Position numbers and translations under genes: made by a program. From Dyella subtropica (GTDB taxonomy: Bacteria > Pseudomonadota > Gammaproteobacteria > Xanthomonadales > Rhodanobacteraceae), in contig NZ_JAPDPD010000028.1 in the NCBI RefSeq assembly GCF_026283965.1, positions 1 through 56,598 of the forward strand: DNA of 56,598 nt. The letters are read 5' to 3'. This document shows positions 1-56,598 of the stretch, piece by piece. Numbering within the stretch: the stretch's first letter is position 1; every line of letters starts with the position of its first letter. The notes under the pieces are model-generated. The model saw nothing but the letters and a program-made list of their open reading frames with translations, was not told where the DNA came from and ran no database searches.

Positions 1-83
1 GCATGCGCAAGCTATTAACCGTGCTCAACGCCATGGTTCGCGACAACGCCTCGTGGCATCTGGAACATGCGACATCCGCTTGA
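1..83 (+). CDS. C-terminal end of IS110/IS1111-family transposase (cut by window edge)
   Basis: Only the last 26 codons are visible, ending in TGA at 81-83. They read MRKLLTVLNAMVRDNASW followed by HLEHATSA. The MRKLLTxLNAMVRD stretch is the typical C-terminal end of IS110-family transposases (DEDD-type RNA-guided recombinases). No terminal inverted repeats are expected for IS110 and none are seen. The left part, including the catalytic residues, lies outside the window, so it cannot be said whether the element is intact. Confidence 0.75.
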   Translation, partial: MRKLLTVLNAMVRDNASWHLEHATSA

Positions 84-104
84 CTGCCAACACAGTTGCT
101 CACC

Positions 105-148
105 TCAATCCTCTCCCCCGTGCACAAATCGGTGAACGGGGGAGAGGA
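105..148. repeat. Palindromic intergenic repeat, copy 1 (ctctccccc type)
   Basis: An imperfect inverted repeat with arms ctctcccccgt and acgggggagag around a short centre containing gcacaaatcgg. A close copy lies at 43661-43704, just inside the far end of the tRNA-Leu island. It sits between the transposase stop and the convergent DUF4337 gene. Confidence 0.6.
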
Positions 149-169
149 GGCGAAGGCAAGGTCAGGGGC

Positions 170-757
170 TCAGAGAGCGCTGACGAACGCATAAGCGAAC
201 AACGCACAGCCCACCAACCCTAGAGCGACCGAGGCCCACCAGGCCGGGCGCTTGCGCGTGAGGGCGGCCACCGCACCGAGTGCGATACCTACCTGCAACA
301 GCGCCACCGCTTCCGCATAACGATGATGCTGATGCATCAGGTGATCGGCCTCGGCCGATTTGGCGTCGCGCTCGTGTTCGAGTTCGCGAGCCTGGACATC
401 GATTTCGTGCTGTTCCTTGAGGTAGCGGGCCTCATTCTCGGCGAGGTTGGCCGGAGGCGGCTTGTCCACCGCCGTCCAGGCGCCTTGCGCGTTGTGGGCT
501 ATCGCGGCCTTGAGGCCTTTCGCCTGGTAATACGCCCACGCATCCGAAGCCTTGGCCTGCAGCGCAGTGGCTTCGGTCTTGAGGATCAGGGCTTCGTTCG
601 CCGTGCTGCCAGCCTGGAGGGAGGTAATGGCGGCCAACGCTGCGAACACCGCCGTGCTGAGCGCAATGGTGCGAAGCAGGTTGCCGCTTTCGCGCTCGAC
701 CTCTTCCGCGATGGCCTCGCGGAGCTTGTCGGTATCGATTTCAATCTCTTCGGGCAT
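170..757 (-). CDS. DUF4337-type membrane protein
   Basis: A 195-residue protein starting MPEEIEIDTDKLREAI. I chose this ATG because the family begins with such an acidic amphipathic stretch and the 17 residues upstream are unconvincing. One hydrophobic segment lies at about residues 25-50 (TIALSTAVFAALAAITSL), followed by a charged, Gln/Ala-rich helical middle that looks like a coiled coil (about 50-140). Two hydrophobic segments lie near the C-terminus (about 145-165 and 173-193). The family has no established function. The gene is monocistronic, converging on the transposase remnant. Function unknown; membrane location inferred from hydropathy. Confidence 0.7.
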   Translation of the reverse strand: MPEEIEIDTDKLREAIAEEVERESGNLLRTIALSTAVFAALAAITSLQAGSTANEALILKTEATALQAKASDAWAYYQAKGLKAAIAHNAQGAWTAVDKPPPANLAENEARYLKEQHEIDVQARELEHERDAKSAEADHLMHQHHRYAEAVALLQVGIALGAVAALTRKRPAWWASVALGLVGCALFAYAFVSAL

Positions 758-1476
758 GGTGTGCGAATCCCCTGGGGCTGGTGGGCGCATTCTACGCGCG
801 CGGTACACATCCTTCGGAATGAGTCGCTTGATGGCGGCACGCTTTCTTGTGATCGGACAAGTCGCGTGGGAAAAAACTTACATGGATGTGCGGCGATCTC
901 CGCTTGGTCGGGCCTGGGGATCGGAGCAAGCTTTCCATGCCCCGCGAGTCCGGCGGTGGGCGAGCCCCGCCTGCGCCAGCCGATGACCGGGGTGTTTTTC
1001 TGCATAGCTCATGCCCCTGAGCCTACGCTTGGCGCCCCGCAGTCTGGGGGCGCCTTTTCTATTTGGGGCGACGCTTTCCGCTGCCGTTCCGGTCGGGTCG
1101 CACAGTGATGTCTCCGGAAGATCAGAGCGGACATCGTAGGTCGGCCGCCTTGGTTGAGCACCTTCAGTTCGCGTCGGGCGAGATACCCATGGGTGAGAAT
1201 GCTCTTGGATCATTTGAGCAAAAACATAGGCTTGAGTTCTGATTCTGAGGCGGGAAGGGCGAGGTTTCAGGTCGTAATCGCGGTAGTTCCAACGCGTGAT
1301 CTAGATAGAACTGACATGTAAGTAGTCTCTCGCCTACAAGTATTTGCGTCGGTAGCCGATAGGACGAAACCGATAAGAAAGGCACTCTTTCGTGGCTCGG
1401 TAAGTCAGGCAGAGGCGGCTTCGTCCGTTGGAATCTTCCGATGACCCAGTGTTCTTATTCCTGCCCAGGTGCGCAG
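758..1476. other. Gene-poor stretch with one stand-alone terminator
   Basis: No convincing protein-coding gene in 720 bases. It contains the upstream region of the leftward DUF4337 gene and a rho-independent terminator at 1031-1058 that faces right with no rightward gene in front of it. Reading frames here lack family resemblance. A small RNA ending at the terminator is possible but unproven. Confidence 0.5.
1031..1058 (+). terminator. Rho-independent terminator without an upstream gene
   Basis: A perfect 8-bp stem (ggcgcccc / ggggcgcc) with an 8-nt loop, followed by TTTTCT. The T-run is only on the right side, so it terminates rightward transcription. Confidence 0.6.
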
Positions 1477-1716
1477 ATGATCATTTACTCGCTTAAGCAG
1501 TCCGATGAAGGCCATTGGAGTGTGTGTCGTTTGGGCTTTTCCCTGTTCAGCAATCTTCGACTGGGGCCGGCCATTACCTTGGCGCGCGAAGTAGCGCGCG
1601 ACGAACACGCACGATCGGGGCGCCCGGTGTGCGTCGAGATGTCGGGCCCGGAATCCACGATCCGGCTGGCTCAATACGCGCGGCCTCAGCCGGAACCTTT
1701 CGTCGCCGCCGCTTGA
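1477..1716 (+). CDS. Small hypothetical protein
   Basis: A 79-residue protein starting MIIYSLKQSDEGHWSVCRLG. An in-frame ATG 36 bases upstream (1441) is possible, but the internal start fits better because the folded-looking part begins there. The pattern of a short beta-like start, a helix containing ITLAREVARDEHARSGRPV and a closing strand resembles small DUF2188-like proteins, but the match is too weak to name. No signal peptide or membrane segment. It stands alone between the gene-poor stretch and the amidohydrolase gene. Coding status is moderately likely. Confidence 0.45.
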   Translation: MIIYSLKQSDEGHWSVCRLGFSLFSNLRLGPAITLAREVARDEHARSGRPVCVEMSGPESTIRLAQYARPQPEPFVAAA

Positions 1717-1847
1717 TGGTCGAAGCGGGAGTACCACGCCGGTTTTTCGCGTGGAGATAGTGCGTGGGCCTCAACGCTTGGCCCCGCCGCTTGTTTCACT
1801 TTATCGATCTAGGCAAAGTGCCCCGGTCTATCTGCCGGATTCCGCTC

Positions 1848-3527
1848 ATGCCTATGTCGATCCGCCGCATCGCCGCCACTGTGCTGGCGATGGCCGTTCT
1901 GCCGCTGCAAGCGGCCACCTTGTTGATTAATGCACACGTGCACACGCTGGATCCGGACAAGCCGGAGGCCAGCGCGCTGGCTTGGGGGGATGACGGTCGT
2001 CTGCTGGCCGTGGGCAGCGCCAACGAATTGCAGGCGCAGTACCGCGATGCCAAGCAGGTGGATGCGCGTGGCGCGACGGTGATTCCCGGTCTTATCGATG
2101 CGCATGGGCACCTGCTCTCGCTCGGCACGATTCGCAGCCAGGCGGACCTGGTCGGTGCGCGCTCCAAGGCGGAGGTGCTGAAGCGTTTGCAAGCCTGGGC
2201 CGCCAAGCTGCCGAAGGATGCATGGCTGGTCGGTCACGGCTGGGATCAGAACCTGTGGCCGGAGAAGCATTTTCCGAGCGCAGCGGATCTGGATGCGGCG
2301 TTCCCCGATCGCCCTGTGTACCTGGAGCGCATCGACGGCCACGCGTCATGGGCGAACACGGCGGCGATGAAGCAGGCGAAGAAGTCGCTCGATGGCGATT
2401 GGCAGCCGGATGGCGGCCGCATTCTTCGCGTGGGCCAGCGAGCCAGTGGCGTGTTGGTGGATGGTGCGCAAGCGCTGGTGGGGGATGCCATTCCGCCGCT
2501 GACGCCTGCACAGACACGCGAGGCCTATCAGCGCGCTTTCAAGGAAGCCGTGGCCGCGGGTCTGACCGGCGTGCACGACGCAGGCGTGAGCCTGGAAGAT
2601 TTCAAGGTGCTGCAGCAGATGGCGAAGAACGGCGAGATTCCGTTGCGCCTCTACGAGATGGCCGACGGCAATCACGCAGCGCTGGATTGGCTGTGCGCGC
2701 AAGGCGGGCAGTGGGCCGACCCAAACGGTCGCCTGCGCATGCACACCGTGAAGCTGTACATGGACGGTGCCCTGGGCAGTCGCGGTGCGGCGTTGCTTAC
2801 TGACTACAGCGACGATCATGGCAACCGCGGCATCTTTGTGACTTCACCGGAGGATTACCGCGTGGCTGTGGAAAAGGCGCATGGCTGCAAGGTGCAGGTG
2901 GCAACGCATGCGATCGGCGATCGCGGCAACCGTACGGTGCTGGACATCTACCAGGCTGTGCTGGGCAAAGATGCGGACACCGATCACCGCTGGCGCGTGG
3001 AGCACGCGCAAATCGTCGCGCTGGACGACATTCCGCGTTTCGGCAAGCTGCGCCTGATTGCTTCGATGCAGCCGACCCACGCCACGTCCGATATGCCGTG
3101 GGCGGAGCAGCGTCTCGGCGCCACGCGTTTGAAGGGCGCCTATGCCTGGCAGCGCTTTTTGCATGAGCGCGTGCCGCTGGCGTTCGGTTCGGATTTCCCG
3201 GTGGAGAGCGTAAACCCGATGCTGGGGTTGTATGCCGCGATCACGCGGCAGGATCTGGCGGGCCAGCCGCCAGGCGGTTGGCTGCCGGACCAGAAAGTCA
3301 GCCGTATCCAGGCGCTGGTCGGGTTCACGCGCGCCGCGGCCTATGCGTCCTTCATGGATCACGAGGTGGGCATGCTCAAGGCGGGCATGCGCGCGGACTT
3401 CGTGATGCTCGATGCCGATCCGCTGACCATCGAGCCGCGCCAGATAGCTGACCTGAAACCGCTGAGCACCTGGGTGGACGGCAAGGCGGTTTACCGCGCC
3501 GACGAAAAAGCCAACACCGCGCGGTGA
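1848..3527 (+). CDS. Secreted amidohydrolase, YtcJ/AepA-like (Amidohydro_3 family)
   Basis: Metal-dependent hydrolase of the amidohydrolase superfamily, 559 residues, expected to act on an amide or cyclic amide; substrate unknown. I start at ATG 1848 because the next residues (MSIRRIAATVLAMAVLPLQA) form a clear signal peptide ending near residue 23; an ATG at 1854 is equally usable. The longer frame upstream has no signal-like start. Motifs in order: GLIDAHGHL (metal-binding H-x-H) at about residue 80, HAIGDRGN near residue 380, and FGSDFPVES near residue 480 carrying the metal-binding Asp. Probably periplasmic. It is a single gene, converging on the azoreductase gene. Confidence 0.85.
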   Translation: MPMSIRRIAATVLAMAVLPLQAATLLINAHVHTLDPDKPEASALAWGDDGRLLAVGSANELQAQYRDAKQVDARGATVIPGLIDAHGHLLSLGTIRSQADLVGARSKAEVLKRLQAWAAKLPKDAWLVGHGWDQNLWPEKHFPSAADLDAAFPDRPVYLERIDGHASWANTAAMKQAKKSLDGDWQPDGGRILRVGQRASGVLVDGAQALVGDAIPPLTPAQTREAYQRAFKEAVAAGLTGVHDAGVSLEDFKVLQQMAKNGEIPLRLYEMADGNHAALDWLCAQGGQWADPNGRLRMHTVKLYMDGALGSRGAALLTDYSDDHGNRGIFVTSPEDYRVAVEKAHGCKVQVATHAIGDRGNRTVLDIYQAVLGKDADTDHRWRVEHAQIVALDDIPRFGKLRLIASMQPTHATSDMPWAEQRLGATRLKGAYAWQRFLHERVPLAFGSDFPVESVNPMLGLYAAITRQDLAGQPPGGWLPDQKVSRIQALVGFTRAAAYASFMDHEVGMLKAGMRADFVMLDADPLTIEPRQIADLKPLSTWVDGKAVYRADEKANTAR

Positions 3528-3567
3528 TCTGCGCGGCGTTGGCCTGGGGGGAGGGGAGCTGCCGTGC

Positions 3568-4152
3568 TTAGGCGGCCTTGCGGGCCATGACGCCGATCGA
3601 AGCCTGGGCAGTCGTCAGCGCCTCGGCCTTGTGGTCGGCGCTGACGTTGACGCCTTCCGCACGGACGAATTCCACGTCGGTGATGCCGATGAAGCCGAGT
3701 ACGGTGCGCAGGTAGGGTTCCTGGAAATCCATCGGCGCGCCGGCCGTGCCTTCGCTATAGATGCCACCGCGGCTGGAGGCGATGATCACGCGCTTGCCCT
3801 TGGCCAGGCCCTCGGGGCCGTTCTCGGTGTAGCGGAAGGTCTTGCCGGCCACCAGCACGCGGTCGATCCAGGCCTTCAGTGCGCTCGGGATCGAGAAGTT
3901 GTACATCGGGGCACCGAGCACGATGACATCGGCGGCGAGGAATTCCTCCATCACGTCGTTGCCGAGCAGGGCGGCCGGATCGGCGGCGTCGGCCACAGGA
4001 GTCCAATGCGGCAGGGGCTGAGCGATCAGGTCGCGATAGGTGACTCGGGTACCCGGCTGTTCGCGGACCAGCTCGGCTACGATGGAAGCGGTGAGGCCGC
4101 GGGAAACGGAATGGTTGCCCAGCGAGCTGGCGTCGATATGCAGGAGTTTCAT
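3568..4152 (-). CDS. azoR: FMN-dependent NADH-azoreductase
   Basis: A 194-residue flavodoxin-fold reductase that reduces quinones and azo compounds by two-electron NAD(P)H-dependent transfer, probably as a cytosolic FMN-bound dimer. It begins MKLLHIDASSLGNHSVSRGL, the FMN phosphate-binding loop of the family. APMYNFSIPSALKAWIDRV at about residues 93-111 and SSRGGIY at about 139-145 are the isoalloxazine-binding loops. Length matches the family (about 200 residues). A LysR regulator is encoded divergently 115 bases away, a common arrangement in which the regulator controls the reductase. Confidence 0.92.
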   Translation of the reverse strand: MKLLHIDASSLGNHSVSRGLTASIVAELVREQPGTRVTYRDLIAQPLPHWTPVADAADPAALLGNDVMEEFLAADVIVLGAPMYNFSIPSALKAWIDRVLVAGKTFRYTENGPEGLAKGKRVIIASSRGGIYSEGTAGAPMDFQEPYLRTVLGFIGITDVEFVRAEGVNVSADHKAEALTTAQASIGVMARKAA

Positions 4153-4208
4153 GGCAATTCCTCGATCACGAGCCGGTCTGGCCGGCGACGGGAATAACGA
4201 TATACTTT

Positions 4209-4251
4209 GAACAATGGATCGATAAGACAGCGCTTCTAGAACTAATTGTTC
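4209..4251. promoter_or_regulatory. Inverted repeat in the azoR-LysR intergenic region (candidate operator)
   Basis: gaacaat at 4209-4215 and its exact reverse complement attgttc at 4245-4251 flank 29 bases. The right arm is also part of a compact palindrome gaac-taatt-gttc at 4239-4251. Position between divergent promoters suggests a binding site for the LysR protein at 4268-5233; that is inference. Confidence 0.45.
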
Positions 4252-4267
4252 GATATTGGAAACAGTG

Positions 4268-5233
4268 ATGACCGTACTGGATGGCGCCCTGCAGGATCTG
4301 AACGACCTGTACTTCTTTGCCTCGGTGGTGGAGCACAGTGGTTTCTCGGCCGCGGGCCGTGCGCTGGGCATTCCCAAGTCCCGCCTGAGCAAGCGCATCG
4401 CGCAGTTGGAAGAACGCCTCGGCGTGCGCCTGTTGCAGCGGACCACCCGGCGTTTCGTGGTGACTGAAGTCGGTGAGCGCTTTTACACGCATTGCCGCGC
4501 CGTGCTGGAAGAAGCGCGGGCTGCGCAGGATGCGGTGGACGAACTACGAGCCGAGCCGCGCGGCGTGGTGCGCGTGAGCTGCCCGAACTCGCTGGCGCAG
4601 ACCATCGTGGCGCAAGTGCTGCCAGACTTCCTCGCGCAGCATCCCAAGGTGCAGGTGCGCCTGCAGGCGACCAACCGTCGAGTGGATTTGATTGGCGAGG
4701 GTGTGGACGTGGCTATCCGCGTGCGCAGCAAGCTGGATACGGATGCCACCCTGGTCATGCGTACCTTCGGCCAGTCGCGCGTGTTGCTGGTGGCCAGCCC
4801 GACCTTGCTGAAACAGGTCGGCCGGCCGCAGGTGCCCGGCGATCTGTCGGCCATCCCCGCGCTGGCCATGAACGAGCACGAAGGTGCGCAGAGCTGGGAA
4901 CTGCTCGATGCGCAGGGCGAGCGGACGGTGGTCGACATCAAGCCGCGTTTGATCTGCGGCGATTTCGCGGTGCTGCTGGAATCAGCGCGACGTGGTGTCG
5001 GCATCACGCTGTTACCTGAGTTCGTGTGCGCGCCGGCGATTATGTGTGGCGATCTGGAAGTGGTGCTGCCGGACTGGAGCGTGCCGCAGGGCACCATGCA
5101 CTTCGTCTATCCCAGCCGCCGTGGCCTGTTGCCGGGTGTGCGTGCCTTCGTGGATTTCCTGGCGGACCGGCTGCCCACCGCCACCCTGCAGACTCAAGAG
5201 GACTGCACTAAGCGGCCGCTTACGCCAGTCTGA
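4268..5233 (+). CDS. LysR-family transcriptional regulator, divergent from azoR
   Basis: A 321-residue LTTR. The N-terminal winged helix-turn-helix (about residues 8-65) includes FSAAGRALGIPKSRLSKRIA and the LLQRTTRRFVVTEVG wing. The C-terminal effector-binding domain follows from about residue 92 (RGVVRVSCP). Start chosen at ATG 4268; TTG 4256 and GTG 4265 in frame are alternatives. It belongs to the class often found beside drug- or quinone-responsive oxidoreductases, so a quinone or electrophile inducer acting on azoR is plausible but not shown. Confidence 0.88.
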   Translation: MTVLDGALQDLNDLYFFASVVEHSGFSAAGRALGIPKSRLSKRIAQLEERLGVRLLQRTTRRFVVTEVGERFYTHCRAVLEEARAAQDAVDELRAEPRGVVRVSCPNSLAQTIVAQVLPDFLAQHPKVQVRLQATNRRVDLIGEGVDVAIRVRSKLDTDATLVMRTFGQSRVLLVASPTLLKQVGRPQVPGDLSAIPALAMNEHEGAQSWELLDAQGERTVVDIKPRLICGDFAVLLESARRGVGITLLPEFVCAPAIMCGDLEVVLPDWSVPQGTMHFVYPSRRGLLPGVRAFVDFLADRLPTATLQTQEDCTKRPLTPV

Positions 5234-5282
5234 ATTGCACCGCGTGCTAGCATCCCGTTTGGCCTTCCAAACCTCCGAGCCC

Positions 5283-6428
5283 ATGCATATCGAAACCAAG
5301 CTTCCGAAGGTGGGTACCACCATCTTCAGTGTGATGAGTCAGCTTGCGCTGGAACACAAAGCCGTCAATCTGGGGCAGGGTTTTCCCGATTTCGAGCCGC
5401 CGCAAGCGTTGCGCGATGCGATTACGCGTGCGATGGCCGAAGGTCGCAATCAGTATGCACCGGGTATCGGGCTGGCACCGCTGCGCGAACAGATCGCGCT
5501 GAAGACCGAGCGCATGTATGGGCGCAAGGTCAGCGCCGATACCGACGTTACCGTGACTTCCGGTGCCACTGAGGCACTGTTTTCCGCGATCGCCGCCGTG
5601 GTGCGTGCGGGCGACGAAGTGATCGTGTTCGATCCAGCCTACGACAGCTACGAGCCGGCAATCGACCTGCAGGGCGCGAAGGCCGTGCATATCCCGCTGA
5701 CCGTGCCGAGCTTCTCCATCGACTGGCAGCGTGTACGCGATGCCATCACGCCGCGTACGCGGATGATCCTGATCAACAGCCCGCACAATCCGTCGGGCGC
5801 TGTGTTGTCGGCGGCCGATCTTGATGCGTTGGCCGCGATCGTGCGCGATACGGAGATCGTGGTGCTCTCCGATGAAGTGTACGAACACATCGTGTTCGAC
5901 GGCGCGCACCACCAGAGCGTGTTGCGCCATGCCGAGCTGGCCGAGCGCAGCATCGTGGTGTCCTCGTTCGGCAAGACTTATCACTGCACTGGCTGGAAAC
6001 TCGGTTATGCCGTGGCGCCGAAGGCGTTGTCGGCGGAGTTCCGCAAGGTGCACCAATACCTCACGTTCTGCACCTTCCATCCGGCGCAGCTCGCGTTCGC
6101 GGAATTCATGGTCAGCACGCCGGAACACTATCTGGAGCTTCCGGCGTTCTACCAGGAAAAGCGCGACCGCTTCCGCGCGCTGCTCAAGCCGTCGCGACTG
6201 AAATTGCTCGATGTGCCGGGCGGTTACTTCCAGTTGGTCGATTACTCGGCGATTCGCGACGAGCCGGACGTGGCCTTCTGCGAGTGGCTGGTGAAAGAGG
6301 GCGGCGTGGCAGCGATCCCGTTGGCGCCGTTCTATGAGACCGCGCCCGATACGCGACTGGTGCGCCTGTGCTTCGCCAAGAGCGATGCCACGATGGAGGC
6401 TGCGGCGGAGCGTCTATGCAAACTCTGA
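5283..6428 (+). CDS. ybdL: PLP-dependent methionine/glutamine aminotransferase (YbdL-like)
   Basis: Fold-type I aminotransferase, 381 residues, cytosolic. It begins MHIETKLPKVGTTIFSVMSQ, as in methionine aminotransferases of the YbdL/glutamine transaminase K group. NSPHNPSG at about residues 165-172 contacts the cofactor, DEVYEH at about 197-202 holds the PLP-binding Asp-Tyr pair, and SSFGKTYHCTGWK gives the Schiff-base lysine K231. It overlaps the next gene, an omega-amidase, by 13 bases. That pairing is known: the transaminase uses glutamine to aminate 2-oxo-4-methylthiobutyrate (methionine salvage) and the amidase removes the 2-oxoglutaramate formed. The pathway role here is inferred from this pairing. 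Confidence 0.88.
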   Translation: MHIETKLPKVGTTIFSVMSQLALEHKAVNLGQGFPDFEPPQALRDAITRAMAEGRNQYAPGIGLAPLREQIALKTERMYGRKVSADTDVTVTSGATEALFSAIAAVVRAGDEVIVFDPAYDSYEPAIDLQGAKAVHIPLTVPSFSIDWQRVRDAITPRTRMILINSPHNPSGAVLSAADLDALAAIVRDTEIVVLSDEVYEHIVFDGAHHQSVLRHAELAERSIVVSSFGKTYHCTGWKLGYAVAPKALSAEFRKVHQYLTFCTFHPAQLAFAEFMVSTPEHYLELPAFYQEKRDRFRALLKPSRLKLLDVPGGYFQLVDYSAIRDEPDVAFCEWLVKEGGVAAIPLAPFYETAPDTRLVRLCFAKSDATMEAAAERLCKL

Positions 6429-7219
6429 GAGTGAGCTTGGTGCAAGGTGCCACGCGCTGGCACGATGCGCCGGCCAATCGCGAATACTACGGGGCGCTGG
6501 CACGTAGCGTGGCCGGCCAGAGCGATCTGATCGTGTTGCCGGAGACGTTCCTTTCCGGCTTCAGCAACGACACGCGCGCCAGCGCCGAAACCATGGATGG
6601 CGAAGGCGTGGCATGGCTGCGCGCGCTGGCGGGCGAAGTGAATGCGGTGATCTGTGGCAGTCTCGCGATTCGCGAGGGCGACACGGTATACAACCGCCTG
6701 CTATGGGTGCGGCCCGATGGCAGCTATGCGCAATACGATAAGCGACATCTGTTCCGCATGGCCGGCGAGCACACACGCTATGGCGGCGGCAGCGAACGGC
6801 TCATCGTCGAGTTGAAGGGATGGCGGATTCTGCCGCAGGTCTGCTACGACCTGCGCTTCCCGGTGTGGCTACGCAATCGTCGCCTGGAAAGTGCCGCGGG
6901 CGGTATGGAATACGACCTCGCCTTGTTCGTCGCCAATTGGCCGGCGCCGCGTCGGCAGCCGTGGCGCACACTGCTGCGTGCGCGTGCGATCGAAAACCTG
7001 AGCTACGTGGTCGGCGTCAATCGCGTGGGCGTGGATGGCAACGATCATCCCTATGCGGGTGATAGCGCAGTGCTTGATCCGATCGGCGAGCCGCTGCTGG
7101 AACTGGGTTCGCAGGAACAAGTGGTGACGGTGACGCTCGATCCCGCGCCGCTGCTTGCACATCGCGAACGCTTTCCCGCTTGGATGGACGCGGACGAGTT
7201 TTCGTTGCGCCTGGACTAA
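6416..7219 (+). CDS. yafV: Nitrilase-family omega-amidase (YafV-like)
   Basis: C-N hydrolase of 267 residues that converts 2-oxoglutaramate or 2-oxosuccinamate to the oxoacid plus ammonia. The catalytic Glu-Lys-Cys triad is visible: E43 in LPETFLSG, K109 in QYDKRHLF and C143 in QVCYDLRFP. The start at 6416 lies inside the end of the aminotransferase gene (13-base overlap), implying translational coupling. Length matches YafV (about 256). The downstream palindromic repeat and terminator at 7238-7348 close the unit. Confidence 0.9.
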   Translation: MQTLRVSLVQGATRWHDAPANREYYGALARSVAGQSDLIVLPETFLSGFSNDTRASAETMDGEGVAWLRALAGEVNAVICGSLAIREGDTVYNRLLWVRPDGSYAQYDKRHLFRMAGEHTRYGGGSERLIVELKGWRILPQVCYDLRFPVWLRNRRLESAAGGMEYDLALFVANWPAPRRQPWRTLLRARAIENLSYVVGVNRVGVDGNDHPYAGDSAVLDPIGEPLLELGSQEQVVTVTLDPAPLLAHRERFPAWMDADEFSLRLD

Positions 7220-7237
7220 GCGCCCGCCCGCAATCCC

Positions 7238-7316
7238 TGTAGGAGCGCACCCTGTGCGCGACAGGCTTCCGACGAATGAACCGCCGCCCTGGTCGCCCAC
7301 AGGGTGGGCTCCTACA
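7238..7316. repeat. REP-like palindrome, family 1 (tgtaggagcgcaccctg), copy A
   Basis: The left arm tgtaggagcgcaccctgtg pairs with the right arm cacagggtgggctcctaca around a variable centre. Further copies lie at 15779, 22696, 27946 and 53918, all intergenic or touching gene ends. It separates the omega-amidase gene from the terminator. Confidence 0.85.
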
Positions 7317-7323
7317 GATACGC

Positions 7324-7348
7324 AAAGGCCGCCTTTCGGGCGGCCTTT
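7324..7348. terminator. Bidirectional terminator between yafV and arsC
   Basis: aaaggccgcc / ggcggccttt stem around tttcg, with A and T flanks on both sides, placed between convergent genes. Confidence 0.85.
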
Positions 7349-7358
7349 GTTCGTGCGT

Positions 7359-7709
7359 TCAAAGAATGTCGAGGACGGCTTCGGGCGGACGGCCCAGCGC
7401 GGCTTTGCCGTTAACGACGACGATCGGGCGCTCGATCAAGCGCGGATGCGTAGCCATCGCTTCGATCAATGCGGTGTCACTTAGCGTGGGATCGTCCAAT
7501 CCAAGTTCGGTGTACTCGGATTCACCCTTGCGGATCAGCTCGCGCGGGGTCATGCCGAGCTGATCGAGGAGCTGGTTGAGCTCCTCTGCGCTGGGCGGCG
7601 TGTCGAGGTAGTTGATCACCTCGCATGCGCAACCGCGCTCCTGCAGCAGGGCCAAGGTGGCGCGCGACTTGGAGCAGCGGTTGTTGTGGTAGATGCGGAC
7701 GTCGGTCAT
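7359..7709 (-). CDS. arsC: ArsC-family arsenate reductase (glutaredoxin type)
   Basis: A 116-residue thioredoxin-fold protein. The active-site motif HNNRCSKSRATL places the catalytic cysteine at residue 12, and VVNGKAALGRPPE near the C-terminus is the family's conserved anion-site region. It would reduce arsenate with glutathione and glutaredoxin. No arsR, arsB or acr3 gene is nearby, so this is a stand-alone housekeeping-type copy, which is common; a general thiol role cannot be excluded. It lies upstream of a terminator shared with yafV and 16 bases from the end of rluB. Confidence 0.88.
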   Translation of the reverse strand: MTDVRIYHNNRCSKSRATLALLQERGCACEVINYLDTPPSAEELNQLLDQLGMTPRELIRKGESEYTELGLDDPTLSDTALIEAMATHPRLIERPIVVVNGKAALGRPPEAVLDIL

Positions 7710-7725
7710 GGGGCTGCGTCAGCGC

Positions 7726-9330
7726 TCAACGATTGCCGCTGCCGCCGCGATTGCCGCCACGTCCACCACCGCCACCGCCGTGCGGGCGACCACCGCCACT
7801 ACCGCCACCACCATGCGGACGGCCACCGCCGCCGCCATGGCCTTGCGGGCGATTACCACCACGTGACTGAGGACGGCCACCCTGGCCTTGGCCTGGACGA
7901 CCGGCGCCAGCAGCGCCTGCCTGGCCACGGCTACCGCCGCCAGCAGCGCCTGCCGGACCGCGGTTACCGCCGCCAGCCGCACCTGCCGGACCACGGTTGC
8001 CGCCACCGGGGCCGCGATTGCCACCGCCAAAACCAGTGTAGGGGCTGCCGCTGCGACCTTCGCCGGTACGCGCACCGGCCGGCTTGCCGGCGCCACCGGT
8101 ACGACGATTGTTGCCGCCACCGGCGTAACCACCGCCGCCTGCCTGGCCACCACCGTAGCCGCCGCGGCCACCTTCGCGACCGCCTTCACGGCTTTCACCG
8201 GCAAACCAGGTGCGAACCGACGGCAGCTCCTGACCAGGGGCCACGCCGCGCTTGCCGCCCGTTTTGCGGCGACCGGCGCCAGCTTGGGGGCCGCGCTCGG
8301 GGCGAGCCACGTTGCCGTTCACTTCCTTGCCCGGATGGCGGCGCTGCTGCTTGCCGCGTACGGGTTCTTCGCGGATGCGGTCGAAGGCGCGCAGTTCGCG
8401 GGCCTCGTCGTGATGGGCGCTGCTCCATGCGGTGCCGGTGCCGCGCTCCGGACGGTATTCGGTGACATTGCGGGTGGCGCGGCGCTGGTGCAGCACGGGA
8501 CTCAAGGTGAGCACCGGCTGCGGTGCGCCCAGACCGCTGACCTGGCGCAGCTGCTTGACGGCTTCCTCGCCCAAGGCTTCGCAGTCGCCGCGGCGCAGTG
8601 CGCGCGGCAGTTCCACGCTGCCGTAGCGGATGCGCTTGAGGCGGCTGACCAGGAAGCCCTGCGAATCCCACAAGCGGCGCACTTCGCGGTTGCGGCCTTC
8701 ACGGATCACCACACGGAACCAGCTGTGGCTGCCGCCGCGGCTGATCACGGCGATTTCGTCGAAGCGGGCAGGGCCATCTTCCAGCTCCACCCCGGCTTTC
8801 AGCTTCTCGATGATTTCGTCCGGCACTTCGCCGTGCACGCGGCAGAGGTACTCGCGCTCAAGGCCGCTGCGCGGATGCATCAGTGCGTTGGCCAGCTCGC
8901 CATCGGTGGTGAGTAGCAGCAGGCCGGTGGTGTTGATGTCGAGGCGGCCCACGGCGACCCAGCGCGCGCCCTTCAGTCGCGGTAGCTGTTCGAACACGGT
9001 GGGACGGCCTTCGGGATCGTCGCGAGTGGTCATCACGCCTTCGGGCTTGTGATAGACCAGCACTTCGGTTTCGTCGCGGTTGTCGGTGGCGACGACGAAC
9101 TGCTTGCCGTCCAGCACCACGCGGTCACCTGCGTGCACGCTCGCGCCAATGCCGGCGGCGGCACCATTCACTTCGACATCGCCGGCCTGGATGCGCTGTT
9201 CGAGCATGCGGCGCGAGCCGAGTCCGGCATTGGCCAGTACTTTATGCAGGCGCTCTTCCAGGGCGGGCGTGGTGGCGTCGGTGCGCGATTCGCGCTTAAG
9301 GGTCAAAACGGATTTTTGCGGCGCATTCAT
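7726..9330 (-). CDS. rluB: 23S rRNA pseudouridine(2605) synthase RluB with a long Gly/Arg-rich tail
   Basis: Converts uridine 2605 of 23S rRNA to pseudouridine. Order of parts: S4 RNA-binding domain at about residues 24-85 (LHKVLANAGLGSRR), then the RsuA/RluB/E/F catalytic domain with the nucleophile D131 in GRLDINTTGLLLL, and the closing GRNREVRRLWDSQGFLVSRLKR (about 212-233). From about residue 380 to 534 the protein is almost only Gly, Arg, Asn, Pro, Ala and His, including an 11-residue repeat (GNRGPAGAAGG). Such a tail is far longer than in E. coli RluB (291 residues). The gene overlaps scpB by 4 bases (ATGA), as in other scpA-scpB-rluB operons. Confidence 0.93.
   Translation of the reverse strand: MNAPQKSVLTLKRESRTDATTPALEERLHKVLANAGLGSRRMLEQRIQAGDVEVNGAAAGIGASVHAGDRVVLDGKQFVVATDNRDETEVLVYHKPEGVMTTRDDPEGRPTVFEQLPRLKGARWVAVGRLDINTTGLLLLTTDGELANALMHPRSGLEREYLCRVHGEVPDEIIEKLKAGVELEDGPARFDEIAVISRGGSHSWFRVVIREGRNREVRRLWDSQGFLVSRLKRIRYGSVELPRALRRGDCEALGEEAVKQLRQVSGLGAPQPVLTLSPVLHQRRATRNVTEYRPERGTGTAWSSAHHDEARELRAFDRIREEPVRGKQQRRHPGKEVNGNVARPERGPQAGAGRRKTGGKRGVAPGQELPSVRTWFAGESREGGREGGRGGYGGGQAGGGGYAGGGNNRRTGGAGKPAGARTGEGRSGSPYTGFGGGNRGPGGGNRGPAGAAGGGNRGPAGAAGGGSRGQAGAAGAGRPGQGQGGRPQSRGGNRPQGHGGGGGRPHGGGGSGGGRPHGGGGGGRGGNRGGSGNR
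7900..8028 (-). repeat. 33-bp in-frame tandem repeats in the rluB tail
   Basis: Encodes residues 435-477 of RluB: about three copies of the 11-residue unit GNRGPAGAAGG (last copy GSRGQAGAAGA), preceded by a shortened unit GNRGPGG. The repeats keep frame, so they can expand or shrink without breaking the gene. Confidence 0.75.
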
Positions 9331-10253
9331 GCGCGGTACTCCTCGGTATCTTTCGTGGCGTCGCCGTGGTCGGCGTCCGCGGGGTTCCCTGCCTCGGCGG
9401 CAGTGACGGTATGGGTCTCGGCAGGCGTGGCCTCGCCGGGTTCGGAAGGCGCAGTGTCGGTCGCGGCCGTCTGCGTGTACTCGGTGACCGGTTCGAGCGG
9501 GGCGTGAGCCTCGTCTTCGATGGCGGTTTCAGTGTGATGTTCCTGGCCGGCGACGTTGAATTCGATGTCGTCGGTGTCTTCGTTCGGGGTTTCGTGCGGG
9601 GCTTCTTTTGGTGTGGCTTCCGCGCCACTGTCTTCAGTGCTTTCGAGTTCCTCGTCGGGATCGATCGGCAGGTCGCGGACGACGCGTACCGGCATCGGTT
9701 CCTCGACGAAACGCAGTTGCGGATCTTCCATGTCGCGGATTTCGGAAAGCGGTGGCAATTCGTCCAGCGACTTCAGGTTGAAGTAGTCAAGGAAGGCGCG
9801 GGTGGTGCCGAACAGCGCCGGTTTGCCGGGCACGTCGCGGTGGCCCACCACGCGGATCCATTCGCGCTCTTCCAGCGTCTTGACGATGTTGGAGGACACT
9901 ACCACGCCGCGGATCTGTTCGATTTCCGGCCGGGTGATCGGCTGGCGGTAGGCGATCAGCGAGAGCGTTTCCAGCAAGGCGCGGGAGTAGCGGCTGGGCT
10001 TTTCGGTCCACATCCGCGAGATCCACGGGTGCACGTCCTGGCGCACCTGGTAGCGGAAGCCGGAGGCCACTTCGCGCAGCTCCACGCCGCGACCGGTGCA
10101 ATCCTCGGCCAGCGCTTCCAGCGCTTTGGCGATCTGCTCGCGGTCGACTTCGTCTTCCTCGCTGAACAGGTCGCCCAGCTGCTGCACGTTCATCGGCTGG
10201 CTGGCGGCGAGCAATGCCGCTTCGATAATGTTTTTGAGTTGCTCGATCTGCAT
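9327..10253 (-). CDS. scpB: Segregation and condensation protein ScpB
   Basis: Kleisin-interacting subunit of the SMC-ScpA-ScpB condensin complex, which organises the chromosome. The 308-residue protein has the double winged-helix core at about residues 1-185 (IIEAALLAASQPMNVQQL at the start, YRQPITRPEIEQIRGV and VVGHRDVPGKPALFGTTR later). An acidic low-complexity C-terminal extension (about 200-308, rich in Glu, Thr, Ala) is absent from the Bacillus protein. It overlaps rluB by 4 bases and follows scpA by 36 bases, indicating one transcript. Confidence 0.93.
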   Translation of the reverse strand: MQIEQLKNIIEAALLAASQPMNVQQLGDLFSEEDEVDREQIAKALEALAEDCTGRGVELREVASGFRYQVRQDVHPWISRMWTEKPSRYSRALLETLSLIAYRQPITRPEIEQIRGVVVSSNIVKTLEEREWIRVVGHRDVPGKPALFGTTRAFLDYFNLKSLDELPPLSEIRDMEDPQLRFVEEPMPVRVVRDLPIDPDEELESTEDSGAEATPKEAPHETPNEDTDDIEFNVAGQEHHTETAIEDEAHAPLEPVTEYTQTAATDTAPSEPGEATPAETHTVTAAEAGNPADADHGDATKDTEEYRA

Positions 10254-10289
10254 GGCCTTGATCGGATGCGGATGCTTTCAGGTACCGAC

Positions 10290-11195
10290 TCAGTCGGCGG
10301 CGGAGGCCCGTTCGGGGGCGGCCTCTTCGAGAATTTCTTCGGCGTGCGAGATTTTTGCCTTCACGTAGATCGGAGCCAGCGGCTCCTCCTGCACGATTTC
10401 CACAAGCATTTCCTTGGCCAACTCCAGCATGGCCAGAAAGGTCACCACCACGCCGAGCCGGCCTTCCGTGACGTCGAACAGCGTCTCGAAGCGGTGGAAG
10501 GTGCTGTCGTCGAGCTTGCTCAGCAGTTCGCCCATGCGCTGGCGCACACTGAGCGCCTCGCGCTTGATGGCGTGATGTCCGAACAGTTCGGCGCGGTGCA
10601 TCACATCCTTGAGCGCCAGCAACAGCTCCTTCAGATCCAGCGGCGGCGGCAGCTTGATGACCGTGCGCTCGCCGGTATCGGCGTGTACGGCCACCGTGTC
10701 GCGTTCCATGCGGGGCAGGGCTTCGATGTCTTCCGCCGCCTTCTTGAAGCGTTCGTACTCCTGCAATCTGCGTACCAGTTCGGCGCGGGGGTCTTCCTCG
10801 ATGCCTTCTTCCGCAGGCGGGCGAGGCAGCAGCAGGCGCGATTTGATCTCCGCCAGGATGGCCGCCATCAGCAGGTATTCGGCGGCCAGCTCCAAGCGCA
10901 TCACGTCGCGCATCATGTCGATATAGGTCATGTATTGCCGGGTGATCTCGGCAATCGGAATATCGAGAATGTCCAGGTTCTGCCGGCGGATCAGGTAGAG
11001 CAGAAGATCTAACGGCCCTTCGAACGCCTCCAGGATGACTTCCAGCGCATCCGGGGGGATATACAGGTCTTGCGGCATCTGCAACATCGGTTCGCCGCGC
11101 ACGATGGCCAGCGGCATTTCCTGCTGTTGCGGTACCGACGCAAATGCGTCCTGCGGTGCTGTGACCGGCTGAGGCTCGACTGGCTCAGTGCTCAT
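10290..11195 (-). CDS. scpA: Segregation and condensation protein ScpA
   Basis: Kleisin subunit of the SMC-ScpAB complex, 301 residues. The conserved start of the fold is FEGPLDLLLYLIRRQNLDIL at about residues 59-78, followed by PIAEITRQYMTYI and the helix LELAAEYLLMAAILAEIKSR. The C-terminal winged helix (FLAMLELAKEMLVEIVQEE) binds the SMC head. The start is ATG 11195; an in-frame TTG one codon upstream is less likely. First gene of scpA-scpB-rluB. The first ~35 residues (Pro/Gln-rich) are lineage-specific. Confidence 0.93.
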   Translation of the reverse strand: MSTEPVEPQPVTAPQDAFASVPQQQEMPLAIVRGEPMLQMPQDLYIPPDALEVILEAFEGPLDLLLYLIRRQNLDILDIPIAEITRQYMTYIDMMRDVMRLELAAEYLLMAAILAEIKSRLLLPRPPAEEGIEEDPRAELVRRLQEYERFKKAAEDIEALPRMERDTVAVHADTGERTVIKLPPPLDLKELLLALKDVMHRAELFGHHAIKREALSVRQRMGELLSKLDDSTFHRFETLFDVTEGRLGVVVTFLAMLELAKEMLVEIVQEEPLAPIYVKAKISHAEEILEEAAPERASAAD

Positions 11196-11737
11196 CAATA
11201 CATGTCGTTGGGCCGTCCATGACGGCTTGCAGTGCGTTCAACACGTTCGGAACCGTTAGGTTCCACCGGCATTCGCTCAGGAATGTCCCCACTCGGGTGG
11301 TGGCCATCTGGCGAACACCCGTGAAACTCATCGCACGATGCCTAGCCGAGGCGCAGTAGGCGCCACCGTCGCGGTACCCCTTGATAAAACCGTGCCAGGG
11401 CGGTTTCGATCAGGTTGGCCGTGAGTGACCCTTGTGCGCCTCGATCCGGCCGCCTCAATCCGAACCAGGGTCGCGATAAAGGCACAACCCGAAACACGTG
11501 ATAGCTGCGTCACGAGCTGTTCAAGAGGTCTGCTGAGTGCATCGGGCGGGTGCTTTGGCTGTCGGGACTAGACCGGCAGGCGTGCACCCTCTGACCCACG
11601 CGTTGCCAAGATTAGCGGCTGGGCAGCGTCAAGTCTAGGGATGCTCTGACCCATTCTGCGTCTATGCCGCTTGCGCAGAATGGATCAGAGCATCCCTGGT
11701 ACACAGCTATGGGGTCTCACAGGCAAAATAGCGGGGC
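11196..11737. other. Divergent intergenic region between scpA and dinB
   Basis: No gene recognised in 540 bases. It holds the upstream regions of scpA (leftward) and dinB (rightward) and the long palindrome at 11637-11697. Short frames here have no family resemblance. No LexA-type operator was recognised before dinB. Confidence 0.55.
11637..11697. repeat. Long palindromic repeat, family 3 (agggatgctctgac)
   Basis: Two 24-base arms (11637-11660 and 11674-11697) are reverse complements with one mismatch, around a 13-nt loop. There is no T-run, so it is not a terminator. The outer 16 bases, ctagggatgctctgac, recur in inverted orientation at 41727-41742 across the Rieske oxygenase stop codon. 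Confidence 0.85.
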
Positions 11738-12913
11738 ATGCCCGCCGCTGAACGCTCGATCATCCACGTCGATATGGACGCCTTCTACGCGGCGGTGGAG
11801 CAGCTCGACCGGCCCGAACTGCGTGGCAAAGCGGTGATCGTGGGTGGCCTGGGTCCACGAGGCGTGGTCTCCACCTGCAGCTATGAGGCGCGCCGTTATG
11901 GCGTGCGCTCGGCGATGCCGACGGTTCAGGCCCGGCGGCTTTGCCCGGAAGGGATCTACCTGGTGCCGCGCCCGGCCCGCTACGAGGCGCTGTCGGAGCA
12001 GGTGTTCGAAGTGTTTCACCAGGTGACGCCCCAGGTCGAAGGCTTATCGCTGGACGAGGCTTTTCTCGATGTCAGCGCCAGTTTGCGGCTGTTGGGGACG
12101 GTCGAGGAGATCGGCCGCTGGATCAAGCAGGCCATTCACGAACGCACGGGCCTGATCGCCTCGGTCGGCATGGGGCCCAACAAGCTATTGGCAAAGCTGG
12201 CCAGCGAGATCTCCAAGCCGGATGGTTTTTTGCGCCTACGGGCTGGCGAAGCGGCCACCCGGCTGGCCCCGTTGCCGGTGGGGCGCCTGTGGACCGTAGG
12301 CAAGGTGACCGAGCAGGCGCTGCATCGTCATGGCATACGCACTATCGGTGAATTGGCAGCATGTGACCCGGCGCGTCTGACCCGTGCGCTCGGACGTCAG
12401 GCGGCCATGTTGCAGGCGCTTGCGCGTGGGGAAGACGAGCGCGCGGTAGAGCCCGTGCGGGCCGAACAGTCCATCGGGGCTGAACATACCTTCGATACCG
12501 ACCTGGAGCAGCGGGTACTGGCCGAATCCTGGCTGTTGCGCCAATGCGAGCGCGTCGCGGCACGCGCCCGGGCAAGGGATTTACGCGGCATCACCGTGAC
12601 GGTGAAGCTGCGCGAGCCACCGTTTGTCACGTACACGCGCCAAGCCCAATTGGGGGCTCCCAGCGCATCGGTTACCGAGATTTACGAGGTGGCACGCCGC
12701 TTGCTTAGCCTCTGGTGGCAGACGCAGTCGAGACCGCGCCTGCGCCTGCTCGGTGTGAGCCTGTCGGGTTTCGGCACGCGGCCACAAGAGGATATGTTCG
12801 CTGTCGATTCGAAAGGTGTCGCGACGGATCAGGTGCAGGACCGGATCAATCTGCGCTTTGGTACGGGTAGCCTGGTGCGCGCGGGGATTTTGCGTACGCG
12901 TAAGCAGGATTGA
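11738..12913 (+). CDS. dinB: DNA polymerase IV (Y family)
   Basis: Error-prone translesion polymerase, 391 residues. Palm motifs: HVDMDAFYAAVE with D12 and D14, the STCSYEARRYGVRSAM finger segment (about 45-60), and SLDEAFLDVS with D106 and E107. The thumb helix-hairpin-helix follows (LAKLASEISKPDG onward) and the little-finger domain includes the IGAEHTFDTDL region. The C-terminus ends QDRINLRFG plus a short basic tail; an obvious extra clamp-binding peptide is not seen. The gene is monocistronic or leads into the PilZ gene 81 bases downstream. Confidence 0.94.
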   Translation: MPAAERSIIHVDMDAFYAAVEQLDRPELRGKAVIVGGLGPRGVVSTCSYEARRYGVRSAMPTVQARRLCPEGIYLVPRPARYEALSEQVFEVFHQVTPQVEGLSLDEAFLDVSASLRLLGTVEEIGRWIKQAIHERTGLIASVGMGPNKLLAKLASEISKPDGFLRLRAGEAATRLAPLPVGRLWTVGKVTEQALHRHGIRTIGELAACDPARLTRALGRQAAMLQALARGEDERAVEPVRAEQSIGAEHTFDTDLEQRVLAESWLLRQCERVAARARARDLRGITVTVKLREPPFVTYTRQAQLGAPSASVTEIYEVARRLLSLWWQTQSRPRLRLLGVSLSGFGTRPQEDMFAVDSKGVATDQVQDRINLRFGTGSLVRAGILRTRKQD

Positions 12914-12994
12914 AGCCTTGGGGGTGGCCGTAATGCAGGCTACGGGGCAAGGTGGGCGGGCACTGGCGGATCGCAGTGCAACGGGAGGAGTGGC

Positions 12995-13366
12995 ATGACG
13001 AAAGCCGACGGCAAAAACAAGGGCAGTTCGGATCCCGAACAACTGCGCCCGGCGCGTATGCGGATCGAGACCACCGTGCTCATGAGCCGCGGTAGCCAGT
13101 CGCAGCCCACGGAGTTGGTGGACATCTCCGCTACCGGCGCTTTGTTGCGGCGTCCGCTGGGCTGGCAGGGCGAAGTGGGCCAGAGCTGGATGCTGGACAT
13201 GATCTTCGGTCATGACCTGCATATTCACCTTGAGGCTCAGGTGGCGCGGGTATCCGATCGCCACATCGGTTTTGCCTACACACGTATTCCGGAGGACAAG
13301 CAGGTCCCGTTGTGGAATCTGCTTGGCGGCTACGCCGACATCCTGGAGATGTGGCACGACGAGTGA
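12995..13366 (+). CDS. PilZ-domain protein
   Basis: A 123-residue single-domain PilZ protein. The c-di-GMP-binding signature is present: an Arg-rich RPARMRIE segment at about residues 18-25 corresponding to RxxxR, and DISATGALLR at about 43-52 corresponding to D/NxSxxG. It begins at ATG 12995 after a strong GGGAGGAG ribosome site. No partner gene for cellulose or pili is adjacent, so the output is unknown. A role as a c-di-GMP adaptor is inferred from the motifs. Confidence 0.82.
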   Translation: MTKADGKNKGSSDPEQLRPARMRIETTVLMSRGSQSQPTELVDISATGALLRRPLGWQGEVGQSWMLDMIFGHDLHIHLEAQVARVSDRHIGFAYTRIPEDKQVPLWNLLGGYADILEMWHDE

Positions 13367-13421
13367 TTCGTCGCGGCGGCCGCGTTGCGCATCCGCGATG
13401 CAGCGTTGCGCATGGAGTACC

Positions 13422-13468
13422 GAGCCTGTTCACTGTCCCGGAGCGGGCTGGCTTATGTGAACAGGCTC
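13422..13468. repeat. Palindromic repeat, family 2 (gagcctgttcac), copy 1
   Basis: Perfect 12-base arms gagcctgttcac (13422-13433) and gtgaacaggctc (13457-13468). Related arms occur at 25132-25176, 54098-54112 and 56377. It lies between the convergent PilZ and fadD genes. Confidence 0.85.
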
Positions 13469-13502
13469 TTGGGAACAGGCCTGTGGGATCAGGCTCGTAG
13501 GA

Positions 13503-15194
13503 TCAGGCTGAGGTCGCCGCAGATTTCTTCTCGTCGCGCAATTCGCGGCGAAGGATCTTGCCCACGTTGCTCTTGGGTAGCGCGTCGCGGAACTCGATGA
13601 TCTTGGGACGTTTGTAGCCGGTGAGATTTTCGCGGCAGAACTCCTTGAGCGCTTCGACGGTGAGGTTCGGGTCCTTGCGCACCACGAACAGTTTCACCAC
13701 TTCGCCCGAATGCTCGTCCGGCACGCCGACCGCAGCCACTTCGGCCACGCCAGGGTGCGTCATCACAATGTCCTCGACTTCGTTCGGATACACGTTGAAG
13801 CCGGACACCAGGATCATGTCCTTCTTGCGGTCGACGATGTAGAAATAGCCGTTCTCATCCATCCTGGCGATGTCGCCGGTGTGCAGCCAGCCATCCGCGC
13901 CGAGCACCTTGGTGGTTTCGTCCGGGCGCTGCCAGTAACCCTTCATCACCTGCGGGCCGCGGACCATCAACTCACCCGCTTCGCCCATCGGCAGCGGCTG
14001 GCCGTCTTCGGACCAGATCGCCACGTCGGTGGAAGGTACGGGCAGGCCGATCGAGCTGTTGTAGTCCTTCAGATCCAATGGATTGATGCATACCGCGGGC
14101 GATGTCTCGGTAAGGCCGTACGCTTCGGCTAGCGCGATACCGGTGACCTTCTTCCAGCGCTCCGCCACCGCACGTTGCACGGCCATGCCGCCACCGAGGG
14201 TGAGATGCAGGCGCGAGAAATCCACCTCCGCAAAACCTGGCGTATTGAGCAGGCCGTTGAACAGCGTGTTGACGCCGGTGAGTGCGGTGAACTTCGATTT
14301 CTTCAGCTCTTTCACGAAACCGGGCATGTCGCGCGGGTTGGTGATCATCCAGTTCAACCCGCCCAGGCGCATGAACACCAGGCCGTTCGCCGTGAGCGAG
14401 AAGATGTGATACAGCGGCAGCGCGGTGATGATCACCTCTTCGCCGGGCTTGACGTTGGTGCCGACCCACGCGCCGGCTTGCAGCATGTTCGCCACCATGT
14501 TGCCGTGCGTGAGCATGGCACCCTTGGCCACGCCGGTCGTGCCGCCGGTGTACTGCAGGAAGGCGACGTCATCGTGCGTCAGCGTCACCTTCGGCAACGG
14601 ATGCGGGGCACCTTGCGCCAGTGCGTCGCGGAAGCTCACTGCATGCGGCAGGTTGAAGGCCGGCACCATCTTCTTGACGTGCTTGAGCACGAAGTTGATC
14701 AATGCACCCTTGGGGAAGCCCAGCATGTCGCCGATGCCGGTAGTGATGATGTGCTTCACCTCGGTCTCGGCCACGACCTGTTGCAGTGTGGCCGCGAAAT
14801 TGTCCAGCACCACGATGGCTTTGGCGCCGGCATCTTCCAGCTGATGCTTGAGCTCGCGCGCGGTGTACATCGGGTTGGTGTTGACCACCACCAGGCCGGC
14901 GCGCAGCGCGCCGAACAGGGCGATCGGATACTGCAGCACGTTGGGCATCATGATCGCGATGCGATCGCCCTTGGCGAGTTGGAGTACGCCGGTGAGGTAG
15001 CCAGCAAACTGGCGGCTCAGTTCATCGACCTGGCCGTAGCTGAGTTGCTTGCCGAAATTGGCGAAGCCCGGGCGATCACGATAGCGCTCAAAGGATTCTT
15101 CCAGCACCGCGGCAACGGAGGCGTAGGCGTTGATGTCGATCTGCGGGGGTACGCCATCCGGATAGTGGGCCAGCCACGGACGCTCGTTGCTCAT
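13503..15194 (-). CDS. fadD: Long-chain fatty-acid-CoA ligase
   Basis: Activates long-chain fatty acids with ATP and CoA before beta-oxidation; inner-membrane associated. The 563-residue protein begins [16 protein letters not shown]; this ATG is preferred because the 18 residues upstream are not family-like. The AMP-binding P-loop [14 protein letters not shown] lies at about residues 215-228, the adenine-binding AYGLTETSP near 360, and [16 protein letters not shown] and [18 protein letters not shown] in the C-terminal ACS signature (about 435-470). Single gene. Confidence 0.93.
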
Positions 15195-15323
15195 GTTTGA
15201 TCCTAAGCTCCTGTATCGACAGCCGCGCGTCGCGGCTTGCGTGCGCATGGGGCATCATAATGACGCGGCATTGGAGCATACGCTCGCGTACAGCAGCAAG
15301 CCGCGCTGCAACGAGGTTCTTGT

Positions 15324-15770
15324 ATGCCCCGAATGAAGCAAATCGTTCTTTTTCTGACGCTTGCCGTCGGTGTCGTGCTGGCGTTTTCCGGTTGCCACCG
15401 TGTGCCCGACGAAGTGCGCATCCGGCAGGCGATCGACGCAGCTGCCCAGGCTGCGGGGCAAGCGGATGCGGGGGCACTTACTGATCCGCTGACCGACGAC
15501 TTCGACGGCAACGGCGGCATGATGAGCCGCAAGGACTTCGGCAATCTGCTGCGTTTGGCAAAGCTGCGCGGCGAAACCGTGCATGTGGTGATGGGGCCGG
15601 TAGACGTCGAGCCGCGCGGCGATCGCTACGTGGCGCGCTTCACCGTGACGCTGGGCAGCGGCGGCAAGTTGTTCCCGGCCGAGCTGGGTGTGTTCAAGGT
15701 CGAAACCGGCTGGCGCAGGGAAGGGCGCGACTGGCATTGCTATACGGCAACCTGGACGCAACAGCTGTAA
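15324..15770 (+). CDS. Small NTF2-like lipoprotein
   Basis: A 148-residue protein with a lipoprotein signal: a hydrophobic stretch VLFLTLAVGVVLAF followed by the lipobox FSGC with the lipidated Cys at residue 24. The mature part (RIRQAIDAAAQAAGQADAGA through the DFDGNGGMMSRKDF loop to the final DWHCYTATW strand) has the helix-then-sheet pattern of NTF2/SnoaL-like proteins. Function unknown; likely membrane-anchored, facing the periplasm. It is divergent from fadD. Confidence 0.7.
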   Translation: MPRMKQIVLFLTLAVGVVLAFSGCHRVPDEVRIRQAIDAAAQAAGQADAGALTDPLTDDFDGNGGMMSRKDFGNLLRLAKLRGETVHVVMGPVDVEPRGDRYVARFTVTLGSGGKLFPAELGVFKVETGWRREGRDWHCYTATWTQQL

Positions 15771-15778
15771 GACGCTTG

Positions 15779-15927
15779 CTGGAGCGCACCCAGTGCGCGA
15801 CAAACCGGCAGGACTGCCTGTTTGCACGGCGAAGCCGCCCGAAGGGCGAGGGCCATGGATGGCCGGAGTGAAAAACACCTGATGTCATCGCTTCGTAGGG
15901 TTGACGCGCACAGGGTGCGCTCCTACA
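15779..15927. repeat. REP-like palindrome, family 1, copy B with composite centre
   Basis: Outer arms ctggagcgcacccagtgcgcg and cgcgcacagggtgcgctcc are complementary. The long centre contains aaaccggcaggactgcc and gcgagggccatggatggcc. The same two segments, in inverse order and orientation, occur inside the copy at 53918-54049, so B and E are inverted versions of one composite unit. Confidence 0.75.
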
Positions 15928-15945
15928 AAGAGCATCCCGTGCTGA

Positions 15946-15975
15946 CGAAAACGCCGCCCTGGGGCGGCGTTTTCG
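15946..15975. terminator. Terminator after acnA (bidirectional)
   Basis: A perfect 14-bp stem cgaaaacgccgccc / gggcggcgttttcg with a minimal loop. It lies just past the acnA stop codon, and its A/T edges work in both directions. Confidence 0.88.
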
Positions 15976-15990
15976 TCTTGCCTGTCTCGA

Positions 15991-18741
<2,751 letters not shown>

Positions 18742-19091
18742 GGGACTAACTCCTGTTGCTTTGAGTCTGGCGGACGCACGAGGCGTAGCAGGGGAATCCT
18801 AGAGCAGCGAACGTGAGAAGAATTACAAGGAGGCCCGTCTTCCGTTTGGGGATGCTGTGCAGTTTGGGGCAAACGGCGGAGCGTGCAAGCTACCTGTATG
18901 GCTATTCCGGCCTTCGGTCATTGCAAGATTTCGAACGCAGCCGGAAACATCGTCTTGCGTTGCGGCACTTGCTGTGCGGCTGGCAAAATAAGCGGCTGAA
19001 ATGTCGCCAAAAACGGCATGAGGACAAGGTCTTTGCCCTTGTTCGCACTCAGGCGACCGCCGCCCCTTTCGCCATTCACAGGACGAATCAC
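18742..19091. other. Divergent acnA-acnB regulatory region
   Basis: 350 bases between the two aconitase starts. The acnA start has an AGGAG ribosome site. A small inverted repeat acaagg / ccttgt (19024-19029 and 19037-19042) lies 50 bases before acnB. I did not find a confident sigma-70 promoter or a known operator. The open frame upstream of the acnB ATG has no aconitase-like content and is not counted as coding. Confidence 0.5.
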
Positions 19092-21683
19092 ATGCTCAAC
19101 GCCTATCGCCAACACGTCGCCGAGCGCGCCGCGCTGGGAATCCCCGCGCTGCCGTTGTCGGCCCAGCAGACCGCCGACCTGATCGAGCTGCTGAAGAATC
19201 CGCCCGCAGGCGAAGAGGCATTCCTGGTTGACCTGATCACTCATCGCGTGCCGGCCGGCGTGGACGATGCCGCCAAGGTCAAGGCTTCGTACCTGGCCGC
19301 CGTGGCATTCGGCACCGAGAAGTGCGCGCTGATCAGCCGCGAGAAGGCCACCGAGCTGCTGGGCACCATGCTGGGCGGCTACAACATCCATCCGCTGGTC
19401 GAGCTGCTGGACGACGCGCAGGTCAGCGGCATCGCCGCCGAGGCGCTGAAGAAAACCCTGCTGATGTTCGACGCCTTCCACGACGTCAAGGACAAGGCCG
19501 ACAAGGGTAATGCCAACGCCAAGTCCGTGCTGCAGAGCTGGGCCGACGCCGAGTGGTTCACCAGCCGTCCGGAAGTGCCGCAGAGCCTGACCATCACCGT
19601 GTTCAAGGTGCCGGGCGAGACCAACACCGACGACTTGTCGCCGGCGCCCGACGCCACCACGCGTCCGGACATCCCGATGCACGCGCTGGCGATGCTGAAG
19701 AACAAGCGCGACGGCGCGCCGTTCCAGCCGGAAGAAGACGGCAAGCGCGGTCCGATCCAGCAGATCCTCGATCTCAAGAACAAGGGCCATCTAGTGGCCT
19801 ATGTCGGCGACGTGGTCGGCACGGGTTCCAGCCGCAAGTCGGCGACCAACTCGGTGCTGTGGTGGACCGGTGAGGACATCCCGTTCATCCCCAACAAGCG
19901 CTTCGGCGGCGTGTGCCTGGGCAGCAAGATCGCTCCGATCTTCTACAACACCATGGAAGATGCCGGCGCGCTGCCGATCGAACTCGACGTCTCCAAGATG
20001 GAGATGGGCGATGTGGTCGAGCTGCGTCCTTATGATGGCAAGGCGCTGAAGAACGGCGAAGTGATCGCCGAGTTCCAGGTGAAGTCCGACGTGCTGTTCG
20101 ACGAAGTGCGCGCCGGTGGCCGCATTCCGCTGATCATCGGCCGCGGCCTGACCGCGAAGGCGCGCGAGGCGCTGGGCCTGCCGGCGTCGAACCTGTTCCG
20201 CCTGCCGCAGAACCCGGTCGACACTGGCAAGGGCTTCACTCTGGCGCAGAAGATGGTTGGCCGCGCCTGTGGCTTGGCGGAAGGCCAGGGCGTGCGTCCT
20301 GGCACCTATTGCGAGCCGAAGATGACCTCGGTGGGTTCGCAAGACACCACCGGCCCGATGACCCGCGACGAACTGAAAGACCTGGCCTGCCTGGGCTTCT
20401 CGGCTGACCTGGTGATGCAGTCGTTCTGCCACACCGCGGCGTATCCGAAGCCGGTCGACGTCAAGACCCACCACGAGCTGCCGGCCTTCATCTCCACCCG
20501 CGGTGGCATCAGCCTGCGTCCGGGTGATGGCGTGATCCATTCCTGGCTCAACCGCATGCTGCTGCCGGATACCGTCGGCACCGGCGGCGACAGCCACACG
20601 CGTTTCCCGATCGGTATTTCGTTCCCGGCCGGCTCAGGCCTGGTCGCCTTCGCGGCGGCTACCGGCGTGATGCCGCTGGATATGCCGGAGTCGGTGCTGG
20701 TGCGATTCAAGGGCGAGTTGCAGCCGGGCGTGACGCTGCGCGACCTGGTCAATGCGATCCCGCTCTACGCGATCAAGCAGGACCTGCTCACCGTCGCCAA
20801 GCAAGGCAAAAAGAACATCTTCTCCGGCCGCATCCTGGAAATCGAAGGTCTGCCGAACCTGAAGGTGGAGCAGGCGTTCGAGCTATCCGACGCCTCGGCT
20901 GAGCGTTCGGCCGCCGGTTGCACCGTGCACCTCAACAAGGAACCGATCATCGAGTACCTCAACTCGAACATCACCTTGCTCAAGTACATGATTGCCCAGG
21001 GTTACCAGGACGCCCGCAGCCTGCATCGTCGCATCAAGGCGATGGAAGCCTGGCTGGCCAACCCGCAGCTGATGGAGCGCGATGCGGATGCCGAGTACGC
21101 CGCCGTGATCGAGATTGATCTGGCCGACGTGCACGAGCCGATCGTGGCGTGCCCGAACGACCCGGACGACGTGAAGACCCTGACCGACGTGGCCGGTGCG
21201 ACCATCGATGAGGTGTTCATCGGTTCGTGCATGACGAATATTGGTCATTTCCGGGCAGCGTCGAAGCTGCTGGAAGGTAAGCGCGACATCCCGACCAAGT
21301 TGTGGGTGGCCCCGCCGACCAAGATGGACCAGAAGCAGCTGACTGAGGAAGGCCACTACGGCGTGCTCGGCACGGCCGGCGCGCGCATGGAAATGCCGGG
21401 TTGCTCGCTGTGCATGGGCAACCAGGCACAGGTGCGCGAGGGTGCCACGGTGTTCTCCACTTCCACCCGCAACTTCCCGAACCGTCTGGGCAAGAACTCC
21501 AACGTGTACCTGGGTTCGGCCGAGCTGGCCGCGATCTGCTCGCGTCTGGGCCGCATCCCGACCAAGGCGGAGTACATGACCGACATCGGCGTGATCAATG
21601 CCAATGGCGACAAGATCTACCAGTACATGAACTTCGACCAGATCGAAGACTTCAAGCAGGTCGCCGATACCGTCGAAGCCTGA
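19092..21683 (+). CDS. acnB: Bifunctional aconitate hydratase B / 2-methylisocitrate dehydratase
   Basis: Main TCA-cycle aconitase, 863 residues, matching E. coli AcnB (865). It begins [20 protein letters not shown], the HEAT-like N-terminal domain of AcnB. The swivelling domain is at about residues 165-380 ([23 protein letters not shown]). Cluster cysteines are in [10 protein letters not shown] (about 713) and CSLCMGNQ (about 773 and 776). The start at 19092 is set by homology. A terminator follows 20 bases after the stop. Confidence 0.96.
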
Positions 21684-21703
21684 GCTATCTGGTGAGTTGA
21701 ACG

Positions 21704-21730
21704 CGAAGCCCGGCCCTGTGCCGGGCTTCG
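21704..21730 (+). terminator. Terminator after acnB
   Basis: A perfect 10-bp stem cgaagcccgg / ccgggcttcg with a 7-nt loop, followed by tcgttta. The T-run is weak. Confidence 0.75.
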
Positions 21731-21782
21731 TCGTTTATGCTTTGCCCGGTTCCACGACGGGGCAGGGCAGCGAGGCGGCAGG

Positions 21783-22700
21783 ATGATTTCGACCCATTTA
21801 TCGGTAGTCTCGCTGCGCGACCTGACCCTGGTGCAGGCGGTGCGGCGACATGGCAGCTTCAACAGCGCGGCCCGCGCCATGCACATTAGTCCGTCCGGTC
21901 TGTCGCATCAGGTGCAGAAGGTGGAGCAGGCGCTGGGCACACCTTTGTTCGAGCGTGGCGGCCGGCGCATCGTGCCCACCGCTGGCGGTCAACGGTTGCT
22001 GGAGCAGATCGATGCGGTGTTGGTGGCCGCCGAGCATCTGCAACAGGCGGCGCGTGCTGGCGAAGTGGCCTTCGGTGGTGAGTTGCGTCTCGGCGTGCTG
22101 GCCACGCTGGGGCCGTATCTGCTGCCACATCTGATCGCGCCGTTCCCTCAGCATTTCCCGGCCGCGACATTGAGCCTGTCCGAGGGCAAACCGCGCGGTT
22201 TGCTACGTCGTCTGCATGAGGGCGAGCTGGATGCAGTGCTGGCTCCACCGGCACCCGCCGTCAGCGGTATCGCCATGCGACCGCTTTTTTTCGAGCCCTG
22301 GGAAGTGATGCTGCGTGCCGATCACCCTCTGGCCGGCCGCCGCAGCGTGGCGCTGGAACAACTGGACGCCAAAGAGGCGACGCTGATGACGGAGAGCCAT
22401 GCCGATCACGTGCTAGGTGGCGGCCATGTGCAGGATGTCAGCCTGGAAAGCCTGGCTGCGCTGGTAGGTTTGCGTGGCGGCTACGCCTTGGTGCCCGCCC
22501 TGGCTCACGATCGTCTGGCTTCGACGCCGGATATTGCGCTTGCAAAGATCAAGGGACAGGCGCCGGGGCGGGAGATCGCGCTCTATTGGCGCGAAGCTTC
22601 TCCATGGCATGGTGACCTGCAGGCGTTTGCCGAGTTGCTGCGCAAGCTGGCTAAGCAGCGGCCGGGCCTCAAGCTAATCGAAACATCGAAACCGCTGTAG
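21783..22700 (+). CDS. OxyR-like LysR-family regulator lacking cysteines
   Basis: A 305-residue LTTR whose effector domain aligns by eye with OxyR: GVLATLGPYLLPHLIAPFP, then VSLESLAALVGLRGGYALVPALA. The N-terminal HTH is FNSAARAMHISPSGLSHQVQ (about 26-45). In OxyR, peroxide is sensed by two cysteines, the first in GHCLRD; here that site reads SHADHV, and the whole protein has no cysteine. It therefore cannot sense peroxide by the OxyR disulfide; its signal is unknown. The TAG stop codon lies inside the repeat that begins at 22696. Neighbours give no clear target gene. Confidence 0.85.
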   Translation: MISTHLSVVSLRDLTLVQAVRRHGSFNSAARAMHISPSGLSHQVQKVEQALGTPLFERGGRRIVPTAGGQRLLEQIDAVLVAAEHLQQAARAGEVAFGGELRLGVLATLGPYLLPHLIAPFPQHFPAATLSLSEGKPRGLLRRLHEGELDAVLAPPAPAVSGIAMRPLFFEPWEVMLRADHPLAGRRSVALEQLDAKEATLMTESHADHVLGGGHVQDVSLESLAALVGLRGGYALVPALAHDRLASTPDIALAKIKGQAPGREIALYWREASPWHGDLQAFAELLRKLAKQRPGLKLIETSKPL

Positions 22701-22776
22701 GAGCGCACCCTGTGCGCGACAGGCCTTCGGAGCAAGCGTTCCAGATGTCCGGTCGCCCACAGGGTGGGCTCCTCCA
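22696..22776. repeat. REP-like palindrome, family 1, copy C
   Basis: Arms tgtaggagcgcaccctgtg and cacagggtgggctcctcca. The TAG within tgTAGgagc is the stop codon of the OxyR-like gene (22698-22700). It sits between that gene and the convergent hflD. Confidence 0.85.
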
Positions 22777-22788
22777 GCAAGGCTCGAT

Positions 22789-23412
22789 CTAGCCGTTATC
22801 GAGGGTGGCTCCCGTCAACAACCCCCGTGCCAACATGCTGCATTGACGCCGATACAACAGCAGCTGCCACTGGCGACCACCGACCTGACGCCACAGCACG
22901 GCCGAGCGCACGGCAGCGAGGAGGCTGGTGCGCACTTTTTCTACCACGTTCGATTGCTGCAGCTGTTGCGGATTGCCGGTGACCATCACGCGCGGCTTGA
23001 GTGTAGACAGGGTGGATGCGTACAGCTCGGCCAGGCGCTTGATGACCTGCGGCGAGTCCTTGCCAAAGTGCTCCACCTGGCGCTGTGCGGACACAATGCC
23101 TTGCTGCAGGTCGCCGAGCAGCGAGCCATGTCGAGCCAGGCTGCGCTCCAGACGCATCACCGTTACCGCCATGCGGGTGATGGCCATGTCGCGGCCGGTT
23201 TCGTCCAATTGGGAAATCAGATTGCGCAGACCCAGCCGTACACCAGCGACATCGCCATAGACGCCTACCACCGATGGCGCATCAATGCGAAACACGCTGC
23301 CCAGGCTGGCCTCGAAAGCGCCCTCGTCGCAGCGCCCCTCGTTTGCCAGCTGCTGCGCCAGGGCGGTGGCCTGAAACAGGCCGGCGAGGGCGAGCACGCG
23401 CTCTTCATTCAT
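22789..23412 (-). CDS. hflD: High frequency lysogenization protein HflD homologue
   Basis: A 207-residue all-helical protein matching HflD/YcfC: LALAGLFQATALAQQLANEG at the start, QRQVEHF in the middle, PRVMVTGNPQQLQ and KVRTSLLAAVRSAVLWRQVG near the end. In E. coli it associates with the inner membrane and antagonises lambda CII; its cellular role is unclear. It lies 10 bases after mnmA, reproducing the E. coli nudJ-mnmA-hflD order; purB, which follows in E. coli, is not here. Confidence 0.9.
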   Translation of the reverse strand: MNEERVLALAGLFQATALAQQLANEGRCDEGAFEASLGSVFRIDAPSVVGVYGDVAGVRLGLRNLISQLDETGRDMAITRMAVTVMRLERSLARHGSLLGDLQQGIVSAQRQVEHFGKDSPQVIKRLAELYASTLSTLKPRVMVTGNPQQLQQSNVVEKVRTSLLAAVRSAVLWRQVGGRQWQLLLYRRQCSMLARGLLTGATLDNG

Positions 23413-23422
23413 GGCAAAGGTT

Positions 23423-24556
23423 TCAAACACGTTGGACGGACTCTTCTGCGGGGTCAGGGGCGGCGTTCCAGCCGCCGTAGCGGGCATCGGTGCAGGCGAT
23501 CACGGCGCCGCCCAGACAGGCGTCGCCGTCGTAAAACACCACGGACTGACCAGGGGTGACGGCGCGCTGGGGCTCCTCGAACAGTACCTCGATGCCGTCG
23601 CCGACAAGGCGCACGGTGCAGCTCTGGTCCTGCTGGCGATAGCGGGTCTTGGCGGTGCAGCGAAATTCGGTACCCGGCGCTTCGCCGGCGACCCAATGTG
23701 GCATCTCGGCGCGCAGACGGTGCGAGTACAGCCAATGATTCTCGCCGCCCTGGGCGACATAAAGCACATTGGCCGCGACATTTTTGCCCACCACGTACCA
23801 GGCCTCGCCGCTGGCGCCATGGCGCCCGCCAATGCCCAGGCCGTTGCGCTGGCCCAGCGTGTAATACATGACACCTTGGTGCTGACCGATCAGCTCGCCT
23901 TCGGGGGTGCGCATTTCACCGGGACGGGCAGGGATGTACTGGCCGAGGAATTCGCGAAAGTCGCGTTCGCCAATAAAGCAGATTCCGGTGGAATCCTTCT
24001 TGGCGTGCGTAGGCAGGGCGGCGTCCAGCGCCATGCGGCGCACTTGGGACTTCTCGATCTCGCCCACCGGAAACAGGGTGGCCGCGAGTTGCTCCTGACC
24101 CAGCGCGTGCAGGAAATAGGTCTGGTCCTTGGCGGCGTCGACCGCGCGCAGCAGGCGGTAACGGCCGTCTTTGAAATCGACGCGGGCGTAGTGGCCGGTG
24201 GCGATCTTCTCCGCGCCCAGGGCGCGCGCGTCGTCCAGGAACGTCTTGAACTTGATTTCGCGATTGCACAGCACGTCCGGATTGGGCGTGCGGCCGGCGC
24301 GGTATTCGGCGAGGAAGTGTTCGAACACGCCGTCCCAGTACTCGGCGGCGAAGTTGCGGGCGTGGAAGGGAATATCCAGTCGGCCGCACACGGCGACGGC
24401 GTCTTTGCGATCGGCGTCGGCAGTGCAAGGACCGTCACGATCGTCCTCTTCCCAGTTCTGCATGAACAGGCCCTCGACCTGATGGCCGGCCCGTTGCAGC
24501 AGGAGGGCGGCGACCGAGGAATCCACGCCGCCGGAGATGCCCAGCATCACCTTCAC
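23423..24556 (-). CDS. mnmA: tRNA-specific 2-thiouridylase MnmA
   Basis: Installs sulfur at position 2 of the wobble uridine in tRNA-Lys, -Glu and -Gln, taking persulfide from the Tus relay. 377 residues. ATP pyrophosphatase P-loop [14 protein letters not shown] at residues 6-19; catalytic C97 in PDVLCNRE and second cysteine C193 in [26 protein letters not shown] in the central domain. I place the start at GTG 24556 because [10 protein letters not shown] then matches the family; it overlaps the NudJ stop as GTGA, implying coupling. ATG 24547 would trim three residues. Confidence 0.93.
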
Positions 24557-25044
24557 GGGTAACGGTCCGCCGGCAGCAGACTGCCGAGCACGGACAACGG
24601 TACGCGCTGTCCGGTAAGCCATGTATCGATGCTTTGCAGTACCAGCGGAGTGCGCACCTGATGGCCCAGTGCGGCGATTTCCGCGCGGGTCAGCCACAAG
24701 GCGCGGCGAATGCCTTTGTCCAGCGGGCGCTGTGGGTCGTGGCTGAAGGCGCGGGCGGCGAAACTGAAACGCAGCACGCTCTCGCCATGCTCGGTGCTGC
24801 GCCACTGGTTCACGCTGACGAGGTATTCGAGGCTGACCGTCCAGCCGGTTTCCTCAAGTGTCTCGCGCACGGCAGCGCTGGCGAGGCTTTCGCCGTCCTC
24901 GAGATGGCCGGCCGGCTGGTTATAGGCGATGCGGCCGTTCACTTCTTCTTCCACCATCAGGTAGCGGTCGCCATCGGCAACCACGCAGGCCACCGTGACA
25001 CGGGGGCACCAGACGGTTGAGGGAGATGCCTTGGTGTCGTTCAT
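24553..25044 (-). CDS. nudJ: NUDIX phosphatase NudJ
   Basis: A 163-residue Nudix hydrolase. The Nudix box is complete: [20 protein letters not shown] from residue 46, with the REXXEE core at R60-E65. The N-terminal part ([20 protein letters not shown]) and position directly upstream of mnmA match NudJ (YmfB), which hydrolyses nucleoside tri- and diphosphates and thiamine or HMP pyrophosphates. It heads the nudJ-mnmA-hflD unit, overlapping mnmA by 4 bases. Confidence 0.9.
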
Positions 25045-25131
25045 GGGCGTTGATATGGCGCCGACAGCGGCACTGGAAAAGGTGTCATTGTGCCATTACC
25101 TGAGAGGATTGGCCGCGCACGGAGCCCAGCC

Positions 25132-25176
25132 CCTGTTTACGATCTCGACGCGGACTACGTGGAGTTCGTAAACAGG
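25132..25176. repeat. Palindromic repeat, family 2, copy 2
   Basis: 11-base arms cctgtttacga (25132-25142) and tcgtaaacagg (25166-25176), related to the gagcctgttcac family. It lies between the divergent nudJ and clpS genes, upstream of clpS. Confidence 0.75.
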
Positions 25177-25230
25177 CTCTCCACCATGTCCAGCGGTATA
25201 CTCCTCACCAAGATCCAGCATCCAGAAACC

Positions 25231-25557
25231 ATGGCGCACGAACCCGAACACGAGCAAGGTCAGGAACACGGCTTGGCGCTGGAAACCTCCCGTCCGGAGG
25301 TCGCCCGCCCACCCTTATTTCAGGTGGTCCTGATCAACGACGATTTCACCCCGATGGATTTCGTGGTGGAAGTGCTCCGCAGCTTCTTCAGCCTGGACCA
25401 GGAACAAGCGGTACAGGTCATGCTTCATGTACATACCCGTGGCAAGGGTGTGTGCGGCGTGTTTACCAGGGAGGTGGCCGAGACCAAGGTGACTCAGGTG
25501 AACGAATATTCACGTGCTCATCAGCATCCGTTGTTGTGCACTATGGAAAAGCTCTGA
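25231..25557 (+). CDS. clpS: ATP-dependent Clp protease adaptor ClpS
   Basis: N-end-rule adaptor, 108 residues, that delivers substrates with N-terminal Leu, Phe, Tyr or Trp to ClpAP. Core motifs: [20 protein letters not shown] at about residues 31-50 with the NDD(Y/F)TPM signature, [20 protein letters not shown], and ahead of these a disordered acidic N-terminus ([11 protein letters not shown]). ATG 25231 fits the family length; ATG 25186 would add 15 unlikely residues. clpA follows 63 bases downstream. Confidence 0.94.
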
Positions 25558-25620
25558 GCGACCCCATTTCGTGGTCATCGCGGCATTTGCCGCCCTGCCA
25601 TTCAAGCGGAGAAGGTCCGG

Positions 25621-27891
25621 ATGTTTAGCAAGGATCTCGAAGTCACCATCGGCCAGTGCTACAAGCAGGCCCGCGAGCAGCGCCACGAATTCATGACGGT
25701 GGAGCATCTGCTGCTAGCGCTCACCGAAAACCAGTCAGCCCTGGGTGCCTTGCGCGCCTGCGGCGTCGACCTGCCGCGCCTGACCCACGAGTTGGAAAAG
25801 ATCATCGCCGAGACCGTGCCGGTATTGCCGCACGGCGACGAGCGGGATACCCAGCCCACGTTGGGTTTCCAGCGCGTATTGCAGCGGGCGGTCTACCACG
25901 TACAGTCCTCCGGCCGTAAGGAGGTCACCGGTGCCAATGTGCTGGTGGCGATTTTCGGTGAGAAGGATTCGCATGCCGTGTACTTCCTGCACCAGCAGGA
26001 AATTACCCGCCTCGACGTGGTGAATTACATCTCGCACGGCATTGCCAAGATTGGCGATGAGCCGTCTGCCAGCATGCCGAGTAGCGAACGCGACGGTGAA
26101 GAGGGTGGCGAGCCCAAGGGCAACCCGCTCAGCGAGTACGCCAGCAACCTCAATGAGCTCGCGCTGGAAGGCAAGATCGACCCGTTGATCGGCCGGCAGG
26201 ACGAGATCGAACGCACCATCCAGGTGTTGTGCCGCCGCCGCAAGAACAACCCGCTCTACGTTGGTGAGGCTGGCGTCGGCAAGACAGCCCTGGCCGAAGG
26301 TCTGGCCAAGCGCATTGTCGACGGCGACGTGCCGGAAGTGCTGGAAAATTCCACCATCTGGTCGCTGGACCTCGGCGCCCTGGTGGCCGGCACCAAGTAC
26401 CGTGGTGATTTCGAGAAGCGCCTGAAAGCGGTGATCTCCCAGCTGAAGAAGCAGTCGGGCGCGATTCTGTTCATCGATGAAATCCACACCATCATCGGTG
26501 CGGGCTCGGCTTCGGGCGGCACCATGGATGCCTCGAACCTGATCAAGCCGATGCTGGCCTCCGGCGAGTTGCGCTGCATCGGTTCGACCACCTTCCAGGA
26601 ATTCCGCGGCATCTTCGAAAAAGACCGCGCGCTGGCCCGCCGCTTCCAGAAGATCGACGTGGTCGAGCCGACTGTGGCCGACAGCATCGAGATTCTCAAA
26701 GGCCTGCGCTCGCGTTTCGAAGAACACCACAACGTCGTTTACACCAATGAGTCGCTGAAGGCGGCGGTAGACCTGTCGGTCAAGCACATTCCCGACCGTC
26801 TGCTTCCGGACAAGGCCATCGACGTGATCGATGAGGCTGGCGCCCGCCAGCGCCTGCTGCCGGTCGATCAGCGCACCGGCAAGATCGACGTGCCGGAAGT
26901 GGAATACATCGTCGCCAAGATGGCGCGTATCCCGGCTAAGCAGGTCTCTGCGTCCGACCGCGATGTGCTGAGGAACCTGGAGCGCAATCTGAAGATGGTG
27001 GTGTTCGGCCAGGATGCGGCGATCGAGGCGCTGTCGGCCTCGATCAAGATGGCGCGTTCCGGGCTGGCCGATCCGTCCAAGCCGATTGGCTGCTTCCTAC
27101 TGGCTGGCCCCACTGGCGTCGGCAAGACTGAGGTCACCCGTCAGCTGGCGATGCAGCTGGGCATAGAGATGATCCGCTTCGACATGTCCGAGTACATGGA
27201 AGCGCACTCCGTCTCCCGCCTGGTCGGCGCACCTCCGGGCTACGTGGGCTTCGATCAGGGCGGCCTGTTGACCGAGGCGGTGACTAAGCATCCGCATGCG
27301 GTGCTGTTGTTGGACGAAATCGAGAAGGCGCATCCGGATGTGTACAACATCCTGCTGCAGGTGATGGATCGCGGCGTGCTGACCGACACCAACGGTCGCG
27401 AGGCGAACTTCAAGAATGTGGTGCTGGTGATGACCACCAATGCCGGTGCGCAGCAGGCGTCGCGTCGCGGCATCGGTTTCGTCAAGCAGAACCATTCGAT
27501 GGATGCGATGGAAGTGATTCGCCGCACCTTCACGCCGGAGTTCCGCAACCGTCTTGACGCGGTGATCCAGTTCAACGCGCTGGATTTCGAACACATCCTG
27601 CGTGTGGTCGACAAGTTCCTGATCGAACTGGAGTCGCAGCTGACCGAGAAGCACGTCAGCCTGGATGTGGACGCCGAAGCCCGCCATTGGCTGGCCGAAC
27701 ATGGCTTCGATCCGCAGATGGGCGCCCGCCCGATGTCTCGTGTGATCCAGGAGAAGGTAAAGCGCGCGCTGGCCGACGAACTGCTGTTCGGCAAACTGTC
27801 GGAGGGTGGCAAGGTGAGGCTGAGCGTGCTCGACGGCGAGCTGAAGGTAGAAACCGAGGCAGCGGAAAAATTGCCGGCCGTGGTCTCCTGA
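25621..27891 (+). CDS. clpA: ATP-dependent Clp protease ATP-binding subunit ClpA
   Basis: AAA+ unfoldase of ClpAP, 756 residues (E. coli 758). N-terminal Clp repeat domain at about 1-145 ([20 protein letters not shown]). First AAA module with Walker [13 protein letters not shown] near residue 217 and Walker B ILFIDEIH. Second with [13 protein letters not shown] near 497, [19 protein letters not shown], and a D2-small domain ending [20 protein letters not shown]. The ClpP-binding loop (IGF/IGL type) is present as [10 protein letters not shown]. Co-transcribed with clpS; terminator at 27909-27941. Confidence 0.96.
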
Positions 27892-27908
27892 CACGATCGC
27901 CAGGCAAA

Positions 27909-27941
27909 CGAAAAGGCCGCGCTAACAGCGCGGCCTTTTCG
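27909..27941. terminator. Terminator after clpA (bidirectional)
   Basis: A perfect 15-bp stem cgaaaaggccgcgct / agcgcggccttttcg with loop aac. Confidence 0.9.
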
Positions 27942-27945
27942 TATT

Positions 27946-28022
27946 TGTAGGAGCGCACCTTGTGCGCGATCCCGGTGTGATACTGCTCCGTAGGCTATTC
28001 GCGCACAGGGTGCGCTCCTACG
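27946..28022. repeat. REP-like palindrome, family 1, copy D
   Basis: Arms tgtaggagcgcaccttgtgcg and cgcacagggtgcgctcctacg, between convergent clpA and infA. Confidence 0.85.
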
Positions 28023-28026
28023 GGCA

Positions 28027-28245
28027 TCACTTCATGCGGTACGTGATACGACCCTTGGTCAGGTCGTACGGAGTCATCTCCACCTTCACCTTGTCGCCGG
28101 TGAGGATGCGGATGTAATGCTTGCGCATGCGACCGGAGATATGGGCGGTGATCACGTGCCCGTTTTCCAGCTGCACGCGGAACATGGTGTTGGGCAGGGT
28201 CTCTTGGACCGTGCCTTCCATTTCGATGACGTCGTCTTTGGCCAT
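28027..28245 (-). CDS. infA: Translation initiation factor IF-1
   Basis: The 72-residue S1-like OB-fold protein that occupies the ribosomal A site during initiation. The whole chain matches IF-1: [39 protein letters not shown] and [20 protein letters not shown]. Length is exactly that of the family. The clpS-clpA-infA neighbourhood is common in gammaproteobacteria; infA is on the opposite strand here. Confidence 0.97.
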
Positions 28246-28328
28246 GCGTTCCGGTCGGTGAGTGTGCAGCCGTCATGGCCGCTTAAGCGGTCGATTATGC
28301 CACGGAAGTTCGAATGGTTAAAGAATCA

Positions 28329-28604
28329 TCAGCTGAAGTGCTCATCGAGCTTGCGCCGGATCTCCTGCTCGACCATGCCCTTCAGTGGGGCCAGCATCAT
28401 GCCCAGCTCCGCCGTGACCTGGATGGCGTCGCCGCTGACCGCAATGGAGCCATTCACTCCGGGCCGGGAGAAACTCAGCGTATCACCCTGCCAATGCCCC
28501 TCCATACCGAACTTCTCATGCATGCGTGCAGCCACTTTTTCGACCACGGCGCGGGCCTCGGCGATGGAAAGCTGGTGCGGGCGGCGGATGTCGATCTTGG
28601 GCAT
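28329..28604 (-). CDS. Polyhydroxyalkanoic acid system family protein
   Basis: A 91-residue protein starting MPKIDIRRPHQLSIAEARAV; this ATG excludes an unconvincing 33-residue extension. The helix AVVEKVAARMHEKFGMEG, the strand pair WQGDTLSFSRPGVNGSIAV and the ending MLAPLKGMVEQEIRRKLDEH match the PHA_gran_rgn (polyhydroxyalkanoic acid system) family, which is small and of unclear function even where phasins are absent. No pha genes lie nearby. Possibly a single gene. Confidence 0.7.
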   Translation of the reverse strand: MPKIDIRRPHQLSIAEARAVVEKVAARMHEKFGMEGHWQGDTLSFSRPGVNGSIAVSGDAIQVTAELGMMLAPLKGMVEQEIRRKLDEHFS

Positions 28605-28705
28605 GAGATGAAGTCCAGGCGGTAAAGCCGTAGATAGTAAGCCAATCTTTATCGGACTGTTCCCATCATCTGTTAGAGTCCCGCCGTCTATTGACTGGTT
28701 CACAG

Positions 28706-29473
28706 ATGCGTATCGAGTTCTCCAATTCGGCCCGCGAGGATTTCCGCTGGGAGCAGCCTCTGCTGAGGATCGGCAGTGCGCCTGACAACGATTTGGTCCT
28801 CGCCGCCCATCAGGCGGGCAGCCATCATTTGCGCATCCAACAGGATCGCCGCGGTTGGGTATTGCAGGTGCTACCCCAGGGCAATCGCATCTACGTAAAC
28901 GCGCGTCCGGTACGCGAGTGCGCCCTGCTGCGTCCTGGCGACATCCTGAGCGTGGGCGACTGCCGCATGTTATTGCGCTCGGACGATGAGCCCACCGCGC
29001 GCGCGCCGATCAGCGTGCCTCCACTGGAGCGTTGCATCGTCGCGTTGCGCGCCGTGGCCGGACCGCTATCGGGGCGCGTACTGCCTCTGCAGGACAAGCT
29101 GGAGCTGGGGTCTTTGGGGCGCTACCCGCTGGAGCTGCCGCAGGGTGAAAGCGCATCGCTGCGGCTGGTATGGCGCGACAGCCAGCTATGGCTCGAGACG
29201 ATGCAGGCCTCGGCGCGCTATCCGCTGCGCGTCAACGGCGTCGTTGTGGAACAGGTTGCCCTGCAGCCCGGTGACCAGATAGGCCTCGCCATGCATCGTT
29301 TTGTACTGGATGCACCGGGCATGGAACCGGAGCCTGAGATCACGATGCCCGAGCCAGCACCAGAACACTTGCCCGAAGAAGACGCTGGCCCGCGCGGCGA
29401 AGTGTGGTGGTTGATCGTCACTGCCGCAGTGCTTGCGTTGGGTATTGCTTTGATCTTGCTCGTTCGTTTCTAG
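28706..29473 (+). CDS. Twin FHA-like domain membrane-anchored protein
   Basis: A 255-residue protein. The first FHA domain (about 5-90) shows LLRIGSAPDNDLVL, the SHHLRI strand with the conserved Ser-His, and GDILSVGDCRMLL. A second FHA-like half (about 110-205) shows the same strand order (LQDKLELGSLGRYPLEL, RVNGVVVEQVALQPGDQIGL) but lacks the Ser-His pair, so it probably does not bind phosphothreonine. A Pro/Glu linker precedes a C-terminal membrane segment (about 233-253, WWLIVTAAVLALGIALILLV). The FHA part would face the cytoplasm. No kinase gene is adjacent. Confidence 0.75.
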   Translation: MRIEFSNSAREDFRWEQPLLRIGSAPDNDLVLAAHQAGSHHLRIQQDRRGWVLQVLPQGNRIYVNARPVRECALLRPGDILSVGDCRMLLRSDDEPTARAPISVPPLERCIVALRAVAGPLSGRVLPLQDKLELGSLGRYPLELPQGESASLRLVWRDSQLWLETMQASARYPLRVNGVVVEQVALQPGDQIGLAMHRFVLDAPGMEPEPEITMPEPAPEHLPEEDAGPRGEVWWLIVTAAVLALGIALILLVRF

Positions 29474-29550
29474 GGCAACCATTTCTCGGTTGACCTTGGG
29501 TTGCTGCGCCGCGCCATAATGCTGGGATTACCCCCCAAGAGGCGTCGTCT

Positions 29551-30636
29551 GTGAGCAGGGTTTGGAATTTCAGTGCAGGACCGGCCGCTATCCCCACGGC
29601 GGTGCTCGAACGCGCACAGCGCGAGTTGCTGGACTGGAATGGCAGCGGTGCTTCCGTAATGGAGCTGTCCCATCGCGGCAAGCTGTTTATCGCGCTGGCC
29701 CAGCAGGCCGAGGCCGATCTGCGCGAGCTGATGGGCATTCCGAACGACTATGCCGTGCTGTTCTTGCAGGGCGGCGCTACCCAGCATTTTGCGCAGATTC
29801 CGATGAACCTGGCGGGTGAGGGCGATAGCGCCGATTACATCGTCAACGGTCATTGGGGCGAGAAGGCTGCCAATGAAGCGGCGCCGTATCTGCGCGTGAA
29901 CATTGCTGCCAGCAGCAAGGCCGAGCAGTACCTGCGTCTGCCGCCGCGCGAATCGTGGCAGCTCGATCCAGGTGCCGCTTATGTGCACTACACGCCGAAC
30001 GAGACGATCCACGGCGTGGAATACCGCGATATTCCGGATGTCGGCGAGGTGCCGCTGGTGGCGGATTTCTCTTCCAATATTCTGTCCGAACCGCTCGATG
30101 TCAGCCGCTTCGGGCTGATCTATGCCGGTGCGCAAAAGAACATCGGTCCGTCGGGCCTGGTCGTGATGGTGATCCGCCGCGATCTGCTGCAGCGCGCCTC
30201 GCGGCCGATGGCCAAGATCTTCCGCTATGCCGAGCAGGCGGCGAACGACTCCATGCTCAACACACCCAACACCTGGGGCTGGTATCTCGCTGGGCTGACC
30301 TTCCAATGGCTGAAGGAGCAGGGTGGCGTTGCCGCGATGGCCGAACGCAACCGCACCAAGGCGGAGCTGCTCTATCAGGCCATCGATGGCTCCAGCGGCT
30401 ACTACCGTAACCCGGTGGATGTCCCGGCGCGCTCGCGCATGAATGTGCCCTTCACTCTGCACGACAGCGCGCTCGATGCGGATTTCCTGAAGGAGTCCGA
30501 CGCAGCGGGGTTGATTGGATTGAAGGGACACAAAGCGCTGGGCGGCATGCGCGCCTCGCTCTACAACGCCGTGCCGGTCGAGGCCGTGGAAGCGCTGGTC
30601 GGGTTCATGAAGGATTTCGCCGCGCGACACGGTTAA
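29551..30636 (+). CDS. serC: Phosphoserine aminotransferase
   Basis: PLP enzyme of serine and pyridoxine biosynthesis: phosphohydroxypyruvate plus glutamate gives phosphoserine plus 2-oxoglutarate. 361 residues, as in E. coli (362). It starts at GTG 29551 with SRVWNFSAGPAAIP, the family N-terminus. PLP lysine K196 in YAGAQKNIGPSG; FLQGGATQHFAQIPMNL at about 71-87 binds phosphate. First of the serC-pheA-aroA run, a conserved amino-acid biosynthesis block. Confidence 0.96.
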   Translation: MSRVWNFSAGPAAIPTAVLERAQRELLDWNGSGASVMELSHRGKLFIALAQQAEADLRELMGIPNDYAVLFLQGGATQHFAQIPMNLAGEGDSADYIVNGHWGEKAANEAAPYLRVNIAASSKAEQYLRLPPRESWQLDPGAAYVHYTPNETIHGVEYRDIPDVGEVPLVADFSSNILSEPLDVSRFGLIYAGAQKNIGPSGLVVMVIRRDLLQRASRPMAKIFRYAEQAANDSMLNTPNTWGWYLAGLTFQWLKEQGGVAAMAERNRTKAELLYQAIDGSSGYYRNPVDVPARSRMNVPFTLHDSALDADFLKESDAAGLIGLKGHKALGGMRASLYNAVPVEAVEALVGFMKDFAARHG

Positions 30637-30720
30637 GTCGCTGCAGGGTGTCCTTTTCGGAATCGAATCGGGCACTATGCAGGAATCATTTGGACATCTT
30701 TACTCCCAGACAGCCAGACC

Positions 30721-31833
30721 ATGACCGATCAGGACAAGACCGACCAGGGACAGACCGGTAGCTCGCTTTCGCAGGTGCGCGAACGGATCGATAGCATCGA
30801 TCGCCACATCCAGGAACTCATTTCTGAGCGCGCCAATTGGGCGCAGGAAGTGGCTCGCGTGAAAGGCGAAGGCCTTTCGGCCATCGACTATTACCGCCCC
30901 GAGCGCGAGGCCCATGTGCTGCGTATGGTGGTGGATCGCAACCACGGCCCGCTGTCGGATGCCGAGATGGTGCGGTTGTTCCGCGAAATTATGTCCTCCT
31001 GCCTGGCGCAGGAAGACCCGCTCAAAGTCGGCTTCCTTGGCCCGGAAGGCACTTTCAGCGAGCAGGCTGTGCGCAAGCATTTCGGCCACGCCGCTTATGG
31101 CCTGCCGCTGGGCAGCATCGAGGAAGTGTTCCAGGAAGTCGCCGCGGGCCATGCCGATTTCGGCGTGGTGCCCGTGGAGAATTCCGGGCAGGGCATGATC
31201 CAGGTCACGCTGGACATGTTCCTCACCTCCGATGCCAAGATCTGCGGTGAAGTCGAGTTGCGTGTGCACCAGTGCCTGCACTCGCAGGGCGGTCGCATCG
31301 AGGACATCAAGCGCATTTACGCGCACGCGCAGTCGTTGCAGCAGTGCAAGACCTGGTTGCGCATCAACCTGCCGGGCGTGGAATCCATCGCGGTGAGCAG
31401 CAATGCCGAAGCGGCGCGTCTGGCACGTCACGCCGACGATGCCGCAGCCATCGCGGGCGAAACGGCGGGGCGTGTCTATGGCCTCAAGACGATCGCCAGC
31501 GCCATCGAAGATCGCGCGGACAACACCACGCGCTTCCTGGTCATCGGTCGCTCGCTGTTTCCACCGTCGGGCAACGACCGCACCTCGCTGCTGATCACCG
31601 TCAACGACAAGCCGGGCGCACTGTACGACGTGCTCAGCCCGTTCGCCTCGCATGGCGTAAGCCTCAACCGCATCGAGTCGCGCCCGGCCCATACGGGGAA
31701 ATGGCAGTACGCCTTCTTCATCGACGTGTCCGGTCACGTTGAGGACGCGCCGATCCAGGCGGCCATGCAGGAAATGGGTGCCGCCGCAGCCAAGGTGCGT
31801 GTGCTCGGCTCCTACCCGGTGGCCTTGCCCTGA
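30721..31833 (+). CDS. pheA: Bifunctional chorismate mutase / prephenate dehydratase
   Basis: P-protein of phenylalanine synthesis, 370 residues. Chorismate mutase (AroQ) domain at about 15-95 (RERIDSIDRHIQELISERAN). Prephenate dehydratase domain at about 102-280 (GFLGPEGTFSEQA, VPVENSGQGMIQVTLD, DNTTRFLVIG). ACT domain at about 290-365 (RTSLLITVNDKPGALYDVL, NRIESRP) for phenylalanine feedback. No attenuator-type leader peptide was found in the 84 bases after serC. Confidence 0.96.
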   Translation: MTDQDKTDQGQTGSSLSQVRERIDSIDRHIQELISERANWAQEVARVKGEGLSAIDYYRPEREAHVLRMVVDRNHGPLSDAEMVRLFREIMSSCLAQEDPLKVGFLGPEGTFSEQAVRKHFGHAAYGLPLGSIEEVFQEVAAGHADFGVVPVENSGQGMIQVTLDMFLTSDAKICGEVELRVHQCLHSQGGRIEDIKRIYAHAQSLQQCKTWLRINLPGVESIAVSSNAEAARLARHADDAAAIAGETAGRVYGLKTIASAIEDRADNTTRFLVIGRSLFPPSGNDRTSLLITVNDKPGALYDVLSPFASHGVSLNRIESRPAHTGKWQYAFFIDVSGHVEDAPIQAAMQEMGAAAAKVRVLGSYPVALP

Positions 31834-31876
31834 CTGTTTTGTGGCGGCCGCGAGCGCCTGCCGCTGGAGATTCTTC

Positions 31877-33184
31877 GTGACTCGACTCGACTGGAATAGC
31901 CATCCCGGCCGCGCGCTGCAGGGCAGCGTGCGGGTGCCGGGCGACAAGTCCGTATCCCATCGTTCGCTGATGCTTTCCGCATTGGCGGATGGGCGTTCGC
32001 ATATTCGCGGTTTCCTCGAAGGCGAGGACACCCGCGCCACCGCCGCCGTGCTGCAGCAGCTGGGCGTGCGTATCGAAACGCCAGCCGAAGGCGAGCGCGT
32101 GGTGCACGGCGTAGGGCTGCATGGTTTGCGCGGTACGACGCAGGCGCTGGATTGCGGCAATGCCGGCACTGGCATGCGTCTGCTGGCCGGCCTGCTGGCC
32201 GGCCAAGCCTTCGATAGCACGCTCGTCGGCGATGCCTCGTTGTCAAAGCGGCCCATGCGGCGCGTGACCGATCCCTTGGCTTTGATGGGTGCGCGTATCG
32301 ATACGCAGGATGGCCTTCCGCCGCTGCGCGTGCATGGTGGGCAGCCGCTCAAGGGCATTGCTTATACGTTGCCGGTCGCCAGTGCGCAGGTGAAGTCGGC
32401 CTTGTTGCTGGCGGGTTTGTACGCCGATGGCGAGACCGAGGTGATCGAGCCGCATCCCACGCGCGATTACACCGAGCGCATGCTGGCTGCCTTTGGCTGG
32501 CCGATCGCTTTCGCCCCGGGGCGCGCACGTCTCACTGGGCGCCATAGCCTGAAGGCGACGAACGTCGACGTGCCCGCGGATTTCTCTTCGGCCGCTTTCT
32601 TCCTTGTAGCCGGCAGTATCGTGCCCGGCTCGGAACTTCGGCTGCCTGCGGTGGGGTTGAACCCGCGCCGCACCGGTTTGCTGCAGGCACTGCGCCTGAT
32701 GGGCGCGGATATCCGCATCGAGAACGAGCGCGAGAGCGGTGGCGAGCCCGTGGGCGATCTGGTCGTGCGCCACGCGCAGCTGCATGGCGTCGAGCTGCCC
32801 GAAGCCCTGGTGCCGGACATGATCGACGAGTTCCCTGTGTTGTTCATCGCCGCTGCCGTGGCCGAAGGACGGACGGTGGTGCGCGGCGCGGCGGAGCTGC
32901 GCGTGAAGGAATCCGATCGCATTGCCACCATGGCGGCTGGTTTACGTGCCATCGGTGCGTCGATCGAGGAGACGCCGGATGGCGCCATCATCGACGGTGG
33001 CGCGCTCCGTGGCGGCGAAGTGGATAGCCATGGTGACCACCGCATCGCGATGAGTTTTGCAGTGGCCGGCCTGGTGGCGCAGAGCGCGATCCGTATCAAG
33101 GATTGCGACAACGTGGCCACCTCGTTCCCGGGCTTTCTTGAGCTGGCCAACGGCTGCGGTTTCGCGCTAGCCAAGGCCCGCTGA
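31877..33184 (+). CDS. aroA: 3-phosphoshikimate 1-carboxyvinyltransferase (EPSP synthase)
   Basis: Sixth step of the shikimate pathway, joining shikimate 3-phosphate and PEP. 435 residues from GTG 31877, chosen because the next residues (TRLDWNSHPGRALQGSVRVP) lead straight into the family motif VPGDKSVSHRSLMLSALADG. LDCGNAGTGMRLLAG at about 94-108 is the EPSP signature. RVKESDRIATMA and DHRIAMSFAVAGL near 340 and 385 hold the catalytic Asp/Glu/Arg residues. It begins 43 bases after pheA. Confidence 0.95.
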   Translation: MTRLDWNSHPGRALQGSVRVPGDKSVSHRSLMLSALADGRSHIRGFLEGEDTRATAAVLQQLGVRIETPAEGERVVHGVGLHGLRGTTQALDCGNAGTGMRLLAGLLAGQAFDSTLVGDASLSKRPMRRVTDPLALMGARIDTQDGLPPLRVHGGQPLKGIAYTLPVASAQVKSALLLAGLYADGETEVIEPHPTRDYTERMLAAFGWPIAFAPGRARLTGRHSLKATNVDVPADFSSAAFFLVAGSIVPGSELRLPAVGLNPRRTGLLQALRLMGADIRIENERESGGEPVGDLVVRHAQLHGVELPEALVPDMIDEFPVLFIAAAVAEGRTVVRGAAELRVKESDRIATMAAGLRAIGASIEETPDGAIIDGGALRGGEVDSHGDHRIAMSFAVAGLVAQSAIRIKDCDNVATSFPGFLELANGCGFALAKAR

Positions 33185-33245
33185 GCTGGCTCTCGTCTGC
33201 TTGGCGTGTTGCGGTTAGGCTTGGCGACTTCCGAACGAGGTCGCC

Positions 33246-34022
33246 ATGTCCGCCACCGTACCGCCCTTTATTGTCGCCATCCCCGCCCGTTACGGTTCCA
33301 CGCGTTTGCCGGCGAAGCCGTTGCGTGCGATCGATGGCGTGCCGATGGTGGTTCGCGTGGCGCAACGTGCGCTGCAGGCGGGCGCGGCCCAAGTGGTGGT
33401 GGCTGTTGACGATGCACGCATCGCCAACGCGCTGGCTGGGCAGGGTGTGGATGTCTGCATGACGCGCAGCGATCATGCTTCGGGCAGTGATCGTCTGGCC
33501 GAATGCGCAACGCACTATGGCTGGGCCGACCACGCCATCGTGGTGAATCTGCAGGGTGATGAGCCGTTCGCACCGGCCGCCGGTATTCGCGAAGTGGCTC
33601 GGGCTCTGGCGGAGGACGACGCGCCAGTCGCCACACTGGCCACGCCAATTACCGAGGCGCATGAGTTGTTCGATCCGAACGTGGTCAAGCTGGTTCGCGC
33701 CTCTAACGGGCGCGCGTTGTATTTCAGTCGTGCGCCTATGCCATGGGCGCGAGATGCTTTCGCCCTCAGTCACGATGCGTTGCCGGCCGACGTGCCGTTC
33801 CTGCGCCATATCGGCATTTATGCCTACCGCGCGGGCTTCCTGAAGCGCTATGCGAGCCTCAGTCGTACGCCGTTGGAGCAGGCTGAGTCGCTGGAGCAAC
33901 TGCGCCTGATGGAGCACGGTCATGCCATCGCCGTGCGCCTCACGCCGGAGCCCTTCCCGCCGGGTATCGACACCGAGGCGGACCTGATACGCGCCGAACA
34001 GTGGTTGCGCAGCCAGGCATGA
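33246..34022 (+). CDS. kdsB: 3-deoxy-manno-octulosonate cytidylyltransferase
   Basis: Activates Kdo with CTP for lipid A-core synthesis; cytosolic. 258 residues. N-terminal nucleotide-binding motif [20 protein letters not shown] at about 10-29, then [11 protein letters not shown] near 77, [10 protein letters not shown] near 99 and [12 protein letters not shown] near 158. The stop overlaps the start of the phosphatase gene (ATGA), so the two are translationally coupled. Confidence 0.95.
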
Positions 34023-34486
34023 GTGCGCCGCGAGTGTTGTTTGTTTGCCTCGGCAATATCTGCCGCTCGCCTCTGGTTGAGGTCGTGGCGCGCAAGCGTT
34101 GTGTGGAGGCCGGGCTCGACGTGGTGGTTGCCTCTTGTGGCACGGGTTCCTGGCATGTGGGGAAGGGCGCTGATGAGCGGATGCGCCGCGCCGCCGCGGC
34201 AGCCGGCTTCGATCTCTCCGCGCATCGCGCACGTCAGCTGCGGCGATGTGACCTTGATGATTTCGACCTGGTGCTGGCGATGGATCAGGACAACCTGTAT
34301 GGCGTGGAACGCCTTGCAACACCGCAGTCGCATGCGGAAACGGGGTTGTTTCTTGAGTGGAGCGGCGCCGCTCCGCCGGTCGAGTTTCCCGATCCGTACT
34401 TCGGGAGTGCCGATGGCTTCACTGAATCCGTCGCTCTGGCCGAGCGCGGAGTGGCCGGCCTGATCGAGCGTTTGCGTCATCGTTGA
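34019..34486 (+). CDS. Low-molecular-weight protein-tyrosine phosphatase
   Basis: A 155-residue LMW-PTPase. The P-loop CLGNICRSP gives nucleophile C10 and R16; the general acid is D125 in FPDPYFGS. Start at 34019 shares an ATGA overlap with kdsB. Relatives such as Wzb/Etp act on tyrosine autokinases in polysaccharide export; no such kinase is nearby, so the substrate is unknown. Coupling to a Kdo gene suggests, but does not prove, an envelope role. Confidence 0.9.
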
Positions 34487-34534
34487 TGCGGCATCGTGGA
34501 ATGAAATCGAAGCAAACCGGCTAGAATTGCTCTC

Positions 34535-36361
34535 ATGCAGCCCACCTCGTCGCAAGCCTTCGATGGCAAGGCTTTTGTCCGCACCCTGACCACTTCGCCC
34601 GGCGTCTACCGCTACTTCGACGCGGAGGGCGACCTGCTCTACGTCGGCAAGGCCGGCAACCTGAAAAAGCGCGTTGGCAGCTACTTCCTCAAGCCGAGGA
34701 TGGAGCCGCGCATCGCCGCCATGGTGTCGCAGATCGCGCGGACGGAAATCACCGTGACGCGCACCGAGGGCGAGGCGCTGCTGCTGGAATCGCAGCTGAT
34801 CAAGTCGCTCAAGCCGCGCTACAACATCCTGCTGCGCGACGACAAAAGTTATCCATATATCTATCTCTCCGGTGGTGAGGATTATCCGCGGCTGGCCTTC
34901 CACCGCGGTGCGCGCAACATGCCGGGGCGCTACTTCGGGCCGTACCCGAGCACGTTTGCCGTGCGCGAAAGCCTCAACCTGATGCAGAAGCTGTTCAAGG
35001 TGCGGCAGTGCGAGGACAGTTATTTCCGCAATCGTTCGCGTCCCTGCCTGCAACACCAGATTGGCCGCTGTACGGCGCCGTGCGTGCAGTTGATCACCGT
35101 GGACGATTACCGCAATGACGTACGCCATGCGGAGATGTTCCTAGAAGGACGGAGCAGCGCGGTGATCGACGAGTTGGCCGGCACGATGGACCAGGCGGCC
35201 AAGGCGCTGGAGTTTGAGCGTGCCGCGGCGATGCGCGACCAGGTCGCGGCCCTGCGCAAGTTGCAGGCACAGCATCATGTGCAGGGCGCCAGCGCGGACA
35301 TGGACGTGATTGCCTGCCGCATCGAATCGGGCATGGCCTGCGTCAGTGTGTTGTTCTTCCGCAACGGCATCAGCCTGGGCACACGCGACTTCTTCCCGCG
35401 CCTGCCACTGGATGCGGAGCCGGCCGATGTGATGGCCCAGTTCATCGCGCAGTACTACCTGGATCGTCCCGTGCCGCGAGAGCTGATCCTGGGCGAGGCG
35501 GTGGCGGATCAGGCGATTCTGGCCGAGTTGCTGGCCCAGCAATCCGGCCATGCGGTGGATCTCAAATCCAGCGTGCGCGGCGAACGCGCGCGTTTCCTGC
35601 AGATGGCCGAGCGCAATGCGCAGGCGTCACTCACCGCGCGCCTGGCCAGTCGCCAAGCCCTCGGCGCTCGCTTCGACGATTTGCAGAAGCTGCTGGAGCT
35701 GGACGAATCGCCGCGCCGCATCGAGTGCTTCGACATCAGCCACACCATGGGCGAAGCTACCGTGGCTTCGTGCGTGGTGTTCGGGCCCGAGGGGCCGGAG
35801 AAGTCTCATTACCGCCGCTTCAATATCAGTGGGATCACGCCGGGCGACGACTATGCCGCCATGCATCAGGCGCTGACCCGCCGGTTCCGCAAGGTGGCGG
35901 AGGGCGAGGGCGCCTGTCCGGATATCTTGCTGATCGACGGCGGCAGCGGCCAGGTGGCGCAGGCGCTGGAGGTGCTGCGAGAGCTCGGCGTCAGCGGCGT
36001 CCATGTGGTGGGCGTGGCGAAAGGCCCCGGCCGGCGTGCCGGCGAGGAAACCCTGGTGCTGGCCGATTCGGGACGCAACCTGCATCCGGGGCCGGCGTCG
36101 CCGGCGCTGCATCTGGTGGCCGCGGTGCGTGATGAGGCCCACCGCTTCGCCATCAGCGGGCATCGCAAGCGCCGTGAGAAAGCACGCGAACGCAGCGTGC
36201 TGGAAGACGTCCAGGGCATCGGGGCGCGGCGGCGCACGGCCCTGCTCAAGGCCTTCGGCGGGCTTGCCGGTGTGGAGGCGGCGGGCGTGGAAGAGCTGAT
36301 GCAGGTCAAGGGCATTGATCGCGGCCTGGCCGAACGCATTTATGCGGTGCTGCATGGCTGA
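34535..36361 (+). CDS. uvrC: Excinuclease ABC subunit C
   Basis: Makes the dual incisions in nucleotide excision repair. 608 residues (E. coli 610). N-terminal GIY-YIG nuclease (GVYRYFDAEGDLLYVGKAGN, about 19-38), cysteine-containing region CLQHQIGRCTAPC, UVR domain near 205-240, RNase H-like 5' nuclease with ECFDISHTMGEATVAS near 395 and LLIDGGSGQVAQALEVL near 467, and C-terminal tandem HhH (VQGIGARRRTALLKAFGG). The pgsA gene follows, as in E. coli. Confidence 0.96.
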   Translation: MQPTSSQAFDGKAFVRTLTTSPGVYRYFDAEGDLLYVGKAGNLKKRVGSYFLKPRMEPRIAAMVSQIARTEITVTRTEGEALLLESQLIKSLKPRYNILLRDDKSYPYIYLSGGEDYPRLAFHRGARNMPGRYFGPYPSTFAVRESLNLMQKLFKVRQCEDSYFRNRSRPCLQHQIGRCTAPCVQLITVDDYRNDVRHAEMFLEGRSSAVIDELAGTMDQAAKALEFERAAAMRDQVAALRKLQAQHHVQGASADMDVIACRIESGMACVSVLFFRNGISLGTRDFFPRLPLDAEPADVMAQFIAQYYLDRPVPRELILGEAVADQAILAELLAQQSGHAVDLKSSVRGERARFLQMAERNAQASLTARLASRQALGARFDDLQKLLELDESPRRIECFDISHTMGEATVASCVVFGPEGPEKSHYRRFNISGITPGDDYAAMHQALTRRFRKVAEGEGACPDILLIDGGSGQVAQALEVLRELGVSGVHVVGVAKGPGRRAGEETLVLADSGRNLHPGPASPALHLVAAVRDEAHRFAISGHRKRREKARERSVLEDVQGIGARRRTALLKAFGGLAGVEAAGVEELMQVKGIDRGLAERIYAVLHG

Positions 36362-36402
36362 TGAGCGCGTGCGACACTGAGCCCATGAACGCGAAGGTAC
36401 CT

Positions 36403-37011
36403 ATGCGCATCAACCTGCCGACCTGGCTCACCCTGTTCCGCGTGGCGCTGCTGCCGGTGATGGTTGTGGTGTTCTATTGGCAATTTCCCGGCCACAACAT
36501 CACGGCGGCGATCGTGTTCCTGCTGGCCGCCTTTACGGACTGGCTGGACGGCTATCTTGCCCGCCGCTTGAACATGGCCTCGGCCTTCGGCGCATTTCTC
36601 GACCCCGTGGCCGACAAGTTGATGGTCGCGGTCACGTTGTTCCTGCTGGTGGAGTCGCACCGCGGAGGCTGGCCGGGCATCCTGATGGCCGTAACGGCGG
36701 CGATCATCGTCGGTCGCGAAATCAGCGTCTCTGCCCTGCGCGAATGGATGGCCGAAATCGGCATGCGCGCCACGGTGAAAGTGGCCTTTGTCGGCAAGAT
36801 GAAAACGGTGATGCAGATGATCGCGCTGGTGGTGCTGATCGTGCAGCACGAGAAGAGCGCCGAGGCGTTGCGGCTCTACCACATTGGCGAAGCATTGCTG
36901 GTCGTGGCAGGCGTGCTGACCATCTGGTCGGGCCTGCATTATCTGCGCGCGGCGTGGCCGATCCTGCGCGGGGAGCAGCCCCGTCGTGATCTTGCTGACG
37001 AAGACGCATAA
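36403..37011 (+). CDS. pgsA: CDP-diacylglycerol-glycerol-3-phosphate 3-phosphatidyltransferase
   Basis: Makes phosphatidylglycerol phosphate in the inner membrane. 202 residues from ATG 36403 (MRINLPTWLTLFRVALLP), preceded by a GAAGG site; in-frame ATGs at 36361 and 36385 are alternatives. The CDP-alcohol phosphotransferase motif DG-x2-AR-x8-G-x3-D-x3-D is complete, starting DGYLARRLNMASAFGAFLDP. Several membrane helices. The uvrC-pgsA-tRNA order is the same as in E. coli. Confidence 0.95.
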   Translation: MRINLPTWLTLFRVALLPVMVVVFYWQFPGHNITAAIVFLLAAFTDWLDGYLARRLNMASAFGAFLDPVADKLMVAVTLFLLVESHRGGWPGILMAVTAAIIVGREISVSALREWMAEIGMRATVKVAFVGKMKTVMQMIALVVLIVQHEKSAEALRLYHIGEALLVVAGVLTIWSGLHYLRAAWPILRGEQPRRDLADEDA

Positions 37012-37027
37012 GGTTTATTGCAGAGGC

Positions 37028-37055
37028 TTGACGACGCTTGTTTAGCCATTACAAT
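37028..37055 (+). promoter_or_regulatory. Sigma-70-type promoter of the first tRNA-Gly
   Basis: TTGACG (37028-37033), 16-bp spacer, TACAAT (37050-37055), 13 bases before the tRNA. Close to consensus. Confidence 0.7.
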
Positions 37056-37068
37056 GCGCGACTCCGAT

Positions 37069-37144
<76 letters not shown>

Positions 37145-37152
37145 GATTCAAA

Positions 37153-37181
37153 ACAAAGCCCCGGCCTAGCCGGGGCTTTGT
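37153..37181 (+). terminator. Terminator after tRNA-Gly copy 1
   Basis: A perfect 13-bp stem acaaagccccggc / gccggggctttgt with loop cta, followed by tgtttt. Confidence 0.88.
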
Positions 37182-37258
37182 TGTTTTCAGTCCATGGAAT
37201 CGGACTTATGGGCAGCCTGCGCAGATGTCCGAAATGTGAAAAAAACACATCGGGACTC

Positions 37259-37286
37259 TTCACAAATGCCGATGTTCTGCTATGAT
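37259..37286 (+). promoter_or_regulatory. Probable promoter of the second tRNA-Gly
   Basis: TTCACA (37259-37264), 16-bp spacer, TATGAT (37281-37286), 13 bases before the tRNA, the same spacing as for copy 1. Both tRNAs share the leader gactccgat. Confidence 0.6.
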
Positions 37287-37299
37287 TTCTGACTCCGAT

Positions 37300-37375
<76 letters not shown>

Positions 37376-37383
37376 GTTTTCAG

Positions 37384-37409
37384 CAAAACCTCGGACTCCC
37401 GGGGTTTTG
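37384..37409 (+). terminator. Terminator after tRNA-Gly copy 2
   Basis: Stem caaaacctcgg / ccggggttttg (one G-T pair) followed by a TTTTTT run. Confidence 0.8.
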
Positions 37410-37455
37410 TTTTTTCAGCGAAGCGTGATCTTTCCGGTTACGATTCGTGCGCAAT

Positions 37456-37529
37456 GGCCAGGTGGCAGAGTGGTCATGCAGCGGCCTGCAAAGCCGTGTA
37501 CGCCGGTTCGATTCCGACCCTGGCCTCCA
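37456..37529 (+). tRNA. cysT: tRNA-Cys(GCA)
   Basis: 74 nt with acceptor GGCCAGG / CCTGGCC, anticodon GCA at 37488-37490, T-arm GGTTCGATTCC and encoded CCA. Confidence 0.98.
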
Positions 37530-37555
37530 TTGCGTAGTGGTTCGTTCGAACCAAC

Positions 37556-37579
37556 AAAGCCCGCCGCGTTGCGGGCTTT
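37556..37579 (+). terminator. Terminator after tRNA-Cys
   Basis: Stem aaagcccgc / gcgggcttt around cgcgtt, followed by TTGTTG. Confidence 0.75.
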
Positions 37580-37714
37580 TTGTTGCCTACCGCATGAGCT
37601 TTATTCATGCGGCAGGCTTGGTTACGGAAGCTTATGAACAAAGGTCTGCATGTTAGGATGCGGGCCGCCTGAATGGTGCCTCGGCGCGAAGTGTGTCCGT
37701 GTCACTGACTTCCT

Positions 37715-37801
37715 GCCCGGATGGCGAAATTGGTAGACGCAAGGGACTTAAAATCCCTCAGCCGCAAGGCTATGCGGGTTCGATTCCCGCTCCGGGCACC
37801 A
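37715..37801 (+). tRNA. leuZ: tRNA-Leu(TAA)
   Basis: 87 nt with acceptor GCCCGGA / TCCGGGC, anticodon TAA at 37749-37751, long variable arm (cagccgcaaggcta) as in class II tRNAs, and encoded CCA. Its 3' end marks the left edge of an integrated island; a decayed second copy of the 3' half lies at 43742-43800. Confidence 0.98.
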
Positions 37802-37869
37802 TTAAAATCAACAACTTACGATACTGGCCCGGTGTGCCAAAGGCCGCTGTGTAAAATTCGGTGTAAAAA

Positions 37870-38750
37870 TCAGCGCCGTTTTCCGGGCTTACCGGGCACC
37901 GTCACGACCGGCAGCTCTTTGTCGTAGTCGTCGATCATCCGCTCCGATTTGTGTCCGCTGGCATGCTGCTTGTCGTGGCGCGTGCCCGGCGTATCGGTGA
38001 TGTCCTTGCGCTTGTTGTCGTGGGTTCCGAAGCGTTGCCCCTCGGTGATCACGCCGGCCTCGATAGCCAGCTTTACCATTGCCTGCCACCGACTCTGGAA
38101 CGTCCCAGGCTTCACCTGCGCGCCTTCCTGGGTGACCAGCACAATGCGATCCTTTGCATGGAGCTGCTGGGGGCATGCCCCGACGCTTCAAGATCAGCCG
38201 GCGCCGCTCGATTGCTGCATCCCACGCGGCACGGAGGCGCGGCGTCCAGGCGACGATATTGTCGCGACTGCCTTTGCGGCGGTTCGTGCGCAAGCCCTCG
38301 GGCAGCCCGGCATCTTCGGTGAGTGTGGTGACCTCAATGCTGCGGAGGCGGCAGAGGTACATCAGCTCCGCGCTCATCCAGAGATAGGGCGCAAGGCTGC
38401 CCTTGCGTTGCGACGTATAAGTGGCGCGCTCCTTCGCGAAGGTGATCAGGGCATCCCATGCGTCATTTTCTGGGAGGCGCTGGCGTTCCGCTCCTTCATC
38501 TGTTTGAGGCCCTTTACCGGGTTACGAGGCATCTTCCCGTAGCGCACGCCCCACGAGTAAATCAGGCGCACGTAGCGCATAAAGTGGTTTGCTTTGGTGG
38601 GCGTGCCTTCGTCCTTGGCGATGCGCGACACGAGCGCCCGATAGAGGGGGGGGCGAGCTTTGCCGCCGGCAGTGTGCCGAGCGGGCCAAGGCGCGTTTTC
38701 TGCTTTGAGGCGACATTCTGGTACTTGATATAGCCGTCCTGGGTGACCTT
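37870..38750 (-). pseudogene. Frameshifted tyrosine-recombinase (phage integrase) relic 1
   Basis: Three consecutive frames read as one integrase. The part at about 38480-38700 is the core-binding domain (RALVSRIAKDEGTPTKANHF, YSWGVRYGKMPRNPVKGL). The part at about 38160-38480 is the first half of the catalytic domain with the arginine box (MYLCRLRSIEVTTLTE). The part at 37870-38142 is the end, with the histidine box FGTHDNKRKDI, HASGHKSERMI and the nucleophile Tyr in DDYDKE. Breaks lie near 38480 and 38160. The N-terminus is unclear. It lies 68 bases from tRNA-Leu, pointing at it. The coding order and adjacency identify it as the island's own integrase. Confidence 0.85.
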
Positions 38751-39423
38751 TGCCAGCTGCGAAAACTCCAACCGAACCAGTAACGCGCAATGCAGCACGA
38801 ACAGCATCAGAGCCATTTTGGAGCAGGTGGCCAACGTCGGCCAGCAAGTTCTAAGCGTCGAAGGCTGCTCGTTCAAATCGCTGGGTTCATATGTTCCAGA
38901 TGTGAGTCGCCCCTACATTGCTTTCACTGGTCCCCTCGCGGTCAATAAGGACAACTTCTACGAGCGCGCCAACATCTACGAAGATGTTTTTGAGCGACCC
39001 GCATTCCTCGGTCAGGGGAACATGACCTGGGTCCAAGTTTCGAAAGCCTCGAACACGACCCTGGCAAATGCCACGGACACAGCCATACCTTTCGACACGG
39101 TCGATGGTGTGCTCACTTGGTTCGGAGACTTCCTTGGCAGCGGCGTGGTCATTCCGGAAAATGGGACCTACGCTTTCTCGGCGCATCAAACTTTTACTAG
39201 CCCTGCGGCCGGACACAAGCGGCTCAAGGTACAGATTAACGGTGTGACTGTGGCCAGCGGATCGGCTGAAAGCTGCGACGATAGTGTGACGGCGTCAGGC
39301 ATTCAGCAGCTCAAGCAGGGCGACGTCATCGGCGCGTCAATACGGCAAGAGACCGGCGCATCTCTCACGCTGGCTGGTTCAGCTGTTGCTACGTCCTACC
39401 TGATGGCTAAGCGAATTGCCTGA
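38743..39423 (+). CDS. Phage tail-fibre-like C-terminal fragment (C1q/jelly-roll type), probably 5'-truncated
   Basis: An open frame of 226 residues. The first ~30 residues overlap the integrase relic and look random, so the true coding part probably starts internally and the gene is a fragment. The rest (about 60-226) has a beta-rich pattern: FERPAFLGQGNMTWVQVSKA, DTVDGVLTWFGD, VIPENGTYAFSAHQTFTSPA, RLKVQINGVTVASGS, LKQGDVIGASIRQETGASL. This resembles the C1q/TNF-like receptor-binding heads at the ends of phage tail fibres. No other tail genes are present. The identification rests on fold pattern, not on a named family; function probably lost. Confidence 0.45.
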   Translation: MTFASCENSNRTSNAQCSTNSIRAILEQVANVGQQVLSVEGCSFKSLGSYVPDVSRPYIAFTGPLAVNKDNFYERANIYEDVFERPAFLGQGNMTWVQVSKASNTTLANATDTAIPFDTVDGVLTWFGDFLGSGVVIPENGTYAFSAHQTFTSPAAGHKRLKVQINGVTVASGSAESCDDSVTASGIQQLKQGDVIGASIRQETGASLTLAGSAVATSYLMAKRIA

Positions 39424-40602
39424 CGCCGTGTTTGCGCTGGAGGCTTTCGCTCCACGGAGCAACATCCTGCCTAAGGCAATGCCCGGATTCTCGATGTAGC
39501 GCTCTATGCCCCATGCGAGGCCATAGGCTCCCGCGATGACAATCACAAACATCAGGCCGGCTCGCGCGGGGCCGTTCATGCTTGCTACTCCGGGAAGCGG
39601 GAAGATATAGCTGCCGGCCAGGGCAATGAAGAAGCCGTGAAAGAGGTACACAGAGTAGGATGCTCGGGACATATAGGAGACGACCCGCGTCTCGCTGACG
39701 GTGTCAATCCATTTCCTTGCCCTTGCGCCTTCGCTGGTGGTGATATGGAGCCATATCAGGACTAGGGCGAACATGACCCACGTTTCATGGCCATAGATCC
39801 AGACCTGGGAAAGAGATAGAGCTAGGCAAACAGACCATGTCGCGGCGCGATCGAGTAGCGAAAGCACCTTGCCTTGCATGCGAGCTATCAGCATGCCGAT
39901 CAGAAAGAATTGGATCTTGAGCAGCAGCAACGATGGCTCGACAAATAGTCCGTGGCCACCGCGCATGCCGTGAAGCGTGTCGGCGTATTTGGCAAAAGGC
40001 AGGCATATCGCGCACAAGGCTATAGCTACCTTCAAGGGCCCAAGACGTCGCATTGCCAGAAGAATGAATGGGAAGGCCAGGTAGAACTGCATCTCCAGGC
40101 CCAGACTCCAGTCGGGCAGGAACGTTGAGAAAGCGTAGTCCGGTAGAAGCCCAAAGAGGAACGTGACATGGAGTGCGAGATTCGTGGCGGTGTAATGCAC
40201 GAACGCCGGGTCATAGATCTGTTCGCCACCCCATGCAGGGTTCTGGTGCCTGAGCATGGTGTAGCCGCCAAGAAACGCCCCTGACAGGAGCACGGCGACA
40301 GCGAGCGATAGGTAGTACGCCGGCGCGATACGGAAGTATCGGCGCACATAGAACCGTAGCCACGTCGATGGCTTGGACATCGGCTCGACGACCTCGCGCT
40401 CATCGGCGTGCACCACCATCAGATAGCCCGAGATGACCATGAAAAGGTCGACGGCTAGCTTGGCGCTTGGCAGCGGAATGCCGTACCAACCGGCCCAGAT
40501 CATGGAGTGCGCCGATACGACCCAAAACGCGGCCAGCGCACGAAATCCGTTGATGAACCTGAATCGATGCACGCTGGCAATGTCCCTTTCCCGATTCCGC
40601 AT
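39379..40602 (-). CDS. Acyltransferase-3 family membrane O-acyltransferase
   Basis: A 407-residue OafA/YrhL-like protein with about ten membrane segments that transfers acyl groups, usually acetyl, to surface glycans. The start RFRFINGFRALAAFWVVSAH is the family signature, with R21 and the essential H32. Further pieces are KLAVDLFMVISGYLMV (about 48-63), RYFRIAPAYY (about 88-97) and a C-terminal ARASYSVYLFHGFF. The frame is intact. Temperate phages often carry such genes to alter host O-antigen; the neighbouring tail fragment and integrases suggest that here. It overlaps the tail fragment tail-to-tail by 45 bases. Substrate unknown. Confidence 0.85.
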   Translation of the reverse strand: MRNRERDIASVHRFRFINGFRALAAFWVVSAHSMIWAGWYGIPLPSAKLAVDLFMVISGYLMVVHADEREVVEPMSKPSTWLRFYVRRYFRIAPAYYLSLAVAVLLSGAFLGGYTMLRHQNPAWGGEQIYDPAFVHYTATNLALHVTFLFGLLPDYAFSTFLPDWSLGLEMQFYLAFPFILLAMRRLGPLKVAIALCAICLPFAKYADTLHGMRGGHGLFVEPSLLLLKIQFFLIGMLIARMQGKVLSLLDRAATWSVCLALSLSQVWIYGHETWVMFALVLIWLHITTSEGARARKWIDTVSETRVVSYMSRASYSVYLFHGFFIALAGSYIFPLPGVASMNGPARAGLMFVIVIAGAYGLAWGIERYIENPGIALGRMLLRGAKASSANTASGNSLSHQVGRSNS

Positions 40603-40739
40603 AGTACCAGCGGTGAGTTGAGGACCTCGTAGCTCACGCCGTGAGACTCTGCCGGCTTAGGCTCGCCACCATGGGCACGCAGGTCGTCATCGAATGGGAG
40701 CGGCTGAGCCTTCATGGCGCGCCGCTGGATCACTATCTT

Positions 40740-41196
40740 GCCAGGCTTGTTGAGCCGCATGTGACGCGCGGTTTCCGGTCTGCAATTCGCTACTTCGTAG
40801 CGGGCACCATGGCGCTGCCTGACATAGTGCTCCGTCATGGTCACCGTGGTGCGGCCAAGCTGCTGCTGTGCCTGCCGGATGTCTCCGGCCGAATCGGCCT
40901 GGTGCCGGCCTTGGCGCGCAGATCCCGGAACTGGAAGGCCTTGGGCTCGATCCCTACCGACTCCCGCGCGCAGTAGAAAGCGCCCTGCAGCATGCTGTAC
41001 GTCAGCGATTGCCCCCATCCCCGCCGATCACCTGGCGCGTAGCCTGGACCTTGTAGGAAGCTTTGCACGCTGCGATCCGGGCCAGCAGGTCCGCGGGCTG
41101 CCCACTTACCTGAATGCGACGTTTAGTTTTGGTCTTTCCCTGGGCGACGTGCAGGAAGCTGTCACGTATATCGCGCTCGTCCATCTTCAGTTGCCT
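40740..41196 (-). pseudogene. Frameshifted tyrosine-recombinase relic 2
   Basis: Three reading frames in order along the minus strand give parts of one integrase C-terminal domain. About 41184-41005: MDERDIRDSFLHVAQGKTKT and IQVSGQPADLLARIAA. About 41005-40895: LTYSMLQGAFYCARESVGIE and FQFRDLRAKAGT. About 40895-40780: SAGDIRQAQQQLGRTTVTM and TEHYVRQR with the nucleophile Tyr. The sequence type differs from relic 1, so it came from a second element. Core-binding and arm domains are missing. Confidence 0.8.
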
Positions 41197-41301
41197 CGCA
41201 CCTTGGCCTGGCCTCCACGTCGGCGTAGATAGGCTTTGACGTGCTTCGCCTAGGTCGCGTTGGCGTGAAAACTCGGGGGGGCGCGACTGTTCAGGCCACT
41301 C

Positions 41302-41712
41302 TTAGCTGGCGGACTGCGCCGCTATCGTGCTGCGTATGGCCTCGGGCCAAGGGGCTGCCTTCCAGCGTCGAAGATCGACGCACACCAGCTCAACATCGCC
41401 CTCGACCAACAGCACTTGCTCGCACCAAGCCTCTTGGCGGAACCGTAAGGTGGTTGGGTCCGATTCATTCACTTGAGTTCGAATCACGAGTTGTGCATCC
41501 AAGCCCGCTGGGCGGCAATAACGTAGTTGCACCGCACGCACGGCAAAGACCAAACCCATTTGCTCTTTGACTACTTGTTGCGAAAAGCCCCGGTGGCGAA
41601 GCCAGTCGGCACGGGCCTGGTCGAAGTACCTCAGATAGCTACCGTGATAGACCACTCCCCCGGCATCGGTATCGGCGTAGCACACGCGGATAAGGGTGTT
41701 GCCATCATCCAT
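41302..41712 (-). CDS. YbgC/FadM-type acyl-CoA thioesterase
   Basis: A 136-residue single hot-dog domain. It begins MDDGNTLIRVCYADTDAGGV; the motif YADTDAGGVVYHGSYLRYFD with the catalytic Asp (D15) is that of 4-hydroxybenzoyl-CoA/YbgC thioesterases. The second half (VFAVRAVQLRYCRPAGLDAQ, ELVCVDLRRWKAAPWP) fits the fold. The Rieske oxygenase gene lies 26 bases upstream on the same strand, so the two probably share a transcript. This copy is separate from any tol-pal operon. Substrate unknown; intact frame. Confidence 0.82.
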   Translation of the reverse strand: MDDGNTLIRVCYADTDAGGVVYHGSYLRYFDQARADWLRHRGFSQQVVKEQMGLVFAVRAVQLRYCRPAGLDAQLVIRTQVNESDPTTLRFRQEAWCEQVLLVEGDVELVCVDLRRWKAAPWPEAIRSTIAAQSAS

Positions 41713-41726
41713 ATGCCTCTCCCAAT

Positions 41727-41742
41727 GTCAGAGCATCCCTAG
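41727..41742. repeat. Half copy of palindromic repeat family 3
   Basis: On the minus strand this reads ctagggatgctctgac, a 16-base exact match to 11635-11650. It contains the TAG stop codon of the Rieske oxygenase gene (41739-41741). Confidence 0.7.
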
Positions 41743-42971
41743 CACGAATCGAAGTTGCGAACGCTTTCTCGGCTCTTTATTTCAGTTGCAGGAAAGGCTC
41801 TGCTGCTCTTCGGGATCGGCTCATCTTCACGCATAGTGAGTACCTTGTTTAACTGTGCATGGTAGTGAATGAGTGCGGGCTCATGGCGCCCAAACGTCAG
41901 GTGCGACTGTGCTCCGGATGACAAGCCTCGCTGGATCCCTTCAGCCAAGGGAAAGTCCTCGCCATCCACGGTGCGCAACAGCAGCTCCATGTTCCGATCC
42001 CAGTGACCTCGCGCCTTGGGATTGTCGGCTAGCGAAGGGGAGTAGATGGAAGCCTCAGCACGACACATGGCCGGGTTTCCGCTGGGGTCCGGGAATACCC
42101 GCCAGACTTCCAGATGATCACGCTGCCAAATCAACAAGCTGTTAGGAAACAGCACATAGATGACAACCGAGTGATCTAACAAATTCCAGGTGGCCTCCGG
42201 CTGCCCACGCAATGCATGAATGGTCTTTCGAGGGTAGACGATCATGCAATGTTCGCCGAACGCTTCAAACACACCCAGCCCGGGAATAAACAGAGAGGCG
42301 ATGGTGTCGCCATGCAGAAAGGGAAAGTGCGTGTTTTCCAAGAAAGTCTCGACGACTATCTTCCAATTCATTTGCCTGCAAAGGCGGCGGGTTTCGTAGT
42401 GGAATAGGCTGCCTAGCGCATAGGCGTCGATTTCACTTTCCAGCCCTTGCAGGTCGACAGGCTGCACGACATCGGCATAAGGGTGGACCCAGATCAATCC
42501 GTTTGCTTCGGTGACGGGAACCCGCGCCAGTCTTCGGTCGGAAGGACTTAGACCCGGGAACGCTCCGCGCGGCGAGAGCTGCCGCGGTAGGCCTTCCACA
42601 TCATAGGACCACGCATGGTAGGGACAGACAAAGCTTTTCGCCCCACGGCCACATTCTTGTACCAAGGGTGCGCCCCGGTGGCGGCAGACATTCAGAAAGG
42701 CATTGATTCGACCGGAGGGTGTACGAACCAGCAGCAGCGACGTGCCGCTCAGGTCATCCACCACGTAGTCGCCCGGCGCTTGAAGCCGGCAAGTTAGCCC
42801 CACAAGAAGGCCACGTCGGCGGAATAGATGCTCATTCTCCAGGGACTGGTGCGCACTGGAAAAGTAAGCCTGCACGGGGTTGAGTCCCACGGACGCGCTC
42901 AGATCGGTGGTCCCAGCGTCGATATGCGCAAAGATTCGCTTGATGAGACTCACCTGGCGACTATGCAACAT
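41739..42971 (-). CDS. Rieske non-heme iron oxygenase, alpha subunit
   Basis: A 410-residue ring-hydroxylating-type oxygenase. The Rieske [2Fe-2S] ligands are C96 and H98 (NVCRHRGAPLV) and C116 and H119 (FVCPYHAWSY). The catalytic domain has NWKIVVETFLENTHFPFLH with iron ligands H215 and H220, and the conserved late segment GEDFPLAEGIQRGLSSG. All key residues are present and the frame is open, so the enzyme looks functional. These enzymes need an electron-donating reductase or ferredoxin, and none is encoded in the window. It forms a likely two-gene unit with the thioesterase. Substrate unknown: aromatic acids or quaternary amines are typical for the family. Confidence 0.87.
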   Translation of the reverse strand: MLHSRQVSLIKRIFAHIDAGTTDLSASVGLNPVQAYFSSAHQSLENEHLFRRRGLLVGLTCRLQAPGDYVVDDLSGTSLLLVRTPSGRINAFLNVCRHRGAPLVQECGRGAKSFVCPYHAWSYDVEGLPRQLSPRGAFPGLSPSDRRLARVPVTEANGLIWVHPYADVVQPVDLQGLESEIDAYALGSLFHYETRRLCRQMNWKIVVETFLENTHFPFLHGDTIASLFIPGLGVFEAFGEHCMIVYPRKTIHALRGQPEATWNLLDHSVVIYVLFPNSLLIWQRDHLEVWRVFPDPSGNPAMCRAEASIYSPSLADNPKARGHWDRNMELLLRTVDGEDFPLAEGIQRGLSSGAQSHLTFGRHEPALIHYHAQLNKVLTMREDEPIPKSSRAFPATEIKSRESVRNFDSC

Positions 42972-43660
42972 CCTCCCTCTCCCTATGTTTGCTCATGTAG
43001 GGAACCTCGAAAGCTGAGGTGTCCCCTCGTTTTGAGTCGTCATTCCGGCGCAGGCCGGAGGCGCTTCACAACGGCGAGGCTGGTCATCCAGTTTCAATAA
43101 GCCGTGCGAAGCACACAAAAACTGTTTTGAGTGCGTCGCACGGCACTTCTGCTAGGCAGTCTTATGGAGACGCCGTGGCTTCACGCGCATTGAATCGTGG
43201 CGACTACATCTGAACGATGTATTGCGGATAGCGTTCGAAGTCGTGGCCGTTCCAGCGCGAACACTGGTGGCAACTGGCGTACTCCGATGAGGACGAGCAC
43301 GGGCATCACCCATGAGGCGATGCAAGCAAGCCGAAATCCTTCGCGAGTCCTCATATCAAGTTCGCCATCCGTACTTTCCTGTCTCGGGCAAGCCGATCTC
43401 TACCATCCGACCGGGCAAGCACGAGCAAAGAGCCTACGCCCGGATATTCATTGCCATCTGTGATGCATCTCTCATCAGAGGCGGCGCCTGGTGAAGGGGG
43501 CTCCGCGCTGACGTCGCCCCCGTTTCCGTAGACATTAAAACTGGAGTTCGGCGGTTTCGGGGGCCATCGTCGGACCTCCACCGCAATAAGCGAGGGCGAG
43601 TCCATGGGATTACGCCGGGGTGACGAAGTAGGGGGGGATCGCGAGCACCCACCCCTCTCC

Positions 43661-43704
43661 TCAATCCTCTCCCCTGTGCACAAATCGGCGAACAGGAGAG
43701 AGGA
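43661..43704. repeat. Palindromic intergenic repeat, copy 2 (ctctccccc type)
   Basis: Matches 105-148 base for base except for a few changes in the arms (tcaatcctctcccctgtgca onward); arms ctctcccctgt and acaggagagag. Confidence 0.6.
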
Positions 43705-43741
43705 AGCAGGGGCGTCGCCGGGAGTTTCTCAATCGCCTGAT

Positions 43742-43800
43742 AGGACTAAAATCCCCGTAGCTACAAGACTAGGCCGATTCGCTCCGGGCTTCGGGCACTA
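43742..43800 (+). pseudogene. Decayed tRNA-Leu 3' half (candidate distal attachment site)
   Basis: Aligns with the intact tRNA-Leu from the anticodon stem to the 3' end: aggact-aaaatcccc against the anticodon arm, tagctacaagacta against the variable arm cagccgcaaggcta (10 of 14 identical, all four differences transitions), then gattcgctccgggc and cgggcacta against the T-arm and acceptor. It lost about seven bases in the T-arm and has a small duplication near the end. Same strand as the intact tRNA. Confidence 0.7.
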
Positions 43801-44047
43801 CACCGTATTCCCGTGTTGACCGGACGTCATGAATGCCAGCTTGTGACGACATGGCGTAGGTTTCAGCTGACAGACCCGCGGGTAAGGATCAAAGATACTG
43901 GGTTTCCGGATAATCCAGCTGGCCGATGTGCGCCGGTCGGGGAAGGGGAGAAAGCGCTATCCGTTACAAACGTATTCGATGTATGAGTGCTTGCATTGGT
44001 CATGCATGCAGCCTAATTTCAGATGCCACACCCAAGGAGGCGGCGAA

Positions 44048-44701
44048 GTGATCAAACTGGTTTTGGTTGACGATCACGAGCTCGTGCGTACGGGTTTTCG
44101 GATGATTCTGCAGCAGCAGCCCGATATCCATATCTGCGGTGAAGCAGGTACGGCCGAGGAGGGGTTGCGCCTGATACGCACCCATGAGCCGCAGATCGCT
44201 CTGGTCGATGTGCATATGCCTGGCATGAGCGGCATCGAGCTGACCGAGCGTGTGGTGCGCGCCAAGATGGCGACACACATCATCATCATAACGGTGGTCG
44301 ATGATGCGAGATTTCCTAAGCGCCTGCTGGATGCCGGTGCCTTTGGTTACCTCACCAAGGGCTGCACGGCGGAGGAACTGCTCATTGCGGTGAGGCAGGT
44401 GGCGGGTGGTCATCGCTATCTCGCTCCTGCGGTGGCGCAGCAGCTTGCGCTGGCGACGCTGGATGGAGATGGCTCGCCGTTCGATGCGCTGTCCAGCCGC
44501 GAACTGGAGGTGGCCATGATGCTGGTACGTGGCAAGGCGCTTACAGCGATCGGTGAGCAGCTCAATCTCAGCCCCAAGACCGTGTCGACCTATAAGCAGC
44601 GTCTGATGGAGAAGTTGCAGGTGGATCATGTCGTGAGCCTCGCCCACTTGATGACTATCCACGGCTTGCTGGATACGCATAACAATCAAGTTGGCGGCTG
44701 A
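44048..44701 (+). CDS. UvrY/GacA-type response regulator
   Basis: A 217-residue NarL/FixJ-family regulator. Receiver domain at 1-120 with acidic pocket D8-D9 (VDDHELVRTGF), phospho-acceptor D54 (ALVDVHMPGMSG) and K104-type lysine in GYLTKG. LuxR HTH at about 147-210 (LSSRELEVAMMLVRGKALTA, NLSPKTVSTYKQRLMEKL). Start at GTG 44048, set by a strong AAGGAGG site 7 bases upstream. The sequence resembles UvrY/GacA, which controls Csr small RNAs with sensor BarA/GacS. In E. coli uvrY directly precedes uvrC; here it lies after the tRNA cluster, beyond the island. Confidence 0.88.
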   Translation: MIKLVLVDDHELVRTGFRMILQQQPDIHICGEAGTAEEGLRLIRTHEPQIALVDVHMPGMSGIELTERVVRAKMATHIIIITVVDDARFPKRLLDAGAFGYLTKGCTAEELLIAVRQVAGGHRYLAPAVAQQLALATLDGDGSPFDALSSRELEVAMMLVRGKALTAIGEQLNLSPKTVSTYKQRLMEKLQVDHVVSLAHLMTIHGLLDTHNNQVGG

Positions 44702-44720
44702 GTCGGTCGCCATGCAGATA

Positions 44721-44754
44721 AAGAAAAAGCCGGACTTTCGTCCGGCTTTTTCTT
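44721..44754. terminator. Bidirectional terminator between the UvrY-like gene and rne
   Basis: A perfect 14-bp stem aagaaaaagccgga / tccggctttttctt with loop ctttcg, between convergent genes. Confidence 0.92.
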
Positions 44755-44774
44755 GGGCTATCGGCCGATGAAGA

Positions 44775-47700
44775 TCAGCTACCGGAGGCGCTGGTTTTGT
44801 CCTCGGACGGCTTGCTCTCAGGCGGCCTGCTCTCAGATGGCCTGCTCTCAAATGGCTTGTTCTCGGTCGGCGACGGCGTGGCGGCGACATCCGGCTGCAC
44901 GTGGAAGTCCGTATGTCCCAGCAAATCGCCCTGCGTGGGCAACTTGGTCACAGGCGGCAGCACAGGGGCTTCCTCCGCGGCGGGCTTGGCGGTTTCTTCT
45001 TCGGTTTTGACCGGTACTTCCACCATCGGGGCGGGCTGGTGCGCCGGAGCCTCGTGAAGCGCGACGGTCTTCTCCTGCTCGCTCACGGCGGGTGCCACGG
45101 GCTCCACCATCTGGGGCGGCGCGCTGTCAGCCATGCGGGGCTCGTTGTCCGTCACTGGTGTATGCGGCGTGGCGACCTCAGTGGCCAAGGGCGCATCGCT
45201 CTGTGCTGTCGGCAGGTGAGGGGTTACGGATTCGGCTACGGCCGGTTGGCTCACTTCCGTTTCCATTTTTGCTGGAATGGGCGGAAGGGTCGGCAGGTTG
45301 AAGGCCACCGGCGTCGGCGCCGAGGTTTCCACGACCGGAGCCTCATGCTCAACAGGGAAGGAGGCCGATGGCATCGGAGCGGCGGGGGCTTCCACTTTCT
45401 TGGCGATCTCAGCGGCAGCCACGACAGCTGCAGCTCCAGCGACTGCCGTGCTGACCTGGGAGCGGGCTTCCGTCACGGTTGGGGCGGTCTGATGGCCTGC
45501 CGTCGTGCCAGCGATCGCAGCCTGGTCGCGATCCTCGTCGTCCAGGTCGAACTCGTTGTCGTGCTGAGCCTCGGTTCCAGCGGCACCGGTCGGCGTGGCA
45601 TCTTCATGGCGACGGCGGCGACGGCCACCACGACGACCACGACGGCGACGCGCCTGGCTGCCTTCAGCCTCCGCTGCACCCACTTCGACGGTATCCGGTG
45701 CCACGGCATCGGTCACTGGCCTGGCGACCATGGCTTCCTGGACGGCCTCGGTCAACGGTGCGGCGGCCGGACGCTGGGCCTGTTGCTGCGGCTGTGCCTG
45801 ACGAGGCTGGCGCTGCTCCTGCTTCGGCTTGTCCTGCTCCTGGCGCGGTGGCTGGGCCTGCTTGCGTTCTGCCTGTGCGGCCTGCTGCTCGGCGGCTGGC
45901 TTGGGCTGGCGCTGCGGTTGTTCCTGCTTGCTCGCGGGTGCTTGTGTCTGCTGCGGCTGACGCGGCTGCTGTTCGGCACCGCGCTGACGGCCGCCCTTGC
46001 TCTGCTGCTGGCCCTGCTGCTGGCCGCCTTGCTTGGCCGGCTGCTGGTCCCGACGCTGCTGCTGACGGCCACCTTGCTGCGGGCGGCCACGTTCGTCGCG
46101 ACGGTTGCCGCGCGCCTGCGACGGGGCTTCCTCGCGCTTGGTTTGCGGAGCAGGCGTGGACGGGGCGGCACTGCTACGGAACCAGCCAAGCAGGCGGGAA
46201 ATCACGCCGCCACTCGGGGCCGGTGCGGCGGCTGACGGTCGACGGCTGGCCGGCGCGGCGGCAGCTGCCGGAGCGGTCTCTTCTTCGCGCACTGGCGCCG
46301 GAGAAGCGGGCACGATGCCGCTGACGGCCGGTTGCTCGCTGCTACCCAGGGCCTGACCCATCTTGGGGATCGGCGACGTCTCGACGGTGGTCAGGCGCTC
46401 ATAGCTGGGCTTGCTGTGCTCGCCCATGTCCACTTCGCGGATGCGCTGAATTTCGATATGCGGCGTCTCGAGCTTGTCGTCGGCCACGATCACCACGTGC
46501 ACCTTGTTGCGTAGTTCGATCTCGACCACGCTGGCACGTTTTTCGTTGAGCATGAAGTTGGCCACGGTCGGCGGGGCCTGCACCAGCACTTGGCCGGTGT
46601 TGTCCTTCATGGCGTGTTCTTCGATCAGGCGCAAGGTGGACAGCGCCAGCGACTCCACGCCGCGGATGTGGCCGTGACCTTCGCAGCGTGGGCACACGAT
46701 CTGAGTGGCTTCGCCCAGGCTCGGGCGCAGACGCTGGCGGGACATCTCCAGCAGGCCGAAGCGCGAGATGCGGCCGATCTGTACGCGGGCGCGGTCCAGC
46801 TTGAGGGCGTCTTTCAGGCGTTCTTCCACTTCACGCTGATGCTTGGGGCTGTCCATGTCGATGAAATCGATCACGATCAGGCCGCCGGCATCGCGGATAC
46901 GCAGCTGGCGGGCGATTTCCGCCGCCGCCTCGCAGTTGGTGTTGAACGCGGTTTCCTCGATGTCGCTGCCCTTGGTGGCCTTCGACGAGTTGATGTCGAT
47001 GGCGGTCAGCGCTTCGGTCTGGTCGATCACGATCGAGCCGCCGGAAGGCAGACGCACCTGGCGGTCGAACGCGCTCTCGATCTGCGTTTCGATCTGGTAG
47101 CGCGAGAACAGCGGGGTCTCGTCGCGGTACATCTTGAGCTTGCGCAGGGCGTTCGGCATCACCTGCTGCACGAACTCGCGGGCGTCGTTGAAGAGCGACT
47201 CCTCGTCGATCAGGATCTCGCCAATGTCGTTGCGCAGGTAGTCGCGCAGGGCGCGGATGAACAGCTTGGATTCCTGATAGATCAGGAACGGCGCCTTCTG
47301 CGAGCTGGCCGCCGCGGAAATCGAGCGCCACAACTGGAGCAGGTAGTCCAGGTCCCACTGCAGCTCCTCGGCGTCGCGACCCATACCGGCGGTACGCACG
47401 ATCAGGCCGACATCGTCGGGGACGGTCAGGTGTTCCAGGGCTTCTTTCAGGGCCTGCCGGTCTTCACCTTCGATCCGGCGCGAGACGCCGCCGGCCTTCG
47501 GGTTGTTCGGCATCAGCACCATGTAGCGGCCGGCGAGACTGATGAACGTGGTCAGGGCGGCGCCCTTGTTGCCACGCTCTTCCTTCTCGACCTGAACGAC
47601 GACTTCCTGGCCTTCCTTCAGCAGCTCGCGGATGCTGGCCTTGTTCGGGTCCAGACCCTGGGCGAAATACTCCCGGGCAATTTCCTTCAGCGGCAGGAAG

Positions 47701-47897
47701 CCATGGCGTTCGGCGCCGTAATCGATGAAGCAGGCTTCGAGGGAGGGTTCGACGCGAGTGATGCGGCCTTTGTAAATGTTGGCCTTTTTCTGTTCGCGGG
47801 AGGGGATTTCGATATCGAGATCGTAAAGGGTCTGGCCATCGACGATGGCCACACGCAACTCTTCACGCTGAGTTGCGTTGATCAACATGCGTTTCAT
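44775..47897 (-). CDS. rne: Ribonuclease E
   Basis: Main mRNA-decay and RNA-processing endonuclease, 1040 residues. The catalytic half is complete: S1 domain at about 35-125, 5'-sensor region, DNase I-like subdomain with D301 ([14 protein letters not shown]) and D344 ([10 protein letters not shown]), and Zn-link cysteines C402 and C405 ([13 protein letters not shown]). The C-terminal half (about 520-1040) is disordered, rich in Gln, Arg, Pro and Ala (RNA-binding region about 590-760), then Glu/Pro/Ala/Val-rich; this is the degradosome scaffold, whose partners cannot be named from sequence. It lies divergent to rluC, as in E. coli. Confidence 0.95.
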
Positions 47898-48233
47898 TGT
47901 GATTTTCCTTGGCTTGCCGCGCGTCGCGTGCCGCGGTGGCGCCGTTGGGGCGGCCTGCCGGGGATCGCGCCGCTGCGGTTAAGCGGCAAAAAGACGGCAC
48001 CGTTTCCGGCTCCGGGGTGATTCGTGGCATTGCGCTTGCCGCTCCGATTCTTCTTATGAATCGGACAAACAGCAACCCGAACCGTTACGATGAAAGGGAG
48101 CAGCGACCGGCTGCCAAGGAGGCGGCCGGCGCTATCCTCGCCGGCGTCACGGGCGGGCGCCCTTACCCAAGCCGGACTTCGGCGGGTAGGACGTAGCGCC
48201 GGCCGAGTATCCTATTTAGTCAGGTTTTTTTCA
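47898..48233. other. Divergent rne-rluC upstream region
   Basis: 336 bases including the rne 5' leader. In E. coli the long rne leader mediates feedback by RNase E; a comparable structure was not identified here. A run of eight T lies 2-9 bases before the rluC ATG, and no Shine-Dalgarno sequence is close to that start. No gene recognised. Confidence 0.5.
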
Positions 48234-49232
48234 ATGCAGACGGTAACTTCCCACGATGCACCTCAAGGTGTGCGTCAAGTCGAGATCGGCCCCGAGCGGG
48301 ACGGTCAGCGTATCGATAATGCGCTGATGACTCTGCTCAAAGGTGTGCCGAAAAGCATGATTTATCGGCTTTTGCGCACCGGGCAGGTCCGAGTCAACGG
48401 GAAACGGGCCAAGCCGGATACCCGTCTCATCGCCGGCGATATGCTGCGCATCCCGCCGGTGCGGGTGGCCGAGCGCCCGGTTGATCAGGGGCCGTCGCCC
48501 GGCATGGTGTCGTCCGTCGCCGATGCGGTGATTTTCGAGGACAAGCACTTTCTGGTCATCGACAAGCCCGCCGGCATTGCCAGCCACGGCGGCAGCGGTG
48601 TGAGCCATGGTGCTATCGAACTGCTGCGGGCCGCCCGCCCGCAGGAGCATCTGGAGCTGGTCCATCGACTGGACCGGGATACCAGCGGCGTGCTGGTTTT
48701 TGCCAAGACCCGCGCCGGTTTGACCGGTCTGCAGGCTGAGATCCGCGCCGGCACGGTGACCAAGCAGTACCTCTGCTTGATGGTCGGTCACCCGTCCAAA
48801 GCCAAGTTCGACGTCAATGCACCGCTGATGAAGTCGGTGCTCCAGGGCGGAGAACGCATGGTAAGAGTGTCCGATAACGGCAAGCCATCGCTCACTTTTT
48901 TCCGCGAAATGGAGCAGTATCCGGGCGCCCGACTGATGCAGGCCACGCTGGGAACCGGGCGTACCCATCAGATTCGCGTGCACGCCGCGCATATCGGCCA
49001 TCCGCTGGCGGGCGACCCGAAGTACGGCGACAAGGACATGAATAGGCGCTTCCGTGAGATGGGCCTGCAGCGATTGTTCCTACATGCCTCGCATATGAGC
49101 TTCGAGCTGGATGGGCGAGCCTACAGCTTCTCCGCTCCCATGCCAGATGACTTGAAGGATTTCCTGGATGTGCTTGCTGTAAAAGGAAAAAGGCTGCGCT
49201 ATCTACAGGAAAAATCGCGCACTGACTTCTAA
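48234..49232 (+). CDS. rluC: 23S rRNA pseudouridine(955/2504/2580) synthase RluC
   Basis: Modifies three uridines of 23S rRNA. 332 residues. S4 domain at about 25-85 (QRIDNALMTLLKGVPKSMIY) and RluA-type catalytic domain with the nucleophile Asp in ELVHRLDRDTSGVLVFAKT (about 142-160); GTGRTHQIRVHAAHIGHPLAGD near 239 is a second conserved motif. ATG 48234 gives the family N-terminus. The last 30 bases overlap the convergent CPBP-type gene. Confidence 0.94.
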   Translation: MQTVTSHDAPQGVRQVEIGPERDGQRIDNALMTLLKGVPKSMIYRLLRTGQVRVNGKRAKPDTRLIAGDMLRIPPVRVAERPVDQGPSPGMVSSVADAVIFEDKHFLVIDKPAGIASHGGSGVSHGAIELLRAARPQEHLELVHRLDRDTSGVLVFAKTRAGLTGLQAEIRAGTVTKQYLCLMVGHPSKAKFDVNAPLMKSVLQGGERMVRVSDNGKPSLTFFREMEQYPGARLMQATLGTGRTHQIRVHAAHIGHPLAGDPKYGDKDMNRRFREMGLQRLFLHASHMSFELDGRAYSFSAPMPDDLKDFLDVLAVKGKRLRYLQEKSRTDF

Positions 49233-50726
49233 GGATCGAAGCAGGCCACCGGTAAGTCCGCTTTCGACGAGCAGCGCACAGACGGCGTGAGCGAGTGCGA
49301 TCGGCAGCAAGGCGCGCGATCGCAGGAAGCACCAGGCCCACCAGAGTTCGGCCAGCAGGCAAAGCTGCATCAGGGCGCCGTTGGGGGTGTGGAGAAGGGC
49401 GAACAGCGTGGCTGTGACCAGCAGCGTCACGGAGCGTGGCCATGGCAGCCGTTCCAGTCGCCGCATCACCACGGCCAGTGCTGCCCATTGCTGCAGGGTG
49501 GCCCAGGCCAGATAAGTCAGCACATGGCGTCCGCCTGGCCCGGCGAAAGCCTGGCCCGACCACGCGATCAGCCCCAGCGCGACCGGAGCCATGGCCAGCG
49601 GCCAAGCCCAGTCGCGCCAGCTTCCGCTTAGCCAGCGCCAGTCCGCTGGACGCCGACGCCATTCGATCACCGCGGCGTACAGCAAGGCGGCCACAAAGGC
49701 GATCACCGCCGGGATCGACGGATGAAGTCCCCATTGCAGCCCGGCGATCAGCCATAGCGGACCGGTCATGAATGCAGCGACCTCCAGCCAGGGAGGCGTT
49801 TTTCCAGGTGGCGGCCTCGCAGCGAGCCAGGCCAGCAGCAACAGGTAGGTTCCGCACATGGTCCAGCCGAACCAGGCCGGCATCGCCCCCTGCTCGCTGG
49901 GAAGAAGCGCCACCCCGGCCGGAACGATCAGCGCTGCCGGCCAGTGCTGGCGGAGCCGATCGCGGAGAGTGAGCCATGTTTCAGGGGCGGCAGATGCGGG
50001 CAGGTGGAACAGCGGGGTGGCCGGTTGCCGATCGCCGAGGCTCAATTGAGCGATGCGCTGCTCCGCGATCGGCAAGTCCGCTGGCAGTTCAATGGCCGCA
50101 CCGGCATCGACGGCAGGTGCAGGCGGGTCTGCGATCAGCGCCGCATCGCGCAAATGCAAGGTGGCGCCAGTTGGCAAGTGCGGCCGCAAGCGCAGCATAT
50201 GGGTGAGGACACCCAGCGACGGGCACCGCTCTCCCGCCACCGTCTGCCACAGGACCTTGCGCAGATCGACGGTCAGCTCGGTGGCACCCTGGGTCAGCTC
50301 CGCCGCGGAAGTCGCAAGACAGGTCGCACCTTGTTCGCTGGCCTGCAGGATCAGGCCAAGTTCGCCATCGGCGCTGCTTTCCACATGCAGGCGTAGCAGC
50401 GGCCAATGCGCAAGATCCACCGGCTGCATCAGCGGCAGCCCCAGATCGTAAGGGCTGCCGTCACGGCTGGTGATACGCAGGCGCCCATCGTCGAACGCCG
50501 CCGTCGCTGCGCCGAATGGGTGGCCGGCAACCAGGTCGGGTGGTCGCCGCAGCGACCAGATCCAGAGGGGCTGGTGATTCTGCAGAGCGTGCAGCTCCCG
50601 TCCCGCCTCGCGTTGCAGCTGTACCATGGTCACTTGCCTGGACAGCGCGTGCATGACCAGCAACAGCAGCGCCACCGCCAGTGCAAAACCGGCGATGGAG
50701 GCGACCCGGTGAAAGGTGCGGCTCAT
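49203..50726 (-). CDS. CPBP/Abi-like membrane protein with a large periplasmic N-terminal domain
   Basis: A 507-residue protein. One N-terminal membrane segment (about 8-28) is followed by about 250 residues of predicted soluble beta-rich domain (30-285), then about seven or eight membrane segments. The C-terminal part resembles the CPBP (Rce1-like) family: FALLHTPNG with H446 and IALAHAV with H480 match the second and third metal motifs. The first motif, normally EExxxR, reads QQWAALAVVMRR here (Q412-Q413), so protease activity is doubtful. It overlaps rluC tail-to-tail; phhB ends 2 bases upstream of its start on the same strand, suggesting co-transcription. Function unknown. Confidence 0.65.
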   Translation of the reverse strand: MSRTFHRVASIAGFALAVALLLLVMHALSRQVTMVQLQREAGRELHALQNHQPLWIWSLRRPPDLVAGHPFGAATAAFDDGRLRITSRDGSPYDLGLPLMQPVDLAHWPLLRLHVESSADGELGLILQASEQGATCLATSAAELTQGATELTVDLRKVLWQTVAGERCPSLGVLTHMLRLRPHLPTGATLHLRDAALIADPPAPAVDAGAAIELPADLPIAEQRIAQLSLGDRQPATPLFHLPASAAPETWLTLRDRLRQHWPAALIVPAGVALLPSEQGAMPAWFGWTMCGTYLLLLAWLAARPPPGKTPPWLEVAAFMTGPLWLIAGLQWGLHPSIPAVIAFVAALLYAAVIEWRRRPADWRWLSGSWRDWAWPLAMAPVALGLIAWSGQAFAGPGGRHVLTYLAWATLQQWAALAVVMRRLERLPWPRSVTLLVTATLFALLHTPNGALMQLCLLAELWWAWCFLRSRALLPIALAHAVCALLVESGLTGGLLRSLEVSARFFL

Positions 50727-50728
50727 GC

Positions 50729-51070
50729 TCAGCGGGCCAGCAAAGCCTCGACGCGGGCTGCGCAGATGAAATCGTTGAGCGACAGTCCGCCCACATCATG
50801 CGTGGACCAGAGCAGGTGGCAGTGCCCGTAGCCCGCCTCGATGTCCGGATGATGGTCTTCGTGATTGGCCATGAAGCCGACGGCGTTGATGAAGCCGAGG
50901 GTGTGATGGAAGTTGGCGAACTTGAAGTCCTTCACGATGGACTTGCCGTCCGCGCTGGCAACCCAGCCTGGAAGCTGTGCCAGCAGCGTCGAGACCTGCG
51001 CGGCGTCTAGTGCATGTTCCTTACCCTTGCGCGGGGTGCAATGCTGGCTGGCGAGATCGGCGTAGCTCAT
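50729..51070 (-). CDS. phhB: Pterin-4a-carbinolamine dehydratase
   Basis: A 113-residue PCD/DCoH-fold enzyme that regenerates tetrahydrobiopterin-type cofactor after aromatic amino-acid hydroxylation. The active-site motif is visible as NHEDHHPDIEAGYGHCHLLW, followed by the conserved Asp in LSLNDF. Start MSYADLASQHCTPRKG is typical. phhA (phenylalanine hydroxylase) is not in the window. It directly precedes the CPBP-type gene. Confidence 0.92.
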   Translation of the reverse strand: MSYADLASQHCTPRKGKEHALDAAQVSTLLAQLPGWVASADGKSIVKDFKFANFHHTLGFINAVGFMANHEDHHPDIEAGYGHCHLLWSTHDVGGLSLNDFICAARVEALLAR

Positions 51071-51219
51071 GAGTGTCTCCAGATGTCATTCTTAAAGAGG
51101 CGAAGCGTCGAAGTTGTGCCTGCAAAAGTCAAAGCCACACGCGATGTTGAAACAGGACTAAAATGGTGCTGTTTCGGTGGCCAGGCGTTTGATGGCCGCC
51201 AAGGTTATCTGGAGCAAGC

Positions 51220-51828
51220 ATGATCGACATTTCCGAACGCGCGCAGCAGCACTTTCTGCGCCTCCTTTCGCAACAAGGCATCGACGGGCTGAGCATCCGC
51301 TTGCGCGTGACCTCGCCGGGCACCCCTGCCGCCAACTGCGAGCTGGAATTCTGCGAGCCTGACGAGCTGACCGGCCGTGAGTGGACCATCGAATGCAACG
51401 GTTTCCTGTTCCAGATCGACGGTGAGAGCGCTTCCTGGCTGGATGGCGCCAGTATCGATTACGAGCCGAACCCCACGGGCGGCCAGCTCAATATCCGCGC
51501 CCCCCGTATCAAGGGCGAGCTGCCGGGCATGGATGCGGGCCTGGTGGAGCGTGTGCGCTACGTATTGGAAGCCGAGATCAATCCGCGCATCGCCGCCCAC
51601 GGTGGGCGCATTAGTTTGCTGGAAGTGAGTGCTGCGGGGGTGGTCGTGCTGCAATTCGGCGGCGGCTGCCACGGCTGCGGCATGGTCGATGTCACGCTCA
51701 AGCAAGGTGTCGAGAAGACCTTGCGCGAGCGAGTGCCGGAGATCACCGAAGTGCGCGATGCCACCGACCATGCGGGCGGCAGCAATCCTTACTACCGCAA
51801 GCATGAAGGCCAGTCGGCGCTCAGCTGA
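51220..51828 (+). CDS. nfuA: Fe-S cluster carrier NfuA
   Basis: Delivers [4Fe-4S] clusters to client enzymes, including aconitases. 202 residues. N-terminal degenerate A-type domain (about 1-95; ISERAQQHFLRLLSQQGIDG) and C-terminal NFU domain (about 110-190) with the CxxC ligands C150 and C153 in GGGCHGCGMVDVTLK. Length and both domains match E. coli NfuA (191). Divergent from phhB; terminator at 51852. Confidence 0.95.
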   Translation: MIDISERAQQHFLRLLSQQGIDGLSIRLRVTSPGTPAANCELEFCEPDELTGREWTIECNGFLFQIDGESASWLDGASIDYEPNPTGGQLNIRAPRIKGELPGMDAGLVERVRYVLEAEINPRIAAHGGRISLLEVSAAGVVVLQFGGGCHGCGMVDVTLKQGVEKTLRERVPEITEVRDATDHAGGSNPYYRKHEGQSALS

Positions 51829-51851
51829 TTCGGCTTTCTATGCAAACGCAA

Positions 51852-51881
51852 AAAGAAGGCCCGCCTAGGCGGGCCTTCTTT
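51852..51881. terminator. Bidirectional terminator between nfuA and the cytochrome genes
   Basis: A perfect 14-bp stem aaagaaggcccgcc / ggcgggccttcttt with a tight loop, between convergent genes. Confidence 0.9.
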
Positions 51882-51902
51882 CGTTCTGCATCTGGCGAGG
51901 GA

Positions 51903-52256
51903 TTACTTGTCGCCCTGGATGTGGCCCTTCAGGCCATCGAGCTTGGTGGGCAGGCTCGAGAAATAGGCGGCGACGTCCTCGATGTCCTGTTCGGACAAGG
52001 TGGCAACGAAGCCCTTCATGATCGGGTTGTTGCGGTGGCCGTCCTTGTACTCATGCAGCACCTGCTGGATGTACACGTTGTACTGGCCGGCCAGGCGCGG
52101 GTACTGCGGATCGACCGCATTGCCGTCAGCACCGTGGCAGGCAAAGCAAGCGGCAGCCTTCTGCTTGCCGGCATCGATACTGCCGCTAGCGAACAACTGG
52201 GTGGAAGCGAACGCCAGGACGGCGCCGAATGAAAGCAGGGTGAGCGCACGTTTCAT
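51903..52256 (-). CDS. Single-heme c-type cytochrome
   Basis: A 117-residue secreted cytochrome c. Signal peptide MKRALTLLSFGAVLAFAST to about residue 24, heme motif CFACH at about 37-41, YPRLAGQYNVYI, and the axial Met in NPIMKGFVATLSEQDIEDVAAYFSSL. This is the c553/c4-like class I fold, a periplasmic electron carrier. It is the second of two similar genes (the other at 52281-52604, 24 bases upstream), probably one operon from a duplication. Confidence 0.9.
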   Translation of the reverse strand: MKRALTLLSFGAVLAFASTQLFASGSIDAGKQKAAACFACHGADGNAVDPQYPRLAGQYNVYIQQVLHEYKDGHRNNPIMKGFVATLSEQDIEDVAAYFSSLPTKLDGLKGHIQGDK

Positions 52257-52280
52257 GCGGAATCCTTGATCCTAGGCTAC

Positions 52281-52604
52281 TTACTTGGCGAGGCTGGAAA
52301 GGTAGGCGGCGATATCGTCGATGTCCTTGTCGGACAGACTCTGCGCCTGGGCCACCATGGTCGGATGGGTGCGGTCGCCGCTCTTGTAACCATGCAGAGC
52401 ATTGATGATGTACTGCTCGTTCTGGCCGGCGATCTTCGGCACCGGGTAACGCGGGTAGGCGTTCTCGTAACCGGGCACACCGTGGCAGCCGTTGCAGGTA
52501 TAGATCAGTTTGCGGCCGCTGGCCTTGTCGCCCTCGGCATGAACGCTGCCAGTGACGAGTAGTGCGGCAGCGACGGTCAGGCCGAGCAATTGCAGTCGAG
52601 TCAT
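52281..52604 (-). CDS. Single-heme c-type cytochrome
   Basis: A 107-residue secreted class I cytochrome c. Signal peptide MTRLQLLGLTVAAALLVTGS to about 23, heme motif CNGCH at about 37-41, then PVPKIAGQNEQYIINALHGY and TMVAQAQSLSDKDIDDIAAY with the likely axial Met. I start at ATG 52604 because the signal peptide begins there. First gene of the cytochrome pair; both resemble halves of dihaem cytochrome c4. Confidence 0.9.
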   Translation of the reverse strand: MTRLQLLGLTVAAALLVTGSVHAEGDKASGRKLIYTCNGCHGVPGYENAYPRYPVPKIAGQNEQYIINALHGYKSGDRTHPTMVAQAQSLSDKDIDDIAAYLSSLAK

Positions 52605-52769
52605 CGAGATTATTTCCACGATTCCGGCGGGTACATGGCGGTAAGTCGCGGAAGTATAGTGGTTGGGTCCAAGCAGGGACAACACGCTGCAACAACCGGC
52701 CACAGGGGCTGTTCGCCTAACCGGCCGGTTCGCCAACACTTTCGCCAACACTTACGTAAGGAACAGGGG

Positions 52770-53969
52770 ATGCGGGAAATCATGTCGATAGGCCGTTCGG
52801 CGGCTATCCGGGGATGGGCGGTGGCGATAGCCCTGCTGTTCGCCAATGGGTTGGCCGCCGAGGAGGCTGAAAAAGGGGGGATTTCTTCCTATCACATCGT
52901 CGGCTACGTGGCCGATGCATCGCCGCTGCCGCCGATCAATGCGCACAAGTTGGACGTCATCAACTACGCCTTCGGCACGATCGACGACAAAGGCGACATC
53001 GTATTGAAGAGCCCCGTCGCCACATCCTCGCTGGCGACGCTTACTGCGCTGCGCAAGGTCAATCCCCAACTCAAGGTCGTGCTGTCGGTGGGCGGCTGGA
53101 CCGCGGGTCATTTCTCCGAGGCCGCGCTCACCGACGATGCTCGGCAGCGATTCGCTGAGGATGCGGCGAAGCTGCTCGAGCAACACGACCTCGATGGCCT
53201 GGACATCGATTGGGAATACCCGACCTTGCCTGGCGGTGGCATCAGTCATCGTCCCGAGGACAAGCGCAACTTCAGTTTGCTGCTGGAAACGGCGCGTGCC
53301 CGCCTCGACCAATTGGGTAAAGCACACGGTGGGCGCCATTACGTGCTGACCATCGCCGCGGCGGACAGCGAGTTCGTCGCGGGTATCGAGCTGGAGCGCG
53401 CGGCGCGGTCGCTCGACTGGATCAATCTGATGACCTACGACTTCCACAACAGCCTGACGCCGACGACGGGGCATCATGCCGGCCTGTATCCATCGGCGCT
53501 GGACCCCGCGGGCGACCGTGCCGCCGATAAAGCGGTGCGCCAGTTCATGGATGCCGGCGTGCCGGCGCGCAAGCTCATCCTCGGGGTGCCGTTCTACGGA
53601 CGCGCCTTCACTGGCGTTGATCCGGCCCATGACGGTCTGCAGCAAAAATACGCCAAGTTCTCTGGTGCCCCTTCATGGCGCGACCTGGTCGCCAACTACA
53701 TCGACAAGAACGGTTACACGCGGCATTGGGATGCCAAGGCGCAGGTGCCTTATCTATGGAATCCCGCCACCCGCACCTTCGTCAGTTATGACGATCCCCA
53801 GTCGTTGCGCATCAAGATGGCTTACGTGAAAACGCAAGGCCTCGGTGGCGTCATGTACTGGGAGCAAAGCCTGGACAGCAACGAGCAATTGATCGACGTG
53901 CTGGTCGATGCGTTGCATGTAGGAGCACACCCTGTGCGCGATCAGGCCTCGAAGGCATCTACGCCGTAG
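52770..53969 (+). CDS. Secreted glycoside hydrolase family 18 (chitinase-like)
   Basis: A 399-residue GH18 TIM-barrel enzyme, expected to cleave chitin or chito-oligosaccharides. Signal peptide to about residue 30 (IRGWAVAIALLFANGLAA). KVVLSVGGW at about 102-110 and the catalytic motif LDGLDIDWEYP with D142, D145, D147 and acid E149; later MTYDFHN and GVPFYGRAF, and MYWEQSLD lining the site. No chitin-binding module. ATG 52770 follows an AAGGAAC site. The last ~16 residues (VGAHPVRD...) and the stop codon are encoded by a REP-like repeat starting at 53918, so the native end was probably near LVDALH. Confidence 0.9.
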   Translation: MREIMSIGRSAAIRGWAVAIALLFANGLAAEEAEKGGISSYHIVGYVADASPLPPINAHKLDVINYAFGTIDDKGDIVLKSPVATSSLATLTALRKVNPQLKVVLSVGGWTAGHFSEAALTDDARQRFAEDAAKLLEQHDLDGLDIDWEYPTLPGGGISHRPEDKRNFSLLLETARARLDQLGKAHGGRHYVLTIAAADSEFVAGIELERAARSLDWINLMTYDFHNSLTPTTGHHAGLYPSALDPAGDRAADKAVRQFMDAGVPARKLILGVPFYGRAFTGVDPAHDGLQQKYAKFSGAPSWRDLVANYIDKNGYTRHWDAKAQVPYLWNPATRTFVSYDDPQSLRIKMAYVKTQGLGGVMYWEQSLDSNEQLIDVLVDALHVGAHPVRDQASKASTP

Positions 53970-54049
53970 GGTTGTCACTCGGTCCATCCATGGCCCTCGC
54001 CCAAACCGGCAATCCTGCCGGTTTGTCGCGCACAGGGTGCGCCCCTACA
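53918..54049. repeat. REP-like palindrome, family 1, copy E with composite centre
   Basis: Arms tgtaggagcacaccctgtgcg and cgcacagggtgcgcccctaca. The centre holds ccatccatggccctcgcc and aaaccggcaatcctgcc, the inverse of the centre of copy B. The left arm is translated as the C-terminus of the GH18 protein. Confidence 0.85.
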
Positions 54050-54067
54050 GGGTTTCGGTCATCGATA

Positions 54068-54112
54068 AGAACAAGCTCTTTTAGAGCAGGCTCTTTCAGA
54101 ACAGGCTCTTGA
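54068..54112. repeat. Three tandem 15-bp units at the end of the TraB-family gene
   Basis: Units agaacaagctctttt, agagcaggctctttc and agaacaggctcttga. They resemble one arm of repeat family 2 (gaacaggctc). The stop codon of the TraB-family gene (54096-54098) lies at the junction of units 2 and 3. Confidence 0.65.
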
Positions 54113-55328
54113 AGATATGAATGCCGGCGCTGTATTCGCCCACGATGGTGCCCAGGCAGACCAGTAGGAAGTTGAGCAGGGTGCGGGCGATGCGGTTCTT
54201 CCACCAACCGCTCCAGTGGCCGATGTCGTCACGCAGGGTATCGAAGTCGGCCACACGCGGTTTGCGCACCCAGGCTTCCGTCATGGCGCTGATGGCGCCG
54301 GAGGGAATGCCGGGGCGGAAAGGTTTGATCGGCGCAGCAATCGCTGCAGCAAGAATGCTGAGTGGATGCCCGCCGGCGATCACCGCGCCAAGCGCCGCGA
54401 AGCCCGCGGTGAACAGCACCCAATCGCGCAGTGCTTGCGCGCCCAGCGCCGTATTGCGATGGAAAGCGAAACCAATGGCGACGAACACCGCCAGCACCAA
54501 ACCGATGGCCAGCCATTTCGGCCAGCGCGCCTTGGGCGGCAATTGGGCAAGTTCGGCGGCCTTGGCCGTGGGATCTTCCTGCTGACGGCGCAATAGCTCG
54601 CACAGACCCTTGAGGTGGCCGGCGCCAATCACCACCAGCACACGGCGGTGTTCGCCGAAACGCGCTTGCGCCGCTTCCTCGCGCAAGCGAGCCGTCATGT
54701 AGGCGTCGCGCTCGCCGATCAGGCTGCGGTAGAGCGGCTCGGATTCGCTGGCGAACTCGCTGAATGCGCTCTCGAGCATGTCACCCTGTTTGAGCTTCTC
54801 GATTTCCTTTTCTTCGATCTCTTCGCGCTCGAACACGCTGGCGAGCAGGCCACCCATCAGGCCGAAGCGCTGCCAGAAGCCCACGCTGCGCCAGGCGCGC
54901 TTGAGTGTGGTGCCCACATCGCGATCCACCAGCCACACCGGCAGGCCACGCAACTCGGCACCATCCATCGCCGCCTTCATTTCTGCACCGGGCTGGATGC
55001 CGTATTGATCGGCCAGGCGTTTCTGGAACGACGACAGCACCAGGCTGGCCGCGACCATGCCGGCTTTACCCTGGCGAATGACCTGGAACAGGTCCATCTT
55101 CTTGAGCGCTTCCGGGTCGCGCATGCCCTGCGCGCGGCTGGCGCAGAGCTCTACGGCGATCGCATCGAACGACTCCTGTGCCAGCAGGGCATCGACGGCT
55201 TCCACGCTCGCGCGTGACACGTGCGCCGTGCCCAGCACTACGTACTCCACGCCATCGCGTACCACGCGCTCGATCGGCTGGCCCTGCAAGGCAGGCGGCA
55301 AGGTATCGGTGGTGGCGTCCAGGCTCAT
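54096..55328 (-). CDS. TraB-family (TIKI/PrgY-like) membrane protein
   Basis: A 410-residue protein of the TraB/PrgY family. The soluble N-terminal domain (about 1-265) has the signature VLGTAHVSRAS at about 30-40, an IAVELCASR segment near 57, and VLVVIGAGHLKGLCELL near 235 with the conserved Gly-His. Three or four membrane segments occupy about 275-405 (KWLAIGLVLAVFVAIGFAFH and onward). The family is related to putative metalloproteases; in enterococci PrgY limits pheromone activity. The bacterial role here is unknown. The last residues (FKSLF) and stop are encoded in repeat sequence. Confidence 0.82.
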   Translation of the reverse strand: MSLDATTDTLPPALQGQPIERVVRDGVEYVVLGTAHVSRASVEAVDALLAQESFDAIAVELCASRAQGMRDPEALKKMDLFQVIRQGKAGMVAASLVLSSFQKRLADQYGIQPGAEMKAAMDGAELRGLPVWLVDRDVGTTLKRAWRSVGFWQRFGLMGGLLASVFEREEIEEKEIEKLKQGDMLESAFSEFASESEPLYRSLIGERDAYMTARLREEAAQARFGEHRRVLVVIGAGHLKGLCELLRRQQEDPTAKAAELAQLPPKARWPKWLAIGLVLAVFVAIGFAFHRNTALGAQALRDWVLFTAGFAALGAVIAGGHPLSILAAAIAAPIKPFRPGIPSGAISAMTEAWVRKPRVADFDTLRDDIGHWSGWWKNRIARTLLNFLLVCLGTIVGEYSAGIHIFKSLF

Positions 55329-55415
55329 GCTTATGATCGGTCGTTAGTGGGGAAAGCACTGCATGGGGACCGTTGCCGCACGGCACAAGCCATGCGGCCA
55401 ACAGCGTTCATGCAC

Positions 55416-56306
55416 TCAGTCGCGGAAACGCTTGAGCAAGTCGCCATAGGCGTCGATGCGGCGGTCGCGCAGGAACGGCCAGATGCGGCGCACGTGCTCG
55501 CTGCGCGCCATGTCGATATCGACCACCAGCAGTTCGCGCTGGTCAGTGCTGGCTTGGGCCAGGAATTCACCCTGCGGGCCGGCGACAAAGCTGGTGCCCC
55601 AGAACTGAATGCCCGCACCGACGCCGGAAACATCCGGCTCATAACCTGTGCGATTGCACGCCAGCAGCGGCAAGCCGTTGGCCACCGCGTGGCCGCGCTG
55701 CACCGTCACCCAGGCTTCGCGCTGGCGATCCTTCTCGGCCTGCGCGTCGTTCGGATCCCAGCCGATAGCGGTGGGGTAAAGCAATAGATCGGCGCCGGCC
55801 AGCGCCATCAGGCGCGCGGCTTCCGGATACCACTGGTCCCAGCAAACCAGCACACCGAGGCGGCCCACCGAGGTGTCGATCGGGTCGAAACCCAGGTCGC
55901 CCGGCGTGAAATAGAACTTCTCATAGAACGCCGGATCGTCCGGGATGTGCATCTTGCGATACTTGCCGGCGATCTTGGCCGAGCGGTCAAACACCACTGC
56001 CGTGTTGTGATACAGCCCGGTGGCGCGCTTCTCGAACAGCGAGGCCACCACTACCAGCTTCAATTCCTCAGCCAGCTTGCCGAGGCGCTCGGTGCTGTGG
56101 CCCGGAAGGCTTTCCGCAAGGTCGAACTCCGACACCGATTCGTGCTGGCAGAAATACGGGCCGTTGTGCAGCTCCTGCAACAGCACCAGTTCCGCGCCGG
56201 CGGCCGCGGCTTCACGCAGGCCGGTTTCAATAGCGTCGAGGTTGGCGTCGCGGCTGCCGCGGTGGGTTTCCTGCAGCAGCGCGACCTTGAGGGTCTTGCG
56301 GGTCAT
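55416..56306 (-). CDS. aguB: N-carbamoylputrescine amidase
   Basis: Converts N-carbamoylputrescine to putrescine, CO2 and ammonia, the last step of the agmatine route. 296 residues. Nitrilase triad: E45 (LLQELHNGPYFCQHE), K118 (GKYRKMHIPDDPAFYEKFYF) and C155 (VLVCWDQWYPE). The tail YGDLLKRF is also family-typical. Agmatine deiminase (aguA), usually adjacent in this group, would lie beyond the left end of the gene and is not seen there, so it may be upstream outside the window. Start ATG 56306 is set by homology. Confidence 0.93.
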   Translation of the reverse strand: MTRKTLKVALLQETHRGSRDANLDAIETGLREAAAAGAELVLLQELHNGPYFCQHESVSEFDLAESLPGHSTERLGKLAEELKLVVVASLFEKRATGLYHNTAVVFDRSAKIAGKYRKMHIPDDPAFYEKFYFTPGDLGFDPIDTSVGRLGVLVCWDQWYPEAARLMALAGADLLLYPTAIGWDPNDAQAEKDRQREAWVTVQRGHAVANGLPLLACNRTGYEPDVSGVGAGIQFWGTSFVAGPQGEFLAQASTDQRELLVVDIDMARSEHVRRIWPFLRDRRIDAYGDLLKRFRD

Positions 56307-56376
56307 GCCGTGGTGTCCTGTCCGCCACGATGGCGAAAACCATAGTGTAACGGACGCCCGAAGCGGCATGCCCTCA

Positions 56377-56598
56377 GAGCCTGTTCAATATCTTTTCGTG
56401 GCCCGCGCCGGGAGCTGTTTGCACGCAGGCCAAGGAAGAACGAAGGCGTGTACGTCCGTACACAACTGAGTGATGACGCGGGCATGCGTGCAAACAGACC
56501 CGGCCCGTAGGGTTGCCGTTGAGTGGCCGCCAGGTGGCAGCGCGCGGCTTGGCCTGGCAACCAGCCAGGCGCTGCGCCACGCACTGCCACCTGGCGGC
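56377..56598. repeat. Nested palindromic intergenic sequence at the window edge
   Basis: Begins with gagcctgttc (family 2 arm). Contains three inverted repeats: tgtttgcacgca / tgcgtgcaaaca (56416-56427 and 56485-56496), enclosing gtgtacg / cgtacac (56448-56463), and gccgccaggtggcag / ctgccacctggcggc (56526-56540 and 56584-56598). No gene recognised. It runs to the window end and may continue. Confidence 0.65.

Follow-up and report, generated by a model that had tools for sequence, protein, structure and literature searches.

Decayed remains of integrative DNA at a tRNA-Leu(TAA) gene in Dyella subtropica

When part of a tRNA gene recurs a few kilobases from the intact gene, does it mark the far end of an element that once entered there? 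The question arises in a contig of Dyella subtropica (the window, 56,598 nucleotides), in which tRNA-Leu(taa) is the last of a cluster of four tRNA genes found by ARAGORN. A preliminary description, made from the sequence alone, had noted a decayed copy of its 3' half 6 kb away and proposed that an element integrated at the tRNA and then decayed. That proposal held up in its main part: taking the evidence as a whole, the 6 kb stretch is very probably the decayed remains of integrative DNA at tRNA-Leu(TAA). The assumption of a single element is probably too simple, because the stretch holds two integrase families. Integration of this kind at tRNA genes is a well-known process, of which the island is a clear example.

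A worn tRNA-Leu half at the right end of the island

The island is bounded by the following two features.

37715–37801, + strand: intact tRNA-Leu(TAA), left boundary (ARAGORN)
43743–43800, + strand: worn tRNA-Leu 3' half (tRNA positions 30–87), the right boundary scar (local alignment and shuffles)

Alignment of the tRNA gene with the right copy matched positions 30–87 to 43743–43800 in the same orientation, giving the direct repeat of the tRNA 3' end expected at the far end of a tRNA-targeted element. The two copies are identical at 44 of 56 aligned bases (79%), with three gaps, four bases in all, within 58 bases. The differences had been described as mostly transitions, which is weakly true (7 transitions, 5 transversions). 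The local score of 146 compares with 111 at the runner-up place on either strand of the window, and at the place of the scar the corresponding halves of the adjacent tRNA-Gly and tRNA-Cys reach 68. None of 2000 shuffled controls reached 146: the maximum was 126 in 1000 first-order shuffles of the 6.2 kb island and 125 when the query was shuffled 1000 times (Gumbel P about 3e-5). The recurrence is thus confirmed. An identity of just 79%, with gaps, could raise the suspicion of chance similarity, but the window-wide scores and the shuffles rule this out as the source of the scar and the place agrees with an empty site in a relative (below), so that we consider chance extremely improbable.

Just to the left of the scar lies a repeat of ~100 bp (43607–43716), presumably of the REP type, with dozens of copies in the same genome and in the relative G004; it was not found in the four other genus relatives (40 candidates scored per genome). 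The repeat was rejected as the origin of the scar, as no listed own-genome match of 43500–44701 touches 43742–43800 (40 of 156 candidates scored).

The left limit of the scar, tRNA position 30, falls in the anticodon arm. According to PMC8371274, strand exchange by integrases frequently takes place where the anticodon loop ends, and the tRNA is restored; in the account of PMC4383910 a regenerated target and a displaced fragment mark the ends of an island. Seven genomes (G049, G050, G134, G055, G109, G140 and G061) have a partial 3' copy on the same contig as a full tRNA-Leu; these partial copies start at tRNA position 24–32 and end at 87. The right copy could instead be the relic of an ordinary tRNA gene duplication without any integration. 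Copies of tRNA genes do multiply, as the two tRNA-Gly genes of the window's cluster and the two full tRNA-Leu genes of G061 illustrate. Yet a start in the anticodon arm, like that of the displaced halves in the seven genomes, the integrase relics between the two copies, and the single tRNA-Leu standing directly before uvrY in 25 genomes all argue against duplication, which we regard as very unlikely.

Two of the seven genomes deserve separate mention. In G061 (L199), the two full tRNA-Leu genes and a partial one are packed into 3.6 kb, an arrangement suggestive of repeated small insertions or duplications. In G109 (L197 1625–7226), the 5.5 kb between tRNA-Leu and the displaced half hold a DNA methylase ORF and a ResIII-type ORF, likely a type III restriction system; no integrase ORF was noticed among the ORFs listed for that stretch.

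The island shares with the tRNA islands catalogued by Islander (PMC4383910) a regenerated tRNA on one side, a displaced fragment on the other and a tyrosine integrase at the tRNA. Unlike those islands, it has a dead integrase, a worn fragment (79% identity) and probably two elements.

Empty and refilled sites between tRNA-Leu and uvrY

To the right of the scar the chromosome continues as follows.

43801–44047, + strand: native flank between tRNA-Leu and uvrY (aligns with the corresponding gaps of G004, G001, G003 and G005)
44048–44701, + strand: UvrY-like response regulator, chromosomal neighbour (protein family searches)

We compared this region with five other genomes of the genus (G001–G005). 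An uninterrupted junction between tRNA-Leu and the UvrY-like gene, by which the preliminary description proposed to check its reading, was found in four of the five, with gaps of 290 bp in G004, 559 in G001, 1134 in G003 and 1305 bp in G005. The empty site that a tRNA-targeted element implies is therefore present in relatives. In G004, an intact tRNA-Leu occupies the place that the scar has in the window, and the end of this tRNA and the sequence downstream align with the scar and its own downstream sequence; when the 48 bases that follow the scar were compared in a placed test with the first 60 that follow the G004 tRNA, p was 0.001. A placed test for a scar before uvrY in the other three gave p 0.023 in G001, 0.89 in G003 and 0.18 in G005. 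The gaps of these three likewise align with the flank, from 43812–43817 onward.

The scar and the empty sites together support the right limit of the island as one set by the tRNA remnant. This limit is not fixed to the exact base: when the right flank is aligned over its full length, 43801 falls at base 38 of the G004 gap rather than at base 1.

The remaining genus relative, G002, has 61.7 kb between tRNA-Leu and uvrY, filled by a prophage whose tyrosine integrase gene, next to the tRNA, is intact.

We then surveyed the family, searching 147 genomes, including that of the window, for a UvrY-like protein and tRNA-Leu. In 79 of them a near full-length tRNA match and a UvrY-like match on one contig were paired by hand. 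tRNA-Leu lies 87–1309 bp upstream of uvrY on the same strand in 25 of these genomes and 6.2–101 kb upstream in 15, the window included, not all of which are necessarily insertions; in 13 the two genes are divergent at 225–584 bp, and in 26 tRNA-Leu lies elsewhere relative to uvrY.

Twenty-four gaps, 20 of the 25 short ones and four of the long ones, were tested for the tRNA 3' half. It had been pointed out that relatives without the island but with the scar at the same place would speak against the proposal; among the 20 short gaps, 18 held no match to the tRNA 3' half beyond shuffles (p 0.15 or more). The gap of G001 was borderline (score 95, p 0.027), its match lying 293 bp before uvrY, near the 290 bp of the G004 gap. 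The gap of G090 was positive, with a score of 111 that none of 300 shuffles reached; its match lies 420 bp before uvrY and fits an old insertion of its own. Among the long gaps, those of G132, G122 and G100 were negative in this test. In G039, from a sister genus, a score of 125 with the scar end 445 bp before uvrY was reached by 1 of 150 whole-gap shuffles and 0 of 2000 placed-stretch shuffles; a longer query scored best at another place in that gap (129). Six genomes of the genus of G039 and G090 have gaps of 422–442 bp, with which the flanks of both align from close to the tRNA end onward. G039 and G090 show parallel worn scars, each at the native distance from uvrY.

A different outcome is seen in G123, where tRNA-Leu(TAA) is split: its first 41 bases (L200 1481–1521) and its 3' half (L201 5744–5798) are separated by 44.7 kb, the latter next to an integrase gene, and ARAGORN finds no tRNA gene in either stretch. 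The element there seems not to have restored the tRNA.

Two integrase relics within the island

The left and middle parts of the island contain the following features.

37870–38771, − strand: int1, tyrosine integrase relic, N-terminal third lost and frame broken (phrog_14425; one piece phrog_1 integrase)
38771–38827, no strand: probable deletion junction between int1 and the tail-gene end (end of int1 similarity, start of phage similarity)
38827–39423, + strand: C-terminal end of a phage structural or tail protein (phrog_25122, phrog_13989)
39379–40602, − strand: O-acetyltransferase, intact ORF, 407 aa (Acyl_transf_3, phrog_3333)
40633–40681, + strand: candidate middle tRNA-Leu scar, suggestive only (score 88, p 0.032, placed test)
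40790–41246, − strand: int2, second tyrosine integrase relic, four pieces in three frames (relatives at tRNA-Leu(TAA) in G049 and G050)

The first relic, int1, begins about 70 bp from the end of tRNA-Leu, where the preliminary description had placed an integrase relic directly inside the left tRNA copy. A tyrosine integrase thus stands beside the tRNA, as in other tRNA-targeted elements, only as a relic. It has no Pfam match. Relatives occur in 8 of the 146 other family genomes, none of the genus, and 7 of their 10 loci have a tRNA gene (Lys, Met, Gln, Asn or Thr). In one of them, G022, tRNA-Thr from position 32 on recurs 39.5 kb away. None of the 10 loci holds tRNA-Leu, which counts against the favoured explanation.

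Of phage structural genes the left part has one gene end, 30.5% identical to a gene of Pseudomonas phage MKPT02. This tail-gene end has no relative in viral_contigs (peptide-pattern scan) or in the 146 family genomes, and the int1 end none in viral_contigs by the same scan. The O-acetyltransferase has one phage gene relative (26.9%), with a match at E 1e-70 in 0 of 146 family genomes, and no intact prophage related to the left part was found in viral_contigs and the 146 family genomes. The left part is probably a deleted prophage reduced to its ends: integrase, tail-gene end and O-acetyltransferase. The 61 kb prophage of G002 has the same gene order at the same tRNA-Leu site in the same genus, with the integrase on the tRNA side and phage tail genes toward uvrY. 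It differs in its integrase (34% over 38 residues) and in its repeat, which comprises only the last 16 tRNA bases, and beyond the tRNA and the flank it has no similarity to the island better than E 0.004. A site of the G002 type was rejected for the island, in which these 16 bases do not recur at up to 3 mismatches; in the window they have 2 matches (the tRNA itself and 32877) against 1.87 expected.

The second relic, int2, is an addition to the preliminary description. It is without its N-terminal part and an inner stretch, and no relative of the int2 piece was found in phages or plasmids. With both integrases broken, neither excision nor transfer of the island is expected. Among nine loci of int2 relatives, two are at tRNA-Leu(TAA) in the same cluster (G049 and G050), one is at tRNA-Leu(CAA), two are at tRNA-Ser(CGA) and one is near an array of other tRNAs. 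Three have no tRNA gene; one of these, G134, has a displaced tRNA-Leu half beside the integrase. The elements of G049, G050 and G134 (44–47 kb) share with the island the same tRNA, a repeat from position 30–31 to 87 and a related integrase. Unlike in the island, their repeats and integrase ORFs are intact. In G134 the usual layout is reversed: the int2-type integrase adjoins the displaced half, and the full tRNA is 47 kb away.

Two integrases with tRNA targets are what stacked elements would contain. Could one element account for both? A single prophage or island may have carried both integrases, or gained the second with cargo, and be bounded by tRNA-Leu and the scar. There is one clear outer scar and the middle one is weak; moreover, the left limits of displaced copies are alike, 32 for the int1 relative at the tRNA-Thr of G022 and 30–31 for int2 relatives, so the outer scar can be assigned to neither integrase. 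Against a single element stand the presence of two integrase families, each of which has relatives adjacent to tRNA genes, the orientation of both with the C-terminal end toward the tRNA, and the position of the tail-gene end and O-acetyltransferase between the integrases, where the far end of a prophage would be. We regard one element as possible but on the unlikely side.

Insertion probably happened at least twice, leaving two stacked elements. That members of two integrase families lie 3 kb apart at one tRNA, in the same orientation, fits two insertions in succession with int2 first. The locations of int2 relatives also support the two steps: in G049 and G050 they adjoin tRNA-Leu(TAA) directly, and in G134 the relative sits next to a displaced half. 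The sequence suggests a middle scar between the two elements (40633–40681), and its weakness counts against two steps: p is 0.032 with the island's own tRNA, the tRNA-plus-gap stretches of G049 and G050 as query gave p 0.076, 0.16 and 0.067 (0.067–0.16 overall), and over the whole island the candidate is not above chance.

The island very probably arose as follows. A tyrosine integrase, recombining in the anticodon arm, inserted an integrative element into tRNA-Leu(TAA). The tRNA 3' half that it brought kept the gene at 37715–37801 whole, while the original 3' half, pushed rightward and out of use, decayed into 43743–43800. In the inferred two-step course, the element with int2 came first, and a prophage with int1 later inserted into the tRNA so restored, moving what remained of the int2 element about 3 kb away. 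Deletions took nearly all mobile functions, leaving three intact enzyme ORFs.

Intact enzyme ORFs and the record at the tRNA

The O-acetyltransferase is one of these ORFs; the other two lie between int2 and the scar.

41302–41712, − strand: YbgC/FadM-family thioesterase, intact ORF, 136 aa (4HBT_2, TIGR00051)
41739–42971, − strand: Rieske oxygenase large subunit, intact ORF, 410 aa (Rieske, Ring_hydroxyl_A)

The thioesterase is 41% identical to another copy in its own genome. For these two genes, the nearest named families, whose cut-offs are far from reached, would make quaternary amines and aromatic acids candidate substrates. Among its best 80 loci, the Rieske oxygenase is 76% identical to that of Paraburkholderia phenazinium and 48% to the next, and it reaches at most 36% among the matches listed for 96 other family genomes. 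No other island ORF matches the P. phenazinium Rieske neighbourhood at E 0.001, nor did any but the Rieske ORF match in the 80 loci kept. Against P. phenazinium, dN is 0.18 and dS 2.4; with synonymous sites saturated, these values speak for constraint over the whole path, not since insertion. G+C is 0.56–0.59 in the tail-gene end and the three enzyme genes, 0.61 in int1, 0.63 in int2 and 0.64 in the flanks.

The reading frames of the three enzymes run uninterrupted for 407, 136 and 410 codons, in contrast to the scar, whose 58 bases contain three gaps; from this we infer that the ORFs were kept by selection or arrived later. Being foreign and intact in an island whose remainder is dead, they are candidate retained cargo. 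A layered record, in which at least two elements came in turn and host selection kept only the O-acetyltransferase, thioesterase and Rieske oxygenase, is a tentative proposal toward which we lean slightly less than against.

To the first reading of the locus the analysis adds another integrase, a history that likely took two steps, sites in the family that are empty or have been refilled, and the parallel scars of G039 and G090. If relatives predict where to look, a tRNA end that has diverged by about 21% is still recognisable, and turnover at one tRNA hotspot becomes countable across a bacterial family. If the layered record is true, scars at the native distance from uvrY, here and in G039 and G090, would let old and otherwise invisible insertions throughout the family be counted.
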